Assembly: GCA_001724275.1 (NCBI GenBank)
Contig: MEDZ01000024.1
Coordinates: 1-64,000, forward strand
Direction: 5' to 3'
Length of the DNA: 64,000 nt
From: Gemmatimonadetes bacterium SCN 70-22
GTDB lineage: Bacteria; Gemmatimonadota; Gemmatimonadetes; Gemmatimonadales; Gemmatimonadaceae
Positions 1 to 64,000 of this stretch are shown here, in pieces. The translations under genes and the position numbers were made by a program. The notes under the pieces are model-generated. The model saw only the letters and a program-made list of their open reading frames with translations. It ran no database searches and was not told where the DNA came from. Positions within the stretch are counted from its first letter, which is position 1; every line of letters starts with the position of its first letter.

Positions 1-133
1 GACAGTCGCACCGTCGCAGGTGGCTCTGGCAACTCCGCTGAACACGTGAGGAGCTAACCCACGCCAACATCGGAGGCCAGCCCAGTCATACTTTCTAGGG
101 CGCCAACGACCATTCTCTTCGGTCAAGAGGTCG

Positions 134-1498
134 ATGCAAGTATATCTCGAGAGCAAACTGGGCGCAGGTTCCTTCGCTGATATCTGGCGCGGGCGTGACG
201 AGATAGCCCGGCCGGTGGCCGTGAAGATCGTTCGTCCGGATGATGCCTTTGGAACGCAGGCGGTAGCCCATGCGCGCGCACTGGCTCAGGTTGATCATCC
301 CAACGTTGTCAAGGTCTTCTCGATCGAGCGTGTTCCGGATCCTGAGCGCCCGGAGAACGACGTCACATGCGTCGTCATGGAACTCATCGAAGGGGAGACT
401 CTTGGCAATAGACTGTCCGAAGGCACATTGACCGCCGATGAAGCCGCGTCGATCGGGCGTCAGCTCGTGGAAGCGCTTCGACACATGACGACTCGAATGG
501 TTGCTCACGGTGATCTCCATACCGAGAACATCATGCTCAGCGGCACAACCGTTAAGGTGATCGACATTCTCTATCTCTCGGGCACTGGCCAGCTGTCGGC
601 TTCTTCTTTCGACAAGCGCGTTCGGCGAGACCTACTTAGTCTTCGCCTCGTGCTGTCCGAGCTCCTACAGTCGCTGGAGCACGGCGCTTCGGCGGCCGCG
701 AGGTTTCACGCACTTCTCGGCGCGGACGCGGATCTGGATGGCATCGCAGGCGCATTCGATCAGGCCGCCGGCAGCCCTCGGTTCGTAGACGTTGAGCACG
801 AAGTCTGGACGGCCCTCAATCGCATGAGTGATTCCGCCTTCGTGGATACTCCTGAGTACGCTGAAGCACTGGCCGAAGAGATTCCTAGCGAGGCGCACGG
901 GCCATTGCTTCGACAGATCGTTGCACAGGGTACGTGCGGTCAGCCTCATCGCGCGTTCGTGACAACTCTCTGGCGGCAACTGCAGCCGAGTGCTCGGCAA
1001 GGGGTGCTTGAGGATCTTCAAGTCGCGCTGGACGAGCGACTACCCAAGGGGCGGTGGTGGCCACTCCTCCACGTGCTTGCTGCCGTTGGTGCTGAGGGCT
1101 GGTCAGGTCTCCGCACTACCACGCGCCTGAGAACTGAGAAGCTCATCGTAAACGACGTTCTCGCAGGACACGTGGACATTTACAAGCCGGGGCCGAGTCG
1201 ACTAAAGGGTGGCCAGCTTGGCACATGGGCCCAAACGTTCTACCGGTATTTCTCTGATCGAGAGCGCCTTGTCAGTAACCTCGCGTCTCTGCTGCGCCAA
1301 AGTTGGTACACCCAGAACTATGTCGCGGAGTATTTCATGCACATTCTGGCATCGGTGGCGACATCAGATGCTCAGCGCAAGCTACTGATCAGTGCCCTCG
1401 TGGTGGCTGTTCGCAACGACGCACGTATCGTCATCAACAGGCTCAACCTTCTGCCCGCCGAATGGTCGCGCGCGGTTCAGAAGGAGACCGCGCCCTAA
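134..1498 (+). CDS. Protein-kinase-like protein with unknown C-terminal domain (cassette gene)
   Basis: This 454-residue protein starts with a eukaryotic-type kinase fold: glycine loop LGAGSFADIWRG (residues 9-20), ATP-anchoring Lys31 in VAVKIV, and a catalytic loop HGDLHTEN (125-132) with Asp127 and Asn132 kept. The magnesium motif DFG is replaced by Asp144-Ile-Leu, and the activation segment is short. The fold therefore looks complete, but activity is uncertain. Residues from about 210 to 454 form a mainly helical region I do not recognise, with no membrane segment. An AGAGG ribosome site lies just before the ATG. The TAA stop overlaps the first box of an attC-like site, as expected for an integron cassette gene, and its GC content is clearly lower than the rest of the window. 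A role in signalling or phage defence is a guess. Confidence 0.8.
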   Translation: MQVYLESKLGAGSFADIWRGRDEIARPVAVKIVRPDDAFGTQAVAHARALAQVDHPNVVKVFSIERVPDPERPENDVTCVVMELIEGETLGNRLSEGTLTADEAASIGRQLVEALRHMTTRMVAHGDLHTENIMLSGTTVKVIDILYLSGTGQLSASSFDKRVRRDLLSLRLVLSELLQSLEHGASAAARFHALLGADADLDGIAGAFDQAAGSPRFVDVEHEVWTALNRMSDSAFVDTPEYAEALAEEIPSEAHGPLLRQIVAQGTCGQPHRAFVTTLWRQLQPSARQGVLEDLQVALDERLPKGRWWPLLHVLAAVGAEGWSGLRTTTRLRTEKLIVNDVLAGHVDIYKPGPSRLKGGQLGTWAQTFYRYFSDRERLVSNLASLLRQSWYTQNYVAEYFMHILASVATSDAQRKLLISALVVAVRNDARIVINRLNLLPAEWSRAVQKETAP

Positions 1499-1585
1499 CT
1501 GGCGCTGGAGCAGACAGCCGATCTACTGTGTGCTCGCTTCGCTCGCTCTATTGCCTTCGGCCGCAGCTGATACTCAACGTTGGGC
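1492..1585 (+). other. Integron attC-like recombination site 1
   Basis: The site runs from the R'' box GCCCTAAC, which contains the stop of the kinase-like gene, to the R' box CGTTGGGC, 26 bases before the next start codon. It shares the stretch CTGGCGCTGGAGCAGAC with site 3 (one or two changes) and the inner CTCGCTTCGCTC segment with site 2. The outer boxes are inverted copies of each other, and the L'-side reads GCAGCTGATACTC. Position, boxes and family resemblance to two other sites all fit attC. I could not compute the single-strand fold. Confidence 0.75.
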
Positions 1586-1611
1586 GGACGATTCGGCATG
1601 CTGGGATTGCA

Positions 1612-2148
1612 ATGCTTCACTTCCTCTTCCGTCTTGTCCCGATCGGGATCATCGCTAGCTCCCTCGCGCTGGCGGGCTGCCGTGGCGCTGCAACGATCCG
1701 ATCACCCCAGGCTGGCAGCGCGCCCATCGACAGGCGCTTGGCTCATGGTACTGCTTACGCCCTATGTCTCGACTTTACTCGGGACTCGGCCGCGTTGCGA
1801 TCGTCTATGGGGCGCTTGCTTGTCTTGTTCGACTCCGTACCAGCACGAGACACGCTACAATACGGCTTGAACTTGCTTGCAGAGTGGTGGCGCGATACAA
1901 CTGATCGGATTCCGGCAGCTATCGGAGCATGGAGCGGCAACCCAATTGGTGGGAAGTACCAGCCCACGTATGCGGTCTATACGAGGACGGATTCGGCGCA
2001 AGTCATGATGGGCATCAACGTTGTTGATGGCAGACTCGTCGCGCTCGCGAGAGTGTACCCTCCGCACGCCACCTCTGGCAGCGGCAATGACCAGCCGCTC
2101 CTACACGGTACTCCACAGCGTTGTCGCCGCTCACCCTATGCCGCCTAA
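1612..2148 (+). CDS. Small lipoprotein of unknown function (cassette gene)
   Basis: This is a 178-residue predicted lipoprotein. An N-terminal hydrophobic signal ends in the lipobox LALAGC at about residues 14-19. The rest has no motif I recognise, although it contains a short WWRDTTDRIP stretch and a mixed soluble composition. The reading frame is open further upstream, but that extension runs through attC site 1 and the end of the kinase gene, so I chose the first ATG after the recombination site. The TAA stop sits inside the R'' box of attC site 2. It is probably the single gene of its cassette, exported and anchored to a membrane. Confidence 0.6.
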   Translation: MLHFLFRLVPIGIIASSLALAGCRGAATIRSPQAGSAPIDRRLAHGTAYALCLDFTRDSAALRSSMGRLLVLFDSVPARDTLQYGLNLLAEWWRDTTDRIPAAIGAWSGNPIGGKYQPTYAVYTRTDSAQVMMGINVVDGRLVALARVYPPHATSGSGNDQPLLHGTPQRCRRSPYAA

Positions 2149-2259
2149 CGTGCGTTGCAGCGGCCGGCGGAGCCTTGGAATGCGCGCAGGCACTCGCTCC
2201 GCTCGTCTCCAGCGCGCAGTCCTATTGGTTCCGCCGCAGCTGAACGCCATCCGTTAGGT
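2143..2259 (+). other. Integron attC-like recombination site 2
   Basis: This is the clearest of the attC-like sites. It starts with R'' GCCTAACG, overlapping the lipoprotein stop, and ends with R' GTTAGGT. Between them the two arms form a long imperfect palindrome: GCGTT, GCAGC, GGCGGA and GCGCGC on the left are matched in reverse order on the right, with single unpaired bases as in true attC hairpins. The right arm carries GCAGCTGAACGCC, and the following ATG is 22 bases downstream. Confidence 0.82.
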
Positions 2260-2281
2260 TGCGCACGAAGGAGGGTGCACG

Positions 2282-2848
2282 ATGAGTCTTTCGCAGCGAC
2301 GCCGGTCCATCGGAGTATCGTCGCTTCTCTGGGGCGGCGCGTGGGCCGTCGCGTTCACAGCAGTCGAGTCAGTTGCTGTGCTCGGAACGGCCCCCAGCGG
2401 GTCGGCAACCACGCAGCTCGTCGACGTGCTGTCGCGTGTCGCAGCATCCGGCGCAGCCTGGGGCCTAGTCGCGGGTGCAACCTTCGGCGTCGTGTTCGGT
2501 TGGATGCAGCGCGGGCGACACCTTGCTCACCTGTCGCGAGGCAAGGCGGCCCTGTGGGGTGCGGTCGCTGGAGCCGCGGTACCTGCGCTCGAGCTACTGA
2601 ACGCTCTATCGCGTGCAGCGGGACCCATCTCATTCCGATGGGGCGCGGCGGCGCTTGTTCCTTGTCTTGGCGCAATCTCCGCCGCAGCCGCCGTGCACGT
2701 GGCCACTCGTACTTCCCGCTCGTCTCCCGATCCAGACGTCCTCCCTGCTTCCCTGCGTTCCGAACTGTCCGCCGGTCTTGCGAACTTGTCCGATCTGGCG
2801 GCGAGCGCGACAGAACGACAGCCCGCGATGCGACCGCCCGCAACCTAA
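2282..2848 (+). CDS. Small integral membrane protein, unknown function (cassette gene)
   Basis: This 188-residue protein has about four hydrophobic segments (roughly residues 14-34, 52-72, 88-110 and 118-142), followed by a hydrophilic Ser/Ala-rich tail of about 40 residues. A strong GAAGGAGG ribosome site precedes the ATG, which follows the R' box of attC site 2. I do not recognise the family. The stop codon lies in AACCTAAC, which resembles an attC R'' box, but I find no matching R' box after it. The downstream recombination site may have been lost or rearranged. Confidence 0.65.
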   Translation: MSLSQRRRSIGVSSLLWGGAWAVAFTAVESVAVLGTAPSGSATTQLVDVLSRVAASGAAWGLVAGATFGVVFGWMQRGRHLAHLSRGKAALWGAVAGAAVPALELLNALSRAAGPISFRWGAAALVPCLGAISAAAAVHVATRTSRSSPDPDVLPASLRSELSAGLANLSDLAASATERQPAMRPPAT

Positions 2849-3011
2849 CTCTAGTAAGGCGCGCCACGGTCGATGCGTCTGCCTCGCTCAATCTTCACCT
2901 TCCCGGGATGTGGCGTGCCATATCGTGCGGCAAGCGCAGCGACAAGAGGGGGCGTCGCGCAGTGACGGATCCGGCTATCGCGAGGTCCGATATTGCATGC
3001 ACTGGCCCTCG

Positions 3012-3572
3012 ATGCGAATGGTACGCCGCCTGGGATTCGGTTGGGCGCTTGGTAGCCTCGCAATCGCGCCGGCGTCGGTGTCCGCGCAGCGAGCACGGTA
3101 CGTCGCGCTCGACGCCACCGCCGGGGTTGCGAAGGGGTTCGGGGGCGGGCCAGCGTACACCGCTCGAGACTTCCTGGCGGGAGATCTGCTGCTCTCGCTC
3201 CGGTGGCGCGGCAAATCGGGCCATTCGCCCGTGGTGGCGGTGAGTACGGGCATTGCTACGCGTAATGGTGATGAGGCGTGCGCGGTGCCGTGCCCCGTTC
3301 CCTATCCGCGTTTTCGGTACCACGCAGTACATGTGGGTTGGGAGCTGTTGAGCACACGTGGGGCGAGCCTCCGGACCCTGGCAGGAGCGAGCTGGGACGC
3401 AAACAGATACCACGTCGAGGACAGACGTCCGGGCTGGCATGTCCGAGGGGACGCCGCGAGTCCCGCCGTCGGGATCGTCTCGTTGGTCGCGTACATCCAG
3501 TCGCATGCCGCGACTAGCGGTCCGTCGGGACTCGGGATGTGGGGTGGGGGCGTCGGCCTTCGGCTTCGGTGA
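3012..3572 (+). CDS. Secreted protein, possible outer-membrane beta-barrel
   Basis: This is a 186-residue product with an arginine-led signal peptide (GWALGSLAIAPASVSAQ, cleavage expected near residue 26). The mature part is rich in alternating polar and hydrophobic residues and aromatics and ends in GVGLRLR, which suggests a small beta-barrel or beta-rich envelope protein. Two close ATGs (3012 and 3018) could serve as start; an earlier one exists at 2997. The frame continues open upstream through the previous gene's tail, which I treat as chance. It lies between the membrane-protein cassette and the worn attC site 3. Confidence 0.55.
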   Translation: MRMVRRLGFGWALGSLAIAPASVSAQRARYVALDATAGVAKGFGGGPAYTARDFLAGDLLLSLRWRGKSGHSPVVAVSTGIATRNGDEACAVPCPVPYPRFRYHAVHVGWELLSTRGASLRTLAGASWDANRYHVEDRRPGWHVRGDAASPAVGIVSLVAYIQSHAATSGPSGLGMWGGGVGLRLR

Positions 3573-3619
3573 CCGCCGAACCGGGGGGGCGGCTCACCCC
3601 GCGAGCTTTATCGAACCGC

Positions 3620-3712
3620 GCCTATCTGGCGTTGCAGCAGACGCCGCGTAGCTTCGGATGGCTCTCCGCTGCGCTCCGGGCGTCATTGGATGCGGCGCAG
3701 TTGAGCTTGGGC
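3620..3712 (+). other. Degenerate attC-like site 3
   Basis: This has the same architecture as sites 1 and 2: GCCTATCTGGCGTTGCAGC at the left, a CTCCGCTGCGCTCC centre, and GCAGTTGAGCTTGGGC at the right, with CGCCGC/GCGGCG pairing in the arms. Both core triplets are mutated (AAC to ATC on the left, GTT to CTT on the right). An integron integrase should therefore cut it poorly or not at all. It marks an older cassette boundary before the membrane protein at 3766. Confidence 0.65.
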
Positions 3713-3765
3713 GTGACGCTGATCGTCGCTGCGGCATCACACAGCGTGCTCACCTGCGAGGCGTC

Positions 3766-4662
3766 GTGACTACTCCTGCCGTGTTCTGGCCGGTTCTCCT
3801 AGGCCTGGGATGTCTCATCGCCGGAATCGGCTTGGCCCGGCGACGTGGGCACGAACACGGACGGCGCGAGCCTTCCCGGCTCTCGGCCTTCGGCCCGACA
3901 TTCGTCGGGGCAGCGCTGGCGGCGTTCGCGGGAGTCCACTTCACCGCCGCCGCAGCGATCGCCCAGCTCGTTCCCGCCTTCCTCCCCGCGCCGCTTGCGA
4001 TCGCCTACCTCGTGGGGGTCGCGCACCTGGCCGCCGCGCTGAGCTTCGTCACCAGGCGATACGTCGTCTGGTCGTCGATCGGTCTCGCCCTGATGTTCGC
4101 GCTGTTCGCGCTGCTCATGGACCTGCCAGCAGCGATGGCGCGGCCGTCGGGTCGGCTCGGTTGGATTCTCGCGGCTCGCCAGTCGATATTCGCGGTAGGC
4201 GCGTTGGCGCTCTTTGCAACCGAAACGAAAGGACGGTGGCCACACGCGTCCCGTCAGGTAGCGATGATCGCCCGGTTCTGGACCGCAGCTGTGCTCGTTT
4301 TCTACGGCACCGATCATCTCCTGCACCCCACGCTCTCACCTGGCGTGCCCAGCACGATGCCCATCGCCGCGTGGATCCCGCTACCTCACGTGATGGGGTA
4401 TGGGACGGGCATCCTGCTCTTGGCCTGTGGTATCGCCATGCTCATCACACGCTTGGCGGGCGCCGCCGCGGCGCGGTGCGGCGAGTTGATGACGCTGCTC
4501 ACCGTCGTTCTCTACGTGCCGCAGTTCTATATCGCGCGTGACGTCGGGGCACGCGTGACGGCGATCAACTTCGTGTTCGACACGCTGCTGTTCGCCGGCA
4601 CGGTGCTCATGATCAGCAACGCGATTCTCGCGACGAAGGTGCATGACACCACGGACGCTTAG
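3766..4662 (+). CDS. DoxX-like multi-spanning membrane protein
   Basis: This is a 298-residue protein with about eight membrane segments arranged as two similar halves. Each half has an aromatic/histidine segment (AGVHF, YGTDHLLHP), a proline-rich loop (LVPAFLPAP, MPIAAWIPLP) and a glycine-rich helix, which resembles the DoxX/DoxD-like fold in tandem. The role of such proteins is poorly defined; some act with thioredoxin-like or stress proteins. The start is uncertain. The GTG at 3766 keeps the first hydrophobic helix intact and clears attC site 3, whereas the longer open frame from 3658 would run through that site. It is the last clearly cassette-bounded gene. Confidence 0.6.
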   Translation: MTTPAVFWPVLLGLGCLIAGIGLARRRGHEHGRREPSRLSAFGPTFVGAALAAFAGVHFTAAAAIAQLVPAFLPAPLAIAYLVGVAHLAAALSFVTRRYVVWSSIGLALMFALFALLMDLPAAMARPSGRLGWILAARQSIFAVGALALFATETKGRWPHASRQVAMIARFWTAAVLVFYGTDHLLHPTLSPGVPSTMPIAAWIPLPHVMGYGTGILLLACGIAMLITRLAGAAAARCGELMTLLTVVLYVPQFYIARDVGARVTAINFVFDTLLFAGTVLMISNAILATKVHDTTDA

Positions 4663-4671
4663 CCGGACCCT

Positions 4672-5006
4672 ATGGGACGCCTGACCATTCGCCGCCAGAT
4701 GACGCTCGACCGTGGCGGCGACCATCAGAAGTAAAGCGCCGCCAACGAGACGCACGCCTTCTTCACTCGACTGATGGACCTGAATGGGGCGATGTTGTGC
4801 GGCGGCGTCACTTACGAGATGATGAGGAGCTACTGGCCGGCGGGCACCCGCGGCGACGAGGGCACGCGCCGCCCGCGATGTGCGAGCGGGCGGTCACGCT
4901 TGACGCCACGCCGAAGTACGTAGTGTCATCGACGCGAGCCGTCGTGCTGCTCGGGAACGGCAAGCTCGAGACTGCACTGGACAGGTTGGATGTGATCGAC
5001 GAATGA
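4672..5006 (+). pseudogene. Broken RibD/dihydrofolate-reductase-like gene
   Basis: These are fragments of a DHFR-like (RibD C-terminal) protein. The first frame reads MGRLTIRRQMTLD, hits a TAA at 4732, then continues as a recognisable middle with GGVTYEMMRSYW. After a frame change between about 4852 and 4878 the end is found in another frame as TPKYVVSSTRAV and a short tail. One nonsense codon plus one frameshift argue for a decayed gene rather than an error. An intact member of the same broad family lies at 6587-7225. Confidence 0.6.
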
Positions 5007-5130
5007 TGGGTCGTCGCGGCGGACGCGGACCACGGCAGTCGGCAGGTCCGGGGGCAACTCGCTCCGCCTGAGAAAGCGTGACGCGGAAGTGCAGCCTAAC
5101 CGATGGAGTCGTTGCAGCGAGGGCATCGAG

Positions 5131-5823
5131 ATGCCGGAGCCATCAGGACCTGCTGACCATCCATTCCGCGGTCGGGCCCCTACCAGTCACGAGCGGCTGG
5201 CGGGACGCCCGTGGGACGCGTCGTATCAAGAGGGAACGCCGCCATGGGAGATTGGCCAGCCGCAGCCCGCAATGGTTCGTTTGGCAGCTCGGGTCCGATT
5301 CGCCGGCCCCGTCCTCGATGCTGGCTGCGGGACCGGTGAGCACGCGCTCTACGTGGCGTCGCTCGGACTCGCGGTGTGGGGCGTCGATGTGGCCGAGACC
5401 GCGCTGGAAGTCGCGCGGAAGAAAGCGCATGACCGTGGGCTGCAATGTACGTTCGCGCTGGTGGACGCGCTTCACTTGGAGCGATTGGGGCGCGAGTTCA
5501 AGACGGTGCTGGACTGCGGACTCTTTCACACCTTCGACGGCGAGGAGCGACTGCGGTACGCTGCGAGTCTCGCCTCGGTGACGGCGCCTGAGGGAACCCT
5601 CCATGTGCTGTGCTTCAGTGACGAGGGTCCCGATCCAGGCCCGCACCCCATCAGTCAGGAAGATCTGAGAACGGCGTTCTGTCCCGGCAAGGGATGGCAT
5701 GTGGCCGAGGTCGAGCCGGAGCGAATCAAGACGCGGGATCCTGGCAACCGCGGCGCGCCGGCTTGGATCGCGACGATCCAGCGAGTCTCGACCGAGGATG
5801 CTGCAGAACGGGTTGGCGGATGA
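5131..5823 (+). CDS. Class I SAM-dependent methyltransferase
   Basis: This is a 230-residue predicted cytosolic methyltransferase. Motif I, VLDAGCGTGEHALY (about residues 60-73), binds S-adenosylmethionine. The acidic end of strand 2 is in VWGVDVAETAL, and LVDALHLERL and TVLDCGLFHTF match motifs II/III. The N-terminal WDASYQEGTPPWEIGQPQP is typical of the thiopurine/halide-type and related small-molecule methyltransferases, where it helps close the substrate pocket. The substrate cannot be read from sequence. The start was set at the ATG at 5131; a GTG at 5089 is possible but would read through a short attC-like motif. It probably belongs to the accessory block. Confidence 0.8.
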   Translation: MPEPSGPADHPFRGRAPTSHERLAGRPWDASYQEGTPPWEIGQPQPAMVRLAARVRFAGPVLDAGCGTGEHALYVASLGLAVWGVDVAETALEVARKKAHDRGLQCTFALVDALHLERLGREFKTVLDCGLFHTFDGEERLRYAASLASVTAPEGTLHVLCFSDEGPDPGPHPISQEDLRTAFCPGKGWHVAEVEPERIKTRDPGNRGAPAWIATIQRVSTEDAAERVGG

Positions 5824-5853
5824 ACGAGCGTGTGCGGCCTGGACCGCAGACGG

Positions 5854-6504
5854 TGTAGAGTGGACCCGACTTGATGGACGCCGATCGACCCCTGCTTTGG
5901 GAGGGGCGGCAGTCCATGAGCAAGCGGCGGAAGCCGGCCAGCGCCACGCCGTGCGAGCGGCGGAGCGTCACGGACGCGTTCGAGCAGGAAGCCGTCCGCC
6001 GGCTGCATGAGCGGCGCGCGGAGGGCGGGACCTTGGCCGACGTGGCGCGCGAGCTGGATCTCGGAGACAGTCTGCTCCGGGGCTGGGCCCAACCGTTCAC
6101 CGCGGCGGACGATACACTGGCGGCGCTCGGGAGGGTGATGGTGCGGCGTCGACCACCGGCGGGACTGAGCCATCACTCCGACCGCGGCGGACAATATGCG
6201 TGCGGGGCATACCAGGCGATGCCGACGCGGCACGGGATGCGGGCGAACATGAGCCGCAAGGACGATTGCTGGGACACTGCGGTGGCGGAGAGCTTCTTCG
6301 CTACCCTGGAGAACGAAGTGAGCCCGCGGCGACATTGGGGGACCCGCCGCGACGCCCGGCAGGCGATCTTCCGTAACATCGAGGACTGGCACAATCTGCA
6401 GCGGCGGCATGCGACCTTGGGCTATCTCAGCCCTGCGGTCTACGAGGCGCAGCGGGGCGTGACCATCATCAACCCGGTGTCCACCGAACCGGGTCAAGTC
6501 CACA
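5854..6504 (+). mobile_element. Remnant IS3-family insertion sequence with both inverted repeats
   Basis: The ends are imperfect inverted repeats (5854-5882 and 6476-6504, 21 of 29 positions matching, both starting TGT). The element is only about 650 bp, against roughly 1.2-1.5 kb for a full IS3-type element. The interior joins the start of OrfA to the end of OrfB, so the middle has been deleted. I see no convincing target-site duplication next to the ends. The element cannot move by itself. Confidence 0.75.
5916..6477 (+). pseudogene. Deleted OrfA-OrfB transposase fusion (IS3 family)
   Basis: The frame begins with the helix-turn-helix of OrfA (EQEAVRRLHERRAEGGTLADVARELDL, in which the DNA-recognition helix is evident). 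It then jumps directly to the C-terminal part of the OrfB integrase: SHHSDRGGQYA, MSRKDDCWDTAVAESFFATLENE and the end signature RRHATLGYLSPAVYE. The first catalytic Asp region of the DDE core is missing, so the protein cannot be active. The frame stays open past the element into the next gene's other frame, which I regard as a shadow. Confidence 0.75.
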
Positions 6505-6586
6505 TGCGGCCTTCGGCCGCACTCTATTGCCCTCTGCGGCAGCTCTTCCAATGCACTAAGCACCCCCTTCCTATACACTCACACCC

Positions 6587-7225
6587 ATGCCCAAGACCTT
6601 CGTCAACATCGGCCTCAGCCTCGATGGCTACATGGCACCGAAAGGCATGTCCCTCGAGCACTGGAGTACTCCTGACCACGAGAACTGGGGCGCCAAGTGG
6701 GGGGCGCTCATGGCCTGGATCCTCAGCCAACAGTACTTCCGCGAGACGCTCAAGTTCGGGACCGGGGGAGAGACGGGTCCGGTCAATGACATGGTGCGTC
6801 ACACGATGGAGCGCACCGGCGCCAACATCATGGGCAAGCGAATGTTCGAGCAGGGCGAGATCTCGTGGCCCGAGGAAGCCCCGTTTCACACCCCGGTCTT
6901 CGTCCTCACCCACGAGAAGCGCGAACCCTGGGTCCGGCCGGGGGGGACGACGTTCTACTTCGTCAACGACGGCCCGGCGCGCGCCCTGGAGCTGGCCAGG
7001 GAGGCGGCGGGCGGTCGCGACATCCGCATCTCGGGCGGTGCGGACGTGATCCAGCAGTACTTGAACATGGGTGTCGTCGAGGAGCTGGAAATCGCCCTGG
7101 CACCGGTCTTGTTCGGCGGCGGGCGGCGGCTCTTCGAGAATCTCCGCGAGCCCGGGCCGCAGTTTCGCATCGACCGAGTGCTGGATGGACCAGCCGCGAC
7201 GCACGTGCGCTATGTGCGCCAGTGA
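6587..7225 (+). CDS. RibD/dihydrofolate-reductase-family oxidoreductase
   Basis: This 212-residue protein has the DHFR-like fold of the RibD C-terminal family: the start MPKTFVNIGLSLDGYMAP, the nucleotide-pocket segment TGANIMGKRMFEQGE, a central FVLTHEKREP strand, the phosphate-binding RISGGADVIQQYL and the closing LAPVLFGGGRRLFE. Members reduce pteridine- or riboflavin-precursor-like substrates with NADPH, but most stand-alone copies such as this one have no assigned substrate. It follows the IS3 remnant and has a decayed relative at 4672-5006. Such genes are frequent in integron cassettes. Confidence 0.82.
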   Translation: MPKTFVNIGLSLDGYMAPKGMSLEHWSTPDHENWGAKWGALMAWILSQQYFRETLKFGTGGETGPVNDMVRHTMERTGANIMGKRMFEQGEISWPEEAPFHTPVFVLTHEKREPWVRPGGTTFYFVNDGPARALELAREAAGGRDIRISGGADVIQQYLNMGVVEELEIALAPVLFGGGRRLFENLREPGPQFRIDRVLDGPAATHVRYVRQ

Positions 7226-7357
7226 CGGCGGCCGAGCCACCGAATGCAGCTGACGGTCCCTGGCGCACCCGCCGATGCACCCGTGGCGACGGAAGCGGAC
7301 ACTTCGTGGTGGCCGCGCCGGGCCAGGTTTAGAGCCGCGTTAGGCTTCGAGAGGCGA

Positions 7358-8404
7358 ATGGTGATGCTGAAGCGATCCCTATCCCTGCTGTCGCTCGCCC
7401 TCTGCTTCGGGGCGGGCTTCGCCCCGCCCGCCCCGGCGCAAGGGCGGATCGTCGTCGAGACGCTCCACGCCCAGGCGCTTGAGGGGAACGGGATCGGCGA
7501 CACGCCTGACCGCAAGATCACCATCTACCTGCCGCCCAGCTACGATCGCGACGCCACGAGGCGGTATCCCGTCGTCTACCTGCTGCACGGCGTCACGTCG
7601 GACCCGAACGAATGGCTGGACGGCACGTATCAGGGGCTGAATCTCGGCGAGGCGCTCGATGAGCGCGCCGGCCTTGCCGAGTACATCGTCGTGATGCCGT
7701 TGGCCGACAACCGCTTCGGCGGAACGTTCTACGTGAACTCGGCGGCATTCGGGCGATGGGAGGACTTCATCGCGACGGAGTTGGTGCGCTTCGTCGACGC
7801 GCACTTTCGCACCTTGCCGGTGCGGCAAAGCCGCGCCCTGGCCGGCCAGTCCATGGGTGGGTTCGGTGCCCTCTACCTGGCCGGTCGCCATGCCGACACC
7901 TTCGGTCACGTCTATGCGATGAGCCCCTGCTGCCTGGGGTTCGTCGGTGATCTCGCGGCCGAGAGCGACAGATGGCGAGGGCAGCCGCGTGGATTGCTGC
8001 GGACGATGGCGACCGCGTTCGCACCGGATCCTCTTCCGGACTCGGTAGCCGCCCCTGTGCCGTTCGTCGCCGGTCCAGACGGTCGGATGCGGGAAGTCGG
8101 CGCGGTCGCCCGCGCGTGGCGCGAGTTTCTGCCGCTGTATCGGCTCATGCGCGACCCCTCGCCGTATCGTCGCCTGTGCACGATCGCGCTCGAAGCGGGG
8201 CGGGAGGATGAGATTCCCCACGTCCCTCTTGGCACGGCGGACTTCTCACGCGAGCTGACGCGCGCCGGCATCGCGCACACACTGGACGAGTTCACAGGAG
8301 GGCACACGAATCGGACTCGCGAGCGGTTCGAGACGGCTGTGCTCCCATTCCTGGCCCGCGTGCTCGCAACGCAGGATCGTCGAGGGGCGTGCGATCGGAG
8401 CTAG
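7358..8404 (+). CDS. Secreted alpha/beta-hydrolase esterase (esterase D/FrmB-like)
   Basis: This 348-residue product has a signal peptide (LSLLSLALCFGAGFAPPAPAQG, cleaved near residue 27). The hydrolase fold follows: the oxyanion strand YPVVYLLHGVTSD, the nucleophile elbow GQSMGG (serine near residue 167) and a late histidine in FTGGHTNRT. It resembles the putative-esterase family that includes S-formylglutathione hydrolase and mycolyl esterases. With a signal peptide it should act in the periplasm or outside on carboxylic esters. The ATG at 7358 follows GAGAGG. A CGTTAGGC octamer ends 12 bases before it, which may be a cassette border. Confidence 0.8.
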   Translation: MVMLKRSLSLLSLALCFGAGFAPPAPAQGRIVVETLHAQALEGNGIGDTPDRKITIYLPPSYDRDATRRYPVVYLLHGVTSDPNEWLDGTYQGLNLGEALDERAGLAEYIVVMPLADNRFGGTFYVNSAAFGRWEDFIATELVRFVDAHFRTLPVRQSRALAGQSMGGFGALYLAGRHADTFGHVYAMSPCCLGFVGDLAAESDRWRGQPRGLLRTMATAFAPDPLPDSVAAPVPFVAGPDGRMREVGAVARAWREFLPLYRLMRDPSPYRRLCTIALEAGREDEIPHVPLGTADFSRELTRAGIAHTLDEFTGGHTNRTRERFETAVLPFLARVLATQDRRGACDRS

Positions 8405-8531
8405 GGCGCCGACCATGGCCGCGCCGGGTGCGCGCGCTTGCCACGGGCCGCAGCTGCAGCGCAACGTTGTGCACGCCGGAACAGTCTCCCACCTGCGCGA
8501 GTCCCCCACCCCGCATCGCTCGGAGCCCAGC

Positions 8532-8927
8532 ATGTCCCTCAGCGTCGCAACGCACCTCATGTTCGTCGGCGTGGCCACCCAGGCCATCGAGCTCTATCGC
8601 TCGGTGTTCCCCGAGTTCGTCGTCGAGCGCATGGCCCGGTATGCCGCAGGCGAACCCGGCGCACCGGGGACGGTGAAGCGCGCCGACGCGACCTTCGCTG
8701 GCCACCGGCTCGTGATCATCGACAGCCCGGTGAAGCATGCCTTCAGCTTCACTCCCTCCGTGTCGCTCTTCGTCGATTGCCCGGATGCCGATGCGCTCGA
8801 TCGCGCGTTCCAGGCCCTCTCGGCCGACGGCGCGGTCCTCATGCCGGTCGCCGACTACGGGTTCAGCCAGCGCTTTGGCTGGTGCACCGATCGCTTCGGC
8901 GTCTCCTGGCAGCTCAACCTGCCGTAG
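8532..8927 (+). CDS. VOC-fold PhnB-like protein
   Basis: This 131-residue protein belongs to the glyoxalase/bleomycin-resistance superfamily, PhnB-like branch. It starts with THLMFVGVATQAIELYRSVFPEF (first beta-alpha-beta module). SLFVDCPDADALDRAF and GWCTDRFGVSWQLNL form the second module and end as usual for this group. The ligand is unknown; relatives include isomerases, dioxygenases and binding proteins. The ATG at 8532 gives the normal length, while an open stretch upstream is non-homologous. The gene's TAG stop lies at the left edge of a palindrome that may be another attC. Confidence 0.78.
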   Translation: MSLSVATHLMFVGVATQAIELYRSVFPEFVVERMARYAAGEPGAPGTVKRADATFAGHRLVIIDSPVKHAFSFTPSVSLFVDCPDADALDRAFQALSADGAVLMPVADYGFSQRFGWCTDRFGVSWQLNLP

Positions 8928-9003
8928 CGCACGGCAGCAGGATCCTTGCGGCCGCCAACGGCATCTTGGCGGAATCCTTGCGGCTCCCTGCCGTACGTTA
9001 GGC
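8921..9003 (+). other. Palindrome with attC-like ends
   Basis: The segment begins over the stop of the VOC gene (CCGTAGCG, a two-mismatch version of an R'' box) and ends in CGTTAGGC. The arms contain ACGGCAG and CCGCCAA, with CTGCCGT and TTGGCGG in reverse order on the other side. The next ATG is 26 bases further on. It does not share the inner sequences of sites 1-3, and CGTTAGGC is common across this genome, so the call is tentative. Confidence 0.4.
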
Positions 9004-9029
9004 TCCGAGTACACTCCAGGGAGATCCCC

Positions 9030-9374
9030 ATGCGCGATGATCAGACGGCCCCCGAGACCAGAGGCGTCACCGTGCAGCCGCTCGCCACCGTCGACCTCGG
9101 CCCCGAGATCGACGGCATGGCGGGTCGCCAGCTGCGAATGCGCCTGGTGACCATAGAACCGGGAAGCGTCTTCGGCCCGGTCCACGACCACAAGGACAGG
9201 CCGGGGATCGTCTACATCCTGCAGGGGACGATCACCGACCATCGCGACGGGATCGCCACGGACTACGGCCCCGGCGTGGGTTGGCCGGAGGACCGGAACA
9301 CCCTACACTGGTTGGAGAACAGGGGGACTGTGCCGGCGGTGGAGATCTCGGTCGACATCGTCAGGCAACCGTAG
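9030..9374 (+). CDS. Cupin-fold small protein
   Basis: This 114-residue single-domain cupin has motif 1 around PGSVFGPVHDHKDRPGIVYILQG (the His-x-His pair is a metal ligand) and motif 2 near GWPEDRNTLHWLENRG. Such proteins bind a metal and often a small organic acid or sugar, but no substrate can be named. The ATG at 9030 gives the right N-terminus. The DinB gene starts at the base after its stop, so the two are probably co-translated. Confidence 0.75.
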   Translation: MRDDQTAPETRGVTVQPLATVDLGPEIDGMAGRQLRMRLVTIEPGSVFGPVHDHKDRPGIVYILQGTITDHRDGIATDYGPGVGWPEDRNTLHWLENRGTVPAVEISVDIVRQP

Positions 9375-9899
9375 GTGCACCCCCCGACCCCCGACACGAC
9401 CGGACCCGACGTGATCGCACAATTCCAGCGCCTCGCCAGGCACGGCGCCTGGGCCGACGCCCGCCTCCTCGCGGCCGCCCGACGGGCCGAGGGCGACCGT
9501 TCCACCGTGCTCCGCGAGCTTGCGCACGTGCGCGGTGCGCAGGAGACATGGCTCGCTCGCATCGAGGGACGGCCGTCGACGCTCCCCGTCTGGCCGACGC
9601 TGAGCCTCGCGGAGCTCGAGACGGTCGGCCAAACGGTCGACGCCACGATGCACGCCGTCCTGGCCGGGCTCACAGCGACCGCGCTGGCAGGCGAGGTGGC
9701 GTACACGACCTCGGCGGGAGTCGCCCATCGCACGCCGCTGGTCGACGTCCTGCTCCAGCTCTTCACGCACGGCCAGTATCATCGCGGCAAGGCCAACGCC
9801 GCGCTCCGCGCGATCGGGGCAGAGGCGGCGGGCGTGGACTTCATCAGCTGGGCGCGAGAGGGCGAACCCAGCGCACGCCCTCCTGCGCCGTCCCGCTAG
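9375..9899 (+). CDS. DinB-family four-helix protein
   Basis: This 174-residue DinB-like protein has the four-helix bundle with three metal-binding histidines: one in RELAHVRGAQETW and the pair in FTHGQYHRGK near residue 135. The family includes thiol transferases (bacillithiol or mycothiol dependent) and many proteins of unknown role. Translation most likely starts at the GTG at 9375, directly after the cupin stop; a second GTG at 9411 is possible. The last 56 bases overlap the end of the opposite-strand gene, so the two are convergent. Confidence 0.78.
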   Translation: MHPPTPDTTGPDVIAQFQRLARHGAWADARLLAAARRAEGDRSTVLRELAHVRGAQETWLARIEGRPSTLPVWPTLSLAELETVGQTVDATMHAVLAGLTATALAGEVAYTTSAGVAHRTPLVDVLLQLFTHGQYHRGKANAALRAIGAEAAGVDFISWAREGEPSARPPAPSR

Positions 9900-11304
9900 C
9901 CGCGACCCTGGTGACCTGCGTTCCTGCCGTCGTCATCACCCAGATCTCGCCATTGCGGTAGAAGACGATCCAATCGCCGAGGGGGGTGACGTCGGCGATG
10001 AAGTCGTCGTGGCCGGTGTCGATCGAGATCGGCGTGAGGTTGGTGCCGTCGGCGTCGATGCGGTAGATGCCAAAGGTCGTGCTCGTACCGACCTTGGCCG
10101 ACAGATAGAACTGCGTGCCGTTGGGCGCCCATGTGATGCCGGCGCCGGCGGGGAGTGCGGTCACCAGCCGCTGGTCGGTGAAGTCGGTCCTCACGGTGTA
10201 GGCGTTGCCGCCGGCCGCAAAGAGGATGCGATCGCCGAGGGGTGACCAGCGGGGGGCTATGGACGTGCAGTAGCTGGAGTTCACTCCAATGATCCCTGCC
10301 CCGCTCGCGCTCGCGATGGCCAGCGGGTGACCGCCGGGGCAATCGCCATACATGAGCGTGAGGCGCGAGCCGTCTGGGGAGAGGTCCGGAAGGTACGAAG
10401 GTCCCGCTCCGACGATCTGCCGCTTGTTGGCCCCGGTGCTGTCCATGGCATAGATGACGTTCTCGCCGAAATACCCGCCGCGAGCGAGCATGATGTTGCC
10501 AACCACCGACGGCGCGATCCCGGTCTCGAGGTAGGTCGGGCTCGCGCCGTCTCCCCGCATCTTGTAGATGCGCGACGCCGAGCCCTCCCACCACGAGGCG
10601 ACGAGCGCCAGCGACGTGAGCGGGACGGGGTTGACGTTCACGACTGCCGACCCGCTCACCCCCTCGCTGGTTGCGGTGATCGTCGCCCCCTGGCCGAGGG
10701 AGACTGCGTTGACCAATCCGGCCGCGCTCACGCTGGCGACGCCGGGCGTGGCGGCGCTCCATGTGACGGTGCGGCCGGTGAGGACGTTGCCGCGCGCATC
10801 CCTCAGCTCGACGCTGAGCTGCCGGGTCGCACCGATGGTCAGGTCCACGCTCGCCGGCGCCAGGGTGACCGATGCGACGGCGGCTAGGCTCACGGTGACC
10901 TGCCCAGTCGCCTGGAGCTTGCGCTTCCCCTTGCCGCTGACGGATGCGGTAACGGTCACCGGACCTCCCGCCGACACCCCGGTCACGACCCCGGAGTCCG
11001 AGACGGTGGCCACCGTGTAGTTGGGGGTGACCCCCCAGGTGACGGCGCACGGTGCGATGTCGGCCCCGGCTTGGTCTTTCACCGCCAGCAGTCGGGTGGC
11101 ACCCACCTCGACGGTCAGTGCGGACGGGGAGAGCGCGATGCTCGTGGTCCACTTCGGGAGGGCGGGGCATGCACCGGGGCGACGGGCCGCCTCCATCGCC
11201 AGCGAGGGCTCCAGACGGGTGGGTGACGGTACTGTGGGCTCTGTGCACGCGGCGGCTGCAACGACGCAGGCGGCGAAGGCGACGGTAATGTGGCGGTAGT
11301 TCAC
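9844..11304 (-). CDS. Lipoprotein with two bacterial Ig-like domains and TolB-type propeller
   Basis: This 486-residue lipoprotein starts at a GTG. The signal segment is HITVAFAACVVAAAAC, with the lipid-anchor cysteine near residue 18. Two BIG2-like Ig domains follow (about residues 60-140 and 145-225; signatures SPSALTVEVGATRLLAV and APASVDLTIGATRQLSV). The C-terminal half is a beta-propeller of TolB/WD40-like blades (LSPDGSRLTLMYG, WSPLGDRILFAAGG, WAPNGTQFYLSAK). It is likely displayed on the outer membrane or periplasmic side for binding. The longer open frame to 11607 is not needed. The fold is clear but the partner is unknown. Confidence 0.8.
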   Translation of the reverse strand: MNYRHITVAFAACVVAAAACTEPTVPSPTRLEPSLAMEAARRPGACPALPKWTTSIALSPSALTVEVGATRLLAVKDQAGADIAPCAVTWGVTPNYTVATVSDSGVVTGVSAGGPVTVTASVSGKGKRKLQATGQVTVSLAAVASVTLAPASVDLTIGATRQLSVELRDARGNVLTGRTVTWSAATPGVASVSAAGLVNAVSLGQGATITATSEGVSGSAVVNVNPVPLTSLALVASWWEGSASRIYKMRGDGASPTYLETGIAPSVVGNIMLARGGYFGENVIYAMDSTGANKRQIVGAGPSYLPDLSPDGSRLTLMYGDCPGGHPLAIASASGAGIIGVNSSYCTSIAPRWSPLGDRILFAAGGNAYTVRTDFTDQRLVTALPAGAGITWAPNGTQFYLSAKVGTSTTFGIYRIDADGTNLTPISIDTGHDDFIADVTPLGDWIVFYRNGEIWVMTTAGTQVTRVAASGTAQEGVRWVRPLAPS

Positions 11305-11582
11305 GATGGCCCTGGAGGATGAAGGTCTTGGCCGGGGAACAACCCGCGTGGGTGCCGACAGGCGAATGCCGCCGGTGTCGCGAGTCGCGTCGAAAGAACG
11401 GACGGAGACGCTAGGCCACACGCGTCTATCGGGCGTTATGGCTGGGCATGCCACCCGCCCCGCTGGCGATTCCCCGATCCGATCGGCCCCGCACCCTGAT
11501 TGCCGGCACGTACCCCCGCTGCCACGATTGACGCTCGGGACCAGCGGATGCACGCGCGCCCCGAACGCCACGGCCGGACACC

Positions 11583-12701
11583 ATGTCGTACGAGTTGAGC
11601 GCCCCACCCAGCGTCCTCGACGCCACCCCCGCCGTCCCCACGACGCACTGGCACACGCTCGACGACGGCCGCGTCCAGTGCGACATCTGTCCCCGTGCCT
11701 GCAAGCTGCACGAGCAACAGCGCGGCATGTGCTTCGTCCGCGCCCGACTCGGCGGCGAGATCAGGCTCACCAGCCATGGCCGCTCGAGCGGCTTCTGCAT
11801 CGATCCCATCGAGAAGAAGCCGCTCTCCCACTTCCTCCCGGGGACCCCGGTGCTCTCGTTCGGCACCGCCGGCTGCATGCTGGCCTGCAAGTTCTGCCAG
11901 AACTGGGACATCACCAAGTCGCGCGATGTCGACACGCTGGCCGATGCCGCCACGCCGGAGCGGATCGCGGCGGTGGCGGTCGAGCTGGGGTGCCGGAGCG
12001 TGGCCTTCACCTACAACGACCCGGTCGTCTTTCACGAGTACGCCATCGACGTCGCGCAGGCGTGCCGGGACCGTGGCGTGCGCACGGTGGCGGTGACGGC
12101 GGGGTACCAGAATGCGGCGCCGCGCGCCGAGTTCTACCGCCACATGGACGCCGCCAACGTGGACCTCAAGGCGTTCACGGAGTCGTTCTATCACGACGTC
12201 TGCGCGGGGCACCTGCGGCCGGTGCTCGATACGCTCGTCTACCTCACGCACGAGACGAACGTCTGGCTCGAGATCACGAACCTGGTGATCCCGGGGCTGA
12301 ACGACGCGGACGCCGAGATCGATGCCATGACGCGGTGGATCGCCGAGGAGTTGGGCCCGGACGTGCCGCTGCACTTCACGGCCTTCCACCCGGACTGGAA
12401 GATGATGGACCGTCGGCCGACGCCGTCGGCCACGCTCGCGCGCGCCCGGCAGATCGCCATGGACAACGGGGTGCGCTACGCCTACACGGGGAACGTGCAC
12501 AACCCCGAGGGCGAGACGACGCGTTGCCACGAGTGCGGCGCGGTGCTCGTCGAGCGCGACGGCTACACGATCGGGGAGTGGCACCTGGCGCCTGGCGGCC
12601 GCTGCGCGAACTGCGGCGCGCGATGCGCGGGGGTCTTCGAGGACCTCCCCGGAAGCTGGGGAGCGCATCGCCGCCCGGTGCGGATGAGCGTCACGGCGTG
12701 A
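11583..12701 (+). CDS. amrS: AmmeMemoRadiSam-system radical SAM enzyme AmrS
   Basis: This 372-residue radical SAM enzyme carries the [4Fe-4S] motif GCMLACKFC (about residues 98-106). An N-terminal CDICPRACKL cysteine cluster is typical of the AmrS/PflA-related group, as is the conserved NWDITKSR. Extra cysteine pairs at the C-terminus (CHEC and CANCGARC) suggest a zinc or auxiliary cluster. The reaction of AmrS is not established; it usually occurs with AmrA and the Memo-like AmrB. Neither partner is nearby, so they would have to be elsewhere in the genome. It is divergent from the Ig/propeller lipoprotein gene. Confidence 0.85.
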   Translation: MSYELSAPPSVLDATPAVPTTHWHTLDDGRVQCDICPRACKLHEQQRGMCFVRARLGGEIRLTSHGRSSGFCIDPIEKKPLSHFLPGTPVLSFGTAGCMLACKFCQNWDITKSRDVDTLADAATPERIAAVAVELGCRSVAFTYNDPVVFHEYAIDVAQACRDRGVRTVAVTAGYQNAAPRAEFYRHMDAANVDLKAFTESFYHDVCAGHLRPVLDTLVYLTHETNVWLEITNLVIPGLNDADAEIDAMTRWIAEELGPDVPLHFTAFHPDWKMMDRRPTPSATLARARQIAMDNGVRYAYTGNVHNPEGETTRCHECGAVLVERDGYTIGEWHLAPGGRCANCGARCAGVFEDLPGSWGAHRRPVRMSVTA

Positions 12702-13100
12702 GGCTCGTGGCTCGACCCCGGAGCGCCGCCCGCTGGATGCGGGGAGGCAACCGTGCGCCGTCCGTCCGTTGCGCGGGTGTGGCCGCGTTCCATGCGCTAC
12801 AGCATTGTACGAGCCCTTCCCGCGCCGACGCCCACGAGTCTCGGCGCCAACACCGCCGGCTCCAGGTGGGCGGTCCTCGCCTTCCCCGTCAGAGGCAACC
12901 TGCCTTGCGCTCGCCTGTACGCCATCTCGGTCACCGCGCGCGAGTGCCGACCTCGGCAGCGCGTACGCCCGCGGCCGGCTGTAACGCCTGCGCAAGGTGC
13001 CGCCTGCAAGTTGAGGATGCACGGCCGCTCCGGTCAGCCCTCCGCTGACTCGCTGTACCGTCCGCTCCTGTCGTGGGTGCTCGACGATCGCAGGAGACTC
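12702..13100 (+). other. 399-base gap without a recognisable gene
   Basis: Open frames cross this stretch but their translations are Arg/Pro-rich and look like GC-rich noise. I find no tRNA-like fold, terminator or repeat. It probably contains the promoter of the cytochrome genes downstream. Confidence 0.5.
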
Positions 13101-13502
13101 ATGCTCCCCTCGCGCCTCCAGTGGACCCCGGCGTCGCTCGTCGCCGCTGCCCTGCTCTTCGGTACCATCGCCGCGATCGCGCAGGGCGATGGTCGGGGTG
13201 TACCGCCCGACACGAGCGCCATCACTGAGGGGATGATTGCGGAGGGACGGGCCATCTATCGCGGCCATGGCGGCTGTCTCGTATGCCATGGGGCGAAGCT
13301 CGAGGGAGGCGTTGGCCCCACACTCCTGGCGCACCGGTGGAAGGACGCCGAGCGCGGCGAATACGCCGCCATCATCCGAGTGCTTTCCCGGGGTGTCCCG
13401 AATACGGTCATGGTGGCGCGCCCCAACGGCATCTCCAATGCCCAGGTCGTCGCGGTGGCGGCTTACGTGTGGGCGGTCAACCACGGCAGGGCCTCACCGT
13501 GA
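13101..13502 (+). CDS. Monohaem c-type cytochrome, exported
   Basis: This 133-residue protein has an N-terminal signal or anchor (ASLVAAALLFGTIAAIAQG) and one haem-attachment site CLVCH (Cys59, Cys62, His63). A methionine in NTVMVARPNG is a plausible sixth ligand. Size and spacing fit class I cytochrome c domains in the periplasm. The ATG at 13101 has a GGAG site; the open frame to its left is not protein-like. It lies 83 bases before the cytochrome-porin gene, and the pair could pass electrons between the outer membrane and periplasm. Confidence 0.82.
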   Translation: MLPSRLQWTPASLVAAALLFGTIAAIAQGDGRGVPPDTSAITEGMIAEGRAIYRGHGGCLVCHGAKLEGGVGPTLLAHRWKDAERGEYAAIIRVLSRGVPNTVMVARPNGISNAQVVAVAAYVWAVNHGRASP

Positions 13503-13585
13503 TGCTGCCGCGCGTCTGGTGAGGCGGCCGGCCTGACGCCCCGGAAGGGAACGACCGCACGGCGCTCTTTCCAAGGAGGGATACG

Positions 13586-15088
13586 ATGTCAGCCGCACCA
13601 TCCTCAGCCGCTTCCGTCGCATCCGTCGGGCTCGCACGGTGGCGATACCGGCGCCGTTCCACGCGTCTCGACGTGATCCTCATGGCGCTGTGCGCCCTCC
13701 CGGCCGTGGCGCCACCGGCCGCTGCGCTCGCGCGCGGCGATGCCCCTCGCGCCCGAATGCTCGGGCCGTTCCTCGCCCACACCGTGTCGGCGACTCCGCG
13801 GCACTTCGCCACGACGTTGCTGCTGGTCCCCAGCTTCTCCCGGCAGACCGGTCTCGCCTGCAGCGCCTGCCACTTTCAGTTCCCGCAGCTCACTCCGTTC
13901 GGTCGCCTGTTCAAGCTCAACGGCTACACGATGACGGGGCTCAAGACGATTCCCGCCTCCGGCGATTCCTCGGCGCGACCGTCGCTCTCACTCTCGCCGA
14001 TCCCGCCCATCTCGGCGATGCTGGTGGCCTCGGTCTCGCACGTGGGCAAGACGCCGGCCGGAACCCAGAATGAGGGAGCGGCACTTCCGCAGGAGGCGAG
14101 CCTCTTCCTGGCCGGCGCGCTCACGCCGAAGCTGGGCGCGTTCCTGCAGTACACGTACAGTGGCACGGAGGCGTCGTTCGGCATGGACAACATCGACATC
14201 CGCTTCGCCTCGCACGCGACGCTTGCCTCGCGCGATCTCCTCTACGGGCTGACCCTCCACAACAACCCAACCGTGCAGGACGTCTGGAACACGGTCCCGG
14301 CGTGGGGGTGGCCGTTCATGCAGTCCGAGCAGACTCCGGCCTCCCTTGCCGCCCCCGTGCTTGCCGACGCCTACTCGCAGAATGTCCTCGGCCTCGGCGC
14401 CTACGGGCTCTGGAACCAGGCGCTCTATGGGGAGATCTCGATCTACCGCTCGGCGTTGCAGGGCCGGGAACTGCCGCTGGACGGCAACGCCTCCGGCGTG
14501 CTCAAGGCGGTCGCACCGTACTGGCGCGTCGCGCTGCAGCGCGACGTGGGCAGCGGGCACGTGATGATCGGGAGCTATGGCATCGACTCTCGCTCCTTCG
14601 GGAGCGGCGTGTCCGGGTTGACCGACCGGTACACCGACGTCGCCGGCGATGCGCAGTACGAGAGCCGCGTCACCGGCGAGCAGGTCCTGCTCGTGCGCGG
14701 GAGCGTGATCCGCGAGCGACGCCACCTGACGTCGATGGTCGACGCAGGTGGCGCCGACAAGCTGCGCCAGCACCTCACCGCGCTGCAGGCCAATGCCGCG
14801 TACCAGCCGAGCGGACGGGGGTCCGTGTCGTTAGGCTACTTCGCCACGACGGGCACGCGTGACGGGACGCTCTTCGCGCCGGCCGCGGTGGACGGGAGCG
14901 CCAACGGCAGGCCGGACACGGCGGGGCTCATGGGCGAGGTGACGCTGAACCCGTGGCAGAACACCCGGATCGGCCTCCACTACACGGCCTTCACGAAGTT
15001 CAACGGGGCGTCGGCCAACTACGACGGGAGCGGACGACGCGCTCGCGACAACAATACGCTCTACCTCTATACCTGGCTGGTGTTCTGA
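13586..15088 (+). CDS. Cyc2-like fused monohaem cytochrome-porin
   Basis: This 500-residue protein has a long N-terminal export segment (hydrophobic DVILMALCALPAVAPPAAALA). One haem site, CSACH (Cys92-His96), lies within VPSFSRQTGLACSACHFQFP, followed by LTPFGRLFKLNGY. The remaining ~390 residues are beta-strand-rich and end in TWLVF, with the terminal phenylalanine expected of outer-membrane barrels. The RQTG-CxxCH-FP-L-FGR-FK-GY pattern is the hallmark of Cyc2-type proteins, which oxidise extracellular Fe(II) in known iron oxidisers. A strong AAGGAGG precedes the ATG. The barrel and haem call is firm; the iron-oxidation role is inference. Confidence 0.72.
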   Translation: MSAAPSSAASVASVGLARWRYRRRSTRLDVILMALCALPAVAPPAAALARGDAPRARMLGPFLAHTVSATPRHFATTLLLVPSFSRQTGLACSACHFQFPQLTPFGRLFKLNGYTMTGLKTIPASGDSSARPSLSLSPIPPISAMLVASVSHVGKTPAGTQNEGAALPQEASLFLAGALTPKLGAFLQYTYSGTEASFGMDNIDIRFASHATLASRDLLYGLTLHNNPTVQDVWNTVPAWGWPFMQSEQTPASLAAPVLADAYSQNVLGLGAYGLWNQALYGEISIYRSALQGRELPLDGNASGVLKAVAPYWRVALQRDVGSGHVMIGSYGIDSRSFGSGVSGLTDRYTDVAGDAQYESRVTGEQVLLVRGSVIRERRHLTSMVDAGGADKLRQHLTALQANAAYQPSGRGSVSLGYFATTGTRDGTLFAPAAVDGSANGRPDTAGLMGEVTLNPWQNTRIGLHYTAFTKFNGASANYDGSGRRARDNNTLYLYTWLVF

Positions 15089-15111
15089 GTCCGGTGTGGC
15101 GCGCACACGGG

Positions 15112-15149
15112 GATCGCCGTCGTGGGATGCGGACCCCGCGACGGCGATC
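15112..15149. terminator. Hairpin between convergent genes
   Basis: An 11-bp perfect stem, GATCGCCGTCG with its reverse complement, encloses a 16-base loop. It lies between the ends of the cytochrome-porin gene and the DsrE-like gene and could stop transcription from both sides. There is no T-run. Confidence 0.55.
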
Positions 15150-15191
15150 GTCGCCAGGCACCCGGCGGGGGTGTCCCGGCCGTTCGATGCC

Positions 15192-15743
15192 TCACGGCGT
15201 GAACGTCGCGTACCCCTGAGCCGCCAGCACCGCCCGCGCCATCGTCGCCGAGTTGGCGACCTTCACGAACGGGAGCAATCCCTCGCGCGGCACCTTGCGA
15301 TTGATGAGCGCCTGCCCGCAGACGATGATCTGCACGCCGGCCGCGTTGAGCGCCTCCAGCAGCGGGATGCTCTCGTTCTCCGCCCCGGTGGCCGCCTTGT
15401 AGGCCTCGCGGTTCAACAGCGACTGCGTCGCCGTCCCGTGCACGATGATCGCCAGGTGCACGTTGCGCCTGGGAACGCCCTCCTGCTCGGCCATCACGAA
15501 GAAGTTGGCGGGCACGCGGAACCCCGAGACGAGCTGGCCGGGCTTCTCCGGACCCTGCGTGACGTCCCACGACACGCGGTACTGGATCGACTTGTCGGCG
15601 GGGAAGGTGATGTTCGCGATCGGGTTGTTGGCCCCGAGCTTCTTGATGAGCGCCTCACCCGTCTGGGCAAGGGCGGCGGTGGGGGGGGCGAACGGCGCGG
15701 CGAGCAGCGCCGCGAACGCGAGGCGGGCGACGGGGCGAATCAT
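15192..15743 (-). CDS. Secreted DsrE/DsrF-like protein
   Basis: This 183-residue protein has a signal peptide (LAFAALLAAPFAPPTAALAQ). Its DsrE-like fold shows VHLAIIVHGTATQSLLN, the middle helix EALNAAGVQIIVCGQALINRKV and the end VKVANSATMARAVLAAQGYATFTP. The conserved cysteine of sulfur-carrying members is in VCGQAL. Periplasmic members of this family are common but their roles are unclear; a link to sulfur or electron metabolism is only suggested by the cytochromes next door. A GGAGGG site precedes the chosen ATG. Confidence 0.75.
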   Translation of the reverse strand: MIRPVARLAFAALLAAPFAPPTAALAQTGEALIKKLGANNPIANITFPADKSIQYRVSWDVTQGPEKPGQLVSGFRVPANFFVMAEQEGVPRRNVHLAIIVHGTATQSLLNREAYKAATGAENESIPLLEALNAAGVQIIVCGQALINRKVPREGLLPFVKVANSATMARAVLAAQGYATFTP

Positions 15744-16212
15744 GATCCCTCCGGGAGGTGCGGGATGGGTCGGCGACGGGCAACCGGGCGCGGGGAGCGG
15801 CCATGGCACGCCCCCGCGCTGCAATCTGCGAACTCCAGAGAGAGGATGCGAGGTTCGTGATCGGGAGTGGACAGCGAGCGCCACGGCGACGTGAACGGTA
15901 GCCGCTGGCAGGCGCCGCGGCCCGGCACACCTGTCGGCGGCGCCGGAACGTAGGTCATCACCAGCAGGCTCAGCGCGCTACGGCACCAGATGACCCCGAA
16001 GAGGGGAGGGCGAGGAAGCGCTGCGCCCGTCAGCGCATGGTCGCCGCCGATCATCGCGATGCGAATCCCCGCGAGCCCCTCGGGCGTTGCCCCTGCCACG
16101 CCTGCGGCGCGGGTCCGGGCCCTCCCGCCTTCCCCGATCCGCTCACCGTGTCAGGGGTTCTACGATGCCGCGAGCGCGCCGGCACGGCGAGCTTGCCCGG
16201 ACGGAGGAGACG
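15744..16212. other. 469-base divergent intergenic region
   Basis: This region lies between the DsrE-like gene (leftward) and the acyl-CoA synthetase (rightward). Open frames exist on both strands but none has a start site or composition like a real gene. I see no strong palindrome. It must contain promoters for both directions, but I cannot place them. Confidence 0.45.
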
Positions 16213-18354
16213 ATGATCGCACCAGACGCCCCGCTCGACACTTCGAAGCCGCCCGACCTCACCCCCCTGCTGGCGCCGCGCACCATCGCCGTGATCGGCG
16301 CCTCGCAGCGCGCGGGGAGCATGGGGCATCAGGTCCTGGCGAACCTGATCGACTTCGGCTTTGCCGGGACGGTCTATCCCGTGAACCCGCGGGCGCCGTC
16401 GGTGCGCTCGGTCCGCGCGTATCCGACCATCGGCGACGTGCCGGAGGCGGTCGACCTGGCGGTGATCGTGGTCCCGCGGGACCACGCGGTGGCGTCGGTC
16501 GAGGCGTGCGGCGAGGTGGGGGTGAAGGGGGTCATCGTGATCACCGCCGGCTTCCGCGAGGTGGGGGGAGACGGGGTGTCGCTGGAGCAGCGGCTGATGG
16601 ACGTGGTGCTGGGGCACGGGATGCGGATGATCGGTCCCAACTGCATGGGAGTGATCAACGCCGACCCCGCCGTCTCGATGAACGCGACCTTCGTCCCGAT
16701 CATGCCTCCCTTCGGGCACGCCGCCTTCGTGTCGCAGTCGGGGGCGCTGGGGTTGAGCGTGCTGGACTACGCGCGCGAGTACGGCATCGGCATATCGCAG
16801 TTTGTCTCCATCGGGAACTCTCCCGACGTCTCCAGCACCGACCTCCTGGAGCAGTGGGAGGACGACCCGGCGGTGCGCGTGATCCTGATGTACGTCGAGA
16901 ACTTCGGCGAGCCGCGCCGCTTCCTCGACTCCGCGTCGCGCATCACCAAGCACAAGCCGATCATCGTCGTGAAGTCCGGGCGCTCGCGCGCCGGCGCGCG
17001 CGCCGCCTCGTCGCATACCGGGGCGCTGGCCGCGAGCGACACGGCGGTGGACGCGATGCTGTCGCAGGCCGGGGTGCTGCGCGCCAACTCCATCGAGGAC
17101 CTGTTCGACATGGCGATGGGGTTCGGGGTGAAGGCGCGCCCGCGCTCGCGGCGCACGGCGGTCCTCACGAATGCGGGCGGTCCGGGGATCCTGGCCGCCG
17201 ATGCGCTCGAGACGCAGGGGCTGGAGCTCGTCGACCTGAGCCCGGAGACGGTCGAGGCGTTGCGCCCGCTCTTCCCCCCCGAGGCGTCGATCCGGAACCC
17301 GCTGGACATGATCGCCTCGGCGACCCCGGCGGGGTACAAGGCGGCGCTCACCGCCTTCCTCGCCGATCCCCACATCGACGCCGTCGTCCCGATCTTCGTC
17401 CCGCCGTTCGGGGTAAGGCAGGAGGATGTGGCCGAGGCGATCGTGAGTGCGTCGCAGGTGCGGCCGGACAAGCCGATGCTTGCGGTGCTGATGGGGCTCA
17501 AGGGGCTCCCGCAGGGGCGCTCGGAGCTGCACACCGCCGGGATCCCCGCCTACATCTTTCCCGAGAGCGCGGCGCGCGCGCTGAACGCGCTCAATCGCCA
17601 GCGCGAGTGGGAGGAGCGCACCGCCGCCGGGGAGAGTCACCGGCAGGTGCAACGCGCCGCCGCCGAGGCGATCGTGAACGCGGTGCGCGCCGCGGGGCGC
17701 GAGCAGCTCACCCAGGAGGAGTCGATCGCCCTCCTCGAGGCGTACGGCATCCCGGCAGCCGGCGTCCGCCTCGTCGCCGCGAGGGAGGAACTCCGGGACG
17801 CGGCGCAGGCCATCGGCTATCCGCTCGCGATGAAGCTCTCCAGCCCCGACATCACCCACAAGACGGACGTGGGCGGGGTGCAGGTCGGCATCGGCGACGA
17901 CGAGGCGCTGCTGCGCGCGTACGACGAGATGCTGGCGCGCGTGCGTGCCGCGGCGCCGGCGGCGCGCATCGACGGCGTGGTGTTGCAGCACATGGTGCAA
18001 GGGGGGCGCGAGACGATCGCCGGGGTCACGCGCGACCCGCGCTTCGGTCCCCTGCTGATGTTCGGCCTGGGCGGCGTCTTCGTGGAGGCGCTGCAGGACG
18101 TGATCTTCCGCGTGGCGCCGGTGGACGATGCGCAGGCGCTCGACATGGTGCGCGGCATTCGCGGGGCGCGGGTGCTGCAGGGAATCCGCGGTGCGCCGCC
18201 GTGCGACGAAGGGGCTTTGGTCGATGCGCTGTGCCGGCTGGGGCAGCTGGCGGCGGACTTCCCGGCCATCGCCGAGCTCGACGTGAACCCGCTGATGGCG
18301 CTGACGCACGGAGTGGTGGCGGTCGACGCGCGGGTGAGGCTCGAGTCGAGCTGA
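16213..18354 (+). CDS. NDP-forming acyl-CoA synthetase (fused alpha-beta)
   Basis: This 713-residue enzyme interconverts acyl-CoA plus ADP (or GDP) and phosphate with the free acid, CoA and ATP. Its domains run in order: CoA-binding Rossmann domain (APRTIAVIGASQRAGSMGHQV, from residue ~22), succinyl-CoA-ligase-like domains with the phosphohistidine in SSHTGALA (about residue 267), and a C-terminal ATP-grasp domain from about 490 (AYGIPAAGVRLV, YPLAMKLSSPDITHKTDVGGV, FGLGGVFVEALQD). The alpha and beta parts are fused in one chain with no acetyltransferase domain. A GGAGGAGA site supports the ATG at 16213. The acyl substrate is not predictable. Confidence 0.88.
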   Translation: MIAPDAPLDTSKPPDLTPLLAPRTIAVIGASQRAGSMGHQVLANLIDFGFAGTVYPVNPRAPSVRSVRAYPTIGDVPEAVDLAVIVVPRDHAVASVEACGEVGVKGVIVITAGFREVGGDGVSLEQRLMDVVLGHGMRMIGPNCMGVINADPAVSMNATFVPIMPPFGHAAFVSQSGALGLSVLDYAREYGIGISQFVSIGNSPDVSSTDLLEQWEDDPAVRVILMYVENFGEPRRFLDSASRITKHKPIIVVKSGRSRAGARAASSHTGALAASDTAVDAMLSQAGVLRANSIEDLFDMAMGFGVKARPRSRRTAVLTNAGGPGILAADALETQGLELVDLSPETVEALRPLFPPEASIRNPLDMIASATPAGYKAALTAFLADPHIDAVVPIFVPPFGVRQEDVAEAIVSASQVRPDKPMLAVLMGLKGLPQGRSELHTAGIPAYIFPESAARALNALNRQREWEERTAAGESHRQVQRAAAEAIVNAVRAAGREQLTQEESIALLEAYGIPAAGVRLVAAREELRDAAQAIGYPLAMKLSSPDITHKTDVGGVQVGIGDDEALLRAYDEMLARVRAAAPAARIDGVVLQHMVQGGRETIAGVTRDPRFGPLLMFGLGGVFVEALQDVIFRVAPVDDAQALDMVRGIRGARVLQGIRGAPPCDEGALVDALCRLGQLAADFPAIAELDVNPLMALTHGVVAVDARVRLESS

Positions 18355-18444
18355 GCGCGTGCCGGGACGCACGCGTAACGCCCGAGCGCCTGACCGCGGT
18401 GTGCCTCCCCGGCGGCGTTCGCTCGTGAGTAAGTTTCTCGCCTG

Positions 18445-19029
18445 ATGAGCGACTGCCGACGAATCCTGGTCGTGGCGGCGACCGAGCGCGAGCTCGCGGT
18501 GCCGGACGGGTGGCGCACCCTGGCCTGTGGAGTCGGCCCGGTGGAGGCCGCCATCCGCACGGCGATGGCCATCGCCGCCGAGCCCCCGGATGCGATCCTC
18601 CACGTCGGCATTGCCGGCGCGCGGCGCGGCGCCGGACTCGATGCGCCCGCCCTGGTGATCGGAGAGGCGGCGGTGCACTGCGATTCGGGGGTCCCCGCGG
18701 AGTGGACGCCGAGGGTTCTTGCCGCCACGCCGAGCCTGGTGGCTGCGGCGCGGCGCGCCCTTCCCGGTGCGGCGGTGCGCCTGATCGGGACGAGCGGACG
18801 CGTGGGGGGAAGCTCGGCGTGCGATCCCGCCTGCGACGTCGAGGCGATGGAAGGGTTCGGGGTGTTGCGTGCTGCGCAGCTGGCGGGGGTCCCCGCGCTG
18901 GAGGTCCGTGCCGTCTCCAACGAGATCGACGAGCCCGACCGCGCGCGCTGGCGCTTCGACGATGCCCTTGCCGCGATCACCGCGGCCACGCCACGCCTCG
19001 TTGCGGAGGTCGCCCAGTGCGTACGCTGA
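18445..19029 (+). CDS. mqnB: Futalosine hydrolase
   Basis: This 194-residue member of the MTA/SAH nucleosidase fold is best read as futalosine hydrolase. That enzyme removes hypoxanthine from futalosine to give dehypoxanthine futalosine in the alternative menaquinone pathway. Signatures are ACGVGPVEAAIRTA, ILHVGIAGAR, DVEAMEGFGVLRAAQLAGVPALEVRAVSNEI and the terminal helix. The call is strengthened by mqnD, whose start overlaps its last 13 bases. The ribosome site is weak. Confidence 0.87.
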   Translation: MSDCRRILVVAATERELAVPDGWRTLACGVGPVEAAIRTAMAIAAEPPDAILHVGIAGARRGAGLDAPALVIGEAAVHCDSGVPAEWTPRVLAATPSLVAAARRALPGAAVRLIGTSGRVGGSSACDPACDVEAMEGFGVLRAAQLAGVPALEVRAVSNEIDEPDRARWRFDDALAAITAATPRLVAEVAQCVR

Positions 19030-19802
19030 CCTTCGGCTACTCGCCGTGCCCCAACGACACCTTCGCCTTTCACGCGCTGTCGCACGGCGTCCTGGAGCTC
19101 CCCTTCCGCATCGAGCCCGTCCTCCTCGACATCGAGGAGCTGAACCGGCGCGCCCACGCCGGGGCGTTCGACCTCACCAAGCTGAGCGTGGGTGCCTTTG
19201 CCGGGGTCGGCGATCGCTATCGCATGCTGCGCAGCGGGGCCGCCCTGGGGCATGGCGTGGGGCCGCTGGTGGTGGCGCGCACGCCGGCGGCGCTCGCCGA
19301 GGCGGTGCGCGGGCGCATCGCGATCCCCGGGCGCGAAACGACGGCCGTCCGGCTCTTGCGCCTGGCGGCCCCCGCGCTGGGTGAGGTGGTCGAGATGCGA
19401 TACGACGGGATCCTGCGCGCGGTGGCGGAGGGGGAGGTGGACGCCGGGCTCATCATCCACGAAAGCCGGTTCACCTACGCCGAGCATGGCCTGGTGAAGG
19501 TCGCGGACCTTGGCGAGTGGTGGGAAGGCGAGACGGGGCTCCCGGTGCCGCTGGCCGGCATCTGTGCCCGCTCCGACCTCGACGCCGCGACCGCGACGAC
19601 AGTGGAGCGGGCGATCCGCGACTCGGTGCAGTACGCCTTCGACCACCCCGAGGCAAGCCGCGCCTACGTGCGTGCCCACTCGCAGGAGCTCTCGGACGAG
19701 GTGTGCGACGCGCACATCAGGCTCTACGTGAATCGCCTGAGCCTCGACGTGGGCGACGAAGGGGTGCGGGCGATCGCGCGATTGGTGGCAGCAGGCAACT
19801 AG
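19017..19802 (+). CDS. mqnD: 1,4-dihydroxy-6-naphthoate synthase
   Basis: This 261-residue enzyme acts late in the futalosine pathway, converting cyclic dehypoxanthine futalosine to 1,4-dihydroxy-6-naphthoate. It has the periplasmic-binding-protein-like fold of the family, with the diagnostic start TLFGYSPCPNDTFAFHAL (one residue changed in order: TLTFGYSPCPND), FDLTKLSVGAF, the central AGLIIHESRFTY and VPLAGICAR. A GTG start overlaps the end of mqnB, so the two are translationally coupled. Other mqn genes must be elsewhere. Confidence 0.9.
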   Translation: MRTLTFGYSPCPNDTFAFHALSHGVLELPFRIEPVLLDIEELNRRAHAGAFDLTKLSVGAFAGVGDRYRMLRSGAALGHGVGPLVVARTPAALAEAVRGRIAIPGRETTAVRLLRLAAPALGEVVEMRYDGILRAVAEGEVDAGLIIHESRFTYAEHGLVKVADLGEWWEGETGLPVPLAGICARSDLDAATATTVERAIRDSVQYAFDHPEASRAYVRAHSQELSDEVCDAHIRLYVNRLSLDVGDEGVRAIARLVAAGN

Positions 19803-19881
19803 TGGGGCGCAGCGACAGGGCCCCGCGGGAGGCGCAGCGGCAGGGCGCCCTCCTCCACGTTCACCCTTGAGCCGGCAACAC

Positions 19882-20862
19882 ATGACAGCGTCCTTGTCAC
19901 TCACCGTCGCGCGCGAGATGTCGCTGCCCGCGGAGGCGCTGTATCGTGCCTGGACCACCGGCTGGGGCGAGTGGCTCGCCGAGCCCGGGTCGGTGCGCGC
20001 CACCGCGGAGGCCGGCGCCCCGTTCTTCTTCGAGCTGGCGGAACGCCACGACGACGGCCGCCCCGTGGTGATGCACCCGCACTACGGGCGGTTCTTGCAG
20101 CTGGAACCCGGGGCACTGGTCTCGCTCACCTGGGTGACGGGGGCGAGCGGGACGGCTGGCGCCGAGACGGTGCTCACCGTGCGCCTCGACCCCATGCCGT
20201 CCGGGACGAAGGTGACGCTCACGCACGAGGGGTTCCTCACCGCCCAGGCGCGCGACGCGCACGCGAACGCCTGGCCCAACGTGCTCGAGCACCAGGAGCG
20301 CGCGCTCGCATCGCGCGCCGGCGCGGCGGGCGCGGGGACCGGTACCGCGCGTGCCGACTCCGCGCGTGCCGACTCCGCGCGTGCCGACTCCGCGCGTGCC
20401 GACTCCGCGCGTGCCGCCGCGCGTGTCGCGCTGCCAGACAACCGCTCCATCCCCGAGGCCACCGTCATCCCGGTTCGTAGCTACCCGGACCTCGATGCCG
20501 CGGTGGCCTGGATGCGCGACGCCCTCGGGTGCCGCGAGCGGCTGCGGATCCCCGGGCATCGCGTGCAATTGACCGTGGGGAACGGCGCCGTCGTGGCCGT
20601 GGCGTGGGACCCGGCGACCGCCCCCTCGGCGGGGCGTCCGCCGGCGACGCTCATGCTCCGCGTTTCCGATGCCGATGCCACGTATGCCCTCGCCCTCCAG
20701 CTCGGCGCCACCGGGGTGGCGGAGCCGACCGATTTCCCCTACGGCGAGCGGCAGGCGGTCCTGCGCGACCCGTTCGGCCACTCCTGGACGCTGACGCAGA
20801 CCATCGCCGACGTCGATCCGGCCAGTTGGGGTGGGGAGCTGGTGGGCGAGGGCAACCGCTGA
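19882..20862 (+). CDS. SRPBCC (AHSA1-like) domain fused to VOC domain
   Basis: This 326-residue two-domain protein has an N-terminal AHSA1/SRPBCC ligand-binding fold (about residues 1-145: LPAEALYRAWTTGWGEWL, VTLTHEGFLT, HANAWPNVLEHQERAL). A linker made of repeated ADSAR units follows. The C-terminal VOC domain (about 190-320) has VIPVRSYPDLDAAVAWMRDALGC and VLRDPFGHSWTLTQ. Each domain is common alone in small-molecule binding or modifying proteins; the fused pair has no assigned function. The ATG at 19882 is preferred to a TTG 15 bases upstream. Confidence 0.78.
   Translation: MTASLSLTVAREMSLPAEALYRAWTTGWGEWLAEPGSVRATAEAGAPFFFELAERHDDGRPVVMHPHYGRFLQLEPGALVSLTWVTGASGTAGAETVLTVRLDPMPSGTKVTLTHEGFLTAQARDAHANAWPNVLEHQERALASRAGAAGAGTGTARADSARADSARADSARADSARAAARVALPDNRSIPEATVIPVRSYPDLDAAVAWMRDALGCRERLRIPGHRVQLTVGNGAVVAVAWDPATAPSAGRPPATLMLRVSDADATYALALQLGATGVAEPTDFPYGERQAVLRDPFGHSWTLTQTIADVDPASWGGELVGEGNR
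20347..20417 (+). repeat. 15-bp minisatellite in coding sequence
   Basis: There are four perfect copies of GCGCGTGCCGACTCC followed by a partial fifth. The unit is a multiple of three, so copy changes keep the frame and only lengthen the ADSAR linker between the SRPBCC and VOC domains. Confidence 0.9.
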
Positions 20863-20966
20863 GCGGCGGCTACGGAGGGGAGGCGGAGGGACGTCCGGCC
20901 GGCAGACAGTTTGTAGACAGGGGAGGTGTATCGTGCGCGTGGCATCCCAGACAGGATCCGTGACTC

Positions 20967-21905
20967 ATGCGCCACTCCCTCGCTCTTTCTCTTCGATTTG
21001 CGCTGGCTGCGCTGGCCGCTCTCGTCGCCCTCGGGTGTGACGCGAGCGACGGGACCACGGCGCCACGAACCGTGAACTCGCCGCCGCCTGCGCCGCCCGC
21101 GCCACCCGCGCAACCCGTCGCCCCTCCCCCGACGGGAGACGTGGTCGCGATGGTGCGCGTGCAGGTCGACACCGTGGCGGCGTTCATGGGGATGCAGCGG
21201 ACTGTGGTGGTCCTGGCCTTCGATGCGAAGGGGGCGCCGATGAACTCGGGCGACGCGATCGTGACGATCTCGGATCCGGACGCCGCCGCCGAAGTCGGGC
21301 GTATGGTCGTCCCCGTCGTCGTCGGGGCGACGGGGCGAAGGTTCACGGAACTGCAGCTCTCGCTCCAGCTGATCGGCGAGGGCGAGGTCAGTATACAGGC
21401 CTCCGTCGGCGCCGCCAGCGGCCAGGCGGTGCTGCACATCAGGACGCAGCCGCCCATCACCGCGGCGCTGGTGGTCGACACCTTCACGGTGGTCGAGTAT
21501 CACGCGACGTGCGCCTGGGATTGTCCGTATCTCTACTACGCCCCGCTGCTGAAGCTGCGCGAGCCGACGGGGAGCGCGTGGGCCACGGTGGAGGGGGTCG
21601 AGATCACCATTCCGGGGAAGACGACGGGGATGTGCCGCGGGTCGGTGCCGTACCGTCCCGGACAGTCGCTGTACGTGAGCTACGTCGATCCGTATCCCTG
21701 GAGCAACGACCTGTTCTTCGTGAGCCTGGACGGGAAGCCGGTCCCGGATGGACTGGCGACCGCTCGCGTCATCGTGCGTGACGTGCGGGGGGCATACGGC
21801 ACCATCGAGGCGAGCGCTCCGATCCAGCGCATGGTGAAGGATCCGGTGTTTCCCGCTCCATCAGAGGCGGCACCTTTCGGATGGGAGTGCTACTACGGCA
21901 ACTAG
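20967..21905 (+). CDS. Lipoprotein of unknown function with proline-rich linker
   Basis: This is a 312-residue predicted lipoprotein. The signal ends in the lipobox LVALGC (cysteine near residue 24), followed by a Pro/Ala-rich tether (PPPAPPAPPAQPVAPPP). The body is beta-rich: the first part resembles an Ig-like domain (VVVLAFDAKGAPMNSGDAIVTIS), and the second contains four cysteines likely to form disulfides outside the cytoplasm. I do not recognise the second domain. A GGAGG-containing leader lies upstream. It is probably attached to the outer membrane. Confidence 0.65.
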   Translation: MRHSLALSLRFALAALAALVALGCDASDGTTAPRTVNSPPPAPPAPPAQPVAPPPTGDVVAMVRVQVDTVAAFMGMQRTVVVLAFDAKGAPMNSGDAIVTISDPDAAAEVGRMVVPVVVGATGRRFTELQLSLQLIGEGEVSIQASVGAASGQAVLHIRTQPPITAALVVDTFTVVEYHATCAWDCPYLYYAPLLKLREPTGSAWATVEGVEITIPGKTTGMCRGSVPYRPGQSLYVSYVDPYPWSNDLFFVSLDGKPVPDGLATARVIVRDVRGAYGTIEASAPIQRMVKDPVFPAPSEAAPFGWECYYGN

Positions 21906-22006
21906 GAGATCGGCGCGGAGCGTCGAGGAGGTGCTGGCCGCAGGCGTTACCCGGTGCATGTCCCCGCCCATGTTGACTGGGCGGTGCCCGTTGTGCACGA
22001 TTAGGA

Positions 22007-23602
22007 TTGTCCGCTCCTCCTGTCCGGGGCGGGGGCAGCTGCTCGCACTTTGGGCGGCGCCCACGATCCACCGTCGTCCCGACCTGGCACACGCTGCGGC
22101 CCCTCGATCAGTTCTCCCTGCACGTCCTTGGATCGGTGACGGTTCGGCACAACGACGATGCGCCGACGTCGTCGCGCATCACCCAGCCCCGGCAGCTCGG
22201 GCTCCTGTGCTACCTCGCCCTGGCCCGTCCGCGAGGGTTGCACGCGCGCGACACGCTCATCGCCCTCCTCTGGCCCGACCACGATGCCACGCGCGGGCGT
22301 CGTGCGCTGCGCAACGCCCTCCATGGCCTGCGCCAGCAGCTTGGCGCCAACGCCATCATCTCGGTCGGCGACCACCTGGTGGGGCTCGACCCGGCGTACA
22401 TCTCGTGCGACGCCATCGAGTTGGAGCGTGGCGGCGCGGTCGCGACCGCGGAATTGTCGCCGCCGGAGCCGCTGCATGGCTTGCACGTCGAGGGCGCCGG
22501 CGAATTCGACCGCTGGATGTCGGAGGAGCGCACACGCCTGCGAACGCTGATGGCGCAGCGCCGCCAGCTGCATGTCGCCAACGCACCGCTGGCGCCCCTG
22601 GTCGCGCTGCGCCGTCCGCACTCGCCCGATGCGGCCGCCATGTACGCCCGCGGACACTACCTCTTCCTGCGCACCGCGCATGGTGGCGCCCCGGAGGAAC
22701 TGCTCCGCAGCCGCGACTACTTCGAGCGTGCCCTCGCGCTCGACCCCACCTTCGCCCCCGCGGTGGCCGGACTCTCGAACTTCTATGCCGTCGCCGCGCG
22801 CCGGGGCGTCCTGGTGCCGTTTCACGAGCACTTCGCCCAGGCCATCGCCCTGTCGCACCAGGCGCTGGGGATGGACGAGACGCTGGCGATTCCCCACGTC
22901 CACTTCGCCGCGCAGGCGCTCTACCTCGACGACGACTGGGACCGGGCGGGGCGGGAGTTTGCGACGGCCGTGGCCAAGGACCCCGAGTACGCCGAGGGGC
23001 ATCGCTTCTACGGCGTCTGGCTCGGGATGGTCGGGCGGGACGCGGAGGCGCTGCAGGAGATGGAAGAAGCGGTCCGGCTGGAGCCCGACATCGCACACAT
23101 GCAGAGCTCGCTGGGCGCCGCGCGGCTGGCGGTGGGCGATCGGGCCGGCGCGGAGGAAGCACTACGGCAGACGCTCGCCATCGACCCGCGCCACGCGCCG
23201 GCTCGCGGACGCCTGGTGCGGCTGTTGGAAGAGGATGGACGGATAGACGAGGCGCTCGCCGAGCGGCGTCGCCCCCCGGCCCTGCTTGGGGCGGATGCCT
23301 TCGCCGCCGCGCACGCCGACGCGGGGAGCGATGGATATCGGCGCGTGCTCCTGGAGACGATGCGCGCCGAGGCGGCGGCGATCGAGACGAGACTGGTGGA
23401 GCGGCACCCCACCACCGTCAACGATATCTACTCCCCGCCGATCGTGCGCCTGGTCTCGCTCTACGCGCAACTCGGCGACCGCAAGCGGGCGCGCGAGTGG
23501 CAGCTGCAAGGAATGGCCGAGCGGCCGGCGCTGGCCCGGTGGTTCGCGTCGATCCCGGAGTTGCGAGTGCCGGCCGGCGCGGAGCTCAGAAGTTCGCGAT
23601 GA
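22007..23602 (+). CDS. SARP-type DNA-binding domain with TPR repeats
   Basis: This 531-residue putative regulator has an N-terminal OmpR/SARP-like winged helix (about residues 35-110: FSLHVLGSVTVRHND, LLCYLALARPRGLHARDTLIALLWPDHDATRGRRALRNALHGLRQQLG), which places it with the activators that carry a BTAD-like region. At least three TPR-like units follow (ARGHYLFLRTAHGG, RDYFERALALDP, ALQEMEEAVRLEP and EEALRQTLAIDP), probably for partner or ligand sensing. The start is unsure: no ATG or GTG lies before the domain, so a TTG at 22007 is used. Its 3' end overlaps the end of the porin gene by 17 bases. Confidence 0.72.
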   Translation: MSAPPVRGGGSCSHFGRRPRSTVVPTWHTLRPLDQFSLHVLGSVTVRHNDDAPTSSRITQPRQLGLLCYLALARPRGLHARDTLIALLWPDHDATRGRRALRNALHGLRQQLGANAIISVGDHLVGLDPAYISCDAIELERGGAVATAELSPPEPLHGLHVEGAGEFDRWMSEERTRLRTLMAQRRQLHVANAPLAPLVALRRPHSPDAAAMYARGHYLFLRTAHGGAPEELLRSRDYFERALALDPTFAPAVAGLSNFYAVAARRGVLVPFHEHFAQAIALSHQALGMDETLAIPHVHFAAQALYLDDDWDRAGREFATAVAKDPEYAEGHRFYGVWLGMVGRDAEALQEMEEAVRLEPDIAHMQSSLGAARLAVGDRAGAEEALRQTLAIDPRHAPARGRLVRLLEEDGRIDEALAERRRPPALLGADAFAAAHADAGSDGYRRVLLETMRAEAAAIETRLVERHPTTVNDIYSPPIVRLVSLYAQLGDRKRAREWQLQGMAERPALARWFASIPELRVPAGAELRSSR

Positions 23603-24785
23603 CGTGCACGAAGTACGTCTTGAGGTCCGGGGCCCGGCTCCCGTGCTTCGGCTCCTGCGTCTGGTAGTCGAAGGTGATCGAGGTCTTCCGGTTCAGCTCC
23701 CAGGTGACGCCAGCGACGTAGAAGCGCTGGTACGGATCGGCACTCCGGTCGGGCTTCACGTCGTCGGCGCGGAAGAGGAGCGCCACCGGCCACGGATGCG
23801 CGCTGTGCGTGAAGGCGAAAGGGTGCACCGTGGCGTAGACGGAGTTCACGGCGCCGGTGCGCTCGATGGTCGCAGGCGTGGTGTCGCGCGTGGTGTCGGC
23901 CGACTCGACCACGTCGATGCGGCGTGCCAGGTGCGCACCCAACGCGAGGCGGGGGTCGTGCACCTGCACGAGGAGGCCGTAGCGGTCGCGCCGGCGCCCT
24001 TCGTCGATGCGTGCCACCGTCCCGTGCGGGCGATCGGCGAAGTCGGAGGCGCGGCGCCCGATGCTGATCCACGGCGAGATGTCGAGCCCCTTCCAGTAGC
24101 CGTGCGTCGAGGCAAGCGGCGTCAGCGTCAGGCGCGCCGCGTAGTCCTTGAAACGGTCCAGCTCGCGCGAGGCGTAGCCGGTGCCGTTGGTGATGGTGGC
24201 GTACAGCTCGCCCGCCTTGTTGGGGAGCGTGACGGTGGTGGCGATTCCGTCATCCGAGGATGCGAAGTAGCCGGCCTGCTCCACGGCCACCTGCTGGATG
24301 CCACGAGGCCACCCTTGTTCCTCGTGATCGATGATGGCGGTGTGCACCAGGCCGAGTCGCACGTTCCCCCTGAACCGGCCGGCGTCGCCGCGCAGGTAGT
24401 CGTACTGCACGAAGGCGTACTTGGCGCGCAGCGCCCACCCGCGGTAGAACGCGGACAGGGTGGTGTCGCGCTGCTGGAACACGTCGGCGGTGATGCGCCA
24501 GCTGGCGCGATCGCCGGCCTCTCCCTTGAGGGTGAGGTAAGCGCGCTCGAGGTCGAAGCGATCCTGTGCGCGCGCCCCCTTGAGCCCGCCCATCTGGAAG
24601 TTGGTGTAGATCACGCCCGAGAAGTCGAACGGGAGCGACGGGGCGGTCACCGATGGCGTGAGGCGTGCCGCGGCGGTGTCGCCTTTCTGGACGCTGGTGC
24701 TATCCTGCGCGCCGACCGTCGAGCGCGCGAGGGAAAAGGCTGCGCTGCCAACGAGGATGGAGCGAGCCAGTGTCGTGTTGAACAT
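23586..24785 (-). CDS. Outer-membrane porin, OprO/OprP-like
   Basis: This 399-residue predicted beta-barrel has a signal peptide (ending STVGAQ) and repeated amphipathic strands such as DRFDLERAYLTLKGEAGDRASWRITADVF and ELYATITNGTGYA. It ends in VIANF, with the terminal Phe used by the barrel-insertion machinery. Overall layout and the RAYLTLKG motif resemble phosphate-selective porins, though ion choice cannot be read. A cluster of three 11-bp repeats 71-103 bases upstream could be a response-regulator site. It is convergent with the TPR regulator and divergent from the beta-helix lipoprotein. Confidence 0.75.
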   Translation of the reverse strand: MFNTTLARSILVGSAAFSLARSTVGAQDSTSVQKGDTAAARLTPSVTAPSLPFDFSGVIYTNFQMGGLKGARAQDRFDLERAYLTLKGEAGDRASWRITADVFQQRDTTLSAFYRGWALRAKYAFVQYDYLRGDAGRFRGNVRLGLVHTAIIDHEEQGWPRGIQQVAVEQAGYFASSDDGIATTVTLPNKAGELYATITNGTGYASRELDRFKDYAARLTLTPLASTHGYWKGLDISPWISIGRRASDFADRPHGTVARIDEGRRRDRYGLLVQVHDPRLALGAHLARRIDVVESADTTRDTTPATIERTGAVNSVYATVHPFAFTHSAHPWPVALLFRADDVKPDRSADPYQRFYVAGVTWELNRKTSITFDYQTQEPKHGSRAPDLKTYFVHVIANF

Positions 24786-24855
24786 GCGTGCGGGAGCTCC
24801 TTGCCGGCATGCCGGGTTTTGAGGCGTCGGTTACCCGATGGAGGGTGCGCGTGCC

Positions 24856-24888
24856 CTGTAACGGAACGGTGACGATCCGGTAACGCGA
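24856..24888. promoter_or_regulatory. Three tandem 11-bp repeats, PhoB/OmpR-type site candidate
   Basis: CTGTAACGGAA, CGGTGACGATC and CGGTAACGCGA follow one another exactly, sharing the pattern C-K-G-T-R-A-C-G. An 11-bp direct-repeat period is typical of PhoB and other OmpR-family response regulators. The block lies between the porin and the beta-helix lipoprotein and could control either. The repeats read toward the lipoprotein. Confidence 0.5.
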
Positions 24889-25047
24889 CCGTCGCTCCCT
24901 CATGCCGACGGGAGGCGGGCGGGGAGACACCGTCTGCAAATCGTCTTTTGCGTCCCGCGACGCATCGCTCCTAGCTTCGGTCTTCACGGGTTGCCGGGGC
25001 GACCATGCGGGCCCGGATGAACGCCGAGTGTGGAGGAGGGTGTTGCG

Positions 25048-26496
25048 ATGTCGACGACGTGCGGACGGGTGGGGCCCTTGCGGGCCGTTCGGCCGATGAT
25101 CTGTGGACTGGTCCTGGTACTGACCGCGTGCGGTGACGACCCGACGGGGGCTATCGCGAAGGTCCCCACCTGCGAGCCCGGCGCGTCGAGCGCGCGCCTG
25201 CTCCCGCTGGCTGAAGCCACCGCCGCCCGAACGGCCGGCGGCTACCCGACCGAACTGCTCGTGGATCCCTCGGCTCCGCGATCCGATGGCGTCACCTTCC
25301 GGCGCATAACCGACGCCCTCGACGCCGCGCGCAAGGCGCGCCAAGGAGGGAGCGCGATCGCGGGAGCAGGGTGCCGTATCACCATCAAGGTGCTCCCCGG
25401 GACATTCGTGGGGACCACGGCAAGCACGAGCGACAGCACGCGCGAACGGCTCCCGCTCCTGATCGATGTCCCCGACATCACGCTGCAAGGGAGCTACACC
25501 ATGTCGCTGGACTCGGCGGGGAGGCCGGCAGGCGCGGCGCCGGCCTCCGCCGGGACCACGCTGACCGCCGATCCGCCACTCGAGGTGGTGGGGGGAACGA
25601 CCCAGACGGGGGTCTCCGAGCCGCTCGTCATCGTGAACGCCGAGAACGGGGAGGGCGGGAATGGCGTGATCATCCAGGGGTTCGTCTTCCGCTCGGGGCA
25701 CGCCGCCAACGACGCGGCCATTGCCGGGAAGGGGATCCTGGCGTTGCGAACCGAGGGGCTCGTGGTCCGCGACAACAGCTTCGAGGGACACTTCACCGAG
25801 CGCATCGACCTGCGTGAAGGGAGTGCCGTTGTCGAGCGCAACTTCTCCACCGGACCGGGCGATACGTGCGACATCTGCATCGCCGGGCCGGGGCAGTTCC
25901 TCGTCCGCTCCAACAAGCTGGAGCAGGGGGGCATTCCGGGGGTGCTCATCGTGCCGGCCACGGTCCTTCCGGTCCCGAGCGGCATTGCGCAGACGGTCCC
26001 GCCTGCGGCGGCGACGGTGAACGTGGAGGTCGTCGACAAAGAGGTGCGCGCACACGAGCGGACTCCCGTGGGAACGGGGTTGCGCGTCGCGGCGGTCGGC
26101 ATCAACGCGCCCAACGTGGCTGGGACGAGCGTGGTGACGATGCGCGGGAACTACGTCCACGACAACCGGTTCGGGCTCATCGTGGAGGCCGGCTTCCCCG
26201 TGGCGGGATCACGCTTGCGCGGCGACGTGATTCTGGAGACCAGCGACAACCGCATCGTCGGCAGCTGCCAGGCGGACCTCCTGGTGTCGTTGAGCCGCCA
26301 CACCACCGGGCTCGGCCTCGCCAACGCTCCATACCTCCGGGACTCGCACTACATGCTGACGCTGGGGAGCGATCTGCCGTGGAGCGAGGCGTGGTATGCC
26401 AGCGTGGATGGGACGGGGAACACGCTGGAGGTCAACGGGGCGGAGGTGCCGGCCGGGCGCAGGACGGCGTACGTCGGTACGCGGGTCTGTTCATGA
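25048..26496 (+). CDS. Lipoprotein with right-handed beta-helix
   Basis: This 482-residue protein is anchored by the lipobox LVLTAC (cysteine near residue 30). The body resembles a pectin-lyase-like right-handed beta-helix with a DUF1565-like start (DGVTFRRITDALDAARK, IKVLPGTFVG). Repeated helix turns follow: NGVIIQGFVFRSG, GLVVRDNSFEG, SAVVERNFS and TMRGNYVHDNRFGLIVEAG. Proteins of this build bind or degrade polysaccharides, but I see no clear catalytic cluster. A GGAGGAGGG site precedes the ATG at 25048. It faces away from the porin gene. Confidence 0.72.
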   Translation: MSTTCGRVGPLRAVRPMICGLVLVLTACGDDPTGAIAKVPTCEPGASSARLLPLAEATAARTAGGYPTELLVDPSAPRSDGVTFRRITDALDAARKARQGGSAIAGAGCRITIKVLPGTFVGTTASTSDSTRERLPLLIDVPDITLQGSYTMSLDSAGRPAGAAPASAGTTLTADPPLEVVGGTTQTGVSEPLVIVNAENGEGGNGVIIQGFVFRSGHAANDAAIAGKGILALRTEGLVVRDNSFEGHFTERIDLREGSAVVERNFSTGPGDTCDICIAGPGQFLVRSNKLEQGGIPGVLIVPATVLPVPSGIAQTVPPAAATVNVEVVDKEVRAHERTPVGTGLRVAAVGINAPNVAGTSVVTMRGNYVHDNRFGLIVEAGFPVAGSRLRGDVILETSDNRIVGSCQADLLVSLSRHTTGLGLANAPYLRDSHYMLTLGSDLPWSEAWYASVDGTGNTLEVNGAEVPAGRRTAYVGTRVCS

Positions 26497-26505
26497 GGCG
26501 GGGCG

Positions 26506-26531
26506 GCGCCGGGGCAGGGGTGCCCCGGCGC
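26506..26531. terminator. Strong hairpin between convergent genes
   Basis: An 11-bp perfect stem (GCGCCGGGGCA with its complement) has a GGGG loop, placed 10 bases after the beta-helix lipoprotein stop and before the end of the opposite gene. It lacks a T-run but is suitable for both directions. Confidence 0.6.
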
Positions 26532-26550
26532 ACGCCGACCCTGGGGCGCC

Positions 26551-27222
26551 CTAGTGCTTGTGCCCCTGCTGCGGGTGGTGCTTGCAGCTGACGTTCGGGT
26601 TGAACTGGGCGAAGATGCCGTTCGGGTTCTCGCGGTAAAGCCAGACGTGCCGGTCGTAATGCGGCTCGAACATGTGCGCTTCGTCGATCGTGGTGGCGGG
26701 GTCGTCGGCCATGTGGTCCCACGGCACTCCCTGGAAGGACGGTGGCGTCGTGTGTCCCGCCTTCTCCCAGGCGCTCTTGAAGACCAGGTTCTCCACCGCG
26801 ACGAGCTCCATGGAACCGTCCTGCTGCGGCTCGTAGATGAGGATCGCGGGACGGGTGAAGTCCGTGTGCGTCCCGGTGCCGTTGACCCGCGGCGACGGCG
26901 GGGCGGTGATGCCGAGCAGGTCGGGGCGGACGTAGTGGATTCCCATGGCGCCGAGCGACGCCGGCCGCCCCATGAGCTCCGCGGTATCGCAGATGTTCAT
27001 CGGGTCGCGCTGGTACCCTTCGGCGAGCGCTACCTTCACGTCGCGGAAGCGTTGCGTCGCGCGGCGCACGGCGGCCAGGTCGGGCTCGGCGGCGATCGCG
27101 TCGGCGGGGGGGGTGGCACGCACCGCCTGGGCGGCGGCGCGAGCGGACTGGGCCGGCAGGGCCGGCGCGCCGGCCACGAGGGCGACGGCGAACAGCTGGG
27201 TGGCAATGAGGGGGAAGCGCAT
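26551..27222 (-). CDS. Secreted protein of unknown function, metal-site-like histidines
   Basis: This 223-residue protein has a signal peptide (LIATQLFAVALVAGAPALPAQ). The mature part contains a pattern I have seen only in uncharacterised proteins: MGIHYVRPDLLG, then PAILIYEPQQDGSMELVAVENLVF, then EPHYDRHVWLYRENPNGIFAQFNPNVSC near the end. A His-rich tail (KHHPQQGHKH) and conserved histidines suggest metal binding. A GGAGAGA site supports the ATG. No neighbour hints at a role. Confidence 0.65.
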   Translation of the reverse strand: MRFPLIATQLFAVALVAGAPALPAQSARAAAQAVRATPPADAIAAEPDLAAVRRATQRFRDVKVALAEGYQRDPMNICDTAELMGRPASLGAMGIHYVRPDLLGITAPPSPRVNGTGTHTDFTRPAILIYEPQQDGSMELVAVENLVFKSAWEKAGHTTPPSFQGVPWDHMADDPATTIDEAHMFEPHYDRHVWLYRENPNGIFAQFNPNVSCKHHPQQGHKH

Positions 27223-27449
27223 GGTCTCTCTCCGGATCGTTGGATGACCGGCGACGGGTGCCGGCCCGCGCGCCGGCCGACGCGGGCGAGGCCCGCTCGG
27301 TGCATGCAAGCTGCACAATCCCGGCGCGGCCAACATGAGTCAATCGACTCATTCGCCAAACGGCATGATGCAGGAGCTTGCTTCGGGGCGCGGTATTGGC
27401 GCCCGTGGCCATTGTCCTGTCTTTGAACGTCCCCGGACGAGGTCCATCC

Positions 27450-29031
27450 ATGGACCCGAAGCACACCATCGCCGCGCCTCGCGGCGGCCCGGACACCGAC
27501 GCCGATCGCCGTGTCGTGATCCGTGCCATGCGGAGCGGCCTGATGATCTGGCCGTCGTTCATGCTGCTCGACGCCTTCATGTGCTTCGTCGCATACCCGG
27601 GGGCGCCGTTCGAGCGGTTCGTGATCTACCGCATCCTCGTGGAGGCAGCGTTCTTCGGCGCGTATTACGCGAGCCGCCATACCGCGACCCCCCTTCAAGC
27701 GGCTGTACCGGTGGCAGAACCTGTGCTACGGTGCGGCGGCGCTGGCAATAGCGCTCATGGCCGTGGAGATCGGTGGGATCCGCTCGCCATACATGCACGG
27801 CATCTCGGTGGTGGCCATGGTACGCGCCACGCTGGTGCCGACGCACTGGCGGCACAGCATCAAGACCTACGGGCGCATCTGGCTGTCGTTCCCCATCGTG
27901 ATCGGCGTCGGCGCCCTCGTGTCGCCGTGCGCGCGGGCGGAGTGGCTCTCGGCCGACTCGCTGGTCTTCTTCGCCGCCAACCACGTCTTCGTCGCAAGCT
28001 CCGCGCTCCTGGGGCTCATCATCGGGCACACGGTGTGGAGCACGCAGCAGCAGCTGTACCAGGCGCGCCGCCTGGGGCGCTATCGGTTGCAGGCGCCCAT
28101 CGGGAAGGGGGGAATGGGCGAAGTCTGGCTGGCGTGGGACCTGAACCTCAACCGGAACGTGGCTCTCAAGATCCTCCGCGTCGCGACGCCGGCCGGGCAC
28201 GAGGCGGTGCGGCGCTTCGAGCGCGAGGCACACGCCGCGGGCCAGCTGCGCGGGGCGCACGTGGTGCAGATCTTCGACTTCGGCGCCAGCGACGATGGCC
28301 TGTACTACATCGCCATGGAGTACCTCCAGGGGATGGACCTCGCCACCCTCGTCGATCGCCACGGTCCCCTCCCCGCGGCGCGGGTGGCAAACGTGGGAAT
28401 GCAGGCATGCCTCGCCCTCGAGGAGGCGCACGCGGCCGGGATCATCCACCGGGACATCAAGCCCCACAACCTCTTCCTGACGCGCGTGGGCGACGACCCG
28501 GACTTCGTCAAGCTCCTCGACTTCGGGATCGTCCGCCTCCGCGAGCCGACGCCCACGGCGACGACGGACCTCACGTGGACGGGGGTAGTGGTGGGGACCC
28601 CGGCGTACCTCGCTCCCGAGCTCCTGGACGGGACGCCGGCCGACGAGCGCAGCGACCTGTTCGCGTTAGGCGTGACGCTGCACGTGCTGCTCACCGGATG
28701 CTCCCCGTTCGCCGACCTCCCCGGCGGGCGGATGCCGGCCGGGATCGACGTGCGGTCGCACTACGCGGCCCGGCACGCGCAGCGCGACGCGAGTGCCCAC
28801 GCGCTCGGCTCGGTCATCCTGCGCTGCCTCGAGGCCAACCCTGACCGTCGCATCCAGACCGCGCACGAGCTGTATGATGCCCTCGCCGCGTTGCACGACC
28901 CCGCGGGGTGGACGCGCGAGGACGCCGAGGCGTTCTGGATGGCGGTCGATCGCGCCCGGTACGTGACGGACGAGATGCAGGCGATGACCGAAGCCTTCCT
29001 CCCACTCGCGCCCCGCTCGCCCGCCCCATAA
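27450..29031 (+). CDS. Membrane-anchored Ser/Thr protein kinase, frameshifted at a C6 tract
   Basis: Two frames together encode one protein. The first (27450 to about 27690) gives the N-terminus and first two membrane helices. After a run of six C at 27688-27693 the protein continues in another frame as KRLYRWQNLCYGAAALAIALMAVE. More helices follow, then a complete Hanks-type kinase: glycine loop IGKGGMGEVWLAWD, VALKIL, HRDIKPHN and DFGIVRL, with GTPAYLAPE in the activation segment. Five C would restore one frame of about 526 residues. This could be a sequencing error, a pseudogene or a phase-variable switch. The separate ATG at 27757 would lose the first helices. The transporter gene starts 10 bases after the stop. 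Confidence 0.72.
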
Positions 29032-29041
29032 GATCCGCGGC

Positions 29042-30538
29042 ATGTCGCCCCCCCAACGCGCGGAGCCCGAAGCAGCCCCCACCCCCCGCCGCTGGTGGGA
29101 GGCGGCGGGGGCCCGCACCATCGCGGGGCTCGTCCTGGGACTCGTCGTGTTCGCGTGGATGCTGGTCGTGCCGCCTCCCCGGGAGATGACGCTCCCTGCC
29201 TGGCGCACGGCCGCCGTCGGGACGTTGATGGCCATCTGGTGGGTCACCGAGGCGATCCCGATCCCCGCCACCGCCCTCATCCCGGTGGCGCTCTTTCCCA
29301 TCCTCGGCGTCCTCGACGTCGACAAGGCGTCGGCCCCCTACGCCAACCCCATCATCGGCCTCTTCCTGGGGGGCTTCCTGCTGGCGCAGGCCATGACCCA
29401 GTGGATGCTGCACCGCCGCATCGCGCTCGGGATCCTGTCGCTCATGGGGGCACGGCCAGATCGGCTGGTGGCGGGCTTCATGATCGCCGCCGGCTTCATC
29501 AGCGCGTGGATCAGCAACACGGCGACGGCGGTGATGATGCTCCCCATCGGGCTGTCGGTGGTGCGCATGGTGCACGAGGCCGACCCGGCCGAGGGCCAGG
29601 CGGCGTCGGATTTTCCGACGGCGCTGATGCTTGGCATCGCCTATGCCTGCAGCATCGGCGGGCTGGCCACGCTCATCGGCTCCCCGCCCAACGCGCTCTT
29701 CGCCGGGATCATGTCGCAGCAGTTCGGGGTGGAGATCGGCTTCGCCCGCTACATGATGCTCGGCGTCCCGATCGTGCTGCTCGGCCTCCCGCTCACGTGG
29801 CTTGTCCTGACGCGCTGGAGCCACCGCGTTTCGCGTGAGGAGATTCCCGGGGCCGCCGAGCGGATCGACCGCGAGTGGCGGGCGTTGGGCCCGATGTCAC
29901 GGGGGGAGGTGATCGTCGCGGTCGTCTTCGCCCTCACCGCGCTGGCGTGGATCTTCCGCCCCCTGCTGGAGCGGGCCCTGCCCGGGCTATCGGACACCGG
30001 GATCGCGATCGGGGCGGCGCTCATCCTCTTCCTCGCGCCGGTGAACCTGCGCAAGGGGGAATTTGCCCTGAGCTGGGAGTCGGCCCGTGGGGTGCCGTGG
30101 GAGATCCTGGTCCTGTTCGGGGGCGGGCTGTCGCTGGCCAATGCCGTCGCCCGCACGCAGCTGGCGGACTGGATCGGGAGCAACCTCGGCGTGGTACAGG
30201 GGCTCCCCGTGTGGGTGGCGGTACTGGTGGTGACGCTGACCATCATCTTCCTCACCGAGCTGACGAGCAACACGGCCACGGCGGCGGCGTTCATCCCCAT
30301 CGTGGCCTCGCTGGCGGTGGCGGTGGGGGCGCCCCCGGTACTTCTCGCGGCGCCGGCGGCACTCGCCGCCAGCTGCGCCTTCATGCTCCCCGTGGCCACC
30401 CCGCCTAACGCGGTCGTCTTTTCCGGCGGCTACGTGACGATCCCGCAGATGGCGCGCGCAGGGCTCATCCTCAACGTCGTCTTCACGGTGCTGATTGCAG
30501 GGCCGGGGAGCTGGCTGGTCCTGCACCTGTTCCGGTAG
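29042..30538 (+). CDS. DASS-family sodium:dicarboxylate/sulfate symporter
   Basis: This 498-residue inner-membrane transporter has about 11-12 helices. It carries the two SNT signatures of the DASS (SLC13) family, SNTATAVMMLPI near residue 158 and SNTATAAAFIPI near residue 410, which bind sodium and carboxylate. LIGSPPNALF and LPVATPPNAVVFSGGYV are the matching hairpin regions. Substrates in the family are C4-dicarboxylates, citrate or sulfate; I cannot choose among them. It follows the membrane kinase by 10 bases and likely shares its transcript. Confidence 0.87.
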   Translation: MSPPQRAEPEAAPTPRRWWEAAGARTIAGLVLGLVVFAWMLVVPPPREMTLPAWRTAAVGTLMAIWWVTEAIPIPATALIPVALFPILGVLDVDKASAPYANPIIGLFLGGFLLAQAMTQWMLHRRIALGILSLMGARPDRLVAGFMIAAGFISAWISNTATAVMMLPIGLSVVRMVHEADPAEGQAASDFPTALMLGIAYACSIGGLATLIGSPPNALFAGIMSQQFGVEIGFARYMMLGVPIVLLGLPLTWLVLTRWSHRVSREEIPGAAERIDREWRALGPMSRGEVIVAVVFALTALAWIFRPLLERALPGLSDTGIAIGAALILFLAPVNLRKGEFALSWESARGVPWEILVLFGGGLSLANAVARTQLADWIGSNLGVVQGLPVWVAVLVVTLTIIFLTELTSNTATAAAFIPIVASLAVAVGAPPVLLAAPAALAASCAFMLPVATPPNAVVFSGGYVTIPQMARAGLILNVVFTVLIAGPGSWLVLHLFR

Positions 30539-30569
30539 GGCGCCTCGGGCCTTTCGCCCCTTCGCCTCA

Positions 30570-30593
30570 CGCGTCACCTTGTACGGTGACGCG
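30570..30593 (+). terminator. Hairpin after the DASS transporter
   Basis: A 9-bp perfect stem CGCGTCACC/GGTGACGCG with a six-base loop lies 32 bases after the stop. There is no T-run. Confidence 0.55.
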
Positions 30594-30679
30594 CGGGGAC
30601 CTCGCGAGTCTGTCGTGCGTACGCCGCCAGTGCGCGGCGCCGGGTGACGAGACGTGCCAGGGAGGGGGAAGGGCTCTTG

Positions 30680-33541
30680 ATGGCGCTCGCCGAATCGCCG
30701 CCAACCATCGACTCGAGCATCCAGGCCGGGCGCGACGAGGAGCGCGTGCTGGACGAGGTGCGTGCGCTCGCCCTCGAGCTGGGGGGCGACCGCGCCGCCC
30801 GAGCCGTGTCGCCCACCGCGTCACTGGAACGCGACGTCGGCCTGGGCAGCCTGGAGCGCGTCGAGTTGATGGCGCGCCTCGAGCGTGCGTTCGGGCGCGA
30901 GCTGGACGATGCCTTCCTCCTGCTCGACACGCCGCGCGAGATGGCGCGGGCCCTCCCGTTGGTGCCCGAGGTGCACCTGCCGGCGAGCGGACGGGGAGCC
31001 GCGGTCGGCCCGGCCACGGCGCTCCGCACCGAGGAGGTGGCGACGCTGGTCGACGCCCTTCGCCGGCGCGCGGCGGCCGAGCCGGCGCGGACGCACGTCC
31101 TCCTCCACCGCGACGCCCAGCTGCAGCCGGTGACGTACGCCGAGCTCTGGGATGGCGCGGCGCGCATCGCCGGTGCCCTCCGCGAGCACGGGCTGGGGAT
31201 CGGCGAGCCGGTGGCGCTGATGCTTCCCACCGGGCTCGATTACCTGCAGGCCTTCATGGGGATCCTTGCGGCTGGCGGTATCGCCGTCCCGCTCTACCCC
31301 CCGGCCCGGCTCGACCGCCTGGGCGAGTACCTGCAGCGCCAGTCCCGCATCCTCGCCAACGCCGACGCGCGTTTCCTCGTCGCCATGCCCGAGGCCCTCC
31401 CCGTGGCGCGCCTGCTCAAGGGGAGCGCGCCCGCACTCGGCCGGACCCTCACGGTCGACGCCCTGCGCGGCGGCGAGCCGCTGTCCGTCCCCCCGTCCCT
31501 CACGGCGGGCGACGCCGCGCTCGTCCAGTACACCTCGGGGAGCACGGGCGACCCCAAGGGGGTCCTCCTGTCGCACGCCAACCTCCTCGCCAACATCCGC
31601 GCCATCGCCACCGGCGTCGACATGCAGCCCACCGACGTGGGGGTCAGCTGGCTTCCGCTCTATCACGACATGGGGCTCATCGGGACGTGGCTGGTCTGCA
31701 TGGTCCAGGGGATCCCGCTGTCGCTCATGTCACCCCTCTCGTTCCTGGCGCGTCCCGAGCGGTGGCTGTGGGCCATCCACCAGCAGCGGGCCACGCTCTC
31801 GCCGGCCCCCAACTTCGCCTTCGAGCTGTGCGTGCGGAAGGTGAGCGACGAGGCCATCGCCGGGCTCGACCTCTCGTCGTGGCGATGCGCCCTCAACGGG
31901 TCCGAGCCGGTGAGCGCCTCCACCCTCGACCGGTTCGCCGAGCGCTTCGCGCGGTACGGCTTCCGGCGCGAGGCGCTGATGCCGGTGTATGGGCTCGCCG
32001 AGTGCTCCGTCGCCCTCTGCTTTCCTCCGCTAGGGCGCGGGCCGCGGGTCGACCACGTGCAGCGCGAGCCGTTCGCCCGCGACCGGCGGGCGCTCGGCGC
32101 CCTGCCGGGGGATGCTGGCGCGCTCTCATTCGTCTCGGTCGGGACCCCGCTCCCGGGGCACGAGGTGCGCATCGTCGACGAGGGGCGCCGCGAGGTCGGC
32201 GAGCGAGCGGTGGGGCGGCTGCTCTTTCGCGGGCCGTCGTGCATGCGTGGCTACTTCCATAACGACGACGCCACCGCGCGCGCCGTCCTGGCCGACGGGT
32301 GGATCGACAGCGGCGACCAGGCCTACGCCGCCGAGGGCGAGATCTTCATCACCGGGCGCCTCAAGGACCTCATCATCAAGGGCGGCCGCAACATCGTGCC
32401 GCAGGAGGTGGAGGAAGTCGCGGCCACCGTGGCCGGCGTCCGGAAGGGGTGCGTGGCGGCGTTCGGGATCCCCGACGAGGGGGGCGGGACCGAGCGCCTC
32501 GTCGTCCTCGCGGAGTCGCACGCCGAGTCGGCGTCGGAACGCGACCGGCTGGCGCGCGACGTGATCGCCGCCGTCGCGTCGGGTGTCGGCGTCCCGCCGG
32601 ACGACGTGCGGGTGGTGCCGCCGGGGGTGGTGCCCAAGACGCCCAGCGGCAAGATCCGCCGCGGCGCCGCACGCGCGGCCTACCTCGAGGGACGCATCGC
32701 CGGGGGGCGCGTCCCCTGGCGGCTGCGGGGCGGGCTGGCGATCGGGAAGTCGTTAGGCTGGCTCCGGAGCGGGGGGCGGCGTGCCTGGCGCGGCGTCCAG
32801 GCGGCCGCCATCGTCCTGTCGTGGCTCCTTGCGCTCGTCGCCCTCGGCCCGGTCTTCCTCGTCCTGACCTACACCGTCCCTGCCGGGTTGCCGGTGCGCC
32901 GCCTGAGCCGGGCGATGAGCCGCGTCATCCTGGCCGCCAGCGGGTGCCGCCTGCGCGTGGAGGGGAATCCGCGGCTCCCGGACGGGGGGCCGCTCGTCCT
33001 CGTGGCCAACCACGCATCCTACGCCGACACGCCGGCGCTCCTGGCGGCGCTGGCTGGAGACTTCCGCTTCGTCGCCATGCGCGAGGTGCTCACGTGGCCG
33101 CTCGTCGGGGCGCTGGCGCGCCGCGGCGATCACCCGACGGTGGAGCGCTTTCTCGTCAAGGAGAGCGTCGCCAACGCGCTGGCGGTGGAGGGGCAGTTGC
33201 GGCGTGGGGAGGCCCTGCTCTTCTTCGCGGAGGGGGGCTTTCGCGCGTCGCGCGGGCTTCGCCCCTTCCGGCTCGGCGCCTTCCAGGCCGCGGTGGCGAC
33301 CGGCGCGCGGGTGGTCCCGGTGGCGCTGCGCGGCACGCGCGAGGTGCTGCGCGATGGCCAGCGCATCCCGCACCCTCGCCCCATCCACGTCTGGGTGGGC
33401 GAGCCGCTCACGCCTAACGGGAGCGACTGGCGGGCAGTCGTCGACTTGCGCGATCGCACCGTGGCGGCGATCGCCGAGCACTGCGGCGAGCCGCGGCTGG
33501 CTACCGCCCCGGTGACCCGCGCGCTCCCCCCGCGCGGGTAA
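30680..33541 (+). CDS. Tri-domain ACP - fatty acyl-AMP ligase - lysophospholipid acyltransferase
   Basis: This 953-residue fusion begins with an acyl carrier protein domain (about residues 20-90) whose phosphopantetheine serine is Ser57 in GLGSLERVEL. An adenylation domain (about 115-660) follows with YTSGSTGDPKG near residue 284, the FAAL-like YHDMGLIG, PVYGLAECSVAL and the late GRLKDLIIKGGRN. One or two membrane helices come near residue 711-735. The last domain is PlsC-like acyltransferase with NHASYAD (His-x4-Asp, near 777) and FFAEGGFRAS. One reading is that a fatty acid is activated, loaded on the built-in ACP and transferred to a lysolipid at the membrane. GGAGGGGGAAGG precedes the ATG. 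Confidence 0.85.
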   Translation: MALAESPPTIDSSIQAGRDEERVLDEVRALALELGGDRAARAVSPTASLERDVGLGSLERVELMARLERAFGRELDDAFLLLDTPREMARALPLVPEVHLPASGRGAAVGPATALRTEEVATLVDALRRRAAAEPARTHVLLHRDAQLQPVTYAELWDGAARIAGALREHGLGIGEPVALMLPTGLDYLQAFMGILAAGGIAVPLYPPARLDRLGEYLQRQSRILANADARFLVAMPEALPVARLLKGSAPALGRTLTVDALRGGEPLSVPPSLTAGDAALVQYTSGSTGDPKGVLLSHANLLANIRAIATGVDMQPTDVGVSWLPLYHDMGLIGTWLVCMVQGIPLSLMSPLSFLARPERWLWAIHQQRATLSPAPNFAFELCVRKVSDEAIAGLDLSSWRCALNGSEPVSASTLDRFAERFARYGFRREALMPVYGLAECSVALCFPPLGRGPRVDHVQREPFARDRRALGALPGDAGALSFVSVGTPLPGHEVRIVDEGRREVGERAVGRLLFRGPSCMRGYFHNDDATARAVLADGWIDSGDQAYAAEGEIFITGRLKDLIIKGGRNIVPQEVEEVAATVAGVRKGCVAAFGIPDEGGGTERLVVLAESHAESASERDRLARDVIAAVASGVGVPPDDVRVVPPGVVPKTPSGKIRRGAARAAYLEGRIAGGRVPWRLRGGLAIGKSLGWLRSGGRRAWRGVQAAAIVLSWLLALVALGPVFLVLTYTVPAGLPVRRLSRAMSRVILAASGCRLRVEGNPRLPDGGPLVLVANHASYADTPALLAALAGDFRFVAMREVLTWPLVGALARRGDHPTVERFLVKESVANALAVEGQLRRGEALLFFAEGGFRASRGLRPFRLGAFQAAVATGARVVPVALRGTREVLRDGQRIPHPRPIHVWVGEPLTPNGSDWRAVVDLRDRTVAAIAEHCGEPRLATAPVTRALPPRG

Positions 33542-33593
33542 GGCGATGCGGCGGGTCGCCCGCCGCCCCGGCATGCGTCGCGATCCGCCGCCG

Positions 33594-33629
33594 CCGGCAC
33601 GTCGGCCGGCGTTCAGGCCGGCGTGCCGG
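33594..33629. terminator. Hairpin between convergent genes
   Basis: CCGGCACG and CGTGCCGG, extended by CGGCC/GGCCG with one bulge, enclose an eight-base loop. It lies between the ends of the FAAL fusion and the ADOP permease genes. Confidence 0.5.
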
Positions 33630-33640
33630 TTGGTCTCCCG

Positions 33641-36106
33641 CTACTCCTCCCGCAGCACCGTCGCCGGATCCAGGCGCGCTGCGCGGCGGGCGGGGACCCA
33701 CCCCGCCAGCAACCCCACCAGCACCAGCGCCAGCGCCCCGGCGCCGAAGGAGAACGGGTCGCGCGGCGTGAGCCCGTAGAGCAACCCGCCGACGAAACGC
33801 GACAGCCACCACGAGGCCAGACTGCCCAGCACCACGCCGGCCACCACCAGCGCCGCCACGCGCGCCATGACGAGGCGCATGATCCCGGCCGGCGCCGAGC
33901 CCAACGCCATCCGGATCCCGAGCTCCGCCCGGCGCCTGGTGACGGCGTAGGCGGTCACGCCGTACAGCCCGACGCCCGCCAGGAGCAAGGCGAGGGCCCC
34001 GAAGAAGGCGGAGAGCATGGCCACCAGCCGCTCCTGCGTCAGCGATCCCTGCACCTGCTGCTCGAGCGGCGTCACGCGCAGGGAGAGGGCGGGGTCCACC
34101 TGCGCGAGGGCGGCCACGATCGCGCGTCCCAGCGTGGCTGGCGCACCGCGCTCGGCCCGCACGCTCAGCGAGATCGACGACGGCGTCCTCCCGTTCTGGG
34201 CCAGGGGGAGGTACATCGTCGGCGGGAGGGTGTCGCGCAGCCCGCCGTACACGGCGTCGCGTGCCAGTCCCACGATCTCGATCGTGCGCCCCGGCTCCCC
34301 CATGAAGCCGGGCTGCCGGATGATGCGCCCGATCGGGTTGCCGCCCCCCAGGTGCTTGCGCACGAAGGTCTCGTTGACCACCGCAACCATCGGCGCCCCC
34401 TCGCGGTCGCGCGCGTCGATGTCGCGCCCGGCCAGCAGCGGCGTCCCGTACGTCGCGAACCAACCGGGGGTGAGGACGTTGACGTTGGTCGAGCGCTCCT
34501 CCTCGGAGCGCGGCGGCATCCCGTCCACCTCGACCAGGTTGTTCCAGGTGGTCCCGCTCACCGGCGTCACCACGGAGAGCGCGGCCTGGCTCACGCCGGG
34601 GACGCCGAGTGCCGCGCGTTGCAGCCGCTCGTACAGCGCCACCCGCGCCAGCGTGTCGACCGCGCTTCGCGTGGCATCGACCCGGACGACCAGGACACGG
34701 TCGCGGTCGAAGCCCAGGCGCATGCTCGTGAGCGTGGCGAACGTGCGCAGGAACAGGGCGGCCCCGACGACGAGGACCAGCGAGAGCGCGACCTGCATGA
34801 CCACGAGGCTTCCGCCGAGCCCGGCGCGCGCGTCGCCCGAGTTGCCGCGCCCCTGCTCGCGCATCGCCTCCATGGGGCGCGCGCGCGCCGCCCGCAGCGC
34901 GGGCGCCGTGCCGAAGAGCAGCGCGGTCCCGACGGCGACGGCGGCGGTGAAGGCGAAGACGCGCCAGTCCAGCGACAGGTCGAGCGCAGCCGGAGTCCCC
35001 CGGAGCGCGAGCTGCCTCACGAGCAGCCGGCTCCCCCACACGGCGAAGAAGATCCCGAGTATCGCCCCGCTCGCGGAGAGGAGCGCGCTCTCGGCGAACA
35101 GCTGCCGTGCCAGCTGCGCGCGCGAGGCCCCGAGCGCCTGGCGCACGCTGAGCTCGTGACGGCGCGCGGTGGCGCGGGCCAGGAGGAGGTTGGCGATGTT
35201 GCCGCAGGCGATGAGGAGGACGAGCCCCACCACCGCCATGATGGTGAGCAGGGGGCGCTGGTACTGGTCACGCAGCCGCGACGTCCCCGTGCTCGCCTCC
35301 ATCAGCGTGTACGGATCGCGCAGGTAGCGCTCGACGTTCTCGGGACGGTAGTGCGGGGGGATGGTGGCCTCGCGCACTTGCGGCTGCATCTGGCGCAATG
35401 CGGCGTTGGCCGCGGCCAGTGACTGCCCCGACTCGAGCCGTACCATGGCCTGCAGCCACCACCACGACCGCTGGTCGAGCGCACTCTCGTTCCCCCGGAT
35501 GGCGCGCTCGGTCCCCAGCGGGATGGCGACGTCGAAGCGGCGCCCCACCTCGGGGCCGAAGAAGCCCGGCGGCGTGACGCCGACGATGGTGAACGTCCTG
35601 CCCTCGAGGGTGATGCCGCGGCCGATCACGTCGCGCGCCCCGCCGTACTGGCGCTGCCAGTAGTCGTGCGAGATGACGGCCACCAGCCCGGCGTCGCCCC
35701 CGCCCCTCCGGTCGTCGGATGGGGTGAAGACCCGCCCGACGACGGCCGGGACACCGAGCACGTCGAAGATCCGCCCGCTGGCATACATCCCGTCGACCAG
35801 CTCCGCCTCACCGCCAGTTGCAAGGTTGAAGCGCTGCATCGACCACGCGAAGGCGCCGTCGAACGCCTCCTCGCGCGCGCGGATCTCCTCCCAGATGGGA
35901 TTGGTGAGCGACGCCGGCCGGCCCTCGTTCGTGAGCAGCGCCAGGCGGCCGGCGTGCGGGACCGGGAGCGTACGCAGGATCAGCGTGTCGAGGATGGAGA
36001 ACATCGCCGTGTTCGCCCCGATCCCCAGGGCCAGCGAGAGGATCGCGACGATGCTCACGAGCGGGGTGCGCCGGAGGGCGCGCCAGGCATCACGGAGGTT
36101 GTGCAC
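33641..36106 (-). CDS. ADOP-type ABC transporter permease (MacB/FtsX-like, duplicated)
   Basis: This 821-residue protein is typical of the acidobacterial duplicated orphan permease family. It starts with HNLRDAWRALRRTPLVSIVAILSLALGIGANTAMFS and has a MacB-type periplasmic domain. Three helices follow around PLLTIMAVVGLVLLIACGNIANLLLARATARRHELSVRQALGASRAQL. A second FtsX-like unit sits at the end (VGLYGVTAYAVTRRRAELGIRMALGS) and the chain closes with a WVPARRAARLDPATVLR motif. These permeases occur without their own ATPase and their cargo is unknown. A GTG start at 36106 fits the usual N-terminus; the longer frame is not needed. Confidence 0.88.
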   Translation of the reverse strand: MHNLRDAWRALRRTPLVSIVAILSLALGIGANTAMFSILDTLILRTLPVPHAGRLALLTNEGRPASLTNPIWEEIRAREEAFDGAFAWSMQRFNLATGGEAELVDGMYASGRIFDVLGVPAVVGRVFTPSDDRRGGGDAGLVAVISHDYWQRQYGGARDVIGRGITLEGRTFTIVGVTPPGFFGPEVGRRFDVAIPLGTERAIRGNESALDQRSWWWLQAMVRLESGQSLAAANAALRQMQPQVREATIPPHYRPENVERYLRDPYTLMEASTGTSRLRDQYQRPLLTIMAVVGLVLLIACGNIANLLLARATARRHELSVRQALGASRAQLARQLFAESALLSASGAILGIFFAVWGSRLLVRQLALRGTPAALDLSLDWRVFAFTAAVAVGTALLFGTAPALRAARARPMEAMREQGRGNSGDARAGLGGSLVVMQVALSLVLVVGAALFLRTFATLTSMRLGFDRDRVLVVRVDATRSAVDTLARVALYERLQRAALGVPGVSQAALSVVTPVSGTTWNNLVEVDGMPPRSEEERSTNVNVLTPGWFATYGTPLLAGRDIDARDREGAPMVAVVNETFVRKHLGGGNPIGRIIRQPGFMGEPGRTIEIVGLARDAVYGGLRDTLPPTMYLPLAQNGRTPSSISLSVRAERGAPATLGRAIVAALAQVDPALSLRVTPLEQQVQGSLTQERLVAMLSAFFGALALLLAGVGLYGVTAYAVTRRRAELGIRMALGSAPAGIMRLVMARVAALVVAGVVLGSLASWWLSRFVGGLLYGLTPRDPFSFGAGALALVLVGLLAGWVPARRAARLDPATVLREE

Positions 36107-36275
36107 GGGCGGGCTCGATGGAGGGGACTGCGGGTTGGATGCCGTGAGGCGAAGGATGGTTGCTCGCGTCGCGGGGCTCGTGGCGTCAGCGGTAATGGCC
36201 ACGCGCCGGTGCCGGCGCGCCATCCGTGATAAGAGGACGCTAAGGGAATGGGGTGGATACCGTGGGTTGCCCGAC

Positions 36276-36303
36276 TTGTCAGATCGGGGTCCGGGCATAG
36301 TGT
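36276..36303 (+). promoter_or_regulatory. Weak promoter candidate of the haem-copper operon
   Basis: TTGTCA and TAGTGT are spaced by 16 bases, 53 bases before the first gene's GTG. A short GCAGC-TTT-GCTGC hairpin follows at 36314-36326 in the presumed leader. The -10 match is poor. Confidence 0.3.
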
Positions 36304-36355
36304 GACGAGACATGCAGCTTTGCTGCGGTATCTCACTTCATGCAGGAGGAAGCGC

Positions 36356-36898
36356 GTGACCGTCGAGATCGTCGGCATCGTCACCTTGGTTGGCGCCATC
36401 GCCATCTGGATCATCGCGTGGGTCGTCGCCACGCGCCGCCCCATGGCGGCGATCGAGGATGTCCGCCCAGGCATCTACCGGACCAGGCGGGGCTACTTCA
36501 TCGCCCTGACCGCCGTCCTCGTCGCCGCGCTCGTCATGACGCTGCGCCACACGCCGTACGCGTCGGCACAGGACGAGCCCACGGCCGTGACGCTCGTCGC
36601 CAACGGCGTGATGTGGGGGTGGCAGATCACGTCCGGCCAGGCGAGTCCAGGTGGCGGCAGCGGCATCGTCCTCCCGGTCGGACGCCCGGTGACGTTCGAT
36701 GTGGGGTCGCTCGACGTGAATCACGGCTTCGGCATCTACCGGCCCGACGGATCGCTGCTCGCGCAGGCGCAGGCGATGCCCGGCTATCGCAACGAGCTGA
36801 CGGTGACCTTTCCGGTCGCGGGCACGTATCGCGTCTTCTGCCTCGAGTACTGCGGGCTCGGGCATCACATGATGTTCGCATCGCTGGAGGCACGCTGA
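36356..36898 (+). CDS. CuA-binding subunit II of a haem-copper oxidoreductase (oxidase or sNOR)
   Basis: This 180-residue protein has two N-terminal membrane helices (about residues 3-22 and 40-58) and a periplasmic cupredoxin domain. The CuA ligands are all present: the His in VNHGFGIY and the cluster CLEYCGLGHHMM (Cys-x3-Cys-x3-His-x2-Met). The domain receives electrons from cytochrome c or a cupredoxin and passes them to subunit I. A very good AGGAGGA site precedes the GTG. Subunit I, a SCO copper chaperone and a membrane protein follow directly, so this is the first gene of a four-gene operon. Confidence 0.85.
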   Translation: MTVEIVGIVTLVGAIAIWIIAWVVATRRPMAAIEDVRPGIYRTRRGYFIALTAVLVAALVMTLRHTPYASAQDEPTAVTLVANGVMWGWQITSGQASPGGGSGIVLPVGRPVTFDVGSLDVNHGFGIYRPDGSLLAQAQAMPGYRNELTVTFPVAGTYRVFCLEYCGLGHHMMFASLEAR

Positions 36899-36901
36899 CC
36901 C

Positions 36902-38353
36902 ATGTCCATGTCGACTCCTGCCGCGCCTCACGCGGCCAAGAGGATGGTGATGGTCTGGGCCGTCACGGTGATCCTCACCCTCCTCGTGCTCATGGTGCTC
37001 GGCCTCCTGATGCGAATGAGCCAGGCCGGGGCCCTCGCCGTGCGCCCCGACTACTTCTACGCGATGATGACGCTGCACGGCCTGGGGATGGCCGGGACGC
37101 TGTTCATCGGCGGCGTGATCGCCGTCTGGTATCACGCGTTTAGGTACGTGCAGCCGAGCCTCGCGCTCTTCCGCTGGATCTACGTCCTGGTCCTCGTCGG
37201 CACCGTGGGCGTGATCGTCGCCACGCTGGTCGGGCGACACGGATCGGGGTGGTACATGCTCTACCCGCTCCCGTTCATCACGACCTGGGCCCGGTGGTCC
37301 ACGTCGCTCGCCATCGTCTCGATCCTGGTGCTCGGCGTGGCGTGGCTCCTGGCCCAGCTCGAGCTGCTGCGGGCGTTCGCGGCGCGGTACGGGGCGCGCC
37401 GCCTCCTGGCGTGGGAGTACATCACGGGGGCAACGCCGCAGGAGCCGCTCCCCTCGTTCATCCTGATCGCGACCGTCTCGCTGCTTGCCGGAGCCATCAC
37501 CACCGTGGTCGGTGCCGTGGTGATGATGCTGTACCTGTTCAAGTGGTTCGTGCCGGCGCTGCAACTCGACGCTCTCCTGCTCAAGGACCTGATGTTCCTC
37601 TTTGGGCACACCCTGGTGAACATCACCATGTACCTGGGGGTCGCCCTGCTGTATGAGCGTCTCCCGCTCTATACCGGCCGCGCCTGGTCGGTGAACCGCG
37701 TGGTGGCCCTGGCGTGGAATGCGACGCTCGTCTTCGTCCTGTTCGCCTTCCTGCATCACCTCTACATGGACTTCGCCCAGCCGAAGGCGCTGCAGGTGAT
37801 CGGGCAGGTGGCGTCGTACTTCAGCGCGATCCCGGCGACCGTGGTGACCATGTTCGGCGCCGCGACGCAGGTGTACCGCGCCGACGTGAAGTGGAGCTTT
37901 GCGCCGATTGCGTACTACCTGGGAATCGTGGGATGGGCCGTGGGAGGACTCGCCGCCGTGCTCGACTCGACGATCGCGGTCAACGTGTACTTCCACAACA
38001 CGCTCTGGGTGCCGGGGCACTTCCACACGTACTTCCTGGTCGGATACGTGCTGATGCTCTTCGCCGCCCTGCACGAGATCGTATCCCCCGAGGCACAGTC
38101 GCGCGCCAAGGCGGCGCTGGCGGTCTTCGTGGTCGGCGGGTATGGCTTCGTCACCATGTTCTATCTCGGCGGATTGGCCGCCGTCCCCCGGCGCTACGCC
38201 ACCTACCAGGCAATCCCGATCAAGCAGGTGGCGGCCGCCGGACAGGCCCTGGCCGGCTACGCGGCGTGGTTCGTCGGGCTCGTCCTGGTCGGGTTGCTCC
38301 TGTACCTCGCCGCGCTCGTGGGGGAATGGCGACGGAACTGGGCCGTGGTGTGA
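36902..38353 (+). CDS. Haem-copper oxidoreductase subunit I lacking the helix-VI tyrosine (sNOR-like)
   Basis: This 483-residue, about 12-helix catalytic subunit keeps the haem and CuB histidines: MTLHGLGM in helix II, FGHTLVNITMY in helix VI, FLHHLYMDF in helix VII and HNTLWVPGHFHTYF in helix X. In oxygen-reducing A- and B-type enzymes a tyrosine four residues after the helix-VI histidine is crosslinked to it (HPEVY or HPLVY). Here that place is asparagine (HTLVN). Loss of this tyrosine and the CuA - subunit I - SenC - membrane protein order are features of sNOR-type nitric oxide reductases. An oxygen-reducing B-type enzyme is the alternative. Confidence 0.78.
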   Translation: MSMSTPAAPHAAKRMVMVWAVTVILTLLVLMVLGLLMRMSQAGALAVRPDYFYAMMTLHGLGMAGTLFIGGVIAVWYHAFRYVQPSLALFRWIYVLVLVGTVGVIVATLVGRHGSGWYMLYPLPFITTWARWSTSLAIVSILVLGVAWLLAQLELLRAFAARYGARRLLAWEYITGATPQEPLPSFILIATVSLLAGAITTVVGAVVMMLYLFKWFVPALQLDALLLKDLMFLFGHTLVNITMYLGVALLYERLPLYTGRAWSVNRVVALAWNATLVFVLFAFLHHLYMDFAQPKALQVIGQVASYFSAIPATVVTMFGAATQVYRADVKWSFAPIAYYLGIVGWAVGGLAAVLDSTIAVNVYFHNTLWVPGHFHTYFLVGYVLMLFAALHEIVSPEAQSRAKAALAVFVVGGYGFVTMFYLGGLAAVPRRYATYQAIPIKQVAAAGQALAGYAAWFVGLVLVGLLLYLAALVGEWRRNWAVV

Positions 38354-38982
38354 TCGACGGGCGTGCACGCCGCGCCGTGCGCGGGGTGCGCGGCGGGCTG
38401 GCGCTGGTGGGCGTCGTGGCGCTCATCGGATGGTGGACGCACGGCTTCCGGGCGTTCACCACCGACGGCGCGGCGCTCGCCGCCGCCGGCCCGCTGCCGC
38501 ATGCCGCGCCGCCGCTCTCCTTCTGGCAGCTGGCGGGCGAGCGCGGCTCGCTCGAGGCCTACCGCGGACGCTACGTCCTCCTCACCTTCATGTACCTGCA
38601 TTGCCCCGACGTGTGCCACCTGGTCACGGCGCGCCTGCGACAGGCGTATGGGCGGCTCGGTGACCTCGTGCCGGGACGGGTGGTGTTCCTGAGCCTCTCG
38701 ATCGATCCGGCGCGGGACGACCCCGCCTCGCTCGGCGAGCACTGGCGCGCGTTGGGGGCTGGGCCGGGGTGGATCATGGGGGGCGTGAACGAGGGCGACG
38801 ATCGACGCCTGGACGCGTCGCTCGCGCGGCTCGGCGTCTGGGTGACGCGCCTCCCCGACGGGCGGATCAACCATGCCGCCTCCAGCTTTCTCATCGACCC
38901 CGCCGGCCAGGTCGTGGCCGTCTTCCGCCCCGAGGTGACGGCGGACTCGCTCGTCGCCGCGTTGCGCGCCGTGGCCCGATGA
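38350..38982 (+). CDS. SCO1/SenC copper chaperone
   Basis: This 210-residue thioredoxin-fold protein has an N-terminal membrane anchor (GLALVGVVALIGWW). The copper site is CPDVC (Cys-x3-Cys) in YLHCPDVCHL, with the distant histidine in INHAASSFLIDP. SCO proteins deliver copper to the CuA centre, which fits its place after both enzyme subunits. The GTG start overlaps the stop of subunit I by four bases, showing translational coupling. Confidence 0.88.
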   Translation: MIDGRARRAVRGVRGGLALVGVVALIGWWTHGFRAFTTDGAALAAAGPLPHAAPPLSFWQLAGERGSLEAYRGRYVLLTFMYLHCPDVCHLVTARLRQAYGRLGDLVPGRVVFLSLSIDPARDDPASLGEHWRALGAGPGWIMGGVNEGDDRRLDASLARLGVWVTRLPDGRINHAASSFLIDPAGQVVAVFRPEVTADSLVAALRAVAR

Positions 38983-39596
38983 CGAGGCCGGTGCTCGCGT
39001 TCGCCCTGGCGGTGGTGCTGGCCATGCCGCCGCAGGCCCAGTGGTTCAGCGCCACCATGCCCCGCCACCAACTGTTGCAGGTGCCGGCCATGCTCGTCCT
39101 CGGCGCCGTTGCGGCTCACGGGTCGAGACGCCGGCGCCCCGGGAGCGCCCCGGCGTGGGATCCGGCGATCCTCGTGCTCGCCGTCGGCGCGATGATGTTC
39201 TGGATGGTGCCGCGCTCGCTCGATCTCGCCGCGTCGAGCACCGTCGCCGACCAGCTCCTGCACGTCTCGTGGTTCCTGGCGGGAGCGGCCCTCGCGCACG
39301 CGCTGCCGCGCACCACCCTTGCCGTGACGATGGCGCTCGGAATCCATGGCGTCGCGATGGTCGCCGCCATCGGGCTGGTCTACACGCTGTATCCGGGCCT
39401 CATCTGCACGGCCTACAACATGGAGCAGCAGCGCGCCACGGGGCATGCGATGCTGTACGCGGCGCCCATGCTGGCCGTCGTGCTCTGGGGGTGGGCCGTG
39501 CGGCGCATGGCGTCGCCGGTCGGGATCCCGGCGGCGGCTCCCTCATCGTCGGGGGAGCCTGCTCCCTCGGGCGGCCCCCTCACGGAGGCGCCGTGA
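38979..39596 (+). CDS. Integral membrane protein of the haem-copper operon
   Basis: This 205-residue protein has about six hydrophobic helices. ATMPRHQLLQVPAMLVLG near the N-terminus and DQLLHVSWFLAGAALAH carry conserved-looking histidines, as seen in small membrane proteins (DUF1404/CtaG-like) that accompany haem-copper enzymes. The ATG overlaps the SCO stop (ATGA), so it is the fourth gene of the operon and matches the position of orf1 in norSY-senC-orf1. An assembly role is likely but unproven. Its last 17 bases overlap the end of the convergent epimerase gene. Confidence 0.7.
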   Translation: MTRPVLAFALAVVLAMPPQAQWFSATMPRHQLLQVPAMLVLGAVAAHGSRRRRPGSAPAWDPAILVLAVGAMMFWMVPRSLDLAASSTVADQLLHVSWFLAGAALAHALPRTTLAVTMALGIHGVAMVAAIGLVYTLYPGLICTAYNMEQQRATGHAMLYAAPMLAVVLWGWAVRRMASPVGIPAAAPSSSGEPAPSGGPLTEAP

Positions 39597-40554
39597 CACG
39601 GGGCGCGGCGTCCCGCCAGGCCATGAACGCCTCGCGCGACGTCATCGCCGGCCGGTAGCCGAAGACCTCCTTCAGCCGCGTGTTGTCGAGCACCGGGCGA
39701 TATCGCAGGAAGGCGACCTGCGCGGGGCCGTAGCGCGTGAGGCCGAGGGGGGCGAGCACCGCGAGCGCCCCGCGCAGCAGCCAGGCCGGGATCCGCAGGA
39801 CGGGCTTGTGCAGGAGCGTCGCGATCTCGTCGATCGTCACGACACCGTCACCTGCAACATTGAAGATCCCCGTCACCGGGGTGTCCACGCCCCGCACGAG
39901 GCAGCGGACGACGTCGCGATCGTGCACGAAGACGAAGGGCGATGCCGAGCCGCTGACCGCGAGGAGCCGCCGCTTCTCGAACAGGGCGGTGATCTGGTTG
40001 CTGACCGTGGCGCCAAGGATCGTCCCGACGCGGAAGACCACCTGCTCGAGGGCGGGGTGGTCGCGCCGGTAGGTGGCGAGCATCTCCTCGACCAGCCGCT
40101 TGTGCCAGGCGTAGGCAAACGAGTCGTTGCCGCGGAGGGGGTCCGTCTCACGCAGTCGCGCGGGGTTGTCGGCGTGATAGCCGTAGGCTGCCCCGCTCGA
40201 GGTCACGACGATGCGCCGGACCCGTGCGGCCACGCACCCCTCGAGGACGCGCCGCGTCCCGCCGACGTCGACCGCGTACTCGACGTCGCGGGTGCTCCCC
40301 CTGGGCGGGGTGACGATGGAGGCGAGGTGCACGACCACCGTGGTGCCGTGCGCCTGCATCACGGCCTCGAGCCCCGCGTCGCGCACGTCGTGCCTGACGA
40401 ACCTCACGCCGTCGGGAAGCGCCTCCGGGGCGCGGATGTCGGCGGCGACGACCGTGCCGAAGCGCCCGGCGCGCACCCCCTCGGCCAGCTCGGCCACCAG
40501 GAGGCGTCCGATGTAGCCGGACGAACCGGTGACGAGGATCGAGGGCCGCATCAT
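39580..40554 (-). CDS. NAD-dependent epimerase/dehydratase
   Basis: This 324-residue extended short-chain dehydrogenase starts with the NAD-binding ILVTGSSGYIGRLL (about residues 5-18). VVVHLASIVTPP and VTSSGAAYG follow, and the catalytic pair is Tyr-x3-Lys in FAYAWHKRLVEE. The C-terminal half is the variable substrate domain, so the nucleotide sugar or other substrate is unknown. It starts at one of two adjacent ATGs and lies 35 bases after the symporter gene, probably as the last gene of that operon. Confidence 0.83.
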   Translation of the reverse strand: MMRPSILVTGSSGYIGRLLVAELAEGVRAGRFGTVVAADIRAPEALPDGVRFVRHDVRDAGLEAVMQAHGTTVVVHLASIVTPPRGSTRDVEYAVDVGGTRRVLEGCVAARVRRIVVTSSGAAYGYHADNPARLRETDPLRGNDSFAYAWHKRLVEEMLATYRRDHPALEQVVFRVGTILGATVSNQITALFEKRRLLAVSGSASPFVFVHDRDVVRCLVRGVDTPVTGIFNVAGDGVVTIDEIATLLHKPVLRIPAWLLRGALAVLAPLGLTRYGPAQVAFLRYRPVLDNTRLKEVFGYRPAMTSREAFMAWRDAAPRVTAPP

Positions 40555-40589
40555 CGCGCCGGGGAGGCGTGCATCGGCATGCGCCCCCG

Positions 40590-41492
40590 TCACCGGGGGA
40601 GGGGGCGACGCGCCCAGTATGCCGCCAGCGACAACCCCGCGACGATGTGCCAGATCCCCCACCACGCCGCCACGATCGCCATCCCCCCGAGCCCGTCGAA
40701 GAAGGTGAAGATCAGGATCAATCCGAGCCCGGAGTTCTGGATCCCGACCTCGAAGCTCACCGCGCGCCGGTCGCGCTCCGGGAGCCCGAGGGCGGCGGCG
40801 GTCCAGTAGCCCGTGGCCAGCGCCATGGCGTTGTGCAGCGCCACCGCGACCACCACCAGCTGCACGTACGTCACGAAGTATGTCCAGTTGCCAGCCAGCG
40901 CCGCCACGAGGAACGCCCCGAACACCGCGATCGAGAATCGCTTGAGGGGGAGCCGCGCCCGCTGGGCGAACCGCGGCCAGCGGCGCGCGACCATCACGCC
41001 GAGCGTGAGCGGAATGCCGAGCAGGACGAAGATGGTGACGAACATCTCCAGCGGGTCGACCGCCACGTCCCGCAGGATGGCGCTCGTCGGCCCGTACAGC
41101 GCCCCCCAGAAGCGCAGCACCAGCGGCGTCAGCACCACCGACAGCACCGTCGATGCGGAGCTGATGCTGACCGAGAGGGCGGTGTTGCCGCCGGCCAGGT
41201 GCACCAGGAAGTTGGAGATGTTTCCCGCCGGGCAGCTGGCGACGAGCATCATCCCGAGGGCGATGCTGGGCGACGGGCGGATGAGGAGGACGAGGAGGAA
41301 GGTGAACGCCGGGAAGACCAGGAAGTGCCCGGCGAGCCCGATGAGGACCGGACGCGGGTTGGCCGCCACGCGCCGGAAGTCCTCGGCACTCAGGTCGAGC
41401 GCCACCCCGAACATCACGATCGCCAGGATCGCGTTCAGTGCATGCAGCGTCGCAGGGCTGAAGTTGAGCCGGACCGCATCGAGCTCGCTCAC
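40590..41492 (-). CDS. Bile acid:sodium symporter family (BASS) transporter
   Basis: This 300-residue protein has about nine or ten helices of the BASS/ASBT fold. The characteristic segments are IVMFGVALDLSAEDFRRV, MLVASCPAGNISNFLVHLAGGNTALSVSISSASTVLSVVLTPLVL and FEVGIQNSGLGLILI, the last two forming the crossover region that binds sodium. Bacterial members carry organic acids, including pantoate, bile acids and 2-keto acids. The GTG start overlaps the stop of the TPP enzyme gene by four bases, hinting that it moves that enzyme's substrate or product. Confidence 0.85.
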   Translation of the reverse strand: MSELDAVRLNFSPATLHALNAILAIVMFGVALDLSAEDFRRVAANPRPVLIGLAGHFLVFPAFTFLLVLLIRPSPSIALGMMLVASCPAGNISNFLVHLAGGNTALSVSISSASTVLSVVLTPLVLRFWGALYGPTSAILRDVAVDPLEMFVTIFVLLGIPLTLGVMVARRWPRFAQRARLPLKRFSIAVFGAFLVAALAGNWTYFVTYVQLVVVAVALHNAMALATGYWTAAALGLPERDRRAVSFEVGIQNSGLGLILIFTFFDGLGGMAIVAAWWGIWHIVAGLSLAAYWARRPLPR

Positions 41493-43237
41493 TTCCCCTT
41501 GGGCTCCTGGTGCATCGCCTTGAAGTGGAGGAGGCCCGGCGCCCACATGTGCGTGGTCGGGTTCACGTCGACGTGGATCACCGTCGGCCCCTGATGCCCC
41601 AGCGCCCGCGCGATCGCTTGCCGCAACGCCCGGGGGTCGGCCACGCGCTCGCCCGCGGCGCCCATGGCCCGCGCCACGGCGGCGAAGTCGATCTCCCCGA
41701 AGTCGGACCAGATGTTCTCGCCGGGATCGAGCCGCTTCCGGAGGAGCATCTTCACGGGACGCATCGCCATGCTCTGCGTCATCTTGACCATCCCCCACTG
41801 CCGGTCGCAGAGGACGAGCCAGACGATGTGCAGCCGGTGGCGGACCGCCGCCTCGATCTCCTGCGGATGCATCCCCATCGCGCCGTCCCCGGTGATGCAG
41901 GCCACCGGGTGGTCCGGGACGGCGACCGCCGCGCCTAACGCTTGCCCCATCCCGGCCCCGAGCATCCCCATCTTCATCGTGGAGAGGATGCGGGCCGGCG
42001 GGACCGCCCTGCTGTAGAACATGGTCCAGACGGCAGTGTTCCCGCCGTCGGCGACGAGCGGGCTTCCGGCAGGGAAGAGCTCGCGCACCGCCGCCGGGAC
42101 GTGTGCGGGGTGCAGCGGCGCTCCCGTATCGGCCAGGGCGGCGTCGAGCCTGGCATTGAAGCGCCGGACGTGCCTGCCATATCCCTGCAGGCGCGCGCGC
42201 CGGCGGGCAAGCGCCGGCTCGTTGCGCCTGGCGGACAGGCGATCGTGCAGCGCCTCGAGGAAGGCGCCGACGTCGGCACACGCCCCGATCTCGACCGGCC
42301 TGTTGGCGCCGATGGTCGCATCGTCGATGTCCACTTGCACCGTCCGTTGCTCCGACGCCCTGCGCCAGTACGGTGCCTTCCCCCACCAGTCGGTCTCCCC
42401 CACGCGCGACCCCAGGATGAGGGCGGCATCGGCGTCGTTGCGCACCAGGGTGTTGAGCTTCACGTGCGGCATCGGGATCGCCAGGGGCGACGACTCGTCC
42501 ACCGCCCCGCGCGCCGCCCAGCTCGTGGTGACCGGAGCCTGCAGCAATTCGGCCACGCGTTGCACCTGGTCGAACGCCCCGGCGTGGATCACCCCGCTCC
42601 CCACGTGGATGACGGGGAGCTCGCACTGCGTGAGGAGCGCCGCGGCGCGCGCCACGTCACCGGCGTCCGGGGCGGTCGGCGCCACCCGCCGGTACTGCGA
42701 CGGCGCCAGGTACGCGACGTCGCCCGGCATCTCGCCGTTCATCAGGTTCTCCGGGACATCCAGGTGCACCACGCCGGGGCGCCCGTCCCAGCAGGCGCGC
42801 AGCGCCCCCCGCATCAGCTCGGGGATGCGCTCGAAGCCGGGCACGGCGCGGCTGTGCTTCGCGAACGCGCCCACCACCGCCGCCTGGTCGAAGCCCTGGT
42901 AGGTCCCCGTCCGCAGCGGGTACATCGCCCCCGTGCGGCGCGCACTCGTTATGCAGAGGACGCGGTTCCCCTCCGCCTGCTCCACGACGAGCCCGGGGAG
43001 GATGTTGGCCACGCCGGGGCCGTTGCTCGCCATGCAGACGCCAAGCCTGCCGGTGAGGCGCGCGTAGGCGGCGGCGGCGTGCGCGGCGCTGGCCTCGTGG
43101 CGCGGCGTGACGAGCCTGATGCCGAGCGCGTGCAACGCGCCATAGAACCCGTAATACGTCCCGTCGATGATGCCGAAGACGGTATCGACCCCTTCGGCCC
43201 GCAGCATGCGCGCGAGGACCTCGCCACCCGTGGGCAT
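41489..43237 (-). CDS. Acetolactate-synthase-like thiamine-diphosphate enzyme
   Basis: This 582-residue TPP enzyme has the three usual domains. The N-terminal pyrimidine-binding domain has GEVLARMLRAEGVDTVFGIIDGTYYGF and the glutamate in TPRHEASAAHAA. A central Rossmann-like domain shows PVIHVGSGVIHAGA. The C-terminal diphosphate domain has the GDGAMGMHPQEIEAA...CDRQWGMV motif. It resembles acetolactate synthase, benzoylformate decarboxylase and oxalyl-CoA decarboxylase types without a clear match, so the 2-keto acid is unknown. GGAGGG precedes the ATG. A BASS transporter gene overlaps its stop. Confidence 0.85.
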   Translation of the reverse strand: MPTGGEVLARMLRAEGVDTVFGIIDGTYYGFYGALHALGIRLVTPRHEASAAHAAAAYARLTGRLGVCMASNGPGVANILPGLVVEQAEGNRVLCITSARRTGAMYPLRTGTYQGFDQAAVVGAFAKHSRAVPGFERIPELMRGALRACWDGRPGVVHLDVPENLMNGEMPGDVAYLAPSQYRRVAPTAPDAGDVARAAALLTQCELPVIHVGSGVIHAGAFDQVQRVAELLQAPVTTSWAARGAVDESSPLAIPMPHVKLNTLVRNDADAALILGSRVGETDWWGKAPYWRRASEQRTVQVDIDDATIGANRPVEIGACADVGAFLEALHDRLSARRNEPALARRRARLQGYGRHVRRFNARLDAALADTGAPLHPAHVPAAVRELFPAGSPLVADGGNTAVWTMFYSRAVPPARILSTMKMGMLGAGMGQALGAAVAVPDHPVACITGDGAMGMHPQEIEAAVRHRLHIVWLVLCDRQWGMVKMTQSMAMRPVKMLLRKRLDPGENIWSDFGEIDFAAVARAMGAAGERVADPRALRQAIARALGHQGPTVIHVDVNPTTHMWAPGLLHFKAMHQEPKGK

Positions 43238-43342
43238 CCGTTCCCTCCTGTGGTGGCGGGAACTTACGGATGACGCGAGGGGGGCGTTAGCCGCTGCCCG
43301 GCCAACGCCCCCCGCCGCCACCATCGCGCGCGCGCCCGTTCT

Positions 43343-43362
43343 CCCGGGGTGCTCACCCCGGG
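43343..43362 (-). terminator. Hairpin after the glycosyltransferase gene
   Basis: A perfect 8-bp stem CCCGGGGT/ACCCCGGG with a GCTC loop lies just beyond the stop of the glycosyltransferase. A nearby copy of GTGCTCACCCCGG makes a short tandem repeat that includes the stem. It separates two leftward operons. Confidence 0.5.
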
Positions 43363-43365
43363 TGC

Positions 43366-45045
43366 TCACCCCGGTGGCGTCTCGACGCGCTCGTAGATCC
43401 TGATCGGCGGGTTCACCACCGGGTAGTCCAGCGGCGGGCGCCGCAGCGCGTAAACGACGACAATCAATCCAGCGAGGATCAGGGGAGCGAACGGCTCCCC
43501 GGGGTGGCTGGTGTAGTCGGGAATCAACGACACGAAGCGCGGCCGGCGCTCGTGCCATCCCCGGATGATCCTCGCCACCGTCGCCGAGTCGCGCGGCGCC
43601 TTGACGTTGCCGCCCAGGTACTCGACGGCAAAGCCGGAGGTCATCCATCCCTCCATGGGAGGCTCCTTCTGCATCGAGCCGAAGAACTCGAGCCGGTCGC
43701 CCGGCTTCCCATGCTCGCGCAGCCACGCCGCCGCCGCATGCCGCGAGTCGTGCGCCATGGCCCACGTCAGGTCCACCCCGCGCAGCGACGCGAGCACAAC
43801 CGCTGCTGCCGCCGCCGCGGCCCCCATCGCCCGGACCGCCGCCGCACGCGCCGCCAGCAGCTCGCGCACCGCGTAGCCGGCAAACAGCGACAGCGCGTAC
43901 ACGGCCGGCATGACGTAGCGCAGCTGCGCCGCGCGCGCCGACCAGAAGAGGATCGCGAGGTACGTGACGACGGTGACGGCAAACCAGGCGGCGCGTGGCG
44001 TGCGCCTGGCGGCGAGCGCGAGCCCGACTCCCCCCAGCACGAGCCCCGGCCCCGTCATGGCGTCGGCCATGAGCTGCAACAGCCGCGAGCCGAGGGCCAC
44101 GTTGCCGCTCCAGCTCCTGGGATAGTACGGCATGAACGCCACCGCCCCCTCCACCGCCTCGGCGCTGCGCTCGCGGATGAAGCGGATGTGCGCCATCCAG
44201 CGGTCGGGGTCGACGATCATCCCGCTCCCCACCACGTAGGCGAGGACGACGGCGAGGGCGCAACAGGCGGCGAGTGACCACGTCTCCCTCTTCCACCATT
44301 GCGGCCGCGATTCACCCGGACGGGGAAGGAGTAGAAGCACGAAGGGAATCCCGACGAACGACGCGAATGACGGCTCCTTGGTGGCGAGCGCGAGGCCGAT
44401 CAGCGCTCCCAGCCAGAGCACGCGCTTCCGCGTGACGCCCAGCATCAGGGCGCGGGCGAATGGGATGCCGGCGATCGCCGTGAAGAAGAGGACCGGGACA
44501 TCGGGGTTGGATGTCCGGGCGTAGTAGAACATCGGGTAGACCAACCCGGAGAATGCGGCCCCCCACACCCCCGCGCGCTCGTCCCACAGGGTGCGCCCGG
44601 TTTCGTACGCGGCCACCACGATTCCCGCCGCCAGCAGCACACTCAGCAGGTGCGCCAGGAGCGAGAGCGTGGCCAGCGCCGTGACCGGATCGGAGAACCC
44701 GTGCGGGAAGGCCCCCGTCGGGGTTCCCAGTTCACCGGTCACCCGAAGCCACGTGACATAGGGTGCGAACGCCGCCAGCACCAGGAACGGGTGCAGCATC
44801 GGGTAGCCGAGATTCGGATTCTGCGTCGGCGCGGGATTGACGATGTCGTACAATTGCGCCAAGGGGCCGGTGGGAGGCTCGTCGTCGACTCCCCAGGCCT
44901 CCGTCCGGTTCCAGGCGGTGGCGTGCGGAGTCCCCCACGAGGCCGTCGGGACGTACACCAGTGCCGCGATGACGAAGATCAGCACGTGCCGCCGGCCCAT
45001 TTGCCCGGCCAGCCTGGCGAGGACCGAGTCGTGCCACGCCGCCAT
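43366..45045 (-). CDS. GT39-like membrane glycosyltransferase (ArnT/PMT type)
   Basis: This is a 559-residue integral membrane protein with about 10-12 helices. The first outside loop carries acidic residues (TEAWGVDDEPPTGP), and helix blocks such as LWLGALIGLALATKEPSFASFVGIPFVLLLLP match the dolichyl-phosphomannose/ArnT superfamily that moves sugars from a polyprenyl-phosphate carrier to proteins or lipids outside the membrane. The ATG shares its first base with the stop of the deacetylase-carbamoyltransferase gene, so they form an operon. The acceptor is unknown. Confidence 0.78.
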   Translation of the reverse strand: MAAWHDSVLARLAGQMGRRHVLIFVIAALVYVPTASWGTPHATAWNRTEAWGVDDEPPTGPLAQLYDIVNPAPTQNPNLGYPMLHPFLVLAAFAPYVTWLRVTGELGTPTGAFPHGFSDPVTALATLSLLAHLLSVLLAAGIVVAAYETGRTLWDERAGVWGAAFSGLVYPMFYYARTSNPDVPVLFFTAIAGIPFARALMLGVTRKRVLWLGALIGLALATKEPSFASFVGIPFVLLLLPRPGESRPQWWKRETWSLAACCALAVVLAYVVGSGMIVDPDRWMAHIRFIRERSAEAVEGAVAFMPYYPRSWSGNVALGSRLLQLMADAMTGPGLVLGGVGLALAARRTPRAAWFAVTVVTYLAILFWSARAAQLRYVMPAVYALSLFAGYAVRELLAARAAAVRAMGAAAAAAAVVLASLRGVDLTWAMAHDSRHAAAAWLREHGKPGDRLEFFGSMQKEPPMEGWMTSGFAVEYLGGNVKAPRDSATVARIIRGWHERRPRFVSLIPDYTSHPGEPFAPLILAGLIVVVYALRRPPLDYPVVNPPIRIYERVETPPG

Positions 45046-47750
45046 CACTGGATGAGCGCCTCGGCAGGTGCAACATTGCGGGCACCGGCGCCCCGACCCT
45101 TGGTCAACCGATCGAGGAGGGTGGCATCGGTGCTGACCAGGTAGGAGCCGAGCGCGAGCACGTGCAGGTGGCTGGCGAGGTACGAGCGGATCGCCTCGTC
45201 GGGCGACCGAATGATCGGCTCCTCGTGCATATTGAAGGAGGTGTTGATCACCACCGACGACCCGGTCAGGGCCTTGTAGGCGACCAGGATGTCGTGCATT
45301 CCCGGGGCGATATCGGGCCGCACCAGCTGGGGGCGTGCGCTGCCGTCGATGTGCACGGCGGCCGGGCACTCCGTGCGCATCCGCTCCGTGCACGACACCA
45401 CGAGTGTCATGAACTCGCAGGGACGCATTTCCCCCTCACGCATGTGGAAGTACTCCGCAGCGTCTGCATGAATGCACATGGGTGCGAACGGCATGAACTC
45501 CGTGCGATGCAGCTGCGTGTTGAGCCAGCTGTTCACGGTGCGATCGCCGGCGTGGTACAGGATGGAACGATGTCCCAGCGCCCTGGGGCCAAACTCCATC
45601 TTTCCGGCAAAGCGAGCGACGATCTTGTGGTCCGCGAGAGCGGCGGCGATCGCGCCGGCCAGGTCGTCGGGACGCGTGACTGTCAGTTGCGGGTAACACG
45701 CCAGCGCCGCTTCGATGTCGGCGTCGTCGTACGACGTCCCGAGGTACATATCGGGTGCGGGGCGCGGCATGCTCCCCGCCACCGTGAGCGCCGCCCCGAC
45801 GCACAGCCCGCCATCCCCCATGTTGGGGTAGATGTGGATCGACGCGGGTTGCAGTTCCTGCGACAACGCCATGTTGAGCTTCACGTTCGCGAAGACGCCG
45901 CCCGCCACAACCAGGTGCAACGGGCGCCCGGCCGGCACGTGTGGCCGCACCAGCTTCACGACCTCACGCTCGAGGATGTGCTGGAAGGCCCACGCCACGT
46001 CCTCCCGCGGATAGCCGGCAAGCAAACGTTTGAGGGGCGGCTTGTAGTTCCGGTAGTCGATCCCGAGGAGCGTGTTGCGCCCCCCGTATACCCGGGCGAT
46101 GTCCTTGAGCTTGAGGCGCGGGAACCCCTCGGCGTAAAACCCCTTGTGCAGCTTGAAGTCACCGTCGCGACTGAACAGGGTCGACTCGATCTTGGCCACG
46201 AGCTCCGGGTTGCGCGTCCCGAATCCGGCGAGGCCGGTGATCTTCCCCTCGTGGCGCCCTCCCTTGAAGCCGAGGACCTGGGTGCACGCGGTGTAGAACT
46301 GCCCGAAGGAGTGCGGATAAGGGAGCGCCTGGTCGCGCTGGATCAGCCCGCCACGGCCACGCCCGATGGTCACGCACAGGTCGTCGCCCACGCCGTCGGC
46401 GGTCACGACGAGCGTGTCGCTGGCCGTCCCCGTCCGGTGGGCGCACGCCGCATGCGCCTCGTGGTGTTCCACGAACCACAGCTTCGGCCGCACCCCGTAC
46501 TCGCGCTCCAGGAAATCCAGCACCGTCTCGTAGCGCGACGCGCGCCACAGGTAGAAGGCGCGATACGCCAACCGACACGCGTGCGGGATGTAGTCGTTGA
46601 GGGCGTGGAACTCCCCGACGTCCCGGCGCACGGTCGCCCACAACTGCGCGAGCAGGTCGGTCCAGCGCAACCCGGCAACGGCCACGGCGTCGATCTCCGA
46701 CGGCTGCATCCTCGAGAGGCGGATTACCTCACGAATCGACTGCGTCGGCGGATACGTGGTGTCGAGCTTCACCCGTGACATGCGTTCCTCGTTCACGGCG
46801 GCCACGACCACCTGGTCGCGCACGATGCACGCCCCGGTCTCGTGCGTAGTCGCGATCCCGAGGATCGTGCGCGGATTGAGGTCGGGCGCGCTCTCCGGCC
46901 ACCCCGCCACAACCTCCTCGCTGGTGGTGACGTGGGGAAACTGTTCACGCACCTCGTCCAGGAGCTGGCCGACGTATTCCTCCTTCTCGTCGCCGCGGAA
47001 CCAGTTGTTGGTGAAGAGCGCGAGGCGCAGGCTCTCGACGTCCTTCACTCGGTCGGAAAAGTCCGTGAGGTGGAACAGGTAGGTGAGGTAGCGCCGCCTG
47101 CGCGCGAACCGGCGCAGCTGGTCGCGATGATAGGCCCGGCGCAAGTAGAAGGCGTATGCAGGATGAAACGAAGGGAGCCAGGGCCCGACGTAGGGTAGGG
47201 GGAGTTCGATGAGGCTCCGGTCGCCGAAGAAGTCGAACGGCTCGGGCCAGACGCGCTCCACGTGCAGCCGCTGTCGGAGCGCGTAGGTCGGATGTACCGA
47301 GGAGTCGTACCGGTACCCGGCCTCCCGCAGCAGGTCGAGCGTTTCCAGGTCGATCGAGTAGCCCGGAGCGCGAAAACCATGCACCGGCACGCCGAGCGCA
47401 TCCTCGAGACGCGCCTTGGACTCGAATACTTCGCGCCGCTTGCGCTCCGAGCCGGAGCGGTGCAGGACGGGGTGCGTGACGGAGTGCGACGCGATGTGAT
47501 GCCCGCCGGCGACGATGCGCCGCAGCGCCGCGCGCTTCTCGGGACGTTCCAGGTCCTGGGCGATGGCGAAGTAGGTCGCCGTGATCCTCCGCTGGGCAAA
47601 GATGCGGAGGGAGCGGTCGATCGCGCTCAGATAGAAGGCGTCGCTGGTTCCCGACCAGGCGCGACCGTGGGCTCCGTAGATGGCGTCGAGCCCGTCGAGG
47701 TCCACATGGAACCAGACCCTCCGCTGCTCACTCGTCTCCCGATCCTGCAT
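45045..47750 (-). CDS. Fusion of NodB-like polysaccharide deacetylase and NodU/CmcH carbamoyltransferase
   Basis: This 901-residue protein joins two carbohydrate-modifying enzymes. Residues ~12-250 form a NodB deacetylase domain: catalytic Asp in HVDLDG (15-20), metal site His89-x3-His93 in ASHSVTHP, then HGFRAPGYSID and YDSSVHP. Residues ~293-900 form a carbamoyltransferase with ILGIATTHETGACIV, the HHEAHAACAH metal site, VTADGVGDD, AGGVFANVKLN and the C-terminal YrdC-like GKMEFGPRALGHRSIL region that uses carbamoyl phosphate and ATP. No signal peptide is evident, so it acts in the cytoplasm on a sugar or lipid-linked precursor. The glycosyltransferase gene is directly downstream. Confidence 0.87.
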   Translation of the reverse strand: MQDRETSEQRRVWFHVDLDGLDAIYGAHGRAWSGTSDAFYLSAIDRSLRIFAQRRITATYFAIAQDLERPEKRAALRRIVAGGHHIASHSVTHPVLHRSGSERKRREVFESKARLEDALGVPVHGFRAPGYSIDLETLDLLREAGYRYDSSVHPTYALRQRLHVERVWPEPFDFFGDRSLIELPLPYVGPWLPSFHPAYAFYLRRAYHRDQLRRFARRRRYLTYLFHLTDFSDRVKDVESLRLALFTNNWFRGDEKEEYVGQLLDEVREQFPHVTTSEEVVAGWPESAPDLNPRTILGIATTHETGACIVRDQVVVAAVNEERMSRVKLDTTYPPTQSIREVIRLSRMQPSEIDAVAVAGLRWTDLLAQLWATVRRDVGEFHALNDYIPHACRLAYRAFYLWRASRYETVLDFLEREYGVRPKLWFVEHHEAHAACAHRTGTASDTLVVTADGVGDDLCVTIGRGRGGLIQRDQALPYPHSFGQFYTACTQVLGFKGGRHEGKITGLAGFGTRNPELVAKIESTLFSRDGDFKLHKGFYAEGFPRLKLKDIARVYGGRNTLLGIDYRNYKPPLKRLLAGYPREDVAWAFQHILEREVVKLVRPHVPAGRPLHLVVAGGVFANVKLNMALSQELQPASIHIYPNMGDGGLCVGAALTVAGSMPRPAPDMYLGTSYDDADIEAALACYPQLTVTRPDDLAGAIAAALADHKIVARFAGKMEFGPRALGHRSILYHAGDRTVNSWLNTQLHRTEFMPFAPMCIHADAAEYFHMREGEMRPCEFMTLVVSCTERMRTECPAAVHIDGSARPQLVRPDIAPGMHDILVAYKALTGSSVVINTSFNMHEEPIIRSPDEAIRSYLASHLHVLALGSYLVSTDATLLDRLTKGRGAGARNVAPAEALIQ

Positions 47751-48061
47751 CCGAAGTATTCCTATTTCCTGTCGAGTCGGACTCCCTGGCGATCTCGCCG
47801 CGGAAGGAACTCTCCTCTGCAAGACAGAGGCCCGTCAATTCGGAGTGGTTTCGTGGTGCCTGACGCGTGCTCGACTCCGCCCGGCACTCCCTGCGGTGAA
47901 TCGGGGGGAGCCCCGACCCGTCGGCTCCCAAGCTCACCGAGGCCGTGAAACGGCGGCGACGGAACCGGAGACGCCATGGCAGCGGTGCGAAACCCTGACG
48001 CTCCATGCAGATTCCCACCCCAGGCCCCCGGACCGTGCTCCGGGTGCCGCTCCCCTTCGCC
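47751..48061. other. 311-base divergent intergenic region
   Basis: This region lies between the leftward deacetylase-carbamoyltransferase and the rightward GH3 gene. No convincing gene is present. It includes a slightly AT-richer stretch around 47750-47790 that may carry the leftward promoter, but I cannot name -35/-10 boxes with confidence. Confidence 0.4.
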
Positions 48062-49891
48062 ATGTCCATCACACCACCGATGCGCCCGTCGTTCACGCTC
48101 GCCTCGCTCTCCCTCGCCGTCGCCGCCTGCTCCACCGCGGCCCCGCCAGCGGTGACCCCGGCTCCTGCGGCCAGCGCGTCGGCGGTGGCCCCGGCCACCC
48201 CGCTCACGCCGCGTCAGCGCGAATGGGTCGACCGTACCCTCGCCTCGCTCGACCTGCGGCAGCGCGTGGGACAGATGGTGATGGTCTGGGTCCTTGGCGA
48301 CTACACCTCCACCGACGACTCCGCCTTCGCCGAGGTGCGGCGCTGGATCGTCGAGGATGGCATCGGCGGGGTGAGCATGTCGCTCGGCACGCCGATGGAG
48401 GTGGCGACCAAGCTGGATGCCTTCCAGCGCCTGGCCCGCGTCCCCCTGCTTGCGTCGTCGGACCTCGAGCCGGCGTTAGGCCGGCTGGAGGGGGGGGTCT
48501 TCTCGCACTACCTGATGGACGCCGGTGGGGCCACGGTCTTCCCGACCGCCATGGCGATCGCGGCCACCGGGCGTGACTCGGACGCCTACGACGTGGGGAA
48601 CATCATCGGCCGCGAGGCGCGCGCCGTCGGCATCCACATCAACTTCGCCCCCGTCGTCGACGTCAACAACAACCCGCAGAACCCGGTCATCAACACCCGG
48701 TCCTTCGGCGAGGACCCCGCGCACGTGGCCCGCCTGTCGGCGCTCTTCGTGAAGGGATCGCAGGACGCCGGGACCATCGCCACGGCCAAGCACTTCCCCG
48801 GACACGGCGACACCGACGTCGACTCGCATGTGGGGCTCCCGGTCGTCAGCGCCGACTGGGCGCGCTTCCAGACGACGGAGCTCGTCCCCTTCCGCGCGGC
48901 GATCGGTGCCGGGGTCGGACTCGTGATGTCGGCCCACATCGCCTTGCCCGCGCTCGAGGGCGACTCGACGACGCCAGCCACCCTCGCCCCACGCATCATG
49001 ACGGCGTTGCTGCGCGACTCGCTGCACTTTCGCGGCGTCGCCATCACCGATGCCATGACGATGGAAGGGGTCGGCAAGGGATACGGTGTCGCCGAGAGCA
49101 GCGTCCTGGCCGTGAAGGCGGGCGCCGACATCCTTCTCAAGCCGAGCGATCCCACCAAGGCCATCGACGCCGTGGTGGCGGCGGTGGAGCGTGGCGAGAT
49201 CTCGCGCGACCGCATCGACGCCTCGGCGCGGCGCGTGCTGGAGCTCAAGGCCAGGAGCGGGGTCGCCTTCAACCGCTTCGTCTCCTTCGATTCGTCACGG
49301 CACGTCGTGGGCGCCGCGGCGCATCGCGCCACGGCCAACGACATCGCGCGGCGGGCGGTGACGCTCCTGCGCGACCGCGGCGCGCTCGTCCCGCTCACCG
49401 GCAAGCGCACGCTGGTCATCCAGTACATGCCCGAGACCGAGCTGCGCGCCGGTCGCGTCTTCGCCGCGGCCATGCGCCAGGGCGACCCGTCGGTGCGCAT
49501 CATGCGGGTCTCGCCGGGCACCGTGCAGTCGCAGCTGGATGCGCTCGCGCCGGCGATCGCCGCCGCCGAGCGCGTGGTCGTGGCGGCGTACGTGCGGCGC
49601 ATCGAGGGGGAGGGGCGCCCGGCCATCCCTCCGCACATCGCCTCCTGGCTGGCGGCGATTGCGGCTGCCGACTCGGCGGCGGCGCAACAGCGCGTGGTGC
49701 TGGTCGCCTTCGGCAACCCGTACCTCATCCGCCAGGTCGCCGCCGTGGGGACCTACATGGTGACGTACAGCGTCGGTGACGCGGCGGAGCGCGCCGCCGC
49801 CGGCGCGCTCATGGGACGCGCCCCCATCACCGGGACGGTCCCCGTCTCCCTCCCCGGGTTCTTCGCGCGCGGGGACGGTATCAAGCGTTAG
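48062..49891 (+). CDS. GH3-family lipoprotein, beta-N-acetylhexosaminidase-like
   Basis: This 609-residue exported lipoprotein has the lipobox LAVAAC (cysteine near residue 23) and an Ala/Pro tether. The GH3 catalytic domain carries the NagZ signature KHFPGHGDTDVDSH (His and Asp act in catalysis) and the nucleophile Asp in ITDAMTMEGV. A second alpha/beta domain (about 420-605) is absent in minimal NagZ. It likely cleaves N-acetylglucosamine-type linkages in peptidoglycan or glycans outside the cytoplasm. ATGs at 48062 and 48080 are both possible. The stop codon lies inside a CGTTAGGC octamer. Confidence 0.84.
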   Translation: MSITPPMRPSFTLASLSLAVAACSTAAPPAVTPAPAASASAVAPATPLTPRQREWVDRTLASLDLRQRVGQMVMVWVLGDYTSTDDSAFAEVRRWIVEDGIGGVSMSLGTPMEVATKLDAFQRLARVPLLASSDLEPALGRLEGGVFSHYLMDAGGATVFPTAMAIAATGRDSDAYDVGNIIGREARAVGIHINFAPVVDVNNNPQNPVINTRSFGEDPAHVARLSALFVKGSQDAGTIATAKHFPGHGDTDVDSHVGLPVVSADWARFQTTELVPFRAAIGAGVGLVMSAHIALPALEGDSTTPATLAPRIMTALLRDSLHFRGVAITDAMTMEGVGKGYGVAESSVLAVKAGADILLKPSDPTKAIDAVVAAVERGEISRDRIDASARRVLELKARSGVAFNRFVSFDSSRHVVGAAAHRATANDIARRAVTLLRDRGALVPLTGKRTLVIQYMPETELRAGRVFAAAMRQGDPSVRIMRVSPGTVQSQLDALAPAIAAAERVVVAAYVRRIEGEGRPAIPPHIASWLAAIAAADSAAAQQRVVLVAFGNPYLIRQVAAVGTYMVTYSVGDAAERAAAGALMGRAPITGTVPVSLPGFFARGDGIKR

Positions 49892-49944
49892 GCAGACCTG
49901 GACATCCCGGCCCCGGCCCTCCGATTCCCCCCACTCCCGTCGGC

Positions 49945-50766
49945 ATGCCCCGCGACGACTCGCCCCCCAGCGCGCTTCGCCAACGCCTGCACGAGGTGAT
50001 CTTCGAGGCCGACACGAGGGCCGGAAAGCTCTTCGACGCCATCCTCCTGGCCCTCATCGCCGCCAGCGTGTCGGTGGTGGTCCTGGAGAGCGCCCCCGCC
50101 GTACGGGCGCGCTACGGCCCGGCGCTGCGCCTCGCCGAGTGGAGCTTCACCGTCCTCTTCACGATCGAGTACGGGTTGCGCCTGTTCAGCGTCGGCAAGC
50201 CGATGCGCTACGCCACCTCGTTCTTCGGGATCGTGGATCTCCTCTCGGTCATCCCGACCTACTTCTCCGTCCTCGTCCCCGGGGCCCAGAGCCTCCTCGT
50301 GATCCGCATCCTGCGCCTCCTGCGGATCTTCAGGGTCTTCAAGCTCTCGCAGTACCTGGGCGAATCGCGCGAGCTCTGGAGGGCGCTGCAGGCGAGTCGC
50401 CGCAAGATCCTGGTCTTCCTCTTCACCGTGCTGACGGTGGTGGTGATCGTCGGCGCCCTGATCCATGTGGTCGAGGGTCCCGAGCACGGCTTCACCAGCA
50501 TCTCCACCGGGATCTACTGGGCGATCGTGACGCTCACCACCGTGGGCTACGGCGACATCTCGCCGCAGACGACGCTCGGGCGATTCATCGCGTCGGCGGT
50601 CATGCTGATGGGCTACGGCGTCATCGCCGTCCCCACGGGGATCGTGACCGCGGAGATGACGCGTGCCATGCGCGCCCCGGTCTCGACGCAGGCCTGCCCG
50701 CACTGCGCCGCCGAGGGGCACGAGCACGATGCCGCGTTCTGCCGCAAGTGCGGGGGGAAGTTGTAG
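49945..50766 (+). CDS. Voltage-gated potassium channel with C-terminal zinc ribbon
   Basis: This 273-residue six-helix channel subunit has S1-S4 over residues 28-150, with an arginine-rich S4 (VIRILRLLRIFRVFKLSQYL). The pore helix and selectivity filter read TLTTVGYGD near residue 198, and S6 follows. After S6 the cytoplasmic tail ends in CPHC-x-CRKCG, a four-cysteine zinc-ribbon-like knot. The filter predicts potassium selectivity. The tail could help tetramer assembly or sense metal or redox state. It follows the GH3 gene by 53 bases on the same strand. Confidence 0.87.
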   Translation: MPRDDSPPSALRQRLHEVIFEADTRAGKLFDAILLALIAASVSVVVLESAPAVRARYGPALRLAEWSFTVLFTIEYGLRLFSVGKPMRYATSFFGIVDLLSVIPTYFSVLVPGAQSLLVIRILRLLRIFRVFKLSQYLGESRELWRALQASRRKILVFLFTVLTVVVIVGALIHVVEGPEHGFTSISTGIYWAIVTLTTVGYGDISPQTTLGRFIASAVMLMGYGVIAVPTGIVTAEMTRAMRAPVSTQACPHCAAEGHEHDAAFCRKCGGKL

Positions 50767-50874
50767 TCGCTCGTGGCGCCGCGCGCCGCGCCGCGGCCCG
50801 GTGTCCCCCCGGAACCCCGCCTCGGGCCCCGGAGACGTCGCCCCTCGCCGGGCGCGGAGCTCGTCAGGCGCCGG

Positions 50875-52974
50875 TCACGGCGTCGCCACCAGCGACATCC
50901 GCAGCGTGCGCGGGGCGCCGGGGAGGATGTTGTTGTTGCCGTGCGACGTGGCGAAGTATGATGCGCCGAGCAGGTTCTCGATGTTCGCCTGCACCCGGAG
51001 CTGGCGCGATACGTCGATGAACAGCGCGCCATCCAGGCGCGTGAAGGCGGGGAGCGTCACGCGGTTGTCGATGGCCGCGTACATCCTTCCCTGGTGCACG
51101 ATGCCGATGGCGGCGCCAACGCGCTCCTGCAGCCGCAGGCGGTTCCAGAGCGAGAGTGACTGGTGCGGCACCAGCGGGACGGTCGCGCCCGCGGCCGCCG
51201 AGGTGGTGGCCCGCCGGACCGTTGCCCGCTGCACCGCCCAGCCGCCGGCCACCTGCCAGCGCGACGTGACATTCCCCGTGATTCCGAGCTCACCACCCGT
51301 CGAGCGCTGCGCCCCCGTCTGCACGATGCGCCCCGGCGTGTCGGGATCGTTGGCGCGCGTGTTGGTGCGGTCCAGCTGGAAGATCGCAACCGTCACCGCG
51401 AGCGAACGGCTCGCGTCCCACTTGATCCCGATCTCGCGGTTCGTGAAGCGCTCGGGGGCGAGCGTCTCGGTCGTCGCATCGAGCGAGGAGAACTGGTCGC
51501 CCGAGCTGGGGAGGCTCGAGACACTATACGAGCCGTAGGCCGACACCGCGGCGACCGGCTTGAAGACGACGCCGGCGCGCGGAGAGACGAGGACGTCGGT
51601 CCTGTCCCGCGTGAGGCTCTTGCGATGGTCGTCGAAGTCCATGGCGAAGCGGTCCCACCGCACGCCGAGCGTGGTCTGCCAATGCGCGCCCAGCGCGGCC
51701 TGGTGCTGCAGGTAGCCCGAGACGACGTGCGCGAGCGCCGAGTTGTCGGCGTCGGTCGCGCTCTGACGGAAGGCGACGGGGGTGCTGATGGTCGGCGCAA
51801 CGAGCGGCGTCCGGATCGACGTGGCGCTCCCATCGAAGTAACCGGTCTGCCGGAAGTTGTCCGTCTCCTGACGCCCCAACTCGGCACCGGCCAGAAAGGT
51901 GTGGCTGACCGGACCCGTGGTACGCCGGGCGACGACGTCGGTCTGGCTGAAGAGGTTCCGTCGCTGGGTGTCGTTGCGGTAGGCGGAGATCGTCACCTCC
52001 GAGCCGTCGGCGGTGATGGCTCCCGGCACGGTGTTCTGGTAGCTCTTGTCGTACGTGGTGTAGCGGAGCTGGCTGCGCACCAGGAGGGCGCTCTCGTCGC
52101 CACGCTCCACCACCGCGCTCGCCGAGCGCACGAAGGCACGCGAGCGATTGGCGTCGGGGTTGCCGAAGAAGGTACGCGTGGCGCCGGCAAGCGGGGCGCC
52201 GTTGAACGACGGAATCCCGCGGTCGATCGTGCGGCGATCCTGGAAGTGCTCGAACCCGAGGCGGAGCGAGGTGGCGCCGAACATCAAGGCGACGGTCGGG
52301 TTGAGGCCGACGCGGTCGAGGGCGATCGCGTCGCGGAAGCTCCCGGAGTGCTCCGCCACCCCTGTCAGGCGGGCCGCGGCGCGGGGCGACAGGGCATTGC
52401 CCATGTCGAACGTGCCACGCGTGTGGTTGTAGCTCCCCGCCTCGAGTGAGACGTCGCCAGAGCGCATCCACTGCGCCTCCTTGGTGACGCGGTTGACGAC
52501 GCCGCCGCCTCCGCCACGACCGAAGGCAAGGGCGTTGGCCCCCTTGAGGGCCTCGACGCGCTCGAGGTTGTAGACGTCGCGCAGGTACTGCGCGTCGTCG
52601 CGGACGCCATTGACGAAGAAGTCGGCGGTGGAGCTGACGCCGCGGATGGTCGGGGCATCGCGATGCCCCTCGCCCTGTCCCATCGTCACCCCCGGGACGT
52701 AGCGCACCACGTCGCCCATGGACTGCATCGCCTGGTCGCGGATCTGCGCGCGGGTGACGACCGTTGCGGCCTGGGGGATGTCGCGGAGCGGCGTCTCCGT
52801 CCGCGTACTGGAGCGCAGGCGGGTCGCGCGATAGCCGCGGGTCGTCTCGTGTTCCCCCTTCACCCGGACGGTGTCGAGCCGGGTCGTCTGGCCGTGCGTG
52901 CCCCCCTCCTGCGCGCGGGCGTACGACGAAGCGGTGAGTGCGAGGAGGCAGACGGAGCAGGCGGCGCGTATCAT
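50875..52974 (-). CDS. TonB-dependent siderophore receptor, Fiu/catecholate type
   Basis: This 699-residue outer-membrane receptor has a signal peptide (SVCLLALTASSYARA). The plug domain includes ETPLRDIPQAATVVTRAQIRDQAMQSMGDVVRYVPGV and the IRG box (DAPTIRGVSS, then DFFVNGVRDDAQYLRDVYNLERVEALKGANAL). A 22-strand barrel follows, ending in TLRMSLVATP instead of the usual terminal aromatic. The layout matches ferric-siderophore receptors of the Fiu group. A Fur-like box and promoter lie at 53088-53145, supporting iron control. A GTG at 53010 is an alternative start. Confidence 0.87.
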   Translation of the reverse strand: MIRAACSVCLLALTASSYARAQEGGTHGQTTRLDTVRVKGEHETTRGYRATRLRSSTRTETPLRDIPQAATVVTRAQIRDQAMQSMGDVVRYVPGVTMGQGEGHRDAPTIRGVSSTADFFVNGVRDDAQYLRDVYNLERVEALKGANALAFGRGGGGGVVNRVTKEAQWMRSGDVSLEAGSYNHTRGTFDMGNALSPRAAARLTGVAEHSGSFRDAIALDRVGLNPTVALMFGATSLRLGFEHFQDRRTIDRGIPSFNGAPLAGATRTFFGNPDANRSRAFVRSASAVVERGDESALLVRSQLRYTTYDKSYQNTVPGAITADGSEVTISAYRNDTQRRNLFSQTDVVARRTTGPVSHTFLAGAELGRQETDNFRQTGYFDGSATSIRTPLVAPTISTPVAFRQSATDADNSALAHVVSGYLQHQAALGAHWQTTLGVRWDRFAMDFDDHRKSLTRDRTDVLVSPRAGVVFKPVAAVSAYGSYSVSSLPSSGDQFSSLDATTETLAPERFTNREIGIKWDASRSLAVTVAIFQLDRTNTRANDPDTPGRIVQTGAQRSTGGELGITGNVTSRWQVAGGWAVQRATVRRATTSAAAGATVPLVPHQSLSLWNRLRLQERVGAAIGIVHQGRMYAAIDNRVTLPAFTRLDGALFIDVSRQLRVQANIENLLGASYFATSHGNNNILPGAPRTLRMSLVATP

Positions 52975-53087
52975 GGGAGAAGCGGGACTAACTTTGTCGG
53001 GTTTAACCACAAAAGAAGCGGCGAGGATCGCCGAATCGGGGTCACGGCCGGAGGGGAGGGGGTTCCGACGATGACCGCAGGGTTAAC

Positions 53088-53102
53088 TGAGAATGAATAT
53101 CA
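53088..53102 (-). promoter_or_regulatory. Fur-box-like operator
   Basis: TGAGAAT-G-AATATCA matches the 7-1-7 Fur consensus (TGATAAT-N-ATTATCA) in all but two bases. It sits just downstream of a predicted transcription start and about 115 bases before the receptor gene, in an AT-rich patch unlike the surroundings. Binding by an iron-loaded repressor would block the promoter. Confidence 0.65.
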
Positions 53103-53116
53103 GGTAACGCGTCGGG

Positions 53117-53145
53117 AGTGTACGCGGTAATCCCGAGACTGTCAA
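53117..53145 (-). promoter_or_regulatory. Sigma-70-like promoter of the siderophore receptor
   Basis: On the reverse strand a perfect TTGACA (53140-53145) is followed after 17 bases by TACACT (53117-53122), with four of six bases matching the -10 box. The start would fall near 53110, immediately before the Fur-like box. The remaining gap to the receptor gene is the leader. Confidence 0.6.
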
Positions 53146-53303
53146 TCGGGAATACGTAACGAGTGGGGGAAGCGCGCCGGCGCGGGGCGGAGGGCGCCTG
53201 CTCGAGGAGGCGGGCGCCTGCCCCGGCGGGCGTCGTGCGTCCGCGGGGGAGCCGTGGGTCGCGGGGGAGGCCGTGGATTGCCGGGGACTGCCGGGGGCGC
53301 CGT

Positions 53304-53329
53304 GGGGCGCCGTGGCGGGACGGCGCCCC
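53304..53329 (-). terminator. Hairpin after the LVIVD lipoprotein gene
   Basis: A 10-bp stem GGGGCGCCGT/ACGGCGCCCC has a GGCGGG loop, 28 bases beyond the stop of the gene. The G-rich stretch at 53160-53303 next to it contains short imperfect repeats (GGGCGCCTGC, GCCGTGG) and no gene. Confidence 0.6.
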
Positions 53330-53356
53330 CTCACCCGTTCCACGGCTCCAGCTCGC

Positions 53357-54661
53357 CTAACGTGTCACCGGCGCCAGCTTCACCAGCCCGTTGAGCATGT
53401 CCGAGGCATAGAGGGCGTTCCCGGTGAAGTGGACCCCCCAGACGAAGACGGGCGTCCCCGCGCCGGCGACACCAGTCGCCAGCACGCGCCCCATCAGTCG
53501 CAGGTCGCAGCGCCCGTCGGCGGCGCGCGGGGCGAAGCCGCACTTCGACAGGTCGCCCGCGATGTCCAGCGCCTGCACGCCGCCGTTGTAGTAGGCGGCG
53601 TAGAGGATCCCGCGCCCCTCGTCGACCGAGAAGTTGTGTGTCCCGGCACCCGGAACGTTGAAGAAGGCGACCTCCTTCGGCTGCGTGGGGTCGGAGATGT
53701 CGACCACGTGGATGTCGCCCGACGAGGAGGAGAAGAGCGTCGCCGCCCCCTCCTGCCCGACGAAGGCGTAGCGCTTGAGCCCCGTCGCCGGCTCGTGGAA
53801 CCACCAGATGTTGTGCGCCTCGCCATCCTTGGTGAGGAGCCGCCCGATCTCGATCGGGTTCTGGACGGTCCCGCCCTTGCCGCCTCCGCCGATGTCCCAG
53901 ATGACGACGCCATCGTTCCACAGGGCGGTGAAGAGGCGCCCGTCGCGCACGTACACGTCGTGGATGAACGGCTTCCCCATGTCGCGGAACATCACCTCGC
54001 GCGGGTTGGCCGGATCGCCCAGGTCCACGACCATCAGGCGCGACGGATGGCTGACGCCGTTGTTGACCGACAGGAAGGCGTAGAGCTTCCCGCCGACTCG
54101 TTGCAGCTCGGCGGTGTGGACTCCGCGCGTGATGTTGGGTGAGGTGAAGCGCGCGAGCGGCGACGGCCTGGCGGGGTCGGCCAGCGAGTAGATCTCCAAC
54201 GAGCCGGGGCCGAGCTCGGTGGGAAAGACCAGGAGCTTCCCGTCGTCGCTCACCTGCACGTCACCGGTGGTGCGCACCGACGTCCCGTCGATGACGGGGG
54301 GGACGACGACCGAATCGACGAGTTGCGGGGCCCCGCGCACGTCCCAGACGAAGACGGCGTTCCCGGGCAGGCCGGGGTTCCCCCTGACCCCCCAGGTGCT
54401 GGTGTACGCGTAGTCCCCCTGCGCCCAGACCTCGGCGGTGTAGCGACTGGTGAGGGTTCCGCGCCCGGTAACGGTCATCACGACGGGGGTCGGGGAGGGA
54501 AGGGGATCGATGATCGGGGCGGACGGCGCGTCGTCACCCCCGCAGGCCGCAGCTGCAACCACGGCGGCGAGCGGAAGGAGCCGGCGACGCCCGGAGCGAG
54601 GCGTGGGGCGAGGAATGGGGCGACGGGTGGGGCGGGTTGCGACTGACGAGAGGGCGGGCAT
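53357..54661 (-). CDS. LVIVD-repeat lipoprotein (beta-propeller)
   Basis: This 434-residue protein has an arginine-rich N-terminus and a hydrophobic signal ending in the lipobox VVAAAAC (cysteine near residue 40). The body is built of LVIVD-type blades such as VFVWDVRGAPQLVDSV, LEIYSLADPARPSPLARF, LMVVDLGDPANPREVM and IHVVDISDPTQPKEVAFF, giving a propeller with conserved histidines (GVHTAEL, FIHDVYV, GTHNFSV). Such proteins are surface-exposed and of unknown function. It is the last gene of a leftward run with a beta-barrel, a cyclophilin and a Ycf48-like propeller. Confidence 0.78.
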   Translation of the reverse strand: MPALSSVATRPTRRPIPRPTPRSGRRRLLPLAAVVAAAACGGDDAPSAPIIDPLPSPTPVVMTVTGRGTLTSRYTAEVWAQGDYAYTSTWGVRGNPGLPGNAVFVWDVRGAPQLVDSVVVPPVIDGTSVRTTGDVQVSDDGKLLVFPTELGPGSLEIYSLADPARPSPLARFTSPNITRGVHTAELQRVGGKLYAFLSVNNGVSHPSRLMVVDLGDPANPREVMFRDMGKPFIHDVYVRDGRLFTALWNDGVVIWDIGGGGKGGTVQNPIEIGRLLTKDGEAHNIWWFHEPATGLKRYAFVGQEGAATLFSSSSGDIHVVDISDPTQPKEVAFFNVPGAGTHNFSVDEGRGILYAAYYNGGVQALDIAGDLSKCGFAPRAADGRCDLRLMGRVLATGVAGAGTPVFVWGVHFTGNALYASDMLNGLVKLAPVTR

Positions 54662-54727
54662 GGATCGAGGGTAATGGTCGGGTGGCGAGCGAGGCCCACC
54701 TTCGGACGGCCGGCCGGGCCGCGAGTT

Positions 54728-55978
54728 TCAGTGGGCCCGGGGGGGGGACGCGTCGCCGACATGACGCTGCGCCGCGCCGTAGCGCCCGAAGCGCGGGCGC
54801 ATCGCCCCCGCATGGAGGCGCACCCCCCCCGACAGCATCCAGAGCCGCGAGGCATCATAGAAGATGCGGGGATCCATCGGCGTGGGGTGCGCCAGGGCAC
54901 GCGGGGCGAGCCACGCCCCCTCGACGAACGGGGCGACGCGCGCCCCGGCCAGGCGCCTGCCCGGCGCCGACAGCTGCACGGTCACGATGTCCCACCGGGT
55001 CCGGCCGAGGATGTTGAAGTCCAGGAGGGGACGCACCGAACGATAGGGATCGTCGAGGCGATCCTCCTCGGGGCGCTCGGTACGTTCCGCGCGCGCCGCC
55101 AGCTGCACGCCGCGCAGCTGCCAGGCGCCCTCGGCCAGCAGCGACGTGAATGCGAAGCGGGGCCCCGCGCTTGCCCCCTCGCGCGTCCGCGCCCACTCGG
55201 CGAACGCATACCGCCAGGCGCCGCTCCCGCGCACCAGCCGGAGCGAGGCGCTCGCCTTGCGCTGGTCGAGCCCCTCGCCCGACGCGAACTCGGGCGACCG
55301 GACGCGTGCCGTGCTGGCCGACAGCTCGACCCCGCCCGGCGCGAAGACGGTCGTCCGCGCCGCCCACGAGTCGAGGGCGCGCCCCGCGTTGGGCCAGTCG
55401 GACGCCCCCTCGGGTTCGTCGCCGTTGAAGCGGGCCAGCTCCAGCGTCCCGCCCGGCAGCTGCAGCGCCGCCGCCACGAGCCCCCGTTCCATGAGCTGCG
55501 CGTGGTGGTGGTTCACCGGGTACTTCACGAAGGGGCGCACCATGGGGTCGTCGGTGCCGAAGGGGACGAACCCCTTCCCCGCGAAGAGCGACGCGCCCAC
55601 CGCGCCGCGCGTCCCGGCCACGCCCAGCATCGCCTCGTGGAGGTAGGTATGCGGGTGGCGCCGGTCGATGTAGCCCTCGCCATAGCCGTCGGGGTTGATC
55701 TCGCCGCGCGAGAGCGTCGCGCCCTCGAAGTTGAGCGTGGCCAGCGCCGCCACGCGCCCCCCGGCCAGCTGCACGTCGCCGAAGAGCATGGGTTGCGAGA
55801 CGTATCCCTCGGTCACGGGCCGGCCCAGTGCCGCCGGGTTGGCGTGCGAGCCGAGCACCACCGCCATCGCCCCCACGCGACCGCGTCGCGTGGAGTCGCT
55901 GCCGACATGGTCCCCGTGCTGCGCGAGGAGTGGCTGGGCGGTCGCCACGGCCAGGGCGACCGCGGCCCGGGCCAGCAT
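54728..55978 (-). CDS. Outer-membrane beta-barrel protein
   Basis: This 416-residue predicted barrel has a signal peptide (AAVALAVATAQPLLAQ). The mature part consists of alternating strands and polar loops (DVQLAGGRVAALATLNFEG, HTYLHEAMLGVAG, RWDIVTVQLSAPGRRL). Several histidines cluster in HGDHVG, RRHPHTYLHE and PVNHHHAQLM, suggesting metal contact at one face. It starts two bases after the cyclophilin stop, so translation is coupled. There is no terminal phenylalanine. Substrate and family name are unknown to me. Confidence 0.68.
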   Translation of the reverse strand: MLARAAVALAVATAQPLLAQHGDHVGSDSTRRGRVGAMAVVLGSHANPAALGRPVTEGYVSQPMLFGDVQLAGGRVAALATLNFEGATLSRGEINPDGYGEGYIDRRHPHTYLHEAMLGVAGTRGAVGASLFAGKGFVPFGTDDPMVRPFVKYPVNHHHAQLMERGLVAAALQLPGGTLELARFNGDEPEGASDWPNAGRALDSWAARTTVFAPGGVELSASTARVRSPEFASGEGLDQRKASASLRLVRGSGAWRYAFAEWARTREGASAGPRFAFTSLLAEGAWQLRGVQLAARAERTERPEEDRLDDPYRSVRPLLDFNILGRTRWDIVTVQLSAPGRRLAGARVAPFVEGAWLAPRALAHPTPMDPRIFYDASRLWMLSGGVRLHAGAMRPRFGRYGAAQRHVGDASPPRAH

Positions 55979-55980
55979 GC

Positions 55981-56739
55981 CTAACGTGCGAGCTCGCGCG
56001 CCGGGCGTCCCGCACGCGGCGCAGCCGGGGCGGCGGCCGCGGGGGCCACTGCCGGGTCGGCGGCGGCGGTGGCTGGCGCCCCGTCTTCCACGACGCGCGC
56101 CGTGCGGATGAAGTCGAGCCTCGGGAATTCCTTCTCGAGGTAGGCGTTCCCCTCGCGCATGAGGCGCATCTGGTCGGGGCCGAATCCCGACGGGGGACCG
56201 TCACCGTAGCCGGCGTAGAGCGAGTCGACCACCGCCATCCCCTCGATCACCTCGCCGATCGGGGCGAACCCCATGTCGTCCAGGGAGCGGTTGTCGACCA
56301 GGTTGATGAAGACCTGCGTCGTGCGCGTCCCGGGTCCCGCCATGGCGAACGACATCCTGCCGCGCGTGTTCCCCTGGGTCACCGAATCGTCGGGGATGGC
56401 CAGGTTCTCCCATGCCGCATTGACCGCCGGATCGCCGTGCACCCCGAACTGCACCATGAAGCCCGTCACCACGCGGAAGAAGCGCGTGTTGTCGAAGAAG
56501 CCGCTCTGGACCAGCTGGTACAGCCGGTCCACTCCCTTCGGCGCCCACGCGCGGTGCGCCTCGACGACGAAGCTCCCCTTGCTGGTCTCGAAGCGCACCC
56601 GGAACGAGGCCGGCGCCGCCGACGTTGCGGCTGGCGGAAGCCCGACCTCGGACGCGGGGGGCCTGGGCTCGGAACCACAGGCGGCAAGGAGCGCCACGGC
56701 GGCGCCGGCGACGAGCGATCGACGAGCGAAAGGATGCAT
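55981..56739 (-). CDS. Cyclophilin-type peptidyl-prolyl isomerase lipoprotein
   Basis: This 252-residue protein is anchored through LLAAC (cysteine near residue 21). The cyclophilin domain (about 45-205) has FETSKGSFVVEAHRAWAPKGVDRLYQLVQSGFFDNTRFFRVVTGFMVQFG, with the catalytic Arg in TRFFRVV, then FAMAGPGTRTTQVFINLVDN. It ends in an Ala/Pro-rich tail. It should help fold envelope proteins in the periplasm. The stop codon lies inside a CGTTAGGC octamer, and the barrel gene begins two bases later. Confidence 0.86.
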   Translation of the reverse strand: MHPFARRSLVAGAAVALLAACGSEPRPPASEVGLPPAATSAAPASFRVRFETSKGSFVVEAHRAWAPKGVDRLYQLVQSGFFDNTRFFRVVTGFMVQFGVHGDPAVNAAWENLAIPDDSVTQGNTRGRMSFAMAGPGTRTTQVFINLVDNRSLDDMGFAPIGEVIEGMAVVDSLYAGYGDGPPSGFGPDQMRLMREGNAYLEKEFPRLDFIRTARVVEDGAPATAAADPAVAPAAAAPAAPRAGRPARELAR

Positions 56740-56790
56740 GTGGAGTCTGGGCGTGGCGATGTGACGGCGAGCGTCAGGACACGAGGGACG

Positions 56791-57846
56791 TCACGGGAGC
56801 GCGCGTGCGTCGAATCGCGCCAGGCGCCCGCCGCTCCCGGAAGCGTAGAACATACCATCCCGCGACGCGCGCACGGCGTGATACCCGGCACGATCGAAGG
56901 CGGCCCAGTGGCGGCCGCCGTCGCGCGAGAGGTCGCTCCCGCCCGGGCCGACCGCGATCCCGATGGTGCGTCCGCCGGGACGCCGCGCGAACGCGACCCC
57001 CGACCGATAGCCGCCCGGCGGGGCCCCGGTCACCGGTTGCCACGAGCTCCCGGTGGGCGACGTCGCCGCATTCCCCCGCGTCGAGTCCCCCTGCTCGTAG
57101 TGCCCGCCGACGATCACGAACCCCTCGCCCGGAACCTCGGCCAGCGAGAAGATCCCCTCCGCCGCGCCCCCCTGCCGCAGCGGCGTGTCGTACGCGACCC
57201 ACCCCTTCGCGCGGCTCACGTGGCGGTGCACCCGCGCCACCGCACCGCCGGTGCCGATCCACGCCTCCATCGAGCCCGGGGCGCCCCGCAACAGGAGCGA
57301 GCTCCCGCTGGCGGCGAAGGCCGCCTCGCCCGGCGCGGCCACCGGGCGCTCGTCCAGCGGGAGGACGCGCCAGGTATCGCCGCCGTCGTTGGTGACCAGC
57401 AGGTGGAAGCGTCCGTCGATCGGATCGCCTAACGCCATTCCATGCTGGTCGTCCCAGAAATCGATGGCGTCGAGGAAGACCGCCGAGTCGCCGGCCTGGT
57501 ACTGTTGCACCCACCGCCTCCCCCCGTCGGTGGTGCGCCAGATGCGCCCCGCGGTCGCCGCCACCCAGGCCACGCGGGCGCTCCGCGCGTGCACGGCGCG
57601 CAGGTCCAGCGCCTCGGCGCCGGGGATCGTGTCCACGGTCCACGTCGCCCCGCCGTCGGTGGTGTGCACCACCGTCCCACCGGTCCCGCTGGCCCATGCG
57701 ATCCGCGCATCCACGACGCTGAGTCCGCGCAACGAGGCGGTGGTCCCGCTGGTGAGCGGGGTCCACTGCCCACGGGCGGGGATTGCCACGGCGCCGAGGA
57801 GAAGGGCGGCGCGAGCCAGGGTACGAGCGGGAATGGTGGCGGACAT
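56791..57846 (-). CDS. Ycf48-like / BNR-repeat exported propeller
   Basis: This 351-residue exported protein has a signal peptide ending PARGQ. Repeated propeller blades carry Asp-box-like turns (VVHTTDGGATWTVDTIP, IWRTTDGGRRWVQQY, LVTNDGGDTWRVL, LSRDGGRHWAAF). The fold resembles the photosystem assembly factor Ycf48 and sortilin/sialidase-type propellers; in non-photosynthetic bacteria such proteins are of unknown function. It is the first gene of the leftward run with cyclophilin, barrel and LVIVD genes, and is divergent from nadB across 48 bases. Confidence 0.8.
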   Translation of the reverse strand: MSATIPARTLARAALLLGAVAIPARGQWTPLTSGTTASLRGLSVVDARIAWASGTGGTVVHTTDGGATWTVDTIPGAEALDLRAVHARSARVAWVAATAGRIWRTTDGGRRWVQQYQAGDSAVFLDAIDFWDDQHGMALGDPIDGRFHLLVTNDGGDTWRVLPLDERPVAAPGEAAFAASGSSLLLRGAPGSMEAWIGTGGAVARVHRHVSRAKGWVAYDTPLRQGGAAEGIFSLAEVPGEGFVIVGGHYEQGDSTRGNAATSPTGSSWQPVTGAPPGGYRSGVAFARRPGGRTIGIAVGPGGSDLSRDGGRHWAAFDRAGYHAVRASRDGMFYASGSGGRLARFDARALP

Positions 57847-57894
57847 GTGCTGGCGATATCCTGAACGAAGGGGGACCGGAAATCTCGCCGATTC

Positions 57895-59472
57895 ATGCGG
57901 GTCGGCAACGCCCCGCCACTCCTCGTCAACCGCGACCGCCTCGGCATGCCCTCCCTCATCCGTACCCGCTTCCTCGTCATCGGGAGCGGGGTTGCCGGAC
58001 TCCACACCGCCTGGCGCGCCGCGGAGCACGGCGACGTCCTGGTCCTCACCAAGCGGTCGTTGCACGACAGCGCCACCTCGTATGCCCAGGGGGGCATTGC
58101 CGCCGCCCTCGGCGCCGGCGACTCTCCCGAACTGCACCGAAAGGACACCCTGGCGGCGGGGGCCGCGCTCTGCGACCGTGAGGCGGTGGAAGTGCTGGTG
58201 GAGGAGGGGCCGGCCCGCGTGCGCGAGCTGCAACTGGCGGGCGCCGCCTTCGACCTCGGGCGGAACGGCCAGCTCATGCTGGGGCGCGAGGCCGCGCACT
58301 CGCGGCGGCGCATCGTGCATGCCCACGGCGATCGCACCGGCGCCGAGGTGGCGCGCACCCTCATCGAGCGCATCCGCGCCACCGAAAGATCCGATGTCCT
58401 CGAGTATGCCCGCGTCCTGGACCTCATCGTGGAGGACGGGCGCTGCGCCGGCGCGCGCGCCAGCGTCATGGGGCAGGCGGTCGAGATCCGCGCCGACGCG
58501 ACGGTGCTCGCCACCGGGGGGTGCGGGCAGATCTACCGGTACACGACGAACCCGGTCGTCGCCACCGGCGACGGCTTCGCCATCGCGCACCGCGCGGGCG
58601 TCACGCTCGCCGACATGGAGTTCGTGCAATTCCACCCCACCGCGCTCGATACCCCGGAGAACCCGCTCTCGCTCATCTCCGAGGCGGTGCGCGGCGAGGG
58701 GGCGACGCTGCTCAACGCCGAAGGGGAGCGCTTCATGGTCGCGCGGCACAAGCTCGCCGAGCTGGCGCCGCGCGACATCGTGGCGCGCGAGATCTTCCGC
58801 GAGCGGCAACGCACCGGGGCCGTTCACCTCGACGCCCGGTCGATCGGGAAGAAGTTCGTGGAGCGCTTCCCCGGGATCTTCGCCATCTGCCAGCACCGCG
58901 GCATCGACCCGCGCCGCGACCTCATCCCCGTCACCCCGGCGGCCCATTACATGATGGGGGGGATCGTCACCGACCTGGCCGGGCGCTCGTCCCTCCCGCA
59001 GCTCTACGCGTGCGGCGAGGTGGCGTGTACGGGGGTGCATGGCGCCAACCGCCTGGCGTCGAATTCCCTGCTCGAGGGACTCGTCTTCGCCGAGCGCGTG
59101 GCGCGCGACATGTCGACGGCGCCGCGCGTCCCGGCGCCGCGCGTCCCGGTGCCGCGCCGTCGCGCCCGGTGGGACGTCCCTCCGCTCACCGACCGCGGCG
59201 CCGCCCAGGTGGCGGCCGACACCATTCGCCAGCTGATGTGGGACCACGCCGGCATCGACCGCAACGCGCGCGGGCTCCGCAAGTGCGTCAAGGCGCTGGA
59301 TCAGCTGCATGCCCGGCTCGACGAAGGGATGACCGAGGAACGGAACATGTGCGAGACGGCGCGCCTCGTGGCCGCGGCCGCCCTGGCTCGGCGCGAGTCG
59401 CGCGGCGGGCACTATCGAAGCGACTATCCCAGGGCCCGCGGGGAGTGGCGCGGCAAGCACATCGAGTGGTGA
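57895..59472 (+). CDS. nadB: L-aspartate oxidase
   Basis: This 525-residue FAD enzyme oxidises L-aspartate to iminoaspartate, the first step of NAD synthesis. It has the FAD-binding FLVIGSGVAGLHTAWRAAEHG (around residue 24), SYAQGGIAAAL, HPTALDTPENPLSLISEAVRGEGATLLN and the active-site HYMMGGIVTDLAGRSSLPQLYACGEVACTGVHGANRLASNSLLEGLVF, followed by a helical C-terminus. A short Pro-rich repeat (APRVPAPRVPVPRRR) links the two parts. The ATG at 57946 is an alternative start. nadA and nadC follow after copC-copD. Confidence 0.92.
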   Translation: MRVGNAPPLLVNRDRLGMPSLIRTRFLVIGSGVAGLHTAWRAAEHGDVLVLTKRSLHDSATSYAQGGIAAALGAGDSPELHRKDTLAAGAALCDREAVEVLVEEGPARVRELQLAGAAFDLGRNGQLMLGREAAHSRRRIVHAHGDRTGAEVARTLIERIRATERSDVLEYARVLDLIVEDGRCAGARASVMGQAVEIRADATVLATGGCGQIYRYTTNPVVATGDGFAIAHRAGVTLADMEFVQFHPTALDTPENPLSLISEAVRGEGATLLNAEGERFMVARHKLAELAPRDIVAREIFRERQRTGAVHLDARSIGKKFVERFPGIFAICQHRGIDPRRDLIPVTPAAHYMMGGIVTDLAGRSSLPQLYACGEVACTGVHGANRLASNSLLEGLVFAERVARDMSTAPRVPAPRVPVPRRRARWDVPPLTDRGAAQVAADTIRQLMWDHAGIDRNARGLRKCVKALDQLHARLDEGMTEERNMCETARLVAAAALARRESRGGHYRSDYPRARGEWRGKHIEW

Positions 59473-59620
59473 GCTCGCCGGGCGCCCCGCGCCGACGCGT
59501 CCGTGGGCCCGGTCGTCGACGTCGCTGCGAGCGTCCGCTACCTTCTTCGGTTCGTGCTCCCGCGTGCGCTGCGACTCGCCGGGGGCAGCATGCGCAGATG
59601 CCCCAGCAGCCGAGACGCAC

Positions 59621-60028
59621 ATGATCGTTCGCCTTGCCCTCGCGATCCTCGCCGTATCGGGCACCGTCCCGCCCCGGGACGCCGCGCCGTCGCTCCCGCC
59701 GGCAGGCGGAGCGGTCGGTGCGTTCCATCTCCGCCTCACCAAGTCGGAGCCGGCCAAGGACCAGACGGTCGCTCCTCCCACCGCGATCCGCCTCTGGTTC
59801 TCGCTGGCACCCGAACTGGCGGTCACGACCGTGCGCCTTCACGATGCCGCGGGACAGGCGGTGCCGCTGTCGCCCGTGCGCCGGGCGGACGCGGCCGGCG
59901 CCCCGATCGAGGCCGGCATTTCGCATGCGCTCGCCCCGGGACGCTACACCGTCGCCTGGAAGACGTCGTCCAGGGATGGGCACCCAATGAAGGGCGAGTT
60001 CTCCTTCACCGTGCGGGCGGGAGGGTAA
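59621..60028 (+). CDS. copC: CopC-like periplasmic copper-binding protein
   Basis: This 135-residue protein has a signal segment and a CopC beta-sandwich: FHLRLTKSEPAKDQTV (the first His lies where the copper-binding N-terminal His is usually found), IRLWFSLAPELAVTTVRLHDA and the close RYTVAWKTSSRDGHPMKGEFSFTV, whose His is the second ligand. CopC hands copper to CopD. The copD gene begins six bases after its stop. Confidence 0.83.
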   Translation: MIVRLALAILAVSGTVPPRDAAPSLPPAGGAVGAFHLRLTKSEPAKDQTVAPPTAIRLWFSLAPELAVTTVRLHDAAGQAVPLSPVRRADAAGAPIEAGISHALAPGRYTVAWKTSSRDGHPMKGEFSFTVRAGG

Positions 60029-60034
60029 GTCCTC

Positions 60035-60949
60035 GTGCTGGAGGCGCTCGTCGCCCCCGCGGCGCAGGGCATCGTCCGCGCTCTCCTGTTCGCGGGGATC
60101 ATGGTCGTGGTCGGGGGGTGGTGCTTCGCGCTGCGCGTTGTGCCGGTCTTCGACCGTGACGAGCGCGGAAGCGCCCAGGTGCGCGCGCGCGCCAGCCGAA
60201 TTTTGCTGCTGGCGGTGGGGGCGCTGGCGATGCTCTTCGCCTGGCGCCTCGTGCAGCAGGCGGCAGCCTTCGCCGACACGCCCTCGGCCTGGGCGACGGA
60301 GGCCCCGCGGGTCATCACCCAGACCACCTGGGGGACGGGATGGCTCCTGCAGGGCGCGGCCCTGCTCCTGGTCGCCCTGGCCGCGCCGGGGGCGCTGCGG
60401 GGCAACACCCGCGGCACCTGGACGTTAGGCGCCGGCGCGCTCGCGCTGGCGGCGACGCCGGCGCTCGCCGGGCACGCCGTCGGCGCGCCGCGCCTGGCCC
60501 CGCTCGCCGTCGCCCTCGACGCGATGCACGTGACGGCGGCCGGTGCCTGGCTGGGGACCCTCTTCATCATCGTCGTGGCGGCGCTCCCGGTTGCCCGAGG
60601 AACCACGCCAGGGCTTGCCACCGAGCTCCTCGCGCGCTTCTCGTCGCTGGCCCTCGCCAGTGGCGGCGTCGTCGCACTGACCGGGCTCTTCGCCTCCTGG
60701 CTGCACCTCGAGTCCTTGTCGGCGCTCTGGAGCTCGGACTACGGCCTCGCCCTGGTTCGCAAGTTGGTCGTACTGGTCGGGGTGGCGGCGCTGGGAGGGT
60801 ACAACTGGCGCGTCGTCACCCCGCGCGTGCGCGCCACCGGCGACCTCGCAGCGCTCCGTCGCTCGGCGGTGGCCGAGCTGACCCTGGCGGCGATCCTCGT
60901 CGCCCTCACCGCTGTCCTGGTCGCCACCCCCCTCCCGGCGGAGATGTAG
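60035..60949 (+). CDS. copD: CopD-like copper transport membrane protein
   Basis: This 304-residue protein has about eight helices. The histidine-bearing segments LALAATPALAGHAVGAPRLAPLAVALDAMHVTAAGAWLGTLFIIV and FASWLHLESLSALWSSDYGLALVRKLVVLVGVAALGGYNWRVVTPRV are typical of CopD. It probably imports copper across the inner membrane together with CopC. It starts with GTG. The pair sits between nadB and nadA, all on one strand with short gaps. Confidence 0.86.
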   Translation: MLEALVAPAAQGIVRALLFAGIMVVVGGWCFALRVVPVFDRDERGSAQVRARASRILLLAVGALAMLFAWRLVQQAAAFADTPSAWATEAPRVITQTTWGTGWLLQGAALLLVALAAPGALRGNTRGTWTLGAGALALAATPALAGHAVGAPRLAPLAVALDAMHVTAAGAWLGTLFIIVVAALPVARGTTPGLATELLARFSSLALASGGVVALTGLFASWLHLESLSALWSSDYGLALVRKLVVLVGVAALGGYNWRVVTPRVRATGDLAALRRSAVAELTLAAILVALTAVLVATPLPAEM

Positions 60950-60992
60950 CCGAGGGAAACATGGCGCCGTCCACCGGAGTAGATTCCGATCC

Positions 60993-62015
60993 ATGACTGC
61001 CACCGTCACGCCTCCTGCCGCCGCGGCGACGCACGCCGAGCTCGTCGCGCAGATTCGCGCCCTCGCGAAAGCGAAGCGCGCCGTCATCCTGGCCCACAAC
61101 TACCAGCGCCCCGAGGTGCAGGATGTGGCCGATTACGTGGGCGACTCGCTGGGGCTGAGCCGCGAGGCCGCCCGCACCGACGCCGACGTGATCGTCTTCT
61201 GCGGTGTGCACTTCATGGCCGAGACGGCGGCCATCCTCTCCCCGACGAAGACGGTGCTCCTCCCCGAACTCGGCGCGGGCTGCTCGCTGGCGGACACGGT
61301 CACCGCCGAGCAGCTGCTGGAGTGGAAGAGCGAGCACCCCGGGGCCGTCGTCGTGAGCTACGTGAACACCACCGCGGCGGTGAAGGCGGAGAGCGACTAC
61401 TGCTGCACCTCGGGGAACGCGGTCGAGATCATCAACGCCATCCCCCCCGAGCAGGAGATCCTCTTCCTCCCCGACATGTTCCTCGGCGCGCACGTGCGGC
61501 GCGTGACTGGACGCGAGAACATCCACGTCTGGATGGGGGAGTGTCACGTGCACGCGGGGATCACGACGCAGTCGCTCAACCGGCAGCGCGCCGAGCACCC
61601 CGGCGCCGAGGTGCTGGTGCACCCGGAGTGCGGGTGCTCCACCAACGTGCTTGAGGCCATGTCGGCCGGCGCCATCGACAAGGAGGGCGTGCAGGTCCTC
61701 TCCACCGAGGGGATGATCCGCCGCCCCGGGGTATCGGAGGCGACGTCGTTCATCGTCGCGACCGAGACGGGGATCCTGTACCGGATGCGCCGGGCCAACC
61801 CGGACAAGACGTTCTACGCCGCGAGCGATCGCGCGGAATGCATGTACATGAAGATGACGACGCTCCCCAAGGTGCTGCACGCGCTGGAGCGCATGGAGCA
61901 TCGCATCACGGTCCCCGAGGATGTGGCCTCCAGGGCACGTCGCGCGCTGGAGCGGATGGTCAGCATTGGCGGAAGCCAGGCGGCGCGCCTGCCGGCTGCG
62001 GACCCGGGGGAGTAA
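60993..62015 (+). CDS. nadA: Quinolinate synthase A
   Basis: This 340-residue enzyme condenses iminoaspartate with dihydroxyacetone phosphate to quinolinate. It has AVILAHNYQRPEVQDVADYVGDSLGLSR, CGVHFMAETAAILSPTKTVLLPELGAGCSLAD, VVSYVNTTAAVKAESDYCCTSGNAV, VWMGECHVHAGI and VHPECGCSTNVLEAM. Three [4Fe-4S] ligands can be picked as Cys97, Cys213 (or 215) and Cys283. Length fits the family. It follows copD by 43 bases. Confidence 0.93.
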   Translation: MTATVTPPAAAATHAELVAQIRALAKAKRAVILAHNYQRPEVQDVADYVGDSLGLSREAARTDADVIVFCGVHFMAETAAILSPTKTVLLPELGAGCSLADTVTAEQLLEWKSEHPGAVVVSYVNTTAAVKAESDYCCTSGNAVEIINAIPPEQEILFLPDMFLGAHVRRVTGRENIHVWMGECHVHAGITTQSLNRQRAEHPGAEVLVHPECGCSTNVLEAMSAGAIDKEGVQVLSTEGMIRRPGVSEATSFIVATETGILYRMRRANPDKTFYAASDRAECMYMKMTTLPKVLHALERMEHRITVPEDVASRARRALERMVSIGGSQAARLPAADPGE

Positions 62016-62074
62016 TCGCGGCCGCGGGCCGTGGGGGAGAGATTGCCGTGGACTTGCACCTGGGGGAGACCGAG

Positions 62075-63001
62075 ATGTCGCCGCACGAAGACCCCGTCAC
62101 GCCGCCGCGTCGCCTGACGCCCCTCGAGACTCCCGCCGCCAACCCGCGGTCGCCGCTCCGCTTTCCGCTGAGCGCGGCGCAGGTGACGGAGTGGGTGCGT
62201 GGCGCCCTCAATGAAGACGGCGCCTTCAACGACGTGACCACGATCGCGACGGTCCTCAGCGACCGGCGGGCGCGGGCTCGGCTCGTGGCCCGGCAGCCTG
62301 GGGTGATCGCCGGCGTGGCGTTCGCCATCGAGGCCTTCCGCCTCCTCGATCCCAAGACCTCCATCCGCGTCGACGTCGAGGATGGGACGACCGTCTCGCG
62401 CGGCGACACGGTCCTCTACATGTCGGGCCACGCACGCGGACTCCTGTCGGCGGAGCGTGTGGCGCTCAACTTCCTGCAGCGCCTCTCGGGGGTGGCGAGC
62501 CATACCGCGCGCTACGTCGAGGCGGTGCGCGGGACGCGGGCCAGGATCCTCGACACGCGCAAGACGACCCCGGGGTGGCGCGCACTGGAGAAGTACGCCG
62601 TCCGGTGCGGTGGCGGGGTGAACCACCGCCTCGACCTCTCCTCGTCGGTCCTGATCAAGGACAACCATCTCGTGGCCTGCGAGGGCGACATCTCGGTGGC
62701 CATCCGGCGGGCGCGCGAGCTGGTCCCGCGGGGCGCCACGGTCGAGGTGGAGTGCGACTCCATCGAGCAGGTGCGGGCCGCGCTCGAGGCCGGGGCCGAC
62801 ATCATTCTCCTCGACAACATGACGAACGAGTCGATGGCCGAGTGTGTGCGCCTGGCGAGCGGGCGCGCGATCCTCGAGGCGTCCGGCGGGGTGAACCTGG
62901 ACACGGTACGCGGAATCGCCGCCACCGGCGTCGACCACATCTCCGTGGGGGCGCTCACGCATTCGGCGCCCGCCATGAACCTCGCGCTCGACTTCGAGTA
63001 G
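62075..63001 (+). CDS. nadC: Nicotinate-nucleotide pyrophosphorylase (quinolinate phosphoribosyltransferase)
   Basis: This 308-residue enzyme converts quinolinate and PRPP to nicotinate mononucleotide. Key segments are ALNEDGAFNDVTTIATV, SAERVALNFLQRLSGVASHTARYVEAV, ILDTRKTTPGWRALEKYAVRCGGGVNHR (with the substrate-binding Arg, Lys and His), LIKDNHL, VEVECDS and ILLDNM. The final EASGGVNLDTVRGIAATGVDHISVGALTHS closes the barrel. The ATG at 62075 has GGGGGAG; a GTG at 62048 has an equally good site and would add nine residues. Confidence 0.93.
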   Translation: MSPHEDPVTPPRRLTPLETPAANPRSPLRFPLSAAQVTEWVRGALNEDGAFNDVTTIATVLSDRRARARLVARQPGVIAGVAFAIEAFRLLDPKTSIRVDVEDGTTVSRGDTVLYMSGHARGLLSAERVALNFLQRLSGVASHTARYVEAVRGTRARILDTRKTTPGWRALEKYAVRCGGGVNHRLDLSSSVLIKDNHLVACEGDISVAIRRARELVPRGATVEVECDSIEQVRAALEAGADIILLDNMTNESMAECVRLASGRAILEASGGVNLDTVRGIAATGVDHISVGALTHSAPAMNLALDFE

Positions 63002-63015
63002 GCAGCGGGGCCGAC

Positions 63016-63171
63016 ATGCACGCCGACCTGCAGAAGACAGTCGGACTAGACCCCTGCCCGGTATGCGGCTCGCCGAACGTGCAGGAAATCCGCTGCAAGG
63101 TGATCTGCCTCAACTGCCGCACCATCCTGCAGAGCTGCGCCGATCTCGGCGGGATGGAGCAACAGGCGTAG
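63016..63171 (+). CDS. 51-residue zinc-ribbon protein
   Basis: This small protein has two cysteine pairs, Cys14-x2-Cys17 and Cys31-x2-Cys34, in the order of a classic zinc ribbon. The loops (CPVCGSPNVQEI, CLNCRTILQSC) are like those of tiny metal- or RNA-binding ribbons. It starts 14 bases after nadC and is probably the last gene of the NAD operon. Relatives I recall are uncharacterised. It is short but the cysteine pattern and placement make it convincing. Confidence 0.7.
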   Translation: MHADLQKTVGLDPCPVCGSPNVQEIRCKVICLNCRTILQSCADLGGMEQQA

Positions 63172-63234
63172 GGGAGGGAGACGTCCGGCGGCAGCGGCCC
63201 GCCCCCCCTCCCGGGCCATGTGATGAGACCGAAG

Positions 63235-63275
63235 GCGAAGCGCCCCGCAGGCCGTCAGGCCGCGGGGCGCTTCGC
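63235..63275. terminator. Long hairpin ending the NAD operon
   Basis: A 14-bp perfect stem GCGAAGCGCCCCGC with its complement is extended by AGGCC/GGCC with one bulge around a short loop. It lies between the zinc-ribbon gene and the convergent Ig-repeat gene and can serve both. There is no clear T-run. Confidence 0.75.
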
Positions 63276-63326
63276 TGTCGTCGTGCGCGAGTGCCGGCCC
63301 ATGCCGGCACCGACCATCGATCGGGG

Positions 63327-64000
63327 TCAGGGAACGGTGATCGTCGCGCTGGCCGGGAAGCCGTTCACCGAGGCCGTGATGATGGCGGTCCCGGCGGCGC
63401 GCGCGGTCACGGTCACCACCTGTCCCCCGGTGGGGGGGACGGTGGCGACCGCCGTGGCGTTGCTCGCGAAACCGATGATGGGGCGGTTCACGACGAGCGA
63501 ATTGCCGTTGGCGTCCCTGATGGTGACCGTGAGCTGCACGGTGCTCCCCACCTGGACCGTCGCCTGCGACGGCGAGATGCTGACCTGGTCGACCTGCGGC
63601 ACGGTGATGGTGAGCGGGGCGGTCGTCGAGACGTTGTCGATGGTCGCCGTGATCGTGGCGCTGCCGACCGTGTTCTGCGCCGTCACGATCACCCCCGCCG
63701 AGGCGGCCGCCGTCGAGAGGACGAGGTTGTTCGACGCCGTATAGGCGATGGTACGCCCGAGGAGCGAGGGGATCACGTTCCCCGCCGTGTCACGCACCAC
63801 CGGGTTGAACTGCTTCTGGTCGTTGGGGATCAGCGTATCGGCCACCTGCGTGAAGGTGACCGACCCGACGGGGATCAGCGTGACGGTCACCTGCAACGTC
63901 GCCGTGCGCCCTTCGCACTCGGCGGTGATCGTGGCATTCCCGACCCCAACCGCGGAGACGAGCCCCTGTTGGGTGACGGTGGCCACCGTGGGGTTGTTGG
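63327..64000 (-). CDS. Partial BIG2/Ig-like repeat protein (continues beyond the window)
   Basis: Only the 3' end is present: at least 220 residues comprising the end of one bacterial Ig-like domain and two further repeats (VGSVTFTQVADTLIPNDQKQFNPVVRD and VDQVSISPSQATVQVGSTVQLTVTIRD). It ends in FPASATITVP. The start lies past base 64000. Like the lipoprotein at 9844-11304, such repeats form rods that hold binding domains away from the cell surface. Confidence 0.75.
   Translation of the reverse strand, partial: NNPTVATVTQQGLVSAVGVGNATITAECEGRTATLQVTVTLIPVGSVTFTQVADTLIPNDQKQFNPVVRDTAGNVIPSLLGRTIAYTASNNLVLSTAAASAGVIVTAQNTVGSATITATIDNVSTTAPLTITVPQVDQVSISPSQATVQVGSTVQLTVTIRDANGNSLVVNRPIIGFASNATAVATVPPTGGQVVTVTARAAGTAIITASVNGFPASATITVP

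Follow-up and report, generated by a model that had tools for sequence, protein, structure and literature searches.

A decaying fragment of a chromosomal integron cassette array at a contig start of Gemmatimonadetes bacterium SCN 70-22

What are the palindromes that separate the first genes of this DNA, and do these genes belong to an integron? The window, i.e., the whole 64,000-nucleotide stretch analysed here, starts at base 1 of contig C24, so nothing is readable to its left. An earlier note, made from the letters alone, had proposed that the genes lying between the palindromes are cassettes of a chromosomal integron. This proposal is borne out by the matches of the palindromes to a model of attC sites, by the hairpin of one of them, by an integron-integrase gene (intI) elsewhere in the genome and by attC sites on five other contigs. 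The region almost certainly represents a broken-off part of a cassette array belonging to a sedentary chromosomal integron. Although sound, the find is ordinary: a decaying, fragmented chromosomal integron, which is a gene-capture system already known from bacteria.

The three palindromes, all on the forward strand, lie at the coordinates and carry the boxes that the earlier note had given them: site 1 at 1492-1585 (boxes CCCTAAC at 1493-1499 and GTTGGGC at 1579-1585), site 2 at 2143-2259 (GCCTAAC at 2143-2149 and GTTAGGT at 2253-2259), and site 3 at 3620-3712 (GCCTATC at 3620-3626 and CTTGGGC at approximately 3706-3712). As it had also described, the R'' box of the first two sites contains the stop of the preceding gene (the TAA of the ORF at 134-1498 and the stop of the ORF at 1612-2148), and the next start codon follows shortly after the R' box (ATG at 1612, after 27 nt, and ATG at 2282, after 23 nt). 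The arm motif CTGGCG..AGCAGAC, thought to be common to all three, is found in sites 1 and 3 but not in site 2. A fourth attC had been overlooked: positions 2843-2855 (forward strand) hold a remnant made of the 13 initial bases of a site (ACCTAACTCTAGT). Four genes, all on the forward strand, precede site 1, site 2, the remnant and site 3, respectively, so that every gene has an attC behind it.

The first of these genes (134-1498) encodes a protein kinase-like protein of 454 aa (Pfam PF00069, Pkinase, E 1.6e-18), for which 59 other genomes gave no homologue at E 1e-25. The second (1612-2148) encodes a putative lipoprotein, with a signal peptide and an LAGC lipobox recognised by eye and no Pfam match; its cassette spans approximately 1580-2253. 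The third (2282-2848) is an ORF for a putative membrane protein of 188 aa that was absent from the 118 relatives searched. It has a paralogue in the same genome, in the cassette that opens contig C1 (C1:135-686, 86% protein identity). The paralogue carries a full attC (L081:684-776), and the identity between the two copies ends at 2855, where the window's remnant stops. The fourth is an ORF with a signal peptide (2997-3572, start codon uncertain, no Pfam match). Cassette genes are usually without relatives in other genomes. None of the window's cassette genes was found around the intI of a genome of the same genus (G002), which makes synteny uninformative.

A home-made finder of R''/R' pairs scored a shuffled sequence above site 1 and was too weak alone, so a covariance model (R1) was built. 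Its basis is 24 attC sites that were taken, after an integrase search, from the stretches beyond the intI genes of related genomes, and it includes no sequence of the window. Its consensus is the classical attC hairpin (seven R-box pairs and a 17-pair inner stem in which certain bases constantly stay unpaired), and compensatory changes occur in 17 of the 24 pairs. Searched over the 64-kb window, as the earlier note had advised, R1 found exactly three sites: site 1 (35.3 bits, E 3.3e-7), site 2 (56.9 bits, E 3.7e-13) and site 3 (30.1 bits, E 8.7e-6, with the match extending over 3620-3719); the best other match reached 12.6 bits (E 0.57). As a positive control, the model detects attC sites beside intI in other phyla, e.g., in Panacagrimonas perspica, Acidobacteria and Treponema denticola. 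Covariation among the sites of the genome itself was 0.385, versus 0.146 when shuffled and at most 0.093 when slid, a value that leans toward the model because the alignment was fitted to it. The pattern GCAGCTGA-N0-10-GTTRGGY has two matches in the 4.7-Mb genome, which coincide exactly with sites 1 and 2; it is weak alone because the reversed pattern matched three times. By their sequence, the palindromes are genuine attC recombination sites.

The sites differ in their state of preservation. Site 2 is intact, with its R''/R' and L''/L' boxes, its extrahelical bases, 7 of 7 R-box pairs and 16 of 17 inner-stem pairs. Site 1 keeps 6 of 7 R-box pairs and 11 of 17 inner-stem pairs, and site 3 keeps 4 of 7 and 16 of 17, with both core triplets changed (AAC to ATC and GTT to CTT). 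Decay had been attributed to the third site only; its triplets are indeed mutated, but two of the three sites are decayed: the damage lies in the inner stem of site 1 and in the core triplets of site 3. When the bottom strands were folded as single-stranded DNA, site 2 formed the canonical attC hairpin (z -3.66), within the range of intact sites of relatives (z -3.1 to -5.8), but site 1 (z +0.97) and site 3 (z +0.14) did not. Boxes and hairpin are thus found together in site 2, and sites 1 and 3 are attC-like in sequence and model score, not in fold.

Is there an integrase that could have assembled these cassettes? The earlier note had suggested looking for intI, and the gene is present in the same genome, on another contig (C16), 461 bp from the contig end. 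It matches the integron-integrase model TIGR02249 with 340 bits (cut-off 265) at C16:473-1288 on the reverse strand and is the sole gene of the genome above the cut-off; the other tyrosine-recombinase matches, on C4, C63 and C2, all fall below it. The aligned protein has the catalytic motifs and the IntI-specific insert (additional domain). It lacks approximately 45 N-terminal residues (open frame L007:461-1384 of C16), and neither of the other two frames showed a remnant of them. Because of this loss, the truncated IntI may be dead and the platform possibly no longer active. At C16:1399, 15 bp behind the open frame of intI, begins a divergent gene that was recognised by eye as VWA-like.

Approximately 300 nt past the intI stop, C16 carries CTAATTCGAG^TTATGCC, which we read as a putative attI with the cassette junction at G^TT. 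The homology of the first cassette begins there, at GTTATGCC. At the end of contig C9, the same cassette is preceded by an attC, and the identity of the two copies begins exactly at G^TTATGCC in both. The motif CTAATTCGAGTTA lies 3' of this intI, and 9 of 43 relatives have a motif of this form no more than 500 nt past the 3' end of their intI, versus 1.5% of random windows.

Further attC sites are also present in the genome: R1 detects about a dozen on five other contigs, namely C1 (six clear and two weak, the largest cluster), C9 (two) and, singly, C35, C77 and C84. Those of C9, C77 and C84 and one of C1 fold (z -2.0 to -6.8); the remaining ones that were folded do not. In addition, 85 bp of the attI region are present in a second copy on C9 (L079:7426-7510, approximately 93% identical), with other cassettes behind it; this copy may be read as a duplicated or secondary attI. 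No match to an integron integrase was found on C9.

How is the window connected to these contigs? Its bases 1-99 are identical to C1:1-99, have no other copy in the genome and contain no recognisable attC end. Likewise, C9 ends with exactly 99 bases that are identical to the start of C16 in reverse complement. When a repeat collapses, an assembler working with k=99 leaves equal exact overlaps of this kind around it. Most simply, C9 and C16 would lead into a single unassembled repeat from which C1 and C24 emerge, and bases 1-99 of the window are probably the edge of this repeat, between the attI-bearing contig ends and the array. A search for the repeat between the contigs located the 99-base edge at the start of C24 and at that of C1, and nowhere else; C16 and C24 share no ends that would join them directly, the only shared 99-mers being those of C9 with C16 and of C1 with C24. 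These overlaps suggest that the window array is joined to an attI end through the unassembled repeat. The C16 end, with intI, the putative attI and the first cassette, would very likely be the one joined to C24, directly or via C9; both the physical adjacency and past recombination by the C16 integrase are inferred. Four points speak against the integron reading as a whole: the window is without intI, and the join to C16 consists of assembly overlaps, not of a closed genome or a read; the contig that leads to C24 could be C9 as well as C16; two of the three sites fail to fold as attC hairpins; and no attC end is recognisable in the first 99 bases.

An alternative, possible but on balance unlikely, is a CALIN (cluster of attC lacking integron-integrase), i.e., attC sites lying off the intI-linked array through off-target seeding or rearrangement and moving only in trans, if at all. 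The region resembles one in having several attC sites within 4 kb on a contig without intI (a contig cut inside the array); the single attC sites of C35, C77 and C84 and the attI-region copy without intI on C9 also agree with it, and such formation has been described (PMC8618304). However, the contig begins inside the array and has its 99-base edge in common with the contig of the largest attC cluster (C1), and C16, which holds intI, and C9, with its cassettes behind the attI copy, also share such an edge, as if the four contigs met at one repeat. In contrast to a CALIN, intI is found at a contig end of this genome, and the overlaps suggest linkage to it. Somewhat less probable is a chromosomal integron with two platforms, in which the attI-region copy on C9, although it has no integrase beside it, would have acquired its own cassettes and the window array would have been fed from this secondary attI by an integrase acting in trans, which later decayed; one C9 cassette is the same as the first cassette at the integrase-side attI.

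A match to intI at E<=1e-60 occurs in 105 of 198 genomes (the window's own and relatives), and attC matches in 78 of 99, with none at E 1e-4 in the other 21. It is very improbable that the sites only look like attC and are instead rho-independent terminators, REP elements or intergenic palindromes of another kind: the sites do lie directly after stop codons, but their box sequences, the positions of their unpaired bases and the covariation of their pairs agree with attC, matches to R1 lie beside intI in many genomes and are missing from the 21 just mentioned, and an Rfam scan of the window matched no family.

To which type of integron does the array belong? In all 14 of the relatives' loci with attC matches, the array follows the 3' end of intI and is co-oriented with it, and in the genome studied here the attI is 3' of intI, as in the inverted layout. 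Many contigs of relatives end soon past the intI 3' end. The orientation of intI toward the cassettes is an atypical layout described in Treponema (PMC3607928), and inverted IntIs form a sub-clade of the soil and freshwater IntIs (PMC8352920). The integron is probably of this type. It shares with the sedentary chromosomal integron of Treponema denticola and its relatives the presence of attC sites, a simple attI and the IntI-specific insert. Unlike that integron, it is split over contigs, its IntI is truncated at the N-terminus, several of its attC sites are decayed and a further contig carries a duplicate of part of its attI region. Class 1 mobile integrons have the same recombination logic and attC anatomy. 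In contrast to these, no transposon or resistance cassettes were seen here, and the orientation of intI relative to the cassettes is opposite to the classic one.

In such a system, attC would fold into a hairpin on its bottom strand and be bound in this form by IntI, a tyrosine recombinase; the folded site would be recombined with attI or with another attC, so that a gene and its attC move as a circle. Site 2 appears to retain everything needed for this. The decay of sites 1 and 3 and the truncation of the site after cassette 3 would have frozen the cassettes in place, and the decayed sites offer a small worked example of cassettes becoming fixed genes.

A review of 2021 already lists integrons in Gemmatimonadota (PMC8618304); literature searches on integrons in this group otherwise found passing mentions only. 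The relatives of this IntI include named Gemmatimonadota (53-58% identity), with other phyla equally near. Integrons are little described in this bacterial group, yet apparently common in it, unusually so. Because arrays break assemblies, integrase, attI and cassettes end up on separate contigs, and integrons are overlooked.

Directly after site 3, the window carries a gene for a putative membrane protein without Pfam match (3769-4662), which could be either one more fossil cassette gene or the gene with which the sequence outside the array begins. Beyond it, the stretch at 4797-7225 has the look of debris adjoining the array: a fragmentary ORF (4797-5006) is apparently part of a RibD_C-type reductase, an ORF overlaps an apparent remnant of an IS3-type transposase (from 5871 on), and an intact, Pfam-tested RibD_C gene occupies 6587-7225.
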